A DNA stretch of 37,103 nt from Spirochaetes bacterium ADurb.BinA120 (GTDB lineage: Bacteria > Spirochaetota > UBA4802 > UBA5368): NCBI GenBank assembly GCA_002069125.1, contig MVZN01000026.1:1-37103 (forward strand). The letters are read 5' to 3'. The notes beneath the pieces are model-generated. The model did no database searches, had not been told where the DNA came from, and saw nothing but the letters and a program-made list of their open reading frames with translations. A program made the position numbers and the translations under genes. Positions within the stretch are counted from its first letter, which is position 1. Each line of letters opens with the position of its first letter. Positions 1-37,103 of this stretch are shown here, one piece after another.

Positions 1-838
1 CTGCAATGGGGTTCATCGCGATGAGTTTTTCAAGCTCGCGGCACATTTTAAGGTTGATCGCGACCTCGCGGCACTCGGCCCCGCTTTTCGTGCCCTCTTT
101 TAACTCCTTCATGCGCTTTTCCCACACGTGCCGGACGTATATCACCTGTTTTTTAAGGTCGATATCCCCGACCGTGAGGCCCTGAATTTCCGAAAGCCGC
201 ATCCCGGTAACGGCCGAAAGCCGGTTTGCCGTGAATACCCGGTAATCCTTCCACTCGATCGAAAAGAGCCGCCGCTCTTCGTCGAGCGTGAGGCACCCTT
301 TCCGCTTCGCCCGGTTTCCGGCCTTCGCTATTTCCGGGACAAAGGGAATGAGTTTCGCCCGTTTCGCGGCCACGAGCACCGCTTTTATAAGATGGAGACA
401 CTTATTATTGAGGCTGTCGCTGTACCCGCGCGCGTAGATGGTGTTGCGGTATTCTCGTATAGTGTCTTCGGTGATTTCGGCGAGTTTCATGTCTCCCAGG
501 GCGGGGACGACGTGGCGGGCGAAAAGCTCGTTACATTCGAGGCAATGCCGGGGCGAGAGGCGCTTCCCGGCGGCGCGTTTGTCGAGCGCCCACGGGCTCC
601 CCCATCCGAAGAAGTCCGTTCCGGCGAAGTCGGCAAGCGTTACCGAATTCGCCGGCATAAGGGTGAGATTCCCCTCTCTTCGCAGTTCGTTTACACACCA
701 CTCCTTCGCGGCCGCCTTACTCTTGCAACCGGTCGGGCGCCCGGGTGTGCGGGTGCCGTCGCTCCTTCTGAACTGAGCGTAATATAAAACGCCTTTTTTG
801 GTTTTACGTGGATAAATGGTAAACGGTGATTTGGACAT
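1..838 (-). CDS. Tyrosine recombinase (phage/island integrase), cut by window edge
   Basis: I translated this gene by hand from the minus strand. It starts with ATG at 838 behind a GAAGGGGG Shine-Dalgarno and runs open for 279 codons off the left edge, so its C-terminus is missing. The N-terminal part is an integrase arm-binding type region (YYAQF near residue 20, CLECNELF near 99). The catalytic part begins with TGMRLSEIQGLT, whose Arg is about residue 214, and the beta-hairpin Lys lies in TKSG at about 251. The HxxR box and nucleophilic Tyr lie outside the window. It begins 149 bases past the 3' end of a tRNA-Lys gene and reads away from it, the usual layout of an element inserted at a tRNA. 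It is clearly homologous to the recombinase at 34895-36295, sharing for example KRAAGKR, SEIQ-LT and TKSG. Function is confident at family level; whether it is active cannot be judged. Confidence 0.9.
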   Translation of the reverse strand, partial: MSKSPFTIYPRKTKKGVLYYAQFRRSDGTRTPGRPTGCKSKAAAKEWCVNELRREGNLTLMPANSVTLADFAGTDFFGWGSPWALDKRAAGKRLSPRHCLECNELFARHVVPALGDMKLAEITEDTIREYRNTIYARGYSDSLNNKCLHLIKAVLVAAKRAKLIPFVPEIAKAGNRAKRKGCLTLDEERRLFSIEWKDYRVFTANRLSAVTGMRLSEIQGLTVGDIDLKKQVIYVRHVWEKRMKELKEGTKSGAECREVAINLKMCRELEKLIAMNPIA

Positions 839-840
839 AA

Positions 841-885
841 GAACCCCCTTCAAAATTTGCTACATACTGCTACAAATTTTGGTTC
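841..885. repeat. Inverted repeat between tRNA-Lys and integrase
   Basis: CAAAATTTG at 851-859 is mirrored by CAAATTTTG at 873-881, and outer GAACC (841-845) pairs with GGTTC (881-885). The centre holds a direct repeat GCTACA-TACT-GCTACA. It lies just upstream of the integrase start. An integrase arm-type site or a regulator site is inferred from position only. Confidence 0.5.
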
Positions 886-986
886 TGTGCCCCGTCGAGA
901 CGTGAAGAAAAACTCGAAAGCCCTGGTCTTGTTCCGCTAACCCTTGAAGCGTTCAGGGTTTACGAATGACGGCGAAAGGCTTTCTT

Positions 987-1059
987 TGGGTTGCCCGAGA
1001 ATCGAACTCGGAACCTACTGATTAAGAGTCAGGTGCTCTGCCAGTTGAGCTAGCAACCC
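987..1059 (-). tRNA. tRNA-Lys (anticodon CUU)
   Basis: On the minus strand a 73-base cloverleaf folds. The acceptor stem GGGTTGC/GCAACCC is perfect with discriminator A. The anticodon stem-loop is CCTGA-CTCTTAA-TCAGT, giving anticodon CTT. The T arm is CCGAG-TTCGATT-CTCGG. CCA is not encoded. The 3' end faces the integrase at 1-838, so this gene is the probable attachment target of that element. Confidence 0.97.
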
Positions 1060-1071
1060 CAAGCGAAATCT

Positions 1072-1101
1072 ACAATAGTGAAAATCGCGTTTGACTGTCA
1101 A
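1072..1101 (-). promoter_or_regulatory. Sigma70-type promoter of tRNA-Lys
   Basis: Minus strand TTGACA (1101-1096), 18-base spacer, TATTGT (1077-1072). The expected start is a few bases before the tRNA 5' end at 1059. Confidence 0.65.
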
Positions 1102-1129
1102 GTTATTTTCCGCTTAAAAAAGGCGTCGG

Positions 1130-1217
1130 GGGGTTACAACCCCTTGTTCAGGCGTAAAATATTCTCGACGGTGCGAACGGTCCCCGACCACAAAGACCAA
1201 GGGGCTTTAGCCCCTTG
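1130..1217 (-). terminator. Hairpins downstream of the IolD-like gene (putative terminator)
   Basis: CAAGGGGCT (1198-1206) pairs perfectly with AGCCCCTTG (1209-1217) across a TT loop. A second hairpin GGGGTT-ac-AACCCC sits at 1130-1143, followed on the minus strand after about ten bases by a T-run. They lie between the end of the leftward operon (1293) and the tRNA-Lys promoter, where transcription of the operon should stop. The T-runs are not immediately adjacent to the stems, so termination is inferred. Confidence 0.45.
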
Positions 1218-1292
1218 TGGCCAACCACAGTCTATGCGGGATGGCCGAGAAGGGCTCACGGCGGCACGGATACAGAAGCGCGCCCCATGCCA

Positions 1293-3164
1293 CTAAAGCC
1301 CTATGCGATGATGTTCCTTCTGTACGCGCTCGCACCAGTTTCCGACGTTCCAGTCCCCAAATACGCCCATTCCGCCAAGCTCGTCCCCGCCGCCGTATAC
1401 CGGCACATGCACAACGGAAAGCCCGTCGTGCCCGCGGGCCATTTCCAGGGCCCCGCGCAGGGCATCGATCGACCTGCCGCCGTGAATGCCGAGCACTCCG
1501 CGCACGGAGCCCGCCATCTCGGTGTAATCCACCTCCACCGAGTCAGCCGTTTTGTATTCCCTGGCGTACTGCGCGCCCTGCAGGCTGGAAATGGCGGCCA
1601 TCCTGCGATTGTCGAACAGCACAATGCATCCCCGTACGCCGTGCTGAACCGCGTCAATTAGTATCTGGGGATTCATCATAAAGCTCCCGTCTCCCGAGAA
1701 GGCCACGGGATAAAACGGCCGCTCCGACAGGGCCGCCGCAAAAACCGCCGACACGGCAAAACCCATGTACGAGGCGCCCGTATCGGTGAAGGTCTGTCCT
1801 TCGCGCACATCCTCCACTATCTGAAACCCGTTGGCCTGAACATCGCCGGCGTCGAAGAGTTTAACCGCTCCTAAAGCGTCCGCCCATTCGCACACGGCCT
1901 TGATTGCGGCCGGCTGGGTCAGAACCTCCGACTGCCATGCCTCGTCATAGAGCGTCGGGTTCTTATAGCGCTTTTTTTTGAACGCCTCCCACTCGGCGCG
2001 TTTTTTGAAAATGGCCCCGGCCCAATCCGAGGAGCCGTCGGCACGGCGAACACCCTTTCCTTTCAGATGATCGATCCAGGCGCGCAGGTTCGCCTTTGCG
2101 TCACCCAGTATTGGGAGGGTCCGGTTGTAGTGTCCCGCATGCTGCGGATCGATGTTGAAGTTGATGATGCCGGCCGCCTTCTTCCAGGCCGTTCCCGAGC
2201 AGTCCCACTGGCACACCGCGCGGGCTCCCACGACGACAACCAGGTCGGCTTCGTTCATGGCGTAATTCCCGCAGATGGAGCCCTTCGAGCCGCCTACCGT
2301 CATGTAGCGGAGCTCCGTGTACGGGACTATCCCTGTCGCGCTCGGTCCGCCAACGATTGCCGCGTCGAGGAGGCCGGCAAGCTCGACAAGCTCCGGTCCG
2401 CAGCCCCGCGCCCCCTGCCCTATTTTGATGGTAACGCGCCTGGCGCCCGCCGCAAGCTCGCTTGCCCGCTCGTAGACGGAGCTGTCGGAGCACGAGGGCG
2501 CCACCGCCCTGAAAGCGCCCGGAAACTCGAGAAGGTTGCAGGATTCGATAATCGCCGGCTGCGCGTTCATGGGCGCAAGAAGAAAAAATGGACCGGCGAA
2601 GCCCGCCCGGCCGGTGTGTATGGCTCCTCGCCGGAGCGCGGTGAAAATTGAATGCGGCTCCTGCAGCGAGTACGCGCCCCCCATAAGCCCGGCAAGCTTT
2701 AGAAACTGGTATTGCTCGTCGCGCGGGATCTGCTGCATGTTGAAGCCCTCGTCGTGCGTGGTCTCGTCGCCGTAGATGTGGTACACGCCGGCGCCGTTGG
2801 AGGCCGCACAGAGAGACCCGGCGAAGGCGTGCATGGCCCCGGGTCCGATCGAGGTGATGACCGCGGCGGTCTCGCCGGTCAGAATCTTGAGGGCAGTTAC
2901 GGCATGCGCGGCCGCGGTCTCGTGGCGTACGTTCCAAGTCTTAACGAGTCCCGCCTCCTCGTAGACCCTGAGCGCCTCGGCGATATCGGTCGTTCCATGG
3001 CCGAATATGCCCACATATTTTTTGACGCCCTGGTTTAATAGCCCCAGCACTATAGCCTCGGAGAGGGAGATGTCCTGAAACCGCTCCAGGGCCCCGGCCT
3101 CCACCGCCGCCGCGATGGATCCGTGTCGTGCAATGGCTTTAGCGCGTTCATCTCTATGCTTCAT
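1293..3164 (-). CDS. IolD-like thiamine-diphosphate-dependent enzyme
   Basis: This 623-residue protein has the three-domain layout of ThDP enzymes of the acetolactate synthase/IolD group. The activating Glu is about residue 82 in NVRHETAAAH. The ThDP/Mg motif starts with GDGS at about 491 and ends at DN near 518. GIFGHG near 52 and a TSIGPG segment resemble IolD, the hydrolase opening the ring of trihydroxycyclohexane-1,2-dione in myo-inositol breakdown, and the length also fits IolD (about 620-640). It is last in the leftward operon, 16 bases after the RpiB-like gene. No classical iolB, iolC or iolE is visible, so the true substrate may be another cyclic or branched diketone, or a 2-keto acid. 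A GAGG Shine-Dalgarno precedes the ATG. The family is clear; the exact reaction is not. Confidence 0.85.
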   Translation of the reverse strand: MKHRDERAKAIARHGSIAAAVEAGALERFQDISLSEAIVLGLLNQGVKKYVGIFGHGTTDIAEALRVYEEAGLVKTWNVRHETAAAHAVTALKILTGETAAVITSIGPGAMHAFAGSLCAASNGAGVYHIYGDETTHDEGFNMQQIPRDEQYQFLKLAGLMGGAYSLQEPHSIFTALRRGAIHTGRAGFAGPFFLLAPMNAQPAIIESCNLLEFPGAFRAVAPSCSDSSVYERASELAAGARRVTIKIGQGARGCGPELVELAGLLDAAIVGGPSATGIVPYTELRYMTVGGSKGSICGNYAMNEADLVVVVGARAVCQWDCSGTAWKKAAGIINFNIDPQHAGHYNRTLPILGDAKANLRAWIDHLKGKGVRRADGSSDWAGAIFKKRAEWEAFKKKRYKNPTLYDEAWQSEVLTQPAAIKAVCEWADALGAVKLFDAGDVQANGFQIVEDVREGQTFTDTGASYMGFAVSAVFAAALSERPFYPVAFSGDGSFMMNPQILIDAVQHGVRGCIVLFDNRRMAAISSLQGAQYAREYKTADSVEVDYTEMAGSVRGVLGIHGGRSIDALRGALEMARGHDGLSVVHVPVYGGGDELGGMGVFGDWNVGNWCERVQKEHHRIGL

Positions 3165-3180
3165 TGTCCAGCCTCGTGGT

Positions 3181-3807
3181 TTAAAGCGATTTTTTGATCG
3201 CGGCCCTAAGGTCCGCGTCCGCCAGCGTGTCGGGGTCGAGCGTTTCCATGACGCCCGGAAAAGAGAGGACCGTTTTTACAATGATCGGATCGAGGAGCGT
3301 CAATATCTCCACCATGCTCCGGTGCGTCCTTTTCGAAATTTCGAAAAGGGTCCTGCGACTCTCGCGTTGCGACTCCTGCCTGTGGGCGGGGTAGCCTATC
3401 CCCGGCTCGACGCTGAAGATACGGTCGAAGATAAACCGAAAGTTTACATCGCCCGCCCAGCCGAACTGATATAGCATTGGAAGCGAGATACAGTTGCCCC
3501 CGTTTATCTGGGTAAAGACCCAGGCGGACACCGGATCCGCAATAAGACCGCAGACTATATTCGGATACTGCATTACCGAGTTGAGGAACCCGAGCCCAGT
3601 GCCGCATCCCCCGACCACGTACTCCACCCTGCCGGAGTTTAGGAGCAGAGCGGCCAGAAGCCCCGTGTGGATATAGGTTAGCTCCGGCGAGCCCCCGGTC
3701 TTCGTCATCCCGGCGTTAATAAGCTCGTGCCCCCTGCCGTCGAGCGCCGCCATCACGTCGGCGTTTCGGTCGCCCGCGCTTGTTTCGTTTATCACCGCTA
3801 TTTTCAT
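3181..3807 (-). CDS. RpiB/LacAB-family sugar-phosphate isomerase-like protein
   Basis: The 208-residue protein opens with MKIAVINE and carries GGCGTGLGF at about 65-73 followed by GLIADPVSAW. This matches the RpiB/LacA/LacB fold, where the Cys of GCGTG is the catalytic base in many members. Typical RpiB is about 150 residues. Here an extra C-terminal region of about 60 residues (from roughly 145) is rich in Arg and charged residues, as seen in some divergent members linked to polyol catabolism. It sits between the DUF849 and IolD-like genes, so an aldose-ketose isomerisation of a pathway intermediate is likely. The ATG is preceded by GGAGAAGGC. The family call is firm; ribose-5-phosphate as substrate is not assumed. 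Confidence 0.8.
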   Translation of the reverse strand: MKIAVINETSAGDRNADVMAALDGRGHELINAGMTKTGGSPELTYIHTGLLAALLLNSGRVEYVVGGCGTGLGFLNSVMQYPNIVCGLIADPVSAWVFTQINGGNCISLPMLYQFGWAGDVNFRFIFDRIFSVEPGIGYPAHRQESQRESRRTLFEISKRTHRSMVEILTLLDPIIVKTVLSFPGVMETLDPDTLADADLRAAIKKSL

Positions 3808-3850
3808 GATGCCTTCTCCATTTACTTTTTAAACTCATCCTCCCGGCCCA

Positions 3851-3934
3851 CTTCTCTTTGAAAAGAGAAGGGGGTATCGCAGCAATGAGTCTGTTGCCGA
3901 AATTCCCCCTCTCTTTCGTTTAAAGAGAGGGGGA
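3851..3934. repeat. Two palindromic hairpins inside the leftward operon
   Basis: CTTCTCTT (3851-3858) pairs with AAGAGAAG (3863-3870) across TGAA. TCCCCCTCTCTTT (3904-3916) pairs with AAAGAGAGGGGGA (3922-3934), a perfect 13-bp stem. Both lie in the 139-base gap between the DUF849 and RpiB-like genes, the only large gap in the operon. The two hairpins resemble each other. They could be mRNA-processing or attenuation elements, or copies of a genomic palindromic repeat. The longer stem lacks a following T-run. Confidence 0.6.
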
Positions 3935-3946
3935 CAGGGGGTGAGT

Positions 3947-4774
3947 TCATCCCATCCCCAGTATATTTCGCGCCTCGTCGGCCGTGGCGACCTCCCTGCC
4001 AAGCTCGCGCGCGAGGCGCACCACGCGCTCCACGAGCTGAGCGTTCGATTTAGCGGGCTCGCCCCTGCGGTACATCACGCAGTCCTCGAGCCCGGTCCGA
4101 GCGTGGCCGCCGGCAAGGATCGCCATTGTGTTCATTGGAAGCTGCGCGCGGCCTATGCCGGAGACGTTGAAGACGGCGCCCGGCGGGAGGTGTTCGATCA
4201 TTTGCACAAGGCCCTTAATGGTGCCGGGATACCCGCCCATGCCGCCCACCCCCATGACGAAGTTGATGTAATACGGCCTGGACAAAAGATCGTGTTTTAT
4301 GAGGTTTTCGACCTCGCCGAACATTGAGGGATTGTACACCTCCATCTCGGGCTTGATTTTACGCTCCAGCATGGCGGAGGCGAACGCCTCGATCTCGGAG
4401 CGCAGATTGATGAATGGAAGCTCCTTCCCCTGGTGGAAAAAGACCACGGAGCCCATATTGAGCGAGGCCATCTCGGGGGAGGCGTCGAGGCTCGTTATGC
4501 GTTTGTCTATGGGAAGCCCGGGGCCGCCCGTGGTATTCTGTATGATTACGCCGCACCGCGAGCGGATGCCATCGTTCATCTCGCGGAAAATGCGCGCGTC
4601 CGCGACCCCCTTTCCGGAGCGGTCGCGCGCGTGCAGATGCACGACCGCCGCGCCCGCCTCATGGCAACGGACGGCCTCGCGGATGATCTCGTCGGGCTGT
4701 TCGGGCAGGGCCGGGTTCGCCTCTTTGCCGTGTATGCCGCCGGTGAGGGCGGCGGTGATTATCAATTTGTCCAT
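3947..4774 (-). CDS. Beta-keto acid cleavage enzyme (BKACE/DUF849 family)
   Basis: These enzymes are TIM-barrel, Zn-dependent and condense a 3-keto acid with acetyl-CoA to give acetoacetate plus a new acyl-CoA; Kce of lysine fermentation is the founder. The 275-residue product shows VHLHARD with the two metal His residues (about 46 and 48), IQNTTGGPG, and the C-terminal GIGRAQLPMNTMAILAGGH followed by TGLEDCVMY, all diagnostic. The start was set at ATG 4774, behind GGGGGAAGAG; the open frame extends further upstream to 4879, but that would overlap the preceding gene and lacks family similarity. It lies 34 bases after the acyl-CoA synthetase gene, consistent with a pathway in which the acyl-CoA product feeds that synthetase in the ATP-forming direction. 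The substrate keto acid is unknown. Confidence 0.92.
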   Translation of the reverse strand: MDKLIITAALTGGIHGKEANPALPEQPDEIIREAVRCHEAGAAVVHLHARDRSGKGVADARIFREMNDGIRSRCGVIIQNTTGGPGLPIDKRITSLDASPEMASLNMGSVVFFHQGKELPFINLRSEIEAFASAMLERKIKPEMEVYNPSMFGEVENLIKHDLLSRPYYINFVMGVGGMGGYPGTIKGLVQMIEHLPPGAVFNVSGIGRAQLPMNTMAILAGGHARTGLEDCVMYRRGEPAKSNAQLVERVVRLARELGREVATADEARNILGMG

Positions 4775-4808
4775 CTCTTCCCCCATTTGGCGCGCGTTGG
4801 CGCTATGC

Positions 4809-6935
4809 CTACGCGCGGTTCGCCGCGAGCGTCTTTCCCCATTGCGCCAGGGCCGAGGCGGCCGCCACCCATCGCGCAACGTCCGGATATACCGGTATGC
4901 CCCGCCGGCGCAGGGCGTCGGACATCCTTAGGGTGTAATCTCCTCCTGCCGCACAGCATACGATGGGCTTGGCGCGAAGCCCCCCGAGCGCCGCGAGGCG
5001 CTCCACGATGCTCTCGTCGAGCGGTGTGTCCTGAAACACGAAAAAGGGCATGATGATGTCGACGGCGTCATCGTCCATCAGTGTCTTTACCACGTATTCG
5101 TAGTCCGCCGCCGTCGCGGATCCTGTTACGTCGACCGGGTTTTCGACGAGATAGAAAAAGCTGAAATGATCGCGCATGGCCTTTACCGAGTTCCGTCCGA
5201 GCCTAACCAGCTCCAGCCCCTTTCCGGGAAAGTGGTCGAGCGCGTTCACCATGGGCCCGGCCCCGTTGGAAAGCATCGCCGCCCGGTTGCCGCGCGCCGG
5301 GGGCTGCAGCGCGAGGGCCTCGCACGAGGCATACAGCTCGTGGAAGGAATCGGCAAGCACCACGCCGTGCTGCCGCATCACCCCCTCGTAGACCCGGTAG
5401 CTCCCCCCATAGGCCCCGGTGTGCGAAACCGAGGCCTGTGCCGACTGGCGTGTGCGCCCGGTCTTGAAAACGACCACCGGTTTTCCGGCCTCTATGGCGC
5501 GCCTGGAGGCCTCTAAAAACTTCCTTCCGTCGCCCAGGCCCTCGATATAGCTTCCGATTACCGAGGTTTCCCTGTCCCCGGCCAGATAGGCCACCAGATC
5601 TCCCTCGTCGACATCCACGCGATTGCCGTAGCTCACCATCCTGGAAACGCCGGTGATGTACGCCTCCTCCAGAAAGACGCATCCCCATGTGCCGCTCTGG
5701 GTGATGAAGCTCATAGGGCCCGCGGGCGGCCGGCTTAGGCGCTCGTGGCTGTGGAAAAAGGAATCGAAACGGCTCTTACCGTCGAACGAGCCTATGCAGT
5801 TGGGACCGACCAGCCGTATGCCGAGCGCCCTCGCCCTGGAGGCTATTTCGCCCTCCAGTTTCGCCCGCTCTCCGCCAAGCTCCTTGCCTCCTCCGGAGAC
5901 GATGAGCGCGTTTCGGCACCCGAGTCTCGACATCTCGTCGAGCAATTCCGGCGTACGTGCAAGATCCACCACGATTACGACGAGCTCGGGCGGTTCCGGA
6001 AGCGACGAGAGGTCGGGATAGCTTTTAAGCCCCATGAGCTCTTCGTAATGGGGGTTTACCGGATATACCCTGCCGGCGTACTCGTAATTGACGAGGGAAT
6101 CGAGTATGACGTTTCCGATCTTTCCCGGCGTCGACGAGGCCCCCATCACCGCGACCGAGGCCGGTGTAAAGAACGCTGACATGCCCTCGGTACGAGGCAT
6201 TTCGCTACGGAGTCCGGACTCCCCCTCCTTCGGGAGGACCATCTTGGCGTCGACCGCGACCACCCCCGAGGGTCCGGCTATTATCGGATTGAAATCAACC
6301 GAGCCGTAGAGCGGCGCGGCTTCCAGCCCCAGAGCGGCGATACTCTCAACCGCTTCGATCAGGGCGTCCATATTTACGGCGGGCGATCCCCTGTATCCTC
6401 GAAGGAGGGAGGCCCCCTTAAGGCCGTCGAGCATTGCCCGGATATCGTCGCGCGCCACAGGGAGGGCCCCGAACGCGACGTCCTCGAAAACATCCGTAAA
6501 CACCCCGCCGAGTCCAAGCATGAGTAGCGGCCCGAACACCGGATCATTCTGCAGTCCGGCGATTATCTCCGTACCCTCTTCGGCCTGTTCCTCGATTAGG
6601 ATTCCAAGATAGCCCGGCACCCCCTGCTTAAGAAATCTCTCGTGCATCTCGTCGAAGCTTTCGAGGAGCTCTCCTTCCGAGCCTATGCCGGTCCGAACGC
6701 CGCCCAGTTCGGTTTTATGCAGGACCGAGTCGGAGGCGAGCTTCAGCACCAGGGGATACCGTAACGACTTCGCGGCGGCGGCGGCCCCGTCGCGGTCCGC
6801 ACATAGCAAGCCCCTGGGGACCGGAACGCCGTGCGCGGCCAACAGCGCCTTGGTCTCGTGTTCGGGAACGGCAAGCGCGCCCTTCCTCGAGAGTTCCCCG
6901 CATCGCGAGGCGAAGGACTTCATAAGCTCACGCAT
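4809..6935 (-). CDS. NDP-forming acyl-CoA synthetase (acetate-CoA ligase, ADP-forming type)
   Basis: This 708-residue single-chain enzyme interconverts acyl-CoA + ADP + phosphate with acid + CoA + ATP. The order is beta-type ATP-grasp first (about 20-235; VLKLASDSVLHKTELGGVR, GTEIIAGLQNDPVFGPL), then a CoA-binding Rossmann domain (about 250-345; SVAVMGASSTPGKIGN) and succinyl-CoA-ligase-like domains (from about 385; ITQSGTWG). The phospho-His lies in SHTGAYGG. Archaeal ACD splits the subunits and many bacterial fusions place alpha first, so the beta-first order is noteworthy. Its ATG overlaps the cupin stop by 8 bases, indicating translational coupling. In this operon it probably conserves energy from the acyl-CoA made by the neighbouring BKACE. 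The acyl specificity cannot be read from sequence. Confidence 0.93.
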   Translation of the reverse strand: MRELMKSFASRCGELSRKGALAVPEHETKALLAAHGVPVPRGLLCADRDGAAAAAKSLRYPLVLKLASDSVLHKTELGGVRTGIGSEGELLESFDEMHERFLKQGVPGYLGILIEEQAEEGTEIIAGLQNDPVFGPLLMLGLGGVFTDVFEDVAFGALPVARDDIRAMLDGLKGASLLRGYRGSPAVNMDALIEAVESIAALGLEAAPLYGSVDFNPIIAGPSGVVAVDAKMVLPKEGESGLRSEMPRTEGMSAFFTPASVAVMGASSTPGKIGNVILDSLVNYEYAGRVYPVNPHYEELMGLKSYPDLSSLPEPPELVVIVVDLARTPELLDEMSRLGCRNALIVSGGGKELGGERAKLEGEIASRARALGIRLVGPNCIGSFDGKSRFDSFFHSHERLSRPPAGPMSFITQSGTWGCVFLEEAYITGVSRMVSYGNRVDVDEGDLVAYLAGDRETSVIGSYIEGLGDGRKFLEASRRAIEAGKPVVVFKTGRTRQSAQASVSHTGAYGGSYRVYEGVMRQHGVVLADSFHELYASCEALALQPPARGNRAAMLSNGAGPMVNALDHFPGKGLELVRLGRNSVKAMRDHFSFFYLVENPVDVTGSATAADYEYVVKTLMDDDAVDIIMPFFVFQDTPLDESIVERLAALGGLRAKPIVCCAAGGDYTLRMSDALRRRGIPVYPDVARWVAAASALAQWGKTLAANRA

Positions 6936-7338
6936 CGCTCGCTTCCCGGGCAGCCTGCGCCGCCCTTACGCTTTCCATTATATAGGACGTATCGATTGAC
7001 GGTACGAATATACACGCAATCCTTACGGGCTCGCTTCCCGTGTTCATTGTCTTATGCTCTACACCCGGTGGCGCGTACAGCGCAGTTCCGGGTTTAAGCT
7101 CGTATTCCCGTCCTTCCATATATGCCTTCCCCTTTCCGGACATGATGATCATAAGCTCACCCGAGATGGGATGGGAATGGAAATCGGTGCAGCCGCCTTC
7201 CGGCGCGAGAATGGATTCGAGAAGCGAGAAGCCCTTGACCTCGGGATTCGTGTCGGGCGACATGATGACCTTTAGTTCCCTTTCGAACGGCCTGTCAACC
7301 TTTGCCGAAGGGATTTCGTTCATATCGACTATCGGCAT
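6928..7338 (-). CDS. Cupin-domain protein, first gene of the leftward operon
   Basis: A single-domain cupin of 136 residues. The metal-site motif is HSHPISGELMIIMSG (two His and a Glu), followed by APPGVEHK, which supplies the third His. Single-domain cupins of this size act as small isomerases, dioxygenases or binding proteins in sugar and aromatic catabolism. It is too short to be the bicupin IolB. The start was set at ATG 7338, preceded by AAAGGGGGTGGG; the frame stays open to 7428 but that extension looks non-coding and approaches the promoter. It leads the operon and overlaps the synthetase gene by 8 bases. The reaction is unknown. Confidence 0.85.
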   Translation of the reverse strand: MPIVDMNEIPSAKVDRPFERELKVIMSPDTNPEVKGFSLLESILAPEGGCTDFHSHPISGELMIIMSGKGKAYMEGREYELKPGTALYAPPGVEHKTMNTGSEPVRIACIFVPSIDTSYIMESVRAAQAAREASDA

Positions 7339-7444
7339 AATCCCACCCCCTTTGCCGCGCCGGCTCGCGGCGCGGAAACTATCAATTGGCGGCATGACGG
7401 CGCTTAGGATTCCGAGCTGCCTGAGCACCGTAATTGTATTGCGT

Positions 7445-7473
7445 AATATACATTTTTATTGCATATATGTCAA
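7445..7473 (-). promoter_or_regulatory. Promoter of the leftward catabolic operon
   Basis: Minus strand TTGACA (7473-7468), exactly 17 bases, then TATATT (7450-7445). It lies about 107 bases before the cupin start. Copies of the TATTGC(A/G)TA motif cover the spacer (7457-7465) and the downstream edge of the -10 (7437-7445), as expected for repression by the adjacent IclR regulator. Confidence 0.75.
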
Positions 7474-7494
7474 TCACTTTCACTGATAATTTAA

Positions 7495-7607
7495 GGGAAT
7501 CTCTAAAAATTAGATTTTAAGATTCCCATAAATGCTAACTACCGCCAAACTCTGTACATAGGTTTTCCCGCCCGCCTTCGGCGGGCGGGAAAACCTAATT
7601 TTTAGAG
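7495..7607. repeat. Palindromic element with terminal inverted repeats (MITE- or REP-like)
   Basis: CTCTAAAAATTA at 7501-7512 is mirrored exactly by TAATTTTTAGAG at 7596-7607. Inside, GGTTTTCCCGCCCGCC (7561-7576) pairs perfectly with 7580-7595 across a TTC loop, extended to 18 bp by flanking TA. GGGAATCT (7495-7502) also pairs with AGATTCCC (7520-7527). It sits between two divergent genes, so it is not a terminator for either. I could not identify a clear target-site duplication. Confidence 0.7.
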
Positions 7608-7626
7608 GATGCCTTATCATTTATCA

Positions 7627-7654
7627 TTGACAAGTCGACGCGCACTGATATTGC
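7627..7654 (+). promoter_or_regulatory. Possible promoter of the IclR gene
   Basis: TTGACA at 7627-7632, 16 bases, then TATTGC at 7649-7654, a poor -10. Transcription would begin close to the ATG at 7665, giving a leaderless or nearly leaderless mRNA. This agrees with the absence of a Shine-Dalgarno. Confidence 0.4.
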
Positions 7655-7664
7655 ATACTGTGAA

Positions 7665-8426
7665 ATGGGAGCTACAATTCAATCACTCGAGCGCGGCCTG
7701 GAGATAATTGGCGTAATAGCGCGTGCGGGACGGCCTCTATCCCTTACCGAGATATCGGAGAGCTTTACGATCGACCGTTCCTCCGTGTTCAGGCTGCTAA
7801 GCACGCTCGCCAAGCACAGCTTCGTTCTTCAAGATCCGGACACCAAGCGCTACTCGCTTGGATACCGAATGCTGGAATATGCAGGGCTATACGGCGAACA
7901 GTCCAATGTGGAGGGCCTCATACGGCCCATCATGCGGCGTGTGCTCGTCTCCACAAGGCAAAACACGCACCTTGCCATACTCGACGGCCCCGAGGTGGTA
8001 TTTATCGCCGTAGAGCAGCCCAAGGAGCATATCTCCCTCAACCTCTCCGTGGGAATGCGCGAGCCATCCACGGTAACGGCGCTTGGGAGGGCCCTTCTGG
8101 CCTTCAGCGATCAGGACATTGTGGATAGCGCGCTTTCGGCGGCCGACTACCGCAGATATACCGACAAGTCGCCGCGCTCCGCCAGGGAAGTGATGCGCTC
8201 GCTCGATGTGGTGAAAACCCGAAGGCTTGCGGTGGACGACGGGGAATACAGGAAGGGCATCATTTGCTACGCCTCGCCGGTGCTCGATCACCGCAAGCGG
8301 GCGGTCTATTCGATAGGAATCTCCGGCCCGGCCGATCTCATCAAGCCCCATGCCGAGAGTTACGCCGAGACGGTCCGCGACGCGGGAATGGAGGCGTCGC
8401 TTCTCCTGGGCTATCCGCAGGAATAG
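7665..8426 (+). CDS. IclR-family transcriptional regulator
   Basis: This 253-residue protein starts ATIQSLERGLEII, the typical IclR opening, with a winged helix-turn-helix in residues 1-65 (LSLTEISESFTIDRSSVFRLL). The C-terminal GAF-like effector domain follows from about 80 to 250 and contains STVTALGRALLA and GIICYASPVLDHR. It is divergent from the cupin-to-IolD operon and probably senses that pathway's substrate or an intermediate. No Shine-Dalgarno is visible, but the N-terminus matches the family so well that the start is trusted. It ends 3 bases from the convergent histidine-kinase gene. Confidence 0.93.
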   Translation: MGATIQSLERGLEIIGVIARAGRPLSLTEISESFTIDRSSVFRLLSTLAKHSFVLQDPDTKRYSLGYRMLEYAGLYGEQSNVEGLIRPIMRRVLVSTRQNTHLAILDGPEVVFIAVEQPKEHISLNLSVGMREPSTVTALGRALLAFSDQDIVDSALSAADYRRYTDKSPRSAREVMRSLDVVKTRRLAVDDGEYRKGIICYASPVLDHRKRAVYSIGISGPADLIKPHAESYAETVRDAGMEASLLLGYPQE

Positions 8427-8429
8427 CCC

Positions 8430-10706
8430 CTATCCAAGCGCTACACGCTCGCCGCTTTTTTCGACCCTGTCGAGGGCCGGAAGGTACACATGGAACCTCG
8501 AACCGGCGCCCACCTCCGATTCGAGCAGCACCATCCCACCGTGTTTTTTTACGATCGAATAGACTATTGAAAGTCCCAGTCCGCCGCCCTTCTGTTTGGT
8601 CGAAAAATACGGATCGAACACCCGATCCCTTAGCGTTTTCGGTATACCCACTCCGGAGTCCTGTACGGTCAGCACGACAAATTCACCATCGGGCAATGGA
8701 AGCGAGCTGTCCGGACCGACCATTACCCTGGCGGCGCGGAATATCACCCTCCCTCCGTCCGGCATGGCCTGCTCCGCGTTGATGGCCAGGTTCTGTATCA
8801 CCTGCCTCATCTGGCCCCTGTCCGCCATAACCTCGCCGAGTCTGTCGGGAATATCAAATTCACAGAGAACTCCCCTTCCATCCAGGCATATGGCGGCGGC
8901 CTCCCGGACCAGTTCTCCAATATCAACGGGCTCCTTTACCGGCTCTCCGCCCCTTGCGAAGGTGAGTAGCTGCCGTGTAAGCTCGCGCGCCTGGGCTATG
9001 GCGCGTTCGGCGTTTTCGAGATAGCGTCGAGCGTGGACCTGCTCGTCCAAATTCGTTTTTGCGAGCGATACGTTGCCCAGTACGGTCGTCAGCATGTTGT
9101 TAAAATCGTGGGCTATGCCCCCGGCAAGCTCCCCCACGGATTCGAGCTTGCGCGCCTTCTGCAGCTCGTTTTCGAGCTTCATGCGCCCGGTAATGTCACG
9201 CATCACGATGACCGCGCCCGCGGGAAGGTCGAATCGCTCATAGAGTGTCGTTGTAGAGTATTCCACCCGCTTCTCGACTCCGTCGCGCGCCACAAGCCGC
9301 GCCTGCCGCAGCATTCCGGTTCCATCATCTTCGACCGAAAGCCCCTCGAACGGATCGTACGCCGGGCCGTCGGTGTCGGCGTCGTAAAGGCGAAGCGTTT
9401 CCCCGATCGACCTTCCGATTGCCTCCCCGTCGGTCCATCCGGTGATGGATTCCGCGGCCGGATTCAATAGCGTTACCAGTCCATCCCGATCGACCGTTAT
9501 GATGCCGTCCGCTATGTCCCGAATGGTGATGGCCAGACGGAGCTTTTCATCCTCCAGTTTCTGCTCGGCCTCCTTGCGGGCGGTGATGTCCTGGACGGCG
9601 CTCACCAGGCGCACGACGCGCCCCTCCCTCTCGTCCCAGTATGGAAAGACGGTGTCGCGGATCCATTTAAGTCTTCCGTCGGCGGCATAGACCCTTGCCT
9701 CGACCGAGGATACTTTCCCCTTTAAAAGACCGTAAAAGGCGTTTTTAAAAAGATGAATATCATCCGGATGAACTATGGTGAGCCATTTTTCAATGGTGTC
9801 GAGCCTGTCGAGCGAATACCCCATGGCCCCTATTAGTTTCCCCGCCGACCATTCGCGCTCGAAACGCCCGTCGGGATTGAGCCTCAGGCTGCTCGCGGCG
9901 TCCGTCGATATCTCCGAAAGGACCCGGTATCGCTCCTCCGATTTTCGGAGGGACTCGCGCGCATCGATGATATCGCTTACCTCCGTCAGCACCCCCCTTA
10001 AGCCTGTAACCCGTTCCTGCTCCATAACGGGTGTATCGAATATCCTGACCCAGTGAACCGAGCCGTTAGCGGATATCGCCCTGTATTCCTCAGGCTTCGA
10101 GTCGCCGGCCACAGCCCGGTTAAAATCATATCTCAGCCGCTCCAGGTCGTCTTCATGAAAAAACTTTAGGAAGTCGTGGCCGACAATTTCCTCCGGAGTA
10201 TAGAGGAGTATTGGCGTTATGGCCGGGCTTACGTATAATACCGTCCCTTCGACGTCGACTTCGTAAATGACGTCTCTGATACCCTCGACCATGCGTCTGT
10301 ATTTCTCCTCGCTCGCCTTAAGCCGCAGCTCGAGCGAATGCCTTTGCAATGCCGTCTCGATGGCCGATATCAAATCGATGTCCCGAACGGGCTTCAATAG
10401 AATTCCATGGGGCTCCGTCTCGCGGGCGCGGGTCAGCGTCGCGGAATCCGCGTGCGCTGTGAGGTAGACGACCGGAATGCCGCGCCTGCCGTAAAGCTCG
10501 GCCGCCACATCGATCCCATTCATTACGCCCGGCAGGCTTATATCCATCAGGACGGCATCGGGAGGGCTTTCAGCCGCCTTCAAGAGCGCTTCAGAGCCCT
10601 CGAATGCGATATCTGTAACCTCGTATCCCGTTCTTCGCAGGCGCGTGGCCAGATCGAACGCTATCAACGATTCGTCTTCGACAATAAGTATTCTCTTCTT
10701 AGCCAT
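8430..10706 (-). CDS. Cytosolic hybrid sensor: receiver-PAS-PAS-PAS-histidine kinase
   Basis: The 758-residue protein begins with a receiver domain (about 5-118; phospho-acceptor Asp55 in VLMDISLPG, Lys in LLKPV). Three PAS domains with PAC motifs follow (about 125-255, 260-385 and 390-515; VHWVRIFDTPV, RLVSAVQDIT, VIVMRDIT). Then comes a HisKA domain with the H-box GGIAHDFNN (His533) and an HATPase_c domain (N-box NLAINAEQAMP near 639, G1 DSGVGIP near 683, G2 GGGLGLSIV near 707). There is no membrane segment or signal peptide, so it senses a cytosolic or diffusible cue. The receiver is at the N-terminus, so it may itself be controlled by another kinase. No partner response regulator is adjacent. 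It is convergent with the IclR gene (3-base gap). The start lacks a strong Shine-Dalgarno but fits the receiver domain exactly. Confidence 0.93.
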   Translation of the reverse strand: MAKKRILIVEDESLIAFDLATRLRRTGYEVTDIAFEGSEALLKAAESPPDAVLMDISLPGVMNGIDVAAELYGRRGIPVVYLTAHADSATLTRARETEPHGILLKPVRDIDLISAIETALQRHSLELRLKASEEKYRRMVEGIRDVIYEVDVEGTVLYVSPAITPILLYTPEEIVGHDFLKFFHEDDLERLRYDFNRAVAGDSKPEEYRAISANGSVHWVRIFDTPVMEQERVTGLRGVLTEVSDIIDARESLRKSEERYRVLSEISTDAASSLRLNPDGRFEREWSAGKLIGAMGYSLDRLDTIEKWLTIVHPDDIHLFKNAFYGLLKGKVSSVEARVYAADGRLKWIRDTVFPYWDEREGRVVRLVSAVQDITARKEAEQKLEDEKLRLAITIRDIADGIITVDRDGLVTLLNPAAESITGWTDGEAIGRSIGETLRLYDADTDGPAYDPFEGLSVEDDGTGMLRQARLVARDGVEKRVEYSTTTLYERFDLPAGAVIVMRDITGRMKLENELQKARKLESVGELAGGIAHDFNNMLTTVLGNVSLAKTNLDEQVHARRYLENAERAIAQARELTRQLLTFARGGEPVKEPVDIGELVREAAAICLDGRGVLCEFDIPDRLGEVMADRGQMRQVIQNLAINAEQAMPDGGRVIFRAARVMVGPDSSLPLPDGEFVVLTVQDSGVGIPKTLRDRVFDPYFSTKQKGGGLGLSIVYSIVKKHGGMVLLESEVGAGSRFHVYLPALDRVEKSGERVALG

Positions 10707-11027
10707 TGTTATTCTTTATACGGTCATGCCGCGGGAACGGTCCTAAAAACGCGTCCGGGCTTTTTTTTAACCAATACCCCCCGGGCCATTTTTAATCAAG
10801 GCATTAATAGGCGGTTTCCCCGGAAAGCACATTCGCGATCTGTCCACCGTCCGGTATTTTAGGGTCCGAAAAGCACAGGGATGTTACGGACTTATGGAAG
10901 AACGAGTCCTTGGCGGGCTTGAAATATAATTGCGAATGGATCTGCTATGCCGTCGGCTGCACCCCCGGATACTTTGGCAACGGAGGCTTCTCTCCAGGTC
11001 CGCCGGCTTACTGAATTTGGGGATGCG
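10707..11027. other. Intergenic stretch, no gene seen
   Basis: 321 bases between the histidine-kinase start and the 3' end of the oxidoreductase gene, both on the minus strand. It should hold the kinase promoter and the oxidoreductase terminator, but I see no convincing copy of either. A plus-strand open frame that begins here (10947) runs antisense into the oxidoreductase and is not supported. Confidence 0.5.
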
Positions 11028-12524
11028 CTAAAGGCCGAAAACGTCCCTCAGCCTGAGGCCCTCTTCGGCTTTGCCCTCCAGCTTCAGCTTGCCCTGAATC
11101 AGCGCCATCTCGATGCGCTTCTTGCCGAGCAGAATGGCGGCCCATACACCGGCCTCGGCCTTTACGACCAGGATGGCGTCCGTCGGAACCGTGCCACGGC
11201 TCAGGCTTGCCGCTCCATCTTTGACCTTCAAGGTGAACGCCTCGTCGGCGCACCCTCCGTCCGCCAGCAGTTTAAGCCCTATTACGGTATTCCATCCGGC
11301 GGCGCGGTCCGCGTTGAAGCGTTCCATAAGCCCCTCTGTTAGCTCGATGGCCCTTGGAGCGTAGCTCGAGTAGCTGCCTCCTCCGAAAAGGCCAACGCGC
11401 TTTTTGCGGCGGGGATTGGCCCGTATACCGGCGCGCCTCTTTCTGAACGCAAAAAGAGAAGGGAAAAACGAGTCCATCTCGTCCACATACACCTCGCGTC
11501 TGAGCATCGCCGAGCGCTGGATGGCGAGATCCAGTCGAAGCATCTCCCTGCCCGCCTCCCCCGAAAGCAGCGGCTCTTCCTCGCCCCTTATCGCGGCGAT
11601 AAAATTCCGGGTGGCCCCTATAAATCCCTCGCTCCAATCGGATTTGATATTAGGATAATTTTTCCATCCCTTTCCGTTGAAGACGCTCAGCGGTGGACCG
11701 GAAAGCACGTTTCCGGTGCATCGATTTATTAGCGCCATGCCGCGCGTGCCGGTTATCTCGAACCATTCATCGTTTCCGTAGTATCTGGATGGGATGTGAA
11801 GGTCCGCCGCGTGCGCGTAATCGCAGCTTCCATATCTGACGCCGCCCTCGCACTTCCACATGATTACCGCCGGTGAATCGATGACGCCGTCGATCGAATC
11901 GATCCAGCTTGCGACACGCTCGACCCTGCCCTGCAGGTAACTGGCCGCGGACCACAGGTGGTGCCCATGATCGAAGGTCTGCATGGGGCGCCCCTCCATG
12001 CTCTCCTTTAACCGCCACTCCCAGGCCGAGGGAGGCACCGGCCAGCCGCCGCTTCCTCCGCTTATGAATTTTATTCGCATATTGTTCGGATCGCCGATCT
12101 CGCCCGCGTCTATCATCTTTTTGGCGAAGACTATCGGCGGATAGAACAGATAGTTATCGGTAACGCGGAAAACCTTTCCCGAAGACCGAACGGCCCTAAG
12201 CATGCGGTCGGCGCTCGCCAGGTCGATCGTCATGGGCTTCTGTAGCGCGATGTGCTTGCCGGCGCGGGCAGCCTCGATCACCATCTCCTCATGCAGAACC
12301 TGCGGCGTCAGAATTTCGACGGCATCCACGGAGGCATCGGCCAACAGCTCGCGGTAATCCGAATACGATTTTTCGGCCCTCCATTCCTTTTTACGGCGCT
12401 CCCTGATCTCATCGTTGGAATCGCATACCGCGTACACCCTCGCCTTGCGGTTGTTTTTGTACCCGGGGTAGTGAAGGTCCGCTATTCGACCGCATCCGAT
12501 TATTCCCACGTTGATGGTGCTCAT
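11028..12524 (-). CDS. Gfo/Idh/MocA oxidoreductase fused to an SCP2-like lipid-binding domain
   Basis: Residues 1-125 form the NAD(P)-binding Rossmann domain (NVGIIGCGRIADLHYPGY; EILTPQVLH; the catalytic-type Lys in IALQKPMTID). Residues about 130-365 form the alpha/beta substrate domain (TFDHGHHLW). At 498 residues it is about 130-150 longer than a usual family member. The final hundred or so residues (roughly 398-498; ERFNADRAAGW, VKDGAASLSRG, LLGKKRIEMALIQGKLKLEG) read like a sterol carrier protein 2 domain, which binds lipids or acyl-CoAs in a hydrophobic tunnel. The joint at about 370-395 is Arg/Lys-rich. It may oxidise a hydroxyl or polyol group on a hydrophobic or CoA-linked substrate. 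It is divergent from the enolase-superfamily gene. The two halves are in one continuous frame. Confidence 0.88.
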   Translation of the reverse strand: MSTINVGIIGCGRIADLHYPGYKNNRKARVYAVCDSNDEIRERRKKEWRAEKSYSDYRELLADASVDAVEILTPQVLHEEMVIEAARAGKHIALQKPMTIDLASADRMLRAVRSSGKVFRVTDNYLFYPPIVFAKKMIDAGEIGDPNNMRIKFISGGSGGWPVPPSAWEWRLKESMEGRPMQTFDHGHHLWSAASYLQGRVERVASWIDSIDGVIDSPAVIMWKCEGGVRYGSCDYAHAADLHIPSRYYGNDEWFEITGTRGMALINRCTGNVLSGPPLSVFNGKGWKNYPNIKSDWSEGFIGATRNFIAAIRGEEEPLLSGEAGREMLRLDLAIQRSAMLRREVYVDEMDSFFPSLFAFRKRRAGIRANPRRKKRVGLFGGGSYSSYAPRAIELTEGLMERFNADRAAGWNTVIGLKLLADGGCADEAFTLKVKDGAASLSRGTVPTDAILVVKAEAGVWAAILLGKKRIEMALIQGKLKLEGKAEEGLRLRDVFGL

Positions 12525-12865
12525 TTACGAACCTCCTTTTAAAGCCCGGGTATTTAGGGCGCGAGCCTACCGAAACGCTTATCCGATAAGCCATACCAGC
12601 CCCGCTCCCCTGAACAGAGGCATCCAAGGGAATGCCGCCACTATTCATGTTGTGCAATATAATTGTATAATACGTACACCGTCTGTCAACCATAATCGCG
12701 CATGTTCCTTGATTTTTACCGCCCGCCGCGCAGGCGGACCAATCCCTTTTTGCCTTGGATATGACAGCATCGAATTTGCGGGGGGCATTACGGCGATTTT
12801 TTGCTTTTAATTCATCCACCCTGCCCGCATTATGTTCGGAAATCGATACATCACCGGGGAGCGTT
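12525..12865. other. Divergent intergenic region
   Basis: 341 bases between the oxidoreductase and enolase-superfamily starts. Besides the minus-strand promoter at 12662-12689, an AT-rich core lies around 12650-12680. A clear plus-strand promoter is not evident. The open frame running into the downstream gene from 12755 lacks family similarity before 12866. Confidence 0.5.
12651..12689 (-). promoter_or_regulatory. Promoter of the oxidoreductase-SCP2 gene, with a motif copy
   Basis: Minus strand TTGACA (12689-12684), 16-base spacer, TACAAT (12667-12662). Directly downstream, TATTGCACA (12659-12651 on the minus strand) differs by one base from the TATTGCATA motif in the IclR region, so the same regulator may act here. 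Confidence 0.55.
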
Positions 12866-14038
12866 ATGAACCATACGAGAATAGTCCGAATCGATCTCAC
12901 GCCGCTCCATGTACCCTTTCATAAACATATTCGCGAGTTGATGTCCGGCTCCGAGGGAGGACTGGGAATGGCCATCCCCGCCGAGGAGGAATGGCTCGGG
13001 GGCGACTTTGTCGTCTGCGCGCTGCACGACGAGGAGGGGCGCGTCGGTTGGAGCGAGGTCTTCGTATGGCTTCCGGAGACCGGCGCCTCGCCGGCCCAGA
13101 TTGTGGACATCATCGCCGGATCGCTTTCCCGCTATGTGCTTGGAGAGAGCCCGTTCAATGTCGAGCGAATTGCCCATCGCATGGAGTCGAACGTGGCGCG
13201 AAGCGAGGCCGCCAAGGGTCTCCTCGACATGGCCTGTTACGACCTTGCGGGGAGGACCGCCGGGCTTTCCGTCTGCGAGCTTGTGGGCGGCCCGTCCGTG
13301 CGGGAGGTCCCGCTCTGCGCGCTCATCCCGCTGATGGACACCGATTCGATGCTCGGGATAGGCCGCATGTTCTTCGACGAGGGTTACCGCTCTTTCAGGC
13401 TGAAGCTCGGCACGGGCCTCGATGAGGACGTGGAGAGGATTCGGGCCTTCCGCGACGCCTTCGGCTCCGGCATACGGCTTCGAGTGGACTACAACCAGGC
13501 CTACAGGCCGGCGGATGCCGTCCGCGCCATCAAGGCCATCGAGCCGTACGGAATCGACTTTGCCGAGCAGCCGGTAGCCGCGGCCGACTTTGCAGGGATG
13601 GCATACATACAGCGACTGGTGGATACCCCGCTCATGGCCCACGAGGGCTGCTTTTCGCTTGGGGACTTTATCGCGCTCGCCGACCTCGGCGCGGTGCGCC
13701 TGCTCGGCCTTAACTCCGAGCGCCCGGGCGGGCTTACCATGGCGCTTAAGGCGATCGCCGTTGCCGAATCGCGCGGGATGGGCACGGTGATACACAACCA
13801 GCCTCTTGGCCTCGCCTCCGCCATGCACCTGCACCTGGCCGCCGCCCGCTATCACTCGCTTGGCCACGCCGTGGAGCTATTCGGCCATATCATGATGGAG
13901 GACGATCTAATCGTTACGCCTATAGATTACTCCGGGGGAAGGGCGCTTCTGCCCGACGGCCCCGGCTGGGGCGTCGAGGTCGACCTCGACGCCCTGGAGA
14001 GATACAAAACGGCCGAAACCACCACCCTAACGGAGTGA
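12866..14038 (+). CDS. Enolase-superfamily enzyme (mandelate racemase/muconate lactonizing group)
   Basis: The 390-residue product has the N-terminal capping domain (about 1-130) and a TIM barrel. The three metal ligands appear as Asp208 (VDYNQ), Glu234 (FAEQPV) and Glu260 (AHEGCF). The usual second-strand Lys-x-Lys is Arg178-Leu-Lys180 in FRLKLG. On the sixth strand the expected Lys or Asp is replaced by Asn (LNSERPGG, Asn283). His310 in VIHNQP occupies the place of the mandelate-racemase His. Members use an enolate intermediate for dehydration, racemisation or cycloisomerisation of carboxylates; an acid-sugar dehydratase or racemase role is plausible but unproven. The start was set at ATG 12866 with GGGGAG ahead. 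The amidohydrolase gene begins 6 bases after the stop, so they form a two-gene operon. Confidence 0.88.
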   Translation: MNHTRIVRIDLTPLHVPFHKHIRELMSGSEGGLGMAIPAEEEWLGGDFVVCALHDEEGRVGWSEVFVWLPETGASPAQIVDIIAGSLSRYVLGESPFNVERIAHRMESNVARSEAAKGLLDMACYDLAGRTAGLSVCELVGGPSVREVPLCALIPLMDTDSMLGIGRMFFDEGYRSFRLKLGTGLDEDVERIRAFRDAFGSGIRLRVDYNQAYRPADAVRAIKAIEPYGIDFAEQPVAAADFAGMAYIQRLVDTPLMAHEGCFSLGDFIALADLGAVRLLGLNSERPGGLTMALKAIAVAESRGMGTVIHNQPLGLASAMHLHLAAARYHSLGHAVELFGHIMMEDDLIVTPIDYSGGRALLPDGPGWGVEVDLDALERYKTAETTTLTE

Positions 14039-14044
14039 CCCGAT

Positions 14045-15652
14045 ATGGCCGAAAACGAAAAGCTCTACTTCAACGGCGACATCTACACTGTGGATGAGAA
14101 CCATCCCACGGTTGAAGCCGTTGCCGTGGCCGACGGAATTATTGTCTCGGCCGGAAGCCTTTCCGAATGCGAGAGGGCACTCGGTGCCGATTGTAAGATG
14201 GTCGACCTCGAGGGCGCGGCTATGCTTCCGGGATTCATCGACACGCACCTTCATCCGGTCCTCATGATTTACTTCGACATGAACGTCAATCTGATCGGCC
14301 TGTCCTCCATGGCCGCGCTTCAGGAGGCCCTGAGGAAAGCCGCCGGTGAAAAGGCCCCCGGAGCATGGTTGATAGGCCTTAACTTCGACGAGCAAAACCT
14401 CGACCGGCCAGTGCTTCCCACGAGGCACGACCTCGACAGGGCCTGTGCGGACATTCCAGTAATAGTAGTCAAGCACGACGGCCACATGCTGATCGCAAAC
14501 ACAGCCGCCATCGAAGCCGGAGGCGTAAACGCCGAAACGCCCGACCCGCCAGGAGGAGTTATCGACAGGGAGGCCGATGGTTACCCCGCCGGCCCTTTCC
14601 GCGAAAACGCCATGGCCCTCATCCTCGCGAAGATGCAGCTTCCGACAGAGGACGACTTTGCCGGGGCTTCAGTTAAGGCTTTCGGCCGGCTCGCATCTTA
14701 CGGCATCACCTCGGCCGGTGTCGTTCTACAAACAGGCGGCGAAGGGCCCGCCGGGGACATAGGCGCCTTCGACATACCGGTGCTCCAGATGCTATCGGAG
14801 AGCATTCCCATCTCCATGTACGGGCTTATCATCTCCTCCGACCCTGAAGGCGCCGGCTCCATGCTCGTTCCGCCGCTTCACGCCGACGGCCCGGGCCCCA
14901 CGCGCCGCATGGGCGCGATAAAGCTCTTCTCAGACGGGACCTTCGCATCGTGTACCGCCTTCATGCGTGAGCCCTTTACGGACCAGCCGGACAAATCCGG
15001 CTTTATGGTAATCGAACCGGAAAAATTATACAGGAGGATGGAGTCGGCCCATCTGGCAGGATTCCAGATCGCCATCCACGCCATCGGCGACGCCGCTAAC
15101 AGGACCTGTATAGACCTGTACGACCGCCTGCTTTCCCGGCACCCCCGAATCGACCACCGGCACAGGCTGGAACACGCTTCAATACTGGATCCTGAAATGA
15201 TTGCCGACGGAAAGCGCCTCGGGCTTGTGGTCTCCTCCCAGCCGCTTTTCATTCACTCGGAGAAGCTCTGGCTTCATAAACGCTTCGGCCCTAAGCGCTC
15301 CAAATGGATTTACCCCTATCGCTCCCTCATCGATTCGGGAGTGGTGCTCGCCGGGGCGTCCGATGCACCCGTGGAGTCGGCGGACGTTCTGCACGCCATC
15401 CAGTGCTGCGTTACCCGCGAGTGCTTCGAGACGCAGGAGGGGCTTAGCGCAGCTGAGGCCGTAAGGCTTTACACCATCAATGCGGCCTACGCCCAGTTCG
15501 AGGAAGCCATAAAGGGAAGCATAACCCCCGGCAAGAGGGCCGACCTTGTACTCCTCGAAAAAAATCCGGTGCGGGTTGCCCCGGAGGAGATATCCAAAAT
15601 TCGGGTGCTGGAAACGATAGTCGGAGGGAAGACTATATACTTAGCGAGATGA
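14045..15652 (+). CDS. YtcJ-like metal-dependent amidohydrolase (Amidohydro_3)
   Basis: This 535-residue protein hydrolyses C-N or lactone-type bonds at a mono- or binuclear metal site. The strand-1 HxH is FIDTHLHP (His68, His70). Further ligands appear in AIHAIGDAAN, HRHRLEHAS and AGASDAPVES, the last giving the conserved Asp. The C-terminal segment (SITPGKRADLVLLEKNP) is the small beta-sandwich typical of the family, and the length fits YtcJ-like proteins. No signal peptide is seen, so it is cytosolic. It is translated 6 bases after the enolase-superfamily gene, whose last codons supply the GGAG. The pair may act on an N-acyl or lactone substrate followed by an enolising step. The family is sure; the substrate is unknown. 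Confidence 0.92.
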   Translation: MAENEKLYFNGDIYTVDENHPTVEAVAVADGIIVSAGSLSECERALGADCKMVDLEGAAMLPGFIDTHLHPVLMIYFDMNVNLIGLSSMAALQEALRKAAGEKAPGAWLIGLNFDEQNLDRPVLPTRHDLDRACADIPVIVVKHDGHMLIANTAAIEAGGVNAETPDPPGGVIDREADGYPAGPFRENAMALILAKMQLPTEDDFAGASVKAFGRLASYGITSAGVVLQTGGEGPAGDIGAFDIPVLQMLSESIPISMYGLIISSDPEGAGSMLVPPLHADGPGPTRRMGAIKLFSDGTFASCTAFMREPFTDQPDKSGFMVIEPEKLYRRMESAHLAGFQIAIHAIGDAANRTCIDLYDRLLSRHPRIDHRHRLEHASILDPEMIADGKRLGLVVSSQPLFIHSEKLWLHKRFGPKRSKWIYPYRSLIDSGVVLAGASDAPVESADVLHAIQCCVTRECFETQEGLSAAEAVRLYTINAAYAQFEEAIKGSITPGKRADLVLLEKNPVRVAPEEISKIRVLETIVGGKTIYLAR

Positions 15653-15675
15653 ATTTTGTATGAGGCGGCAAATCC

Positions 15676-15885
15676 AACGCCCCCGGCGCTGTGCGCCACC
15701 CCTGGAGGGGGTTTGGGGTTTATCCTGCCGACCTGATAGTCCGCCGCCGTAGAGCCTAACGCCCCCGGCGCTGTGCGCCACCCCCGGAGGGGGTTTGGGG
15801 TTTATCCTGCCGACCTGATAGTCCGCTGCCGTAGAGCCTAACGCCCCCGGCGCTGTGCGCCACCCCCAGAGGGGGTTTGGGGTTT
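15676..15885 (+). repeat. 82-bp tandem repeat, about 2.6 copies
   Basis: Units begin with AACGCCCCC at 15676, 15758 and 15840. The first two are full 82-bp units and the third stops at 15885 after the shared GGGGTTT. Copies differ by only a few bases. Each contains the small palindromes GCGC-tgt-GCGC and ACCCCC-gga-GGGGGT. The repeats start 24 bases after the amidohydrolase stop. There are no spacers, so this is not a CRISPR array. A minus-strand open frame across the repeats is not considered coding. Confidence 0.9.
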
Positions 15886-15981
15886 CATTTTTCCGATCGG
15901 ATAATCCAAGGATCAAGATCTACGAGCAAGATGGGCACGCCTAGCCACTGCATCAGGCCCCATGCGAATCAAGCTTTCTAC

Positions 15982-16020
15982 TTGACAATACGTGCTTAAT
16001 ATAATATATTGTACGTATTG
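15982..16020 (+). promoter_or_regulatory. Toxin-antitoxin promoter with palindromic operator
   Basis: TTGACA (15982-15987), 17 bases, TATATT (16005-16010). CAATACGT at 15986-15993 is mirrored exactly by ACGTATTG at 16013-16020, so one arm overlaps the -35 and the other the start point. Autorepression by the antitoxin or complex is the expected use. Confidence 0.7.
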
Positions 16021-16029
16021 GAGGCCATT

Positions 16030-16278
16030 ATGGACACAAAGTTAACATTAAAGCTGAATAAAAGCATTATTGAAAAGGCAAAGACGTATGCACAGAAAAA
16101 TAATACAAGTTTGTCTCAAATTGTTGAAAAGTATTTTATTGCTTTAATTACAGAAAAGGAAAATGAAACCTTAAAATTAACCCCACTTGTAAAAGAGCTT
16201 TCTGGAATTATAAAACCGGAAAATATTGAAAACTATAAAGATGATTATGCAAAATATTTGATGAAAAAGTATAAATGA
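16030..16278 (+). CDS. DUF6364-type antitoxin
   Basis: An 82-residue protein starting MDTKLTLKLNKSIIEKAK, a short beta-strand followed by helices as in ribbon-helix-helix antitoxins. The segment AQKNNTSLSQIVEKYF is typical of the DUF6364 family that partners PIN toxins. The start was set at 16030 because GGAGG lies at 16020-16024; the open frame begins 7 codons earlier. Its stop overlaps the toxin start by 4 bases (ATGA), a standard coupling in such pairs. It is strongly AT-rich compared with the genes on both sides, a sign of horizontal origin. It probably binds the palindrome upstream. Confidence 0.88.
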   Translation: MDTKLTLKLNKSIIEKAKTYAQKNNTSLSQIVEKYFIALITEKENETLKLTPLVKELSGIIKPENIENYKDDYAKYLMKKYK

Positions 16279-16697
16279 AGAAAAATATATTTATCGATTC
16301 CGATATTATTTTGGACCTCTTGGCAAAGCGAGAGCCATTTTACCATCATTCTGCTTCTTTATTTTCGCTTATTGATTCTGGAAAGTTGCATGGTTTTGTC
16401 TCATCATTAATATTTTCAAATCTCTTTTATATACTTCGAAAACATAATTCCAGAAAACAAACAGTTGATATACTCACAAAATTACGAATTATGGTTTCGA
16501 TTCTTCCGGTTGATGAGAAAATAATTGAGCTTGCCTTATTGTCTAATTTCAATGATTTTGAGGATGCGATTCAGTATTATACCGCTAAAGCACATAAAAT
16601 TGATTATATTGTCACACGAAATTTAAAAGATTTTAAAACATCAGACATTAAAGCATTAACTGCGGATCAATTATTACATATCTTACACAATACTTAA
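16275..16697 (+). CDS. PIN-domain ribonuclease toxin (VapC-like)
   Basis: The 140-residue protein begins NIFIDSDIILDLL, carrying the first catalytic Asp (Asp8) of the PIN fold. The conserved SNLFYILRK follows near 48. The acidic NDFEDAIQYYTA near 92 and the closing VTRNLKDFK complete the PIN_3-type signature. Such proteins cleave RNA, often tRNA, using Mg2+. It overlaps the antitoxin gene by 4 bases. It shares the antitoxin's low GC. All expected acidic residues are present, so it looks intact. Confidence 0.9.
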   Translation: MKKNIFIDSDIILDLLAKREPFYHHSASLFSLIDSGKLHGFVSSLIFSNLFYILRKHNSRKQTVDILTKLRIMVSILPVDEKIIELALLSNFNDFEDAIQYYTAKAHKIDYIVTRNLKDFKTSDIKALTADQLLHILHNT

Positions 16698-16927
16698 TTA
16701 GGCCGGCCACTTCAAATAGCCAAGCATATCCGCTTCGCTCCCGGGGTTCGCTCCGCTACCCGCGCCTCAAAAGAGACCGCTTTGAGCTGGTCTATATGAC
16801 ACAACCCAAAGCGAAAAGCAAAAGGAGAAAGCCGCCCTCAGACGAGGGCTCGGCCGGATCATAGACACTGTCGGGATGAAAACTCCACGCTTACCGCTTA
16901 CGCCGAGAAGTTAGGCCAACGGTAAAA

Positions 16928-18088
16928 TTACTTGATGGACGGAATTATCGCCGAGCCGGCCGCCGTTATGATAAATCCGATGATGACCAGCGCCTGAAAG
17001 AAGGAATTCCCGAAAAATCCGAGGGTCCATTCCGGATCTCGTATGTCCCCGTATTTTCTGGCCCCGCGCATGGTGGGCACGACGAGTATGGCGACCAGAA
17101 GCGCGATGGCCGAGCCCGCTATCCCCATAAAACCGATAAAATCGGTGAACCGCGCCAGCACTATCACAAGCGTGGGTAGCGTGGCGAAGAGCCAGGACGG
17201 CTTATCGCCGAGCTTAAGCCTCTCGTTGAACACGACGGCGAGGGCGAACGAAACGGCCCAGTAGGAGGTAAGGAGCGCTAGAAGGATAAAAAGGTTCCCG
17301 AATATGAAAGCCCAATCGCCGATGGCGCGGCCCCATCCTATCATGGCCACCCTCGTAACTTCGCCCGGCACTCCAATTACCATGAATGTGATCACCAGCG
17401 TGATGAAGAGGTTGACCCCCATCCCGGCGATGACCGCCTTAGGTACGAGCTTCCGGTTCCAATGGAGGCCCTCCACCGCCTGGGGCACGGAAAAGAGGGC
17501 CGAAAAGGCGAACATGAGCATTCCGAAAAGAGCGAGCCCTTCATTGAGATTCCCCTTTACCGCATAATTTAGATTGATCGGCTTAAGAAGACTAGCGGCC
17601 GAAAGGATCCCGACGCAGATCAGCATCGCAATAACCGCGTATTTTTCGCTGATGCCTATGGCCTTCAGGCCGAAAAAGACGACCCCGGCCGCTATCGCAT
17701 AGGTGATACAGTGCCCCGCCCAGAGCGGAATGCAGGCAAGCTCGGAGATAATCTCCCCTCCGCCGGCAAGATATGCCGAGAGATTGGCATAGAAGGCCAG
17801 TATAATCAGCACGAAGAATATCCAGGTGAAGATCACGCCCCCCCTTCCCCGAAAGAGGAACTTTCCGAACAGCTCCACGAGCTGGCCGGTAGAGGAGTCG
17901 CGGAGTAGCGTTTCGGCGATCATGAGATGGATCAGCATGCTCAAGAGATATGCCGCAATGAGAAGCGCGAGAAACACCGTCAGTCCGTTCAGTGATGCGA
18001 GATAGGGTACTGCCATGATGCCGCCGCCTACGCCGAATCCCGTAATGATGGAGGAGGCCTCGAAGAAGCTGAGTTTTTTCTGTTGCAT
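16928..18088 (-). CDS. Amino-acid permease of the aromatic/hydroxy amino-acid type
   Basis: An integral membrane transporter of 386 residues with about 11 hydrophobic segments. The N-terminal signature FEASSIITGFGVGGGIMAVPYL, broken by Gly residues in TM1, is characteristic of the AAAP/HAAAP sodium- or proton-coupled families (tryptophan, tyrosine, serine transporters). Further segments include IFTWIFFVLIILAFYANL and FILLALLTSYWAVSFALAV. The start was set at ATG 18088 behind GGAAGGG; an in-frame TTG five codons upstream (18103) is less likely. It faces the same way as the polymerase IV gene, 104 bases downstream of it, with no clear functional link. The substrate is inferred only at class level. 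Confidence 0.87.
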   Translation of the reverse strand: MQQKKLSFFEASSIITGFGVGGGIMAVPYLASLNGLTVFLALLIAAYLLSMLIHLMIAETLLRDSSTGQLVELFGKFLFRGRGGVIFTWIFFVLIILAFYANLSAYLAGGGEIISELACIPLWAGHCITYAIAAGVVFFGLKAIGISEKYAVIAMLICVGILSAASLLKPINLNYAVKGNLNEGLALFGMLMFAFSALFSVPQAVEGLHWNRKLVPKAVIAGMGVNLFITLVITFMVIGVPGEVTRVAMIGWGRAIGDWAFIFGNLFILLALLTSYWAVSFALAVVFNERLKLGDKPSWLFATLPTLVIVLARFTDFIGFMGIAGSAIALLVAILVVPTMRGARKYGDIRDPEWTLGFFGNSFFQALVIIGFIITAAGSAIIPSIK

Positions 18089-18192
18089 GTAATCCCTTCC
18101 CAACCAGGATGGTCACCACAGCGGTGACATGCCGGGCGGCAGCGTACCCGTGTCCTCGACTTCGGTCAAGCGGAAAGCGAGCCGGCTATCCA

Positions 18193-19401
18193 TCATTCCC
18201 CATCGTCCAGCCCCTTAAGCAGGGTGGCCCTTGTCACCTTCCCGCCGAAACGCTCCCTCATCCTGTCAAGGACCCTCTCCGCCTCACTTTCGGAATCGGG
18301 GCGGGAGTCATCGGCCCCCCTCTCCTCGAAAAGACCGAGCTGCCGCTCGGAGGCGTCGGCCGCGTCCTCCAGATTCGAGAGGCGAATCCCCACCAGGCGT
18401 ACCCGCCTGCCGGCCCTATCGAATTCCCGGAAATGCCGCACGGCCGTTTTTCGAATGGCTGCCATGTCGTTTACAGGCTCAGACATCGTAGCGCTTCTCG
18501 TGTGCGTCTCGAATCCCTCGAGCCGGATCTTTAGGGTGATAGTCCTCCCTTTTACCCCGTCGGAGCGGAGCTTGTAGGAGAGTCTGTCGGCTATCTCGAA
18601 CAGGACCCTCTCGACAAGGGCGGCATCGCCGGTATCCGTGTCGAAGGTGATTTCCTCGCTGTATGATTTCCTTTCGGAGTCGTCGCATACCGGGCGCTCA
18701 TCCATCCCGTTGGCCAACAGCCACAGGTGTTCACCCCATCGCCCGAGCAGGCCCTCCATGCGGGAGAGGGGCAGCGAAGCGATATCGCCTATGGTCCGAA
18801 ACCCTCTCGATTCGAGCTCTTTTACGGTCTTTTTCCCGGCACCCCACAGGCGCCCGATGGGCAGCGGCGCGATGAATTCCCGCTCCCGGCCCGGCTCGCA
18901 AATCACCAGCCCGTCGGGTTTTTGCAAATCGGAGGCGATCTTGGCGACCGACTTGTTGGTCGCCATGCCCACGCTTGCGGTCAGGCCGGTTTCTCCCCTT
19001 ACCGCCTCTTTGATCCTCGCTCCCAGCTCCGCCGGTTTACCGAAGAGGTTCTCCGTGCCCGTGCAATCCAGATAGGCCTCATCGATGCTGATGGGTTCCA
19101 CCAGAGGGGTAAAGCCGCCCAGTATTCGCATTATCCTATCGGACACCTCGGCATAGCGCTCGGACCTGGGCGGAAGAAACACCGCCCCCGGACAGCGCCT
19201 GTAGGCCTGCGAGATCGGCATTGCGGAATGAATACCGAAGGCCCGCGCCTCGTACGAGGCCGCGCTGACCACCCCCCTGCCCAATCCTCCCCGGGGATCG
19301 GCTCCTACCACCACCGGCCTGCCCCGGATGGCGGGATTGTCATGCTGTTCTATCGAAGTGTAGAACGCGTCCATATCTACATGGAGTATCAGGCGCGGCA
19401 T
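18193..19401 (-). CDS. dinB: DNA polymerase IV (Y-family translesion polymerase)
   Basis: The 402-residue protein starts MPRLILHVDMDAFYTSIE, with catalytic Asp9 in the palm. The second acidic pair is in SIDEAYLD (Asp107, Glu108). The helix-hairpin-helix thumb and little-finger regions follow. It ends with a beta-clamp-binding peptide QLGLF (about 354-358), and unusually about 44 more residues follow it (ADDSRPDSESEAERVLDRM). It bypasses lesions during replication stress. The frame is open to 19542, but the start was set at ATG 19401, where family similarity begins. A promoter fits at 19594-19622. No SOS operator is recognised. Confidence 0.95.
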   Translation of the reverse strand: MPRLILHVDMDAFYTSIEQHDNPAIRGRPVVVGADPRGGLGRGVVSAASYEARAFGIHSAMPISQAYRRCPGAVFLPPRSERYAEVSDRIMRILGGFTPLVEPISIDEAYLDCTGTENLFGKPAELGARIKEAVRGETGLTASVGMATNKSVAKIASDLQKPDGLVICEPGREREFIAPLPIGRLWGAGKKTVKELESRGFRTIGDIASLPLSRMEGLLGRWGEHLWLLANGMDERPVCDDSERKSYSEEITFDTDTGDAALVERVLFEIADRLSYKLRSDGVKGRTITLKIRLEGFETHTRSATMSEPVNDMAAIRKTAVRHFREFDRAGRRVRLVGIRLSNLEDAADASERQLGLFEERGADDSRPDSESEAERVLDRMRERFGGKVTRATLLKGLDDGE

Positions 19402-19881
19402 CCGTATGGCCCCCCGTATCGAAAAGCCCAACCTAAACATATATATAGCCCCTATGCCGATTGTCAAAGAAAAAACCGTCGGGAAAATACCTTCATCCTT
19501 TTGCGATGCGGGAATCGTTCCAGCCACGGCATTCCGGTCCATTTTCTGTTTATTAACATTTTTTTATGATGAACAAAATATAGATTGCATTATATTATAT
19601 ATAGTTTTATTGACATATACAAAAGGCCCGTTGCATGGTTGGAAAACTGGCCCCTTTCCGTGGCCGCACAGAGGGGGGATTCCGATTCGTGCAACATGCC
19701 TGTTCGATGGGCCCGCACAGTATGGCGGCTCTAATGAGATTGGTCCGTTAGCGGTCAAGCGGTTGACGTTTTTTCGGTGTCTCCTGGCACTGGAAAAACC
19801 TCCAATCGCCCGGTATCGCGACGGCTCAAACATGAGCATGGCGCTCATCTTTCTATTCAATTCCCAGGAGGCGTTACAACT
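19402..19881. other. Divergent intergenic region, 480 bases
   Basis: Lies between dinB and the CoA-transferase gene. It holds the AT-rich core and minus-strand promoter at 19594-19622. The open frames reaching into it from either gene (to 19542 and from 19777) have no family support. No other gene or repeat was recognised. Confidence 0.5.
19594..19622 (-). promoter_or_regulatory. Putative promoter for DNA polymerase IV
   Basis: Minus strand TTGTAT (19622-19617), 17 bases, TATAAT (19599-19594), in a very AT-rich stretch about 190 bases before the ATG. Confidence 0.5.
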
Positions 19882-21291
19882 ATGGTTTATGTCGATGAGT
19901 ACAAGAAAAAACTCGTTCCCGCGGAAGTGGCCGTTAAATGCGTTAATTCAGGCGATACGGTAGACTATGGCTTCTTTAACGGCAAGCCGGTCGTCTGCGA
20001 TATCGCGCTGGCCGGCCGGGCCGCGGAACTGAGGGACGTCAGTATTTATACGGCCGTAACGGTGCCCCCCGTTCCCGAGGTCATCAAATATCCCGAGAGC
20101 TTCCGTTACATGGACTGGCAGTGGAGCAAGCTCACTCGCATAATGCACAGCCAGTTCGAGGTGGCCTATTATTCTCCTATTCTCTATCACAGGGCGCCTT
20201 TCGCATACCGTTACCTCCTGAACCAGGATGTCGGGGAAAAACTCAACAAGGGATACCGCAGCGTTAATTACGACAAACCCGAAAGTGGAAAGACCAAATG
20301 GATAGCCATCGTACGCGTCGCGCCGATGGACAAGAGCGGCTTTTTCAACCTGGGCCCGCAGAACTCCGAAACCTCCGCCAAGATCGAGGGTGCGGACTGC
20401 GTCATCGTCGAGGTAGTAAAAAACATGCCCGTATGCCTCGGCGGCTCGGAAGAGGCCGTGCATATCTCACGCGTCGATTATATAGTCGAGGCCCCGGACG
20501 ACCACGGCTGTTTCGCGACCCCGGACATTCCGCCCTCCGATGTCGACCAGAAGATCGCGGCGCACGTAATGCGGTATATTCACGACGGCTGCTGCATTCA
20601 GCTCGGTATCGGCGGCATGCCCAACATGGTGGGCAAGCTTATCGCCCAGTCCGACCTTAAACACCTCGGCTGTCACACGGAGATGTTCGTGGACGCCTAT
20701 GCGGACATGATCGAATCCGGCAGGATGGACGGGTCTCGCAAAAACCTCGACCGCTTCAAGGCCACCTACACCTTCGCCATCGGCTCCCAGCGCATGTACG
20801 ATTTCATGCACAACAATCCGGCCCTGGCCTCGTACCCGGTCGATTACACCAACGACCCCAGGACGATCGCGCAGATCGACAACATGGTAAGCATCTGCAA
20901 CGCGGTTCAGGTGGACCTTTTCTCGCAGGTAAACGCCGAAAGCCGGGGCACCGGTCAGATCTCCGGTAACGGCGGCATGTGGGATTTCGTTCTCGGTTCA
21001 CAGTGGTCCAGGGGCGGGAAATCCTTCATCTGCCTGGCTTCGACCCACACCAACAGCAAGGGAGAGATGATATCGAGGATCGTCCCCGGCTTTACCCCGG
21101 GAACCACGACCACCATCCCACGCCAGATGGTCGATTACATCGTTACCGAGTACGGGGCCGTAAAGCTTACAATGTGCCCGACATGGATGCGGGCGGAGAA
21201 GATCATCAGCGTCGCCCATCCGGATTTTCGCGACGACCTCATCAAAGAAGCGGAAAAGATGAAGATATGGATTCGCTCTAACAAGAAATAG
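19882..21291 (+). CDS. Acetyl-CoA hydrolase/transferase-family CoA-transferase
   Basis: The 469-residue protein belongs to the family of 4-hydroxybutyrate, butyryl-CoA:acetate and succinyl-CoA:acetate CoA-transferases. LGIGGMPNMVGKL precedes HTEMF, whose Glu267 is the expected catalytic nucleophile forming a glutamyl-CoA thioester. GTGQISGNGGMWDFV and GGKSFICLAST are typical of the C-terminal domain. It likely exchanges CoA between an acyl-CoA and acetate or another acid in fermentation. The start was set at 19882 behind AGGAGG (19866-19871); the frame is open to 19777. A strong terminator follows at 21314. Confidence 0.92.
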   Translation: MVYVDEYKKKLVPAEVAVKCVNSGDTVDYGFFNGKPVVCDIALAGRAAELRDVSIYTAVTVPPVPEVIKYPESFRYMDWQWSKLTRIMHSQFEVAYYSPILYHRAPFAYRYLLNQDVGEKLNKGYRSVNYDKPESGKTKWIAIVRVAPMDKSGFFNLGPQNSETSAKIEGADCVIVEVVKNMPVCLGGSEEAVHISRVDYIVEAPDDHGCFATPDIPPSDVDQKIAAHVMRYIHDGCCIQLGIGGMPNMVGKLIAQSDLKHLGCHTEMFVDAYADMIESGRMDGSRKNLDRFKATYTFAIGSQRMYDFMHNNPALASYPVDYTNDPRTIAQIDNMVSICNAVQVDLFSQVNAESRGTGQISGNGGMWDFVLGSQWSRGGKSFICLASTHTNSKGEMISRIVPGFTPGTTTTIPRQMVDYIVTEYGAVKLTMCPTWMRAEKIISVAHPDFRDDLIKEAEKMKIWIRSNKK

Positions 21292-21313
21292 CCGGGTTAT
21301 GCGTGACGCTTCC

Positions 21314-21350
21314 AATGGGAACGGCGGGGCTATCCCGCCGTTCCCATTTT
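21314..21350 (+). terminator. Rho-independent terminator of the CoA-transferase
   Basis: AATGGGAACGGCGGG (21314-21328) pairs perfectly over 15 bp with 21334-21348 across GCTAT, followed by T residues. It begins 23 bases after the stop. Confidence 0.85.
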
Positions 21351-21379
21351 AGGTAGCCTTGGTTTTGGGGACAGGCCCG

Positions 21380-21904
21380 CTATTTCTCTACAAGTATGCC
21401 GTTTATAAATGTTCCCTTTAGCTCCGTTCCGTCCGGATAGGACATGGACCCCGTTCCGTGCATCGTTCCATCCCTGAAATCACCGGTATATTTCCTGCCG
21501 TCCGGCCAGACGATGGTCCCCTTGCCGTTGAACTCGCCTTTTTTGAACTCTCCTGTATATTTCGCCCCGTCGGCCTGAAGGAGCTCCCCTTTGCCTTCCA
21601 TTACGCCCTCCTTGAAAGAGCCCTCGTACCTCCGCCCGTCCGGCCAGACAAGTTTACCCGTTCCATCGAGCTTGCCATATCTGTAATCCCCCGTGTACGA
21701 ACGCCCGTCCGGCCAGACGTAGCTCCCCTTCCCATGAAGAACGCTCTTTACGAAATCGCCCTCATACCGTGCCCCGTCCGGGAATACGTACACGCCCTTC
21801 CCGTTCGCGCAGTCCCCGTCGATACAACCGGTCTTTTTCTGCATGGACTCGCATGCGGAAAAAGAGAAAGAAACGATCGCCAGCACCAATAGTAATTTTC
21901 TCAC
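21380..21904 (-). CDS. MORN-repeat lipoprotein
   Basis: I set the start at GTG 21904 because AAGGAGG lies 5 bases ahead of it and the protein then opens with a signal peptide, MRKLLLVLAIVSFSFSAC. The ATG at 21919 lacks a Shine-Dalgarno and would put acidic residues first. Cys18 in FSAC is a relaxed lipobox, acceptable in spirochaete-like systems. The mature 174-residue precursor carries six 23-residue MORN repeats (from about residue 33) of the form GKGxYVWPDGRxYxGDFxxG. MORN repeats form elongated beta-hairpin sheets that bind lipids or proteins. It is probably anchored on the periplasmic or outer surface. Its partner is unknown. It faces the preceding CoA-transferase gene. Confidence 0.85.
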   Translation of the reverse strand: MRKLLLVLAIVSFSFSACESMQKKTGCIDGDCANGKGVYVFPDGARYEGDFVKSVLHGKGSYVWPDGRSYTGDYRYGKLDGTGKLVWPDGRRYEGSFKEGVMEGKGELLQADGAKYTGEFKKGEFNGKGTIVWPDGRKYTGDFRDGTMHGTGSMSYPDGTELKGTFINGILVEK

Positions 21905-22179
21905 AAAGTCCTCCTTCATATAACCCAGCGCGCGGGTCCTTACTTCCCGGTTCGTATGGCGTAAGCAGGGACCGGCCATGGGGAATCTTCCTTCCATCGG
22001 CTGACTATCCGTGGAACGTCATGCCGCAGGATATAATTATTCTTGAGATCTCATTCTATAGAATCCAAACGGCATCATCAACAATAAAACGAAACGAATG
22101 CGCCGCGCGCGCCCTAAAATCTCCTTGACATGAGGCCGGTGCGATTATGGCATCTTTGCATCATAAAAAAGGAGCTGTA

Positions 22180-23391
22180 ATGCAATCAATGAAAATCGCC
22201 ATCGTAGCCAGCAGCCGAACCGCCGTCCGCCGACTTGGACCGTTCATTTTATCGATTATCGCGGCCGCGTCCCTCATTCTATGCACCGCCCAGCAACCTG
22301 GAGACGCGCGTGACCGCGCCGTGTCTTTGGAAGCCCCCCAGAAGGTGGATGCGCACTTCAACGAAACCGCTCTTTTCCTGGCCGGACGGCCCATACCGGA
22401 GGGATCTTCACTATATTCCTATGGACAGGGAAGGGAGTACAGGGCATATTCCAACCGGATAGACGCCAGTTGGAGCCGCCTGCAGACGGTAAACCTCAAA
22501 AAGATCGAGGCCTGGCGCGACAAGCACCTTCCGAAAAAATATACCGATACGGTATTCTATCCTTTCAGCGGTCCCGACATCCTTAACGCCATCGCCTTTT
22601 TCCCCGACGGCACCGAGTATATCATGTTCGGGCTTGAATCCCCGGGCCGCGTACCCGATCCGCACACCCAGCCGCCGGCCCGTCTGAACGCGGGGCTTTC
22701 CGGCCTCGGAGTGGCTCTGGACAATGTGCTCAACGTGAACTACTTCAAGACGGTTCGCATGGAAAAGGAGGTGAGCACCGATTCGTTCAACAGCATCATC
22801 AGCGTCATCCTGTTCTTCCTTTCCAGAAGCGACTACGAGGTGGTAAACGTACGGCATGTCTGGATTACCGGCGAAAGCGAGCTCACAGACACGGCCCCGG
22901 CAGCAAGGGGCGGGAAAAACATCTCCGGGGCCGAGATATTGTTCAGAAAGGACCAGGCCTCCCCACTTAAAAGGGTCCGCTATTTCCAGCTAAACGTCAT
23001 AGACAACTCGCTTAAAACCTACACCAATTTCATTCCGTATCTGGAAACCTACGGAAGGTATACCACCATTATCAAGTCGGCGTCGTATCTCATGCACAAC
23101 ACGGACAAGTTCACCAAAATCCGCGCCCTTGTGCTCGACCACAGCGATTACCTTCTTCAAGACGACTCGGGCGCGGCCCTGCGCTACTTCCCAACCGATA
23201 CCTGGAAGCTATCGTTCCACGGGACATACAGCAGGCCGGTACCGCTCTTCGCCCACAGGTACCAGGCGGACCTCAATGATATGATAAAGAAGCATTCCAC
23301 CGGGCCGCTTCCCTTCAGCTACGGTTACAACTTCAAGGAAAACGAATCCAATCTCATGTTCGCCGAGCGCATCAGGAAGGAACGGCCTTGA
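22180..23391 (+). CDS. Exported protein of unknown function (possible lipoprotein)
   Basis: The 403-residue product has a charged N-terminus, a hydrophobic stretch (about 21-36, LGPFILSIIAAASLILC) and a Cys at the end of it. A signal peptide is therefore clear, while the LILC lipobox is weak. I do not recognise the family. The body contains FYPFSGPDILNAIAFFPDGT, an early region following a long helix, and a C-terminal YGYNFKENESNLMFAERI. FLAGRPIPEGS begins the mature part. The start was set at ATG 22180, with GGAG at 22171. It directly precedes an exported esterase-like gene and the two are probably co-transcribed, suggesting a shared periplasmic role. Confidence 0.8.
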   Translation: MQSMKIAIVASSRTAVRRLGPFILSIIAAASLILCTAQQPGDARDRAVSLEAPQKVDAHFNETALFLAGRPIPEGSSLYSYGQGREYRAYSNRIDASWSRLQTVNLKKIEAWRDKHLPKKYTDTVFYPFSGPDILNAIAFFPDGTEYIMFGLESPGRVPDPHTQPPARLNAGLSGLGVALDNVLNVNYFKTVRMEKEVSTDSFNSIISVILFFLSRSDYEVVNVRHVWITGESELTDTAPAARGGKNISGAEILFRKDQASPLKRVRYFQLNVIDNSLKTYTNFIPYLETYGRYTTIIKSASYLMHNTDKFTKIRALVLDHSDYLLQDDSGAALRYFPTDTWKLSFHGTYSRPVPLFAHRYQADLNDMIKKHSTGPLPFSYGYNFKENESNLMFAERIRKERP

Positions 23392-23420
23392 CCTTCCGGC
23401 CGGCATCGAACAAGGTATTT

Positions 23421-24287
23421 ATGACGCGCGGGCGCGTTATGGCGCCCGTATTGTTCGTAGTCCACCTTTTTCATGCCGGCGCCTGCGCCGAAATCACGCC
23501 CGAGGCCATGAGGCCCCTTCGTGATGGACTTTCCACAATTTCCATCCCAGCCTCCGCCGATACTTCGGAAAAAGCGGCAGTGCCGGTCGATGTATACGTC
23601 CCGCCGGGGAAAAGGCCCTCTGGAGATGTGCTCGTGCTGCCCGGCTGGAATTTCTCGCGCACTGAGTGGCATACCAAAACGACCATACTCATCCTTGCCC
23701 GCGAGCGCAGGCTACGAATGGTCTTTCCGGATATGCTTAAAACCCTTTACGAATCGCGCTATTTCCCCGAAACGCGCATGAAATGGGGGCCGACTCCCGG
23801 CGGCCAGTGGATAAGGACCATATTCATTCCGGCCATGCGCGAATACGGCATATTCAGGGAGGAAGGGGCTAACTATCTGCTCGGCCTTTCGACAGGAGGG
23901 CGCGGCGTGGCGCTTGTAAGCCTCGACAATCCAGGTCTTTTCCGGGCGGGCGCCGCACTCTCCGGGGATTTCGACCAGAGCGCCATGAAGCGGGACCGCC
24001 TCATGGCCGCCGTGTACGGGCCATACGATCGTTTCGCGGAACGCTGGACGTCCATCGACAATCCATCGGCGCGGATCCTGGAATGGCGGATGCCGATATA
24101 CCTGGGCCACGGAAAAAGGGACACGGTCGTCCCGTTCGATCAGACTGTCGCGTTTTATAAGGCACTCACGGCGGCCCGCCCCGGACTTCCCCTTACGCTC
24201 AGCGCGCCCGAAAACGCCGGGCACGACTTTGCCTACTGGCAGTCCGAGCTGGACAAGGCCTTCGATTTCATGCTGTCAATCCGCTGA
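23421..24287 (+). CDS. Exported alpha/beta-hydrolase (esterase-like)
   Basis: This 288-residue protein has a likely signal peptide (about 1-24, MAPVLFVVHLFHAGACA). The catalytic triad of the alpha/beta-hydrolase fold is visible as Ser157 in GLSTGGRG, Asp234 in GKRDTVVPF and His268 in NAGHDFAYW. LVLPGWNFSR lies at the oxyanion-hole strand. It resembles the Esterase D/PHB depolymerase-like group, hydrolysing ester bonds of an unknown substrate outside the cytoplasm. I prefer ATG 23421 (AAGGT ahead); a TTG at 23388 overlapping the upstream stop is the alternative. Its last 12 bases overlap the convergent permease gene. Confidence 0.85.
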   Translation: MTRGRVMAPVLFVVHLFHAGACAEITPEAMRPLRDGLSTISIPASADTSEKAAVPVDVYVPPGKRPSGDVLVLPGWNFSRTEWHTKTTILILARERRLRMVFPDMLKTLYESRYFPETRMKWGPTPGGQWIRTIFIPAMREYGIFREEGANYLLGLSTGGRGVALVSLDNPGLFRAGAALSGDFDQSAMKRDRLMAAVYGPYDRFAERWTSIDNPSARILEWRMPIYLGHGKRDTVVPFDQTVAFYKALTAARPGLPLTLSAPENAGHDFAYWQSELDKAFDFMLSIR

Positions 24288-25634
24288 ACGGCCGACGCCG
24301 GCAATTTTTTTCCAGACATAGAACACCGGAACTCCGAGCGCAAGCACCCCTATGGCAAATAGCGATGAGCTCGTCCAATTTAGCAGCGCGGCGATCATCA
24401 TGGCGATCGAGAGTCCGATATATACGAGCGGCACGAGCGGATACAGCGGCACCCTGTATGGGCGCCGCAGCCCGGGCTCCCTCCGGCGGAGTATCATCAG
24501 GCCGACAACGGTAAGCACCGGAAAAACGTTCAGCGCGAAGCCCATATAAATTACAAGGGTCATGGCGCTCCCCGTAAAAATGTAGAGCACCGCGAAGGCC
24601 ATCTGTATGCATATTGCGAGCGCCGGCGTTTCGAAGCGAGGGTGGATCTTGGAAAGCGACCTGAATATCAATCCGTCACGAGCCATCGCGTAATAAACGC
24701 GAGGGCCCACCATCATCTGCACAGAAACGGCCGATAAAAGAACCACCGCTATCCCCAGGGTGAAGAAACCGCTCACCCGCGGGCCGAACAGCGCCGCTGC
24801 GGCGATCGCCCCGATCTCGTCCTTCCCGGCTATCGCCTCCCCGGGCGCCGCCATCAAAAAAACCATATTGAGCAGCAAATAGAAAACCGTGGTCAGAACG
24901 GTTCCGTAGAGTAGTATTCGCGGGAGATTCCTCTCGGGGTTTTTAACCTCTCCCGCTATATAGGAGGCCCCGTTCCATCCCGAATACGCGAACATCACTA
25001 TGAGCAGGGCAAGGCCAGTTACCGGAAGCCCGGGGGCCGCCTCGACGGAACCGCCATAACGCTGAACGAGCCTCCCCGCGTGCCCCCAGTCCGCCATAGT
25101 AAGGCCGAAACCGATGAGCGAGACGACCAGAAGTATTTTAAGAAGCGTGAGAAAGTTCTGAAAGTAGCCCCCTCTTCGCACCCCCAGGATATGGAGCAAA
25201 CCGAAGAAGAGCACCAGCGCGGAAGCCGCCCCCTTCTGCACCCACAGCGCGGAAAGGAGGCCTTCCCCCCCTGCGGTGATATGAAAGAAGCTGTTCACAT
25301 ATTGCACGAGCAGCAGGGAACTTGCCGCGACCGGGGCGGAGAACCCCACCACCAGCGATACCCACCCCGTGAGAAATGCCGGCAGCAATCCAAAAATCCT
25401 TTTCAAATAGACGTATTCGCCCCCGACATCCGGCCAGGTGGCGGAAAGCTCGGCGTAGCAAAGCGAGCCAGTCAAAGCGACAATGCCCCCGATCCCCCAC
25501 AGCATTAGCACCAAGAGCGCGTCGCCGGTCATTCCGAGCAGGTTCCCGGTCGTCATGAAAACGCCCGTTCCGATCATATCGGCGACGATTATGAGAATGC
25601 CGGTGAACAGACCGAGCTGTCGTTTGAGTTCCAT
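24276..25634 (-). CDS. APC-superfamily amino-acid permease (LAT/basic amino-acid type)
   Basis: A 452-residue transporter with about 12 membrane segments. TM1 shows the signature IIVADMIGTGVFMTTG with the unwound GxG, and TM2 is followed by CYAELSATWPDVGGEYVYLKR, both highly typical of the APC/LAT family. TM6 carries FAYSGWNGASYIAGEVKNPERN. Members exchange or symport amino acids or polyamines. The start was set at ATG 25634 behind GGTGG; the frame continues to 25733 without family similarity. It converges on the esterase-like gene, overlapping by 12 bases. Confidence 0.92.
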   Translation of the reverse strand: MELKRQLGLFTGILIIVADMIGTGVFMTTGNLLGMTGDALLVLMLWGIGGIVALTGSLCYAELSATWPDVGGEYVYLKRIFGLLPAFLTGWVSLVVGFSAPVAASSLLLVQYVNSFFHITAGGEGLLSALWVQKGAASALVLFFGLLHILGVRRGGYFQNFLTLLKILLVVSLIGFGLTMADWGHAGRLVQRYGGSVEAAPGLPVTGLALLIVMFAYSGWNGASYIAGEVKNPERNLPRILLYGTVLTTVFYLLLNMVFLMAAPGEAIAGKDEIGAIAAAALFGPRVSGFFTLGIAVVLLSAVSVQMMVGPRVYYAMARDGLIFRSLSKIHPRFETPALAICIQMAFAVLYIFTGSAMTLVIYMGFALNVFPVLTVVGLMILRRREPGLRRPYRVPLYPLVPLVYIGLSIAMMIAALLNWTSSSLFAIGVLALGVPVFYVWKKIAGVGRSAD

Positions 25635-25912
25635 GTGATCCACCGTGTTTGTTTTTTGCGCAGGGCTCCGGCATGCGCTTCCGGTCCCGATACCGGGGCT
25701 GTCCGCCGCCCCCTGAACACCTTGCCGGATCATGCATATTTATCGACAGGCGGCCTTTGTCAAGGCTTTGTTGAGTCACTTAAACATCCCGGAGCTCCAG
25801 GTCACCGCAATATGACAATAATATGACAAACGCTATTCTATTTTCCGGAATTAGACTTGATTATTTAAACTACCATGCTATTTTGAATGTATAGGGTGCC
25901 AGGAGGGACGTC

Positions 25913-26359
25913 ATGGGCAGGTTCAACCAGCTACTGATCGATTTCATGATGCACAAGGGACTCAGAATGGAAGAGATCATAGATATAAAGAAAGAGACGT
26001 ATTTCAACCCCGAAGACCAAAGGGAAATCGAGGGATGGAAGGACGATGAAGCGAGGGAAATCTGGCTTCAGATCAAGAAAAACGTGCATACGAGCGCTCC
26101 GACCGGACTACGGAGGGAGGTGTGCCCTTTCTGCCATAAGGCCGGACTGATTCAGTATAAAAAGCCATTCTGCGAAACCTGCGGGTACGGCGAAAGGCAT
26201 GGGATCTGCGGAAAGAAGGATGCCCCCAACGACTATCTCAGGATAATCGACGCGTTCAACGAAATGGGGATGGTCTGCGGACGTTTTTTTAACAGTGATT
26301 ATTACGAAAACCTGCTGAGTCATCTCGAGAAGGAAAGCCCGCACGAAGTGACGGTCTGA
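25913..26359 (+). CDS. Zinc-ribbon protein of unknown function
   Basis: A 148-residue soluble protein with a Cys cluster: CPFC (Cys71, Cys74), then CETC (Cys87, Cys90) and a nearby His96/Cys99, fitting a Zn-ribbon of two CxxC knuckles. The N-terminal part (MGRFNQLLIDFMMHKGLRMEE) and C-terminal part (DYLRIIDAFNEMGMVC) look helical. No family name comes to mind. An excellent AGGAGGG precedes the ATG. It is single-gene by spacing, upstream of a convergent exported-protein gene. A DNA- or RNA-binding or protein-interaction role is possible but unsupported. Confidence 0.8.
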   Translation: MGRFNQLLIDFMMHKGLRMEEIIDIKKETYFNPEDQREIEGWKDDEAREIWLQIKKNVHTSAPTGLRREVCPFCHKAGLIQYKKPFCETCGYGERHGICGKKDAPNDYLRIIDAFNEMGMVCGRFFNSDYYENLLSHLEKESPHEVTV

Positions 26360-26408
26360 ATCGTCCGTGTGAGCTAAGCCTCGAAGCGAGCCACCGCCGC
26401 CGGGCGGG

Positions 26409-27464
26409 TCAGTCGGCCCGCCTCATGAACCACTCGTCTATATCTTCATACGACCTGATGCCTTCCGGGGTTTCCGCCGAGTCGATCTTGCACCCGACGA
26501 ACCCGAAGCCCGCCGCGTAAAAATAATATGTTACAGCGATATACCGAAGGTTGCCGCCGGCGGTGACATCGGACACCTCTTTTATGACGATCGCGTTATT
26601 GTATTCCGAGCTTCCGTTGGAAACGATGACGTTTGTCGCGACAATCTCCCTTTGCCTCAGCACGCCGCCGGAGGTCGATGTCCAGCGGGTTCCTACGGCG
26701 ACGGGCCCCTTTATTAGAAGGTCTCCTTTCATGGCCGCCTGCCCGTCATCACCCGGCGCCCCGATCGAAACTGAAACAGAATTTTTGGCGTATTCGATCA
26801 TAAATGGGTTGCTTACATCAAGATCAGGTCGCCCGGGTACGCTCTCATGTCGAAGGCCCCTGGATATGCCCGGCCTGACATCGGTTATCTCGAATTCGAG
26901 CAGGCGCAGCCTGTCCCCGATGACTATTGTCCATCGCCTGCCCTTTTCCCCGGGATAATAGCTCGCAATGCCGGCGCCGAAATCGGGGAGCGACTCCCCC
27001 GCTTCATCCCCGCCCCTCTCGTCACCGACGAGCTTTATTAGAGGCAGTCCAGCATACAGGCCCGCCGGCGTATAGACCAGATCGAGGGATTTGTTTTTTT
27101 TAATTAGTTTCGAAATCCGTTGAAGCGAAGCGGCAGGCACAATGACATATAGCGCGTTTTTCCCGCTGGTAGTCAGCGCCTTCACCACGCGCATGTCCTT
27201 TCCGGATATACGCCTAAGCTTCGCAACGGGCTTAAGTATTTCTCGGGGATGGACAACACCGGTAAACTTTTCGCCTTTAAGAAAATCGCCGTCATTTAAA
27301 AGCATCCTGTATGTAAGGCGCGGGTACATGCCACCGGCGTCCCTTTCAGGGCGGCCTCCGACATCCCCATGAGTACGGACCTCCCCCGCCGCCATGGCAA
27401 GCAGGACAAGCGCCGTAATACATCCGATTCTGTATACGTTTTTCAATGCAGGCTTTTCTCTCAT
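26409..27464 (-). CDS. Exported protein of unknown function
   Basis: The 351-residue product begins with a basic stretch and hydrophobic core (GCITALVLLAMAAGEV), a signal peptide. The body is rich in beta-strand-like stretches and Gly, with RRWTIVIGDRLRLLEFEITD near the middle and NLRYIAVTYYFYAAGFGFVG near the end. I do not recognise a family. The start was set at ATG 27464; an in-frame TTG lies two codons upstream and no strong Shine-Dalgarno favours either. It lies downstream of the glutaconate-type CoA-transferase operon but is separated by that operon's terminator. Confidence 0.7.
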   Translation of the reverse strand: MREKPALKNVYRIGCITALVLLAMAAGEVRTHGDVGGRPERDAGGMYPRLTYRMLLNDGDFLKGEKFTGVVHPREILKPVAKLRRISGKDMRVVKALTTSGKNALYVIVPAASLQRISKLIKKNKSLDLVYTPAGLYAGLPLIKLVGDERGGDEAGESLPDFGAGIASYYPGEKGRRWTIVIGDRLRLLEFEITDVRPGISRGLRHESVPGRPDLDVSNPFMIEYAKNSVSVSIGAPGDDGQAAMKGDLLIKGPVAVGTRWTSTSGGVLRQREIVATNVIVSNGSSEYNNAIVIKEVSDVTAGGNLRYIAVTYYFYAAGFGFVGCKIDSAETPEGIRSYEDIDEWFMRRAD

Positions 27465-27601
27465 GCTCAATAGCCCGTTAACGATTCCGGAGCCCCATTA
27501 GGCCGGCCAAGGCACCCCGGGGATTGTACGAATCTTATTATATCATCGGAAATTTTCGCGCAAGCATTAAAAAAAGCGCTCACTATCGCGGGAAACATGT
27601 G

Positions 27602-27654
27602 AAAACAAAATCCCCTCCCTGTAATCGCCCATAGCCGGTGACAGGGAGGGGATT
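27602..27654 (-). terminator. Rho-independent terminator of the two-subunit CoA-transferase
   Basis: On the minus strand AATCCCCTCCCTGT pairs perfectly over 14 bp (27654-27641 with 27622-27609), followed by TTTTGTTTT (27610-27602). It begins 22 bases after the B-subunit stop. Confidence 0.85.
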
Positions 27655-27676
27655 GGTTTGACAAGATGAGAATTCT

Positions 27677-28465
27677 TCAGGCGCCGGGCATGCTGATAAA
27701 AAATCCCTGCGGGTCCACTTCGTTCCTCAAAATTTCGAGGATCTCGGGGGATGGCACCTCTGTTACGGGTATCTCGCCTTCGGGTCTTAGAAGCTCGAAA
27801 CCCGAAGCGAGCTGCGCAAGGTCCGCGGAGACGCCGGGATGCAGCGTCTTAATCCTCATTCTTCCGCTCTTCGGTTCGAAATCATACACACCGGCGGTCG
27901 ACACGACCGCCACCGGCCCCTTTCCGAGGATACCCAGATCGGCCCGGCTTACCCCGTCCACCATGAGACCGGTGGTCGTGATAAAATCGCACTTCGGGAC
28001 AAACTTCTGCGGGCTCTGGATTCCAACGAAAACCAGCTTCTCGCACAGAGATCCGACATCGTTGTTCCCTCCGGAACCGGTAAGTCGGACTTTGGGGTTC
28101 AGATAATTGTCCCCGATCATCGTTGTGTTCGCGTTCCCATACATGTCAAGCTGGGCAAACCCAAGAAAACCGGTGTCCACAAGACCGCATGCGGCCTGTC
28201 CGAACGAATAGGCCATCTCCATGATCATGGGCGATTTGCGGTATGTCTCCGGACCTCCAACCGACCACGGCATGCCGCCTGCGATCGGATCCTGGCCTCC
28301 CGATTCGTACACGAAGGTTATATGAGGCGCATGCGTCTTTTTCGCGAGTATCGCCGCCACCATGGGCAACCCGGTCCCGATATAAACGACCTCATGGTCG
28401 TTTACCTGTTTTGAAAGGACGTATGCCACCATTTCCAAAGGATTCATCGGCTTAGATTCGGCCAT
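27677..28465 (-). CDS. Glutaconate-type CoA-transferase, subunit B
   Basis: A 262-residue member of the family I CoA-transferase beta subunits. YESGGQDP places a Glu at residue 54, the position of the catalytic glutamate in the glutaconate CoA-transferase GctB subunit. This argues for a genuine transferase rather than the glutamate-lacking ring-hydrolase type (IpdB-like). Further family features are VYIGTGLPMVAA, FGYAQ-like GFLGFAQLDMYGN and LTGSGGNNDV. It works with subunit A encoded 51 bases upstream. It activates a dicarboxylic or related acid using acetyl-CoA or another donor. A terminator follows. Confidence 0.9.
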   Translation of the reverse strand: MAESKPMNPLEMVAYVLSKQVNDHEVVYIGTGLPMVAAILAKKTHAPHITFVYESGGQDPIAGGMPWSVGGPETYRKSPMIMEMAYSFGQAACGLVDTGFLGFAQLDMYGNANTTMIGDNYLNPKVRLTGSGGNNDVGSLCEKLVFVGIQSPQKFVPKCDFITTTGLMVDGVSRADLGILGKGPVAVVSTAGVYDFEPKSGRMRIKTLHPGVSADLAQLASGFELLRPEGEIPVTEVPSPEILEILRNEVDPQGFFISMPGA

Positions 28466-28516
28466 CTTGTTCTCCTCCTGTTATAATTCAAAGGTCAAAT
28501 ATATCCTGTCGGACCA

Positions 28517-29611
28517 TCAGTCATATACATTGGGCGGCGTATTGGGCGACCACGGTTCGTACTTGAAACTCACGCCGTCGTCTTCGTTGTCAGCCTCGGC
28601 TGCCCTGGCAAGTTTTCTGTTATTGATGATGAAATCCGAGCCACCGAGCTTTTTTACCACATCGTAGATATTCTTGGTCCCGAGTATCCACTCCTTGATA
28701 AAGCCCTCCATGGCCTCGTCGCCCTCGCTCATCATGGCGAAACACTTCTCCCACCAGCGGCGCGCCCAGTAATACGCACCGGGCATATAACCAGGCAGGG
28801 CGCCGTATGGAAGCTCGACAACCGCATCCACGTTCTGGAATGGAATTACCACACCCTTGTTATTCCATCGAATGTCCGTATTGGAAACGATTTCTTCAGC
28901 GGTAATGATGAGCTTGCGGGTCGCGGCGGCGGCCGCAATATCGTTCACCGCGGGGCCATACATGCGCGCATTGCCGAATTTATCGGCGGCATGGACATGA
29001 ATGCAGGCCACGTCGGGGAAAATGGCCGGAACGAATACACAGGGATCGTTGCCGTCAACCATCGGATTATTCATCACCTTCAGGTAGGGATTGTATTTAA
29101 CGAGATCGGACCCCAGGCCGGACTTCGAATACAGTCCAGTTACGCCGAGCTGCGCGGCTTTGAACCCGAGGGCCATGAGGCCGTGGCTCCAGTCGGAGAG
29201 TATCTTGACCCTTCCCCTTTTGACGTTTTCGGAGAAATACTTGTCGTATCCCCTCATTTCGGCGCCAGCGTAAGAGGCGTGCGTGAAGGGCATATTGCCG
29301 AAGGTAACGCCATAAGATTGGTTCGTATTTGGCGAGCCGATCGATTGAAGGTTTTTCTTGCCCTGCCGTATCACCTCCCAGTCGCTCTGAATGGAGGTTC
29401 TTACATAGCCGAAACCGCCGCAATACCAGATATCCCCATCGCTTACGAATTCCGCGATGGCTTCACTGTGGGACATGCGCTTGTCCCTTTGCGAGTGGTC
29501 CTTTTTCTGGCGCCAGTCGCGGGCGTGCCGATAGTCGACCAGACGGTCGAGAATCGAGGTATCTTCAATCTTGAGGTTTTTAACGGCCTCCTGATTATAA
29601 CTGAATTTCAC
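28517..29611 (-). CDS. Glutaconate-type CoA-transferase, subunit A
   Basis: A 364-residue alpha subunit of a family I CoA-transferase. Family features include DGDIWYCGGFGYVRT near the N-terminus, GATY-like SHASYAG-type FTHASYAGAEMRGYDKYF, and PDVACIHVHAADKFGNARMYG followed by ITAEEIVSNTDIRW. The start codon is GTG at 29611 behind GGAGG. It is the first gene of the operon with subunit B. The upstream region is long and AT-rich, but I could not find a clear minus-strand promoter. Family is sure; the substrate acid is not. Confidence 0.9.
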   Translation of the reverse strand: MKFSYNQEAVKNLKIEDTSILDRLVDYRHARDWRQKKDHSQRDKRMSHSEAIAEFVSDGDIWYCGGFGYVRTSIQSDWEVIRQGKKNLQSIGSPNTNQSYGVTFGNMPFTHASYAGAEMRGYDKYFSENVKRGRVKILSDWSHGLMALGFKAAQLGVTGLYSKSGLGSDLVKYNPYLKVMNNPMVDGNDPCVFVPAIFPDVACIHVHAADKFGNARMYGPAVNDIAAAAATRKLIITAEEIVSNTDIRWNNKGVVIPFQNVDAVVELPYGALPGYMPGAYYWARRWWEKCFAMMSEGDEAMEGFIKEWILGTKNIYDVVKKLGGSDFIINNRKLARAAEADNEDDGVSFKYEPWSPNTPPNVYD

Positions 29612-30374
29612 CTTGTACCTCCAGCGTTCTCCTTAAATTTATTCCCTTATCGTGTTTCACTCGCCGCCGTTCCATTCGGCTCAGCGCGCCGGAACGGCTC
29701 GGTAGTTTATAGTGGATGTTTACCTACTCTAATTATGTCAAGTATATTTAGCATATTCCAGTTTTTTTACCTATTTTTTAATCATTATCGGCAAATTTTG
29801 AACATCAAAATATGCTTCCTATCGCCATATTTATGATGAGTCAAAATATTACAGCGCAATAACCGGCCGCTGAAACCGGCCTTTCGCCCAGGCCCGCCTT
29901 AAACCCTTAAACAAGGGCCCGGAGTTTGGGGGCGCCATGGCGACTGAACAATGTTCATGATTATGAGTATTATTAACTAATGGATATATTGTATGATTAT
30001 AATATTTGTTTTTGTCAAGAATTATTTATATAATTATTATGTCATACAATATAGCATTATATTTGAGCATTCCAACGCATTTCACCCCCTCTCCTGTATT
30101 TGAACCATTTTAATCAGCGCCTCCGATACGACGTCGCTGAATGAAAGTTCGGTAAAAATAGCGGGCCGCTCTTTTTTCTCATATTGTCAAATCCGGATAA
30201 AAACATACCGTGAACGGGCCTCCGACCCTTTTTGTGGTGGGATGTTTTGCTCAATTTTACTTGATTTTTAATTACAACCAATCTAAGCTATCTCGATTTT
30301 CCGATTGGTCCATCCGGTCGGCGCTTTTTACCTGCTGCCCGGATGATCGACGCCATTTTTCCCGAACCGATCCG
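29612..30374. other. Long AT-rich intergenic region, 763 bases
   Basis: Separates the divergent CoA-transferase A and PAP2-like genes. It contains the plus-strand promoter at 30012-30040 with flanking inverted repeats and a GC-rich short repeat (ACCGGCC twice, about 29866-29885). An open frame entering from the left side (ending 29836) is antisense to the CoA-transferase. A GTG at 30210 could extend the PAP2 gene. No RNA gene was recognised. Confidence 0.5.
29986..30052. promoter_or_regulatory. Promoter flanked by an 11-bp inverted repeat
   Basis: TTGTCA (30012-30017), 17 bases, TATTAT (30035-30040) on the plus strand. ATATTGTATGA at 29986-29996 and TCATACAATAT at 30042-30052 are perfect inverted copies on either side. 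It probably drives the PAP2-like gene. A repressor or looping site is inferred. Confidence 0.5.
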
Positions 30375-31313
30375 ATGATAACGAACCTTAAAGCGGAATA
30401 CGACCTGCGCTTTCACCTGGAGGAGATATTAACTCTGGGGATTCTCGTCATAATGAACATGATCATGCTGATCTACACCAGAATCGGAGACGTTGCCGGC
30501 ATATTTATGTTCAACATATTGCTCATCATGCTCGTTCTGTCCGTCCGGTTTCTTCATCGTCGCATCGAAGGTCAATGGTTTGCCGATTTCAGGGACATCA
30601 ATATCATAATCGCGGGCTGGCTTGTCTATTTCGAACATCACCATCTTGTTCCACTTGTCAATCCATACGATATCGACGCCTACCTGATCCATATCGATCG
30701 CTTTCTCTTTCTTGGGATCGACCCTACGGTTTTGCTGGAAAGCATTACACATCCGATGCTGACTGAATTTTTGCAGATAGTATACGCAAGTTTCTATTTC
30801 CTACCCTTTTCCATCATGCTGATCCTGTTCTTCAAGGGCAGGAGGATGGACTTTCACGTGGTGGTATCCACCCTTATGCTTTCATTCTACATCTGCTACG
30901 TGGGATATTATATTTTTCCCGCAATCGGGCCAAGGTTCACCCTCGACCACCTTCAGACATTTCCTCTAAGCGGGGTCCTTTTTTACGATTATGTGCGGGA
31001 TTTTCTCGATGGATATTCCTTCATGACCAGGGACTGTTATCCCAGTGGTCACGCACTTCTGTCCATAATGACGGCCCTTCTTTCATACAGGTATCTACGT
31101 CCATATTTCCGCTTTATCGCCGCCTGGGCTGGAATCATCATTTTCTCGACGGTATATCTCAGGTACCATTATGTGGTCGACGTCATTACCAGCCTGATAA
31201 TTGCCATGATCGTTTTCAAATTCAATCCCCAGATGGTTCAGCGGTACATCTTTGCCTTTAAAAACGGCCGCGAGGAGCGCATAGCCCCACAGTCTATCAA
31301 CAGCAAGATATGA
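30375..31313 (+). CDS. PAP2-superfamily membrane phosphotransferase/phosphatase (inositol phosphotransferase-like)
   Basis: From ATG 30375 the product has 312 residues and about six membrane segments. The C2 motif is CYPSGH (Ser224-Gly-His226) and the C3 motif is RYHYVVD (Arg263, His265, Asp269), the catalytic His pair of the PAP2 superfamily. The C1 KxxxxxxRP motif is not evident, as in the PAP2_3 group that includes inositol-phosphorylceramide synthases. It probably transfers or removes a phosphoryl-linked headgroup from a membrane lipid. The start is uncertain: neither 30375 nor a GTG at 30210 has a strong Shine-Dalgarno. A bidirectional terminator directly follows. Confidence 0.82.
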   Translation: MITNLKAEYDLRFHLEEILTLGILVIMNMIMLIYTRIGDVAGIFMFNILLIMLVLSVRFLHRRIEGQWFADFRDINIIIAGWLVYFEHHHLVPLVNPYDIDAYLIHIDRFLFLGIDPTVLLESITHPMLTEFLQIVYASFYFLPFSIMLILFFKGRRMDFHVVVSTLMLSFYICYVGYYIFPAIGPRFTLDHLQTFPLSGVLFYDYVRDFLDGYSFMTRDCYPSGHALLSIMTALLSYRYLRPYFRFIAAWAGIIIFSTVYLRYHYVVDVITSLIIAMIVFKFNPQMVQRYIFAFKNGREERIAPQSINSKI

Positions 31314-31342
31314 AAAAGGCGGCGCTTGCGCGCCGCCTTTTT
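31313..31342. terminator. Bidirectional Rho-independent terminator
   Basis: AAAAAGGCGGCGC (31313-31325), TTGC loop, then GCGCCGCC and TTTTT (31330-31342). The stem is perfect and has A-run and T-run on both sides, so it serves the PAP2-like gene and the convergent GNAT-like gene. Confidence 0.93.
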
Positions 31343-31361
31343 CGCCTATCCGGACATTCGT

Positions 31362-32492
31362 TCACTTGATCGAACGCTGGTAAATGCGGTAGGTCTTGTA
31401 GTTTTCCGCCCTCAACGGCTTTAATGCCCCTATCATTTTTTTATTGGTTTCCACAATAAGTGAGCAATCCGAGGCCTCGAACCCCAGCCTTATGCCGTCC
31501 TCAATCGTCCTTAGATAGAAAACATCGTCTATCTTCTGTCCGCGGTACTCCGGAAGGACCCCCATTATTATCGTGCGTATCTTCTTTGTTTTTCTCGCCG
31601 CCAGAAGGAAGCGTACGAGCCTCCATGGATATAGCCTTCCATTGAGAATTCGCATGGCGGGATTGATATCGGGTATCGAAATGATAAAGCCCACGGTTCT
31701 GCCATCCTTTTCGGCGAACACGACGAGTTCCGGAATAACGATCTGGACCAGTTCGTGGATTATTGAGTCAAGCTGCTTCCTGGTAAGAGGAAGATGACCC
31801 CAGTTCCCCTCCCATGCCCGGTTGAAAATCTCGTGAATATCGTCCTTTCTATCGTTTATTTCCTTTTTCTTGAATATTTTATACTCGACCGTCTGCCCCT
31901 TCATGAATTCCTCTTTGACCGCCTTGAGGTAGGGCTTGTAATCATCGATTTTTTTTACCAGATAGCAGGACCAGTCGACGCATTTCTCAAAGCCGCATGA
32001 CTCCACCAGATACGGATAATAAGCGGCGAAGTGAAAGAGGCCCACCACCGGTATAACATCCTGCCCGTGAATTTCAAATCCGACCGAATCGTATACGGAA
32101 AAGCTTTGCGGGCCGTTCATTATCGTCTTACCCTTCGACTTCAGCCATGCCTCCGCCGCGTCAAACAGGGCGCGCGCCACATCGACGTCGTTTATCGATT
32201 CGAAGAATCCGAAAAAGCCCGTATCGTTATCGTATTTTTCTTCATACAGATGATTGATGTGCGCGGTAATCCTTCCGGCTGTTTTTCCATCCCTGTACGC
32301 GAGAAAATATTCAACCTCGCCGATTTCAAAGAAATAACCCTTTTGGGGGTCGAAGAATTTTTTCTGCTCACCGATCAGCGGCGGGACCCAGCAGGGGTCG
32401 TTCTTGTAAATCCCGCTGGTCCATGGAAACATGATGAATTCCTTCATCATTTTTTTATTCTCGACCCTTTTTATCGTCACCGGAGACGCCAT
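31362..32492 (-). CDS. GNAT-like N-acetyltransferase-fold protein
   Basis: The 376-residue protein resembles the large uncharacterised bacterial GNAT-like family seen next to lipid or cell-envelope genes. The N-terminal half has VEYFLAYRDGKTAGRITAHIN and GFFGFFES; the C-terminal half has ELVVFAEKDGRTVGFIISIPD and IIMGVLPEYRGQKID, reminiscent of the acyl-CoA-binding loop of GNATs. Two GNAT-like halves are therefore plausible. The start was set at ATG 32492 with GGAGG ahead (the frame continues to 32510). It is cytosolic. The acyl acceptor is unknown. Confidence 0.82.
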   Translation of the reverse strand: MASPVTIKRVENKKMMKEFIMFPWTSGIYKNDPCWVPPLIGEQKKFFDPQKGYFFEIGEVEYFLAYRDGKTAGRITAHINHLYEEKYDNDTGFFGFFESINDVDVARALFDAAEAWLKSKGKTIMNGPQSFSVYDSVGFEIHGQDVIPVVGLFHFAAYYPYLVESCGFEKCVDWSCYLVKKIDDYKPYLKAVKEEFMKGQTVEYKIFKKKEINDRKDDIHEIFNRAWEGNWGHLPLTRKQLDSIIHELVQIVIPELVVFAEKDGRTVGFIISIPDINPAMRILNGRLYPWRLVRFLLAARKTKKIRTIIMGVLPEYRGQKIDDVFYLRTIEDGIRLGFEASDCSLIVETNKKMIGALKPLRAENYKTYRIYQRSIK

Positions 32493-32816
32493 ACAACCTC
32501 CAATTATCATGTGGTATCATTGAATCGTTATATCGGTAATCCGCCTCCGCTTACGAATAAGTCAAATCGCCCGATCAGCAGTCCCGATGCCCGAAACCCG
32601 ATGTCGAATTGCACTGAAAATTTATTCATAAACGGATACGGATAGTATGCCCGGCCCTTGCCGGCAAAAATGCTCATGTACTCGCCATGGCTGTATTTTT
32701 CAAGCCTTATTTATGCCTTGGATTAAACGGATTGGCGCATGTCGTTTCAGTTTATCAATTCCAAGGCGCGGAAATAGCCATCGCTGTGGAAAAGCGTTTT
32801 ATTCAGGATACATAAT
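32493..32816. other. Intergenic stretch, 324 bases, no gene seen
   Basis: Lies between the GNAT-like start and the glycosylase stop, both minus-strand. It should contain the GNAT promoter and the glycosylase terminator. I see no confident -35/-10 pair or strong hairpin with a T-run. Confidence 0.5.
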
Positions 32817-33509
32817 TTAAAATAGTCGCCCCTGTACATCTGTGTCGCGCTTTGGAGAATCCTCGAGGCTTTCAAAGGCATTTCGTCCGGACTCCTCCCC
32901 TAAATTCCCTCCCAGCCGCGTAAGGACCATCTTTACGTCTTCCCAGACGTCCTTTTTAAGAGCGCTTCCATCCCCCCCATTTCTGAGAATATACGACGGA
33001 TGATAGGTGGGCATGACCGGTATGCCATTATGGGAAAACCACCTGCCCCTGATCGAAGTTATTCCCTGGCGAATCCCCAGCAGGTACTGGGTTGACGGAT
33101 TTCCCAGGGTGATAATGACTTCTGGCCTTACAATCTCTATCTGTCGCAACAGGAAAGGGCCGCAGGCGTCCCTTTCGTCGGGCTCGGGGGGCCTGTCGCG
33201 CTCGAACTTTAAATCGATTGTAGGCCTGCATTTAACGACATTTGCGATATATGCATCCGCACGAGGGATATTCATTCCCTTCTCGATAATGGCTGTAAGA
33301 AGCTGTCCTGCACGGCCCACAAATGGTCTCGCCTGAAGATCTTCATCCCTTCCGGGCCCCTCGCCGATAAACATGACCCGCGCGTCGGGGTCCCCTTCTC
33401 CAAAGACGATGTTGGTCCTTGTGGCGCACAACTTGCATCGACGGCAGTCCCCTATATGCCGTCTCAATTCCTCCAGGAGGCGGGCCTTGTCCGATATGGC
33501 TTCGCTCAT
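32817..33509 (-). CDS. Uracil-DNA glycosylase, family 4 (iron-sulfur)
   Basis: A 230-residue base-excision repair enzyme removing uracil from DNA. Four Cys ligate a 4Fe-4S cluster: CKLC (Cys25, Cys28), Cys94 in NVVKCRP, and Cys116. Motif A is GEGPGRDED, and YHPSYILRN is the uracil-binding loop with His. The Cys spacing between 94 and 116 is a few residues longer than usual. A C-terminal tail of about 30 residues follows the fold. It lies 4 bases downstream of the patatin gene, probably in one operon, with no evident functional link. Confidence 0.95.
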   Translation of the reverse strand: MSEAISDKARLLEELRRHIGDCRRCKLCATRTNIVFGEGDPDARVMFIGEGPGRDEDLQARPFVGRAGQLLTAIIEKGMNIPRADAYIANVVKCRPTIDLKFERDRPPEPDERDACGPFLLRQIEIVRPEVIITLGNPSTQYLLGIRQGITSIRGRWFSHNGIPVMPTYHPSYILRNGGDGSALKKDVWEDVKMVLTRLGGNLGEESGRNAFESLEDSPKRDTDVQGRLF

Positions 33510-33513
33510 TTTC

Positions 33514-34485
33514 TTATATCCTGCGTTTTATTCTTCGAAGAAGCGCCTTCTTCATTTTCCATGAAGCCGCGCTCCCCTCCGCAAGGGCCCGCGAAGCCTG
33601 GGTGAAATCGAGGGTGGACAAATCAAGCAGGTCCGGCTCGATGAGTACCGTTGGCCTGGCGTATTTCAGCATTATCGTGGTATTTACATATCCCATGATA
33701 TCTATGGACTGCATAATGACCTCAAGAATATTCGGCAGCTCATCGGCCCTCTTCCCGCGCCCCCGCCCCAGCCATTGTTCGACTGACTTTAGCAGTGGAG
33801 CGCTTCGCTCGATTTTTCCCCGGCCCGGCGGGGAAACCTCCGAAAGGCTTTCCGGATCCAACTCCGAAGCCGACCGCTTTTTGACGGTTTTCTTTAATTT
33901 TTCGCTATAAACCTTAGGGTGCAGATTGACGGCGATTTCGAGATCGGCCCCCATGGACTTGGCTATATCGACTGGAAGCGGATTCGCGACCCCGCCATCG
34001 ACGAGAACCATGTCGCCGTACTTCACAGGTACGAAAACCCCGGGAATGGAGACGCTGGCCCGCACGGCGTCTATTACATTGCCTGTACGCAGAACCACCG
34101 CCTCACCGCTATAAAGGTCCGTGGCCACGAGCCCTATTGGTATCGGCAGTTGCTCGATCTTAGCGTTGCTCGGAATGTACAGGCTCAGGAATTCCTTGAG
34201 CTTCCTTCCCTCCATCAGTCCGGATATCGGAAACATCGGATCGAAGTAGGAACGAAGCCGCCGGCGGTCCATCTTCATAATGTCCTTCTTGAATTCCTTT
34301 AGCGATCCGGATGCGTATATCGCGGCGATCATTGCTCCGATGCTCGATCCGGAAATCAATGACACGGGAATTTCAAGGGCTTCCAGATACTCGATTACAG
34401 CGATATGCGCTATTCCCTTCGAACCACCGCTTCCCAGTACGAGCCCTACCCTCTTTTTTCGGAAAAACCTAAAAATATCAAGCAT
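33514..34485 (-). CDS. Patatin-like phospholipase (RssA-type)
   Basis: A 323-residue lipid acyl hydrolase. The oxyanion hole is GLVLGSGGSKG near residue 14, the nucleophile is Ser48 in GSSIG, and the dyad Asp163 lies in VDGG. The region 205-245 is Lys/Arg/Ser-rich and looks like a lineage-specific insert. The C-terminus is strongly basic (KMKKALLRRIKRRI), which suggests membrane or nucleic-acid contact. The start was set at ATG 34485, giving MLDIFRFFRKKRVGLVLG, close to other family members; a TTG 17 codons upstream is possible. First gene of the operon with the glycosylase. Confidence 0.9.
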   Translation of the reverse strand: MLDIFRFFRKKRVGLVLGSGGSKGIAHIAVIEYLEALEIPVSLISGSSIGAMIAAIYASGSLKEFKKDIMKMDRRRLRSYFDPMFPISGLMEGRKLKEFLSLYIPSNAKIEQLPIPIGLVATDLYSGEAVVLRTGNVIDAVRASVSIPGVFVPVKYGDMVLVDGGVANPLPVDIAKSMGADLEIAVNLHPKVYSEKLKKTVKKRSASELDPESLSEVSPPGRGKIERSAPLLKSVEQWLGRGRGKRADELPNILEVIMQSIDIMGYVNTTIMLKYARPTVLIEPDLLDLSTLDFTQASRALAEGSAASWKMKKALLRRIKRRI

Positions 34486-34614
34486 GCCGCGTGCCCTGTA
34501 TTCCTTCGCCGGTTCGATGCGTCGCTTGTCCGGCAATCCGTTTAATTATATCTTAATCCATATTTTTCCGGCGTCAACTTCAATTTAACGAATGATGTTT
34601 TAAGTAAAATATTG

Positions 34615-34643
34615 TTGACAGCATAAGGGTATTTCACTACCTT
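34615..34643 (+). promoter_or_regulatory. Promoter of the tRNA pair
   Basis: TTGACA (34615-34620), 17 bases, TACCTT (34638-34643), about 12 bases before the initiator tRNA 5' end. It should drive both tRNA genes. Confidence 0.65.
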
Positions 34644-34654
34644 TGTTCCACGAT

Positions 34655-34727
<73 letters not shown>

Positions 34728-34732
34728 AGAAT

Positions 34733-34806
34733 GGCGGAGTAGCCCAGCTGGTTAGAGCAGCGGAATCATAATCCGCGTGTCGGGGGTTCGAGTCCCTCCT
34801 CCGCTA
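34733..34806 (+). tRNA. tRNA with CAU anticodon (elongator Met, or Ile2)
   Basis: A 74-base cloverleaf: acceptor GGCGGAG/CTCCGCT (first pair G-T), anticodon stem GCGGA/TCCGC around ATCATAA, T arm CGGGG-TTCGAGT-CCCTC with weaker pairing. CAU also occurs in tRNA-Ile whose C34 is modified to lysidine; elongator Met is more likely but not certain. Its 3' end faces the integrase at 34895, making it the probable attachment gene. Confidence 0.9.
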
Positions 34807-34815
34807 ATAAACAAA

Positions 34816-34844
34816 TGTAACCACTGGAAACATCAGTAGTTACA
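34816..34844. repeat. Inverted repeat between tRNA and integrase
   Basis: TGTAAC-c-ACTG (34816-34826) mirrors CAGT-a-GTTACA (34834-34844), loop GAAACAT. It occupies the same place, tRNA 3' end to integrase start, as the repeat at 841-885 of the other element, though the sequences differ. Confidence 0.5.
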
Positions 34845-34894
34845 AACAAGAGCCTGAAACCGTCGCCCGGAAATCTCAAGCCAATGAGAGAGCT

Positions 34895-36295
34895 ATGAGA
34901 AAGGCGAACGGAATCATAACCGGAAAACCCTTCAGCCTGCACCGTCGAGGACGTGTGTGGTACGCGCAATTCAAAACCCCGTCTGGCGCCTGGACAACGG
35001 CGCGCAGCACCAGACAGACGTCGCGCAACCGCGCCGAGGCGTGGTGTGTGCAGCGCCTCGTCGAAGGCGACATCATCACGCTCGAGAACATCACGCTCGA
35101 TCAGTGGTCCCGAAACTTCTTTGACTGGGACGGGCCGTGGACCATAAACCGCCGCGCTGCCGGCAAGCGCGCATCAATGCGCAACTGTCTGGAGCAGGCC
35201 AGGGTCTTAACTAACCGTATACTCCCCACCCTCGGGGGTCTCCGGCTTGCCGACATCGATACTTTAACCATAAGGGAATTTCGAAACAATCTTTACCGAA
35301 ACGGCATGTCGGCCAGCTCTATAAACAAGGCCCTTGGCGTGCTTCGCAATCTGCTCACCGCGGCCGACGAGCAGGGACTTATACGTAAAATGCCGCGCAT
35401 CGAGGCCTCGTCGGGTCGTCCTCGCTACCGGGGCATTTTAAGCGTCGACGAGGCTCGCGCCATCTTCAATGTCCAGTGGACCGACTTCCGGGGATACGTC
35501 GCAAGCCTCCTGGCCGCCACGACGGGCCTGCGCGCGTCCGAAATACAGGCGCTCACAATCGAGGACCTCCACCTCGACGACGGCTATATAATCATACACA
35601 GGGCGTGGGACGAGCGAATGCGCATATTGAACCCCACCACGAAAAGCGGCCGGGCCCGCAACGTGATCGTGCCAACGTCAATCCGCGCCGAGCTCGCGCG
35701 ACTGGTCGACATCAACCCCCGGCCGGGGCCCGCGGCTTTCGTCTTTTTCTCGACGAAAATGCGCGGCAAGCCGTGCGAGCAAAGAATATTCTGGCGCGCG
35801 CTCTACGCGGCACTCGAACTCATCGGCATAAACGCCGACAGCCGAAAGGAGCGAAATATCACATTCCACAGCTGGCGGCATTTCGCCAACTCGCTCCTCG
35901 TAAATGCCGGCATCCCGCTCCTCACCGTGCAGGCCTTAATCGGGCACGCCAGCACCGACATGACCAGGCATTACCATCATCTGGACACCGCCGACCTGGG
36001 CGGCGTACTATCGGCCCAGGAACGGATACTTACAGAAAGAACGCACCAGCCTGAAACCTCAAACAGGAGGAATCAAAATGGAGAACCAGCAAGAGATCGT
36101 ATTGAGCGACTGCCCTATCGAGGCCCTGGCGGAGGACCTCGTCAGCTACCGGGATCTGGCGGACCTGCTCAGGACGCCGATCAACACTCTCCGGGGGTGG
36201 GTGCGCCGGGGGCAGATCCCCCACTACAAGAATGGAGGATGGGTACGGTTTTCCAAACGGGAGATACTGGAGTGGATCGAACGCCACAGGGTTAA
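34895..36295 (+). CDS. Tyrosine recombinase (island integrase) with aberrant C-terminal tail
   Basis: The catalytic set is complete: Arg213 (TGLRASEIQAL), Lys250 (TTKSG), His325 and Arg328 (FHSWRHF), His351 (IGHASTDMT) and nucleophile Tyr360 (RHYHH). The N-terminal part has the arm- and core-binding regions (WYAQF near 22, KPFS; RAAGKR near 88). It inserts or excises DNA at an attachment site, here probably the CAU tRNA 89 bases upstream. Normal members end about 25 residues after the Tyr. Here the frame runs about 78 residues further, through the excisionase Shine-Dalgarno and most of that gene; this tail is Gly/Pro/Arg-rich with no family features. The ATG is not preceded by a strong Shine-Dalgarno. 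It is a paralogue of the recombinase at 1-838. Confidence 0.92.
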   Translation: MRKANGIITGKPFSLHRRGRVWYAQFKTPSGAWTTARSTRQTSRNRAEAWCVQRLVEGDIITLENITLDQWSRNFFDWDGPWTINRRAAGKRASMRNCLEQARVLTNRILPTLGGLRLADIDTLTIREFRNNLYRNGMSASSINKALGVLRNLLTAADEQGLIRKMPRIEASSGRPRYRGILSVDEARAIFNVQWTDFRGYVASLLAATTGLRASEIQALTIEDLHLDDGYIIIHRAWDERMRILNPTTKSGRARNVIVPTSIRAELARLVDINPRPGPAAFVFFSTKMRGKPCEQRIFWRALYAALELIGINADSRKERNITFHSWRHFANSLLVNAGIPLLTVQALIGHASTDMTRHYHHLDTADLGGVLSAQERILTERTHQPETSNRRNQNGEPARDRIERLPYRGPGGGPRQLPGSGGPAQDADQHSPGVGAPGADPPLQEWRMGTVFQTGDTGVDRTPQG

Positions 36296-36332
36296 GGAGG
36301 TCTCGTATGGGAATATTCGAGCGTTACGGTAA
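36078..36332 (+). CDS. Excisionase/AlpA-like helix-turn-helix protein
   Basis: An 84-residue protein with a MerR-like winged helix: LVSYRDLADLLRTPINTL forms the helix-turn-helix (about 21-38), followed by the RGWVRRGQIPHYKNGGWVRF wing and a final helix KREILEWIERHR. Such proteins act as excisionases, bending attachment DNA, or as regulators of the element. AGGAGG at 36065-36070 precedes the ATG. It overlaps the integrase tail in another frame and overlaps the next gene by 26 bases, so the three are probably co-expressed. Confidence 0.87.
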   Translation: MENQQEIVLSDCPIEALAEDLVSYRDLADLLRTPINTLRGWVRRGQIPHYKNGGWVRFSKREILEWIERHRVKEVSYGNIRALR

Positions 36333-36690
36333 ATGGATCGACTCAAAGCCCTGGCACACCGCCGTAGCCGTAGTGCTGCACATGTCCATAGTCTGCACCG
36401 CCATATACGTCGGAGCGTGGGCGTGCGTGGAGCCGTTCAAGCCGGAAGGGATGCGCTATACGTGGAGCGAATGGAGAGACATCCAAAAAAACCAGGACGC
36501 CCCGATCCCCACAAAGACCTGGCGCGAACAGGGCGTGCCGGCCTATGTCATCCTGCACGACCGCACGCTGAAGGAACTGGCCGAAATGCGCCCGACCACG
36601 CGCGGGCATCTGGCGATGGTCACGGGTATTGGCGCAGCCAAGATCGAGCACTACGGTGACGAGCTAGTCAGGTTGATCGCCGATCACTGA
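36307..36690 (+). CDS. Membrane-anchored stand-alone HRDC-domain protein
   Basis: A 127-residue product behind AAGGAGG. Residues 17-41 form a single membrane segment (HTAVAVVLHMSIVCTAIYVG). Residues about 77-126 match the HRDC domain of RecQ helicases and RNase D: PAYVILHDRTLKELAEMRP is the conserved first half and VTGIGAAKIEHYG the typical central helix pair. HRDC normally binds single-stranded or structured nucleic acids and sits at the C-terminus of helicases. Here it has no enzyme attached and is tethered to the membrane. The domain match is confident; the biological role (element DNA anchoring, defence, conjugation) is only conjecture. Its start overlaps the excisionase gene by 26 bases. 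Confidence 0.85.
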   Translation: MGIFERYGKWIDSKPWHTAVAVVLHMSIVCTAIYVGAWACVEPFKPEGMRYTWSEWRDIQKNQDAPIPTKTWREQGVPAYVILHDRTLKELAEMRPTTRGHLAMVTGIGAAKIEHYGDELVRLIADH

Positions 36691-36851
36691 GAAAAATCGG
36701 CTCTGCGTTAACGATATTGTGCGTAACGGTAGGATGAAAGCATAATTGTGGGACGGCCGAGTTCGGTTAATTCCGGTCGTTGCTCATTTGTGCTGAAAGC
36801 AGTCATCGGTGGACGCCCAAAACGTTATGCGACCTTGGAGATCGGAGCCGT
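36691..36851. other. Short intergenic stretch with nothing recognised
   Basis: 161 bases between the HRDC gene stop and the ATG of the broken membrane/coiled-coil gene. I see no confident promoter, terminator or gene. Confidence 0.4.
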
Positions 36852-37103
36852 ATGATTCCGGAGACCGAAACTATGCAGTTGATCCTCGAAGTACTCATCC
36901 TATTGCTTCTTCTCTAACTGGCATTTCTGAAATCGTATTTTCAGGAAAAAGGTAAAAACGTTGCTACGAAGGAAGACGTCGAGGAAATCACGTCGTTAGT
37001 CGAGTCCGTAAAATCCCAGCTTCAGTTCTCCTTACAGGCCAAGCTGACCTTTAGGGCAGAAGAGCATCGGGCACTTATCGACTATTTCTCGAAATACTCG
37101 GCA
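36852..37103 (+). pseudogene. Membrane/coiled-coil protein with in-frame stop, cut by window edge
   Basis: An ATG at 36852 with GGAG ahead starts MIPETETMQLILEVLILLLLL, then TAA (36915-36917), then the same frame continues open to the edge: LAFLKSYFQEKGKNVATKED and further. The full reading would be an N-terminal membrane helix and an acidic coiled coil, a layout common in small hypothetical proteins of mobile elements. The stop falls inside the membrane helix, so the gene is either broken or restarts downstream without a visible start codon. A base-call error is possible; the read does not extend past the window. Confidence 0.6.

Follow-up and report, generated by a model that had tools for sequence, protein, structure and literature searches.

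A conserved SCP2 tail on a Gfo/Idh/MocA dehydrogenase encoded within or beside carbohydrate-type gene clusters

Introduction

The SCP2 fold is a lipid carrier in animal cells and is also found fused to enzymes. MFE-2, SCPx and HSDL2, which belong to enzyme families other than the one considered here, act in lipid or acyl-CoA metabolism, and the SCP2-like tail of the alkylsulfatases is thought to bind the alkyl chains of the substrate. Fused SCP2 domains have so far mostly been tied to lipid or acyl-CoA substrates; here, we describe one on a sugar-type dehydrogenase. The gene lies in a 37,103-nucleotide contig of Spirochaetes bacterium ADurb.BinA120 (assembly GCA_002069125.1, contig MVZN01000026.1), the whole of which is referred to as the window.

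An earlier note on this DNA, made from the sequence alone, had read residues 398-498 or so of the encoded protein as an SCP2 domain on a standard oxidoreductase, an architecture that it held to be not a common one, and had called for a profile search of the C-terminal region, a structure prediction and a search for the same architecture in other genomes. We present evidence that the protein consists of a whole Gfo/Idh/MocA dehydrogenase (residues 1-352) and, on a variable linker behind it, a genuine SCP2 domain (residues 389-498, approximately). The fusion combines two known kinds, and among the papers accessible to our literature search none mentioned SCP2 and Gfo/Idh/MocA in one protein, in keeping with the earlier note, or described SCP2 used in sugar catabolism. 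The tail is an addition conserved among the carriers, and the genes inside or beside which the fusion lies are of the carbohydrate rather than the fat type.

Results

Domain organization of the fusion protein

The open reading frame and its parts are as follows (residue numbers are those of the protein).

11028..12524, minus strand: Gfo/Idh/MocA-SCP2 fusion gene, 498 amino acids, stop codon at 11028-11030
12530..12539, minus strand: Shine-Dalgarno sequence AAAGGAGGTT, about 7 bases 5' of the ATG, from sequence inspection
12162..12515, minus strand: NAD-binding Rossmann domain, residues 4-121 (PF01408, GFO_IDH_MocA, 1.2e-24)
12234..12242, minus strand: QKP motif, residues 95-97, in which K96 is the counterpart of the lysine in the family's usual EKP
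11496..12125, minus strand: Gfo/Idh/MocA C-terminal alpha/beta domain, residues 134-343 (PF22725, PF02894 and fold match)
11958..11975, minus strand: FDHGHH motif, residues 184-189, in which D185 and H189 align with the family's conserved DxxxH
11361..11468, minus strand: variable linker, residues 353-388, a helix and then about 10 residues with pLDDT below 50
11031..11360, minus strand: SCP2 domain, residues 389-498 (Pfam, profile searches and fold matches)

On inspection of the sequence, the ATG start is preceded, about 7 bases upstream, by a strong Shine-Dalgarno sequence, AAAGGAGG. The protein possesses both the Rossmann and the C-terminal alpha/beta domains of the family, the latter matched in Pfam by PF22725 (GFO_IDH_MocA_C3; residues 134-264, 5.8e-11) and PF02894 (residues 135-343), as well as the catalytic lysine and the DxxxH, with glutamine replacing glutamate in the EKP-type motif. 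The core (approximately residues 1-352) matches solved Gfo/Idh/MocA enzymes with VIA Z scores of 32-38 (top 37.6), among them scyllo-inositol dehydrogenase, levoglucosan dehydrogenase and TM_0414 at Z 35-36. Against the IolG equivalog model TIGR04380 the protein scores 110.2 bits, below the required 355, and is therefore IolG-like but not IolG by the NCBI standard; the levoglucosan dehydrogenase equivalog NF052479 gives 101.5 bits, below the required 650.

The QKP motif with K96, the FDHGHH motif, and D185 and H189 within it are invariant in the alignment of all 23 fusion proteins, and QKP is also found in relatives lacking SCP2 (genomes G436-438), while outgroup paralogues mostly have EKP. 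The roles of K96, D185 and H189 we take from established knowledge of inositol dehydrogenases, and their invariance suggests that the fusion enzyme is probably catalytically active. A full-length AlphaFold2 model (mean pLDDT 88.9, pTM 0.71) presents two confidently predicted domains whose mutual position is uncertain: residues 373-382, within the linker, have pLDDT below 50, and the tail is left unfixed relative to the active site. The earlier note's suggestion that the tail delivers substrate to the active site thus draws no support from the model.

The tail is an SCP2 domain

In Pfam, PF02036 (SCP2) matches residues 405-496 at 3.7e-7, its 30.9 bits exceeding the curated cut-off of 21.3. SCP2 profiles match all 23 aligned fusion members (E values up to 1 accepted; best 3.1e-12), and a profile built from 20 of the tails retrieves solved mammalian SCP2 chains by sequence at 3e-10. 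Modelled alone, the tail has a pLDDT of 95, and DSSP assigns it the order of elements of the SCP2 fold: a helix, a four-strand sheet, two helices, a fifth strand and a C-terminal helix. The model matches SCP2 folds at Z 11-16 overall. Its nearest solved folds are the SCP2-like C-terminal domains of PisA1 (2yhe, Z 15.8) and SdsA1 (2cfu, Z 14.8), followed by human SCP-2L (Z 14.1) and rabbit SCP2 (Z 12.9); the Eis acetyltransferases are more distant (Z about 9). The identification of an SCP2 domain in the earlier note is therefore borne out by Pfam, by the tail profile and by the modelled fold, and only its start at residue 398 was placed slightly late, since the first SCP2 helix begins at about residue 386-389 in the models. 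That the tail might belong to the normal oxidoreductase fold is ruled out, because solved Gfo/Idh/MocA enzymes align to about residues 1-352 only and the tail on its own is SCP2.

Across the whole source genome there are four PF02036 matches, two of them over the cut-off, one of which is the fusion itself. The three other SCP2-like proteins (L001, L003 and L004, on contigs C46, C20 and C112) comprise one 138-residue open frame above the cut-off and two below it.

Distribution and conservation of the fusion

When the architecture was sought elsewhere, about 24 genomes, belonging to at least two named phyla, proved to encode the fusion. Scanning public genomes yielded six full-length relatives of 40-78% identity, five from Spirochaetes and Myxococcota metagenome-assembled genomes and one from an unplaced bacterium. 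Whole-genome searches placed the fusion in 18 of 393 Spirochaetota genomes, one copy running off its contig within the tail, in three of five genomes sampled from the phylum of the Myxococcota carrier, and in three of 52 from the phylum of a third carrier. An apparent loss of the tail in G007 was rejected, as the contig ends there.

Among the fusion members, mean pairwise identity is 57% for the core, 43% for the tail and 24% for the linker. Between closely related members, dN/dS ranges over 0.06-0.12 in the core, about 0.05-0.18 in the tail and, for the pairs in which it was computable, 0.10-0.27 in the linker; the tail, with values like those of the core, is thus maintained by selection. The tree built from the dehydrogenase core would fit a fusion that arose once, although the branch in question is weakly supported (68/14).

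Genes surrounding the fusion

The following genes of the window recur near fusion genes in other genomes.

1293..3164, minus strand: IolD-like TPP enzyme, a conserved partner
3181..3807, minus strand: RpiB/LacAB-type isomerase, a conserved partner (PF02502 and NF006753, over cut-off)
3947..4879, minus strand: beta-keto acid cleavage enzyme (BKACE; PF05853, 1e-93), a partner in some clusters
4809..6935, minus strand: acyl-CoA ligase (NDP-forming type), a partner in some clusters
6928..7428, minus strand: cupin protein, a partner in some clusters
7665..8426, plus strand: IclR-type regulator, kept in several clusters
12755..14038, plus strand: enolase-superfamily enzyme (mandelate racemase / muconate lactonising type), true start perhaps downstream of 12755; a divergent neighbour in close relatives only

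The IolD-like TPP enzyme is encoded near the fusion in 13 of 23 loci, within the stretch fetched. The clusters of relatives hold an RpiB-type isomerase with either BKACE, CoA ligase and cupin or an IlvD-type dehydratase, together with IclR regulators. The dehydratase, of the L-arabinonate dehydratase type, takes the place of CoA ligase and BKACE, both absent from the stretch read, in L059, L060 and L064, and is accompanied by an aldehyde dehydrogenase in L060 alone of these three. Neither CoA ligase nor BKACE is found in the Myxococcota loci read. Among the 393 Spirochaetota genomes, which are related to one another, the TPP partner occurs in 16 and both it and the fusion in 14. With the thresholds applied, seven carriers (G006, G136, G164, G185, G393, G394 and G401) have no TPP partner, so a carrier need not possess the module.

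In 12 of the 23 loci, a gene for a GPH-type symporter lies at most one gene away from the fusion; these comprise some Myxococcota loci that have nothing else of the module, although no such gene adjoins the fusion gene in the window. The L048 copy exceeds the curated cut-off for the GPH:cation symporter (sugar transporter) family and is about equally similar to melibiose permease (5.5e-41) and to MFSD2A (2.2e-39).

Several further features of these neighbourhoods were observed. In the close relatives L005, L006 and L061, the enolase-superfamily enzyme and an amidohydrolase (12755-15652, plus strand, in the window) are divergent from the fusion, where they perhaps take the place of IlvD. In G035, genes for a reductase of the male-sterility type and an AMP-binding ligase (L048:3915-6926) immediately precede the fusion; this is the sole neighbourhood with clear lipid-type genes. 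Finally, a 140-residue open reading frame at 16275-16697 (plus strand) of the window resembles a lone PIN-domain nuclease and may be toxin-like.

Homologues of the core without SCP2

Core homologues of about 360 residues without SCP2 are encoded in three genomes reached via L010 (G436-438) and on Labrenzia plasmids (FIV03_RS28145). Their gene order is IclR, Gfo, TPP enzyme and aldehyde dehydrogenase, followed by IlvD in G436 and Labrenzia, where the contig extends; in Labrenzia, carbohydrate ABC transporter genes adjoin the IclR gene. No separate SCP2 gene was found near the G436-438 copies (L065-L067). These homologues in an equivalent operon indicate that the tail is not required for the equivalent pathway, but they are only 34-37% identical to the fusion core and may therefore use a different substrate. 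On two plasmids, from Salipiger and Phaeobacter, the TPP enzyme, aldehyde dehydrogenase and IlvD genes are accompanied by other dehydrogenases in place of Gfo.

A cassette of IolD-like TPP enzyme, aldehyde dehydrogenase (annotated as succinate-semialdehyde type), IlvD dehydratase and IclR regulator recurs from Alphaproteobacteria plasmids to Spirochaetota (L105, L107, L108, L065, L059, L060, L064 and, in the window, 1293-3164), with exchangeable first dehydrogenases and transporters. A literature search found no paper on a Gfo/TPP/IlvD operon or cassette. The loci sketch a modular pathway for the breakdown of carbohydrates or sugar acids, with a TPP enzyme, an aldehyde dehydrogenase and IlvD, in which lineages differ in the dehydrogenase used first.

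Discussion

Judged from gene content, the module most likely serves carbohydrates or sugar acids: the TPP enzyme, RpiB, BKACE, IlvD and the GPH symporter all point in this direction, as do the operon homologues without SCP2. BKACE is employed in deoxyribonate catabolism (PMC6365646), and so is by itself no indicator of fat metabolism; a search for a connection between inositol and BKACE in the literature found nothing. The earlier note had suggested a hydrophobic or CoA-conjugated substrate, in line with the acyl-CoA chemistry of the nearby operon, a view that we do not find supported, since the partners are of the carbohydrate type and the CoA enzymes are replaced by IlvD elsewhere. Fusion clusters without CoA enzymes, together with SCP2-less homologues beside carbohydrate ABC genes, make a CoA-conjugated or obligately lipophilic substrate unlikely.

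The explanation that we tentatively prefer, at somewhat less than an even chance, is that the SCP2 domain is an accessory, flexibly tethered to a carbohydrate dehydrogenase and perhaps binding lipid or membrane near the symporter. The core would use NAD(P) to oxidise a hydroxyl group of a carbohydrate-like compound, and the SCP2 domain, predicted to bind a lipid or other amphiphile, would be dispensable for the chemistry itself; once bound to lipid, it could hold the enzyme at the membrane near the symporter that imports the substrate, or report the lipid state. Since no GPH symporter adjoins the fusion in the window, this membrane tether is not derivable from the window alone. We consider it doubtful, though worth entertaining, that SCP2 serves here as a lipid-dependent membrane anchor beside a sugar symporter, or as a pocket for the lipophilic part of amphiphilic glycosides. 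Counting against an accessory role, the fused SCP2 domains of MFE-2, SCPx and the alkylsulfatases usually serve an amphiphilic substrate.

The main rival modifies the idea of the earlier note: the substrate would be an amphiphile other than a CoA conjugate, for example a lipid-linked cyclitol or a glycoside whose aglycone is lipophilic, and SCP2 would bind its hydrophobic part while offering the polar part to the dehydrogenase. The tail's likeness to those of PisA1 and SdsA1, the latter also solved with dodecanol, is in its favor, and the solved relatives include DgpA, levoglucosan dehydrogenase and sulfoquinovosidases, some Gfo/Idh/MocA enzymes accepting bulky glycosides; the symporter, moreover, resembles MFSD2A, which transports lysophosphatidylcholine. 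We nevertheless find this role unlikely, as homologues without SCP2 hold the equivalent operon, the partner enzymes belong to the sugar-acid type, the tail has no fixed place over the active site in the model, and the symporter passes the curated cut-off for GPH sugar transporters.

Next in rank is a purely structural role, in which the SCP2 fold would, by analogy with the C-terminal domain of Eis, support oligomerisation or cap the active site of the subunit next to it without any lipid. Gfo/Idh/MocA enzymes function as oligomers (PMC9795676), the fold search did find the SCP2-like domains of Eis, and purifying selection acts on the tail. A long, variable linker with pLDDT below 50 would, however, be unusual for a rigid oligomerisation element, and the likeness to classical lipid-binding SCP2 (Z 14) is far above that to Eis (Z 9); we regard this role, too, as improbable.

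That the dehydrogenase acts on an acyl-CoA produced by the adjoining CoA ligase is very improbable: BKACE and acyl-CoA ligase do share the cluster with the fusion in the window and several relatives, but both are missing from the stretches read of L059, L060 and L064 and from the Myxococcota loci. The chance that an assembly, frame-shift or sequencing error joined two genes is negligible: nothing was found in favor of such an error, and it is ruled out by full-length homologues in about 24 independent genomes, by the lack of internal stops in relatives of 40-78% identity, and by purifying selection on both parts.

The relatives without SCP2 in the equivalent operon are a natural control for what the domain adds to the enzyme.

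Comparison with known systems

With TM_0414 (3ezy), levoglucosan dehydrogenase (6a3f-6a3j) and scyllo-inositol dehydrogenase (5yab), the fusion has in common the two-domain core (Z 35-36, 25-28% identity) and the catalytic lysine and DxxxH; it differs by QKP in place of EKP, by its FDHGHH signature and by an additional, linker-borne SCP2 domain (about 110 residues). Literature searches on TM0414 and on SCP2 in alkylsulfatases found nothing. The alkylsulfatases PisA1 (2yhe) and SdsA1 (2cfu) likewise possess an SCP2 fold C-terminal to the catalytic domain, but there it follows a metallo-beta-lactamase-type hydrolase of alkyl chains, whereas in the fusion it follows a sugar-type dehydrogenase on a flexible linker. 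In MFE-2 (HSD17B4), SCPx and HSDL2, SCP2 is also terminal on an oxidoreductase or thiolase, and the tail profile matches SCP2 down to 3e-10; the fusion is set apart from these by its carbohydrate-gene neighbours. Labrenzia FIV03_RS28145 and the G436-438 proteins resemble the fusion in operon logic and in the QKP signature (checked in G436-438), but at about 360 residues they have no SCP2 tail, and Labrenzia carries upstream carbohydrate ABC genes rather than a GPH symporter.
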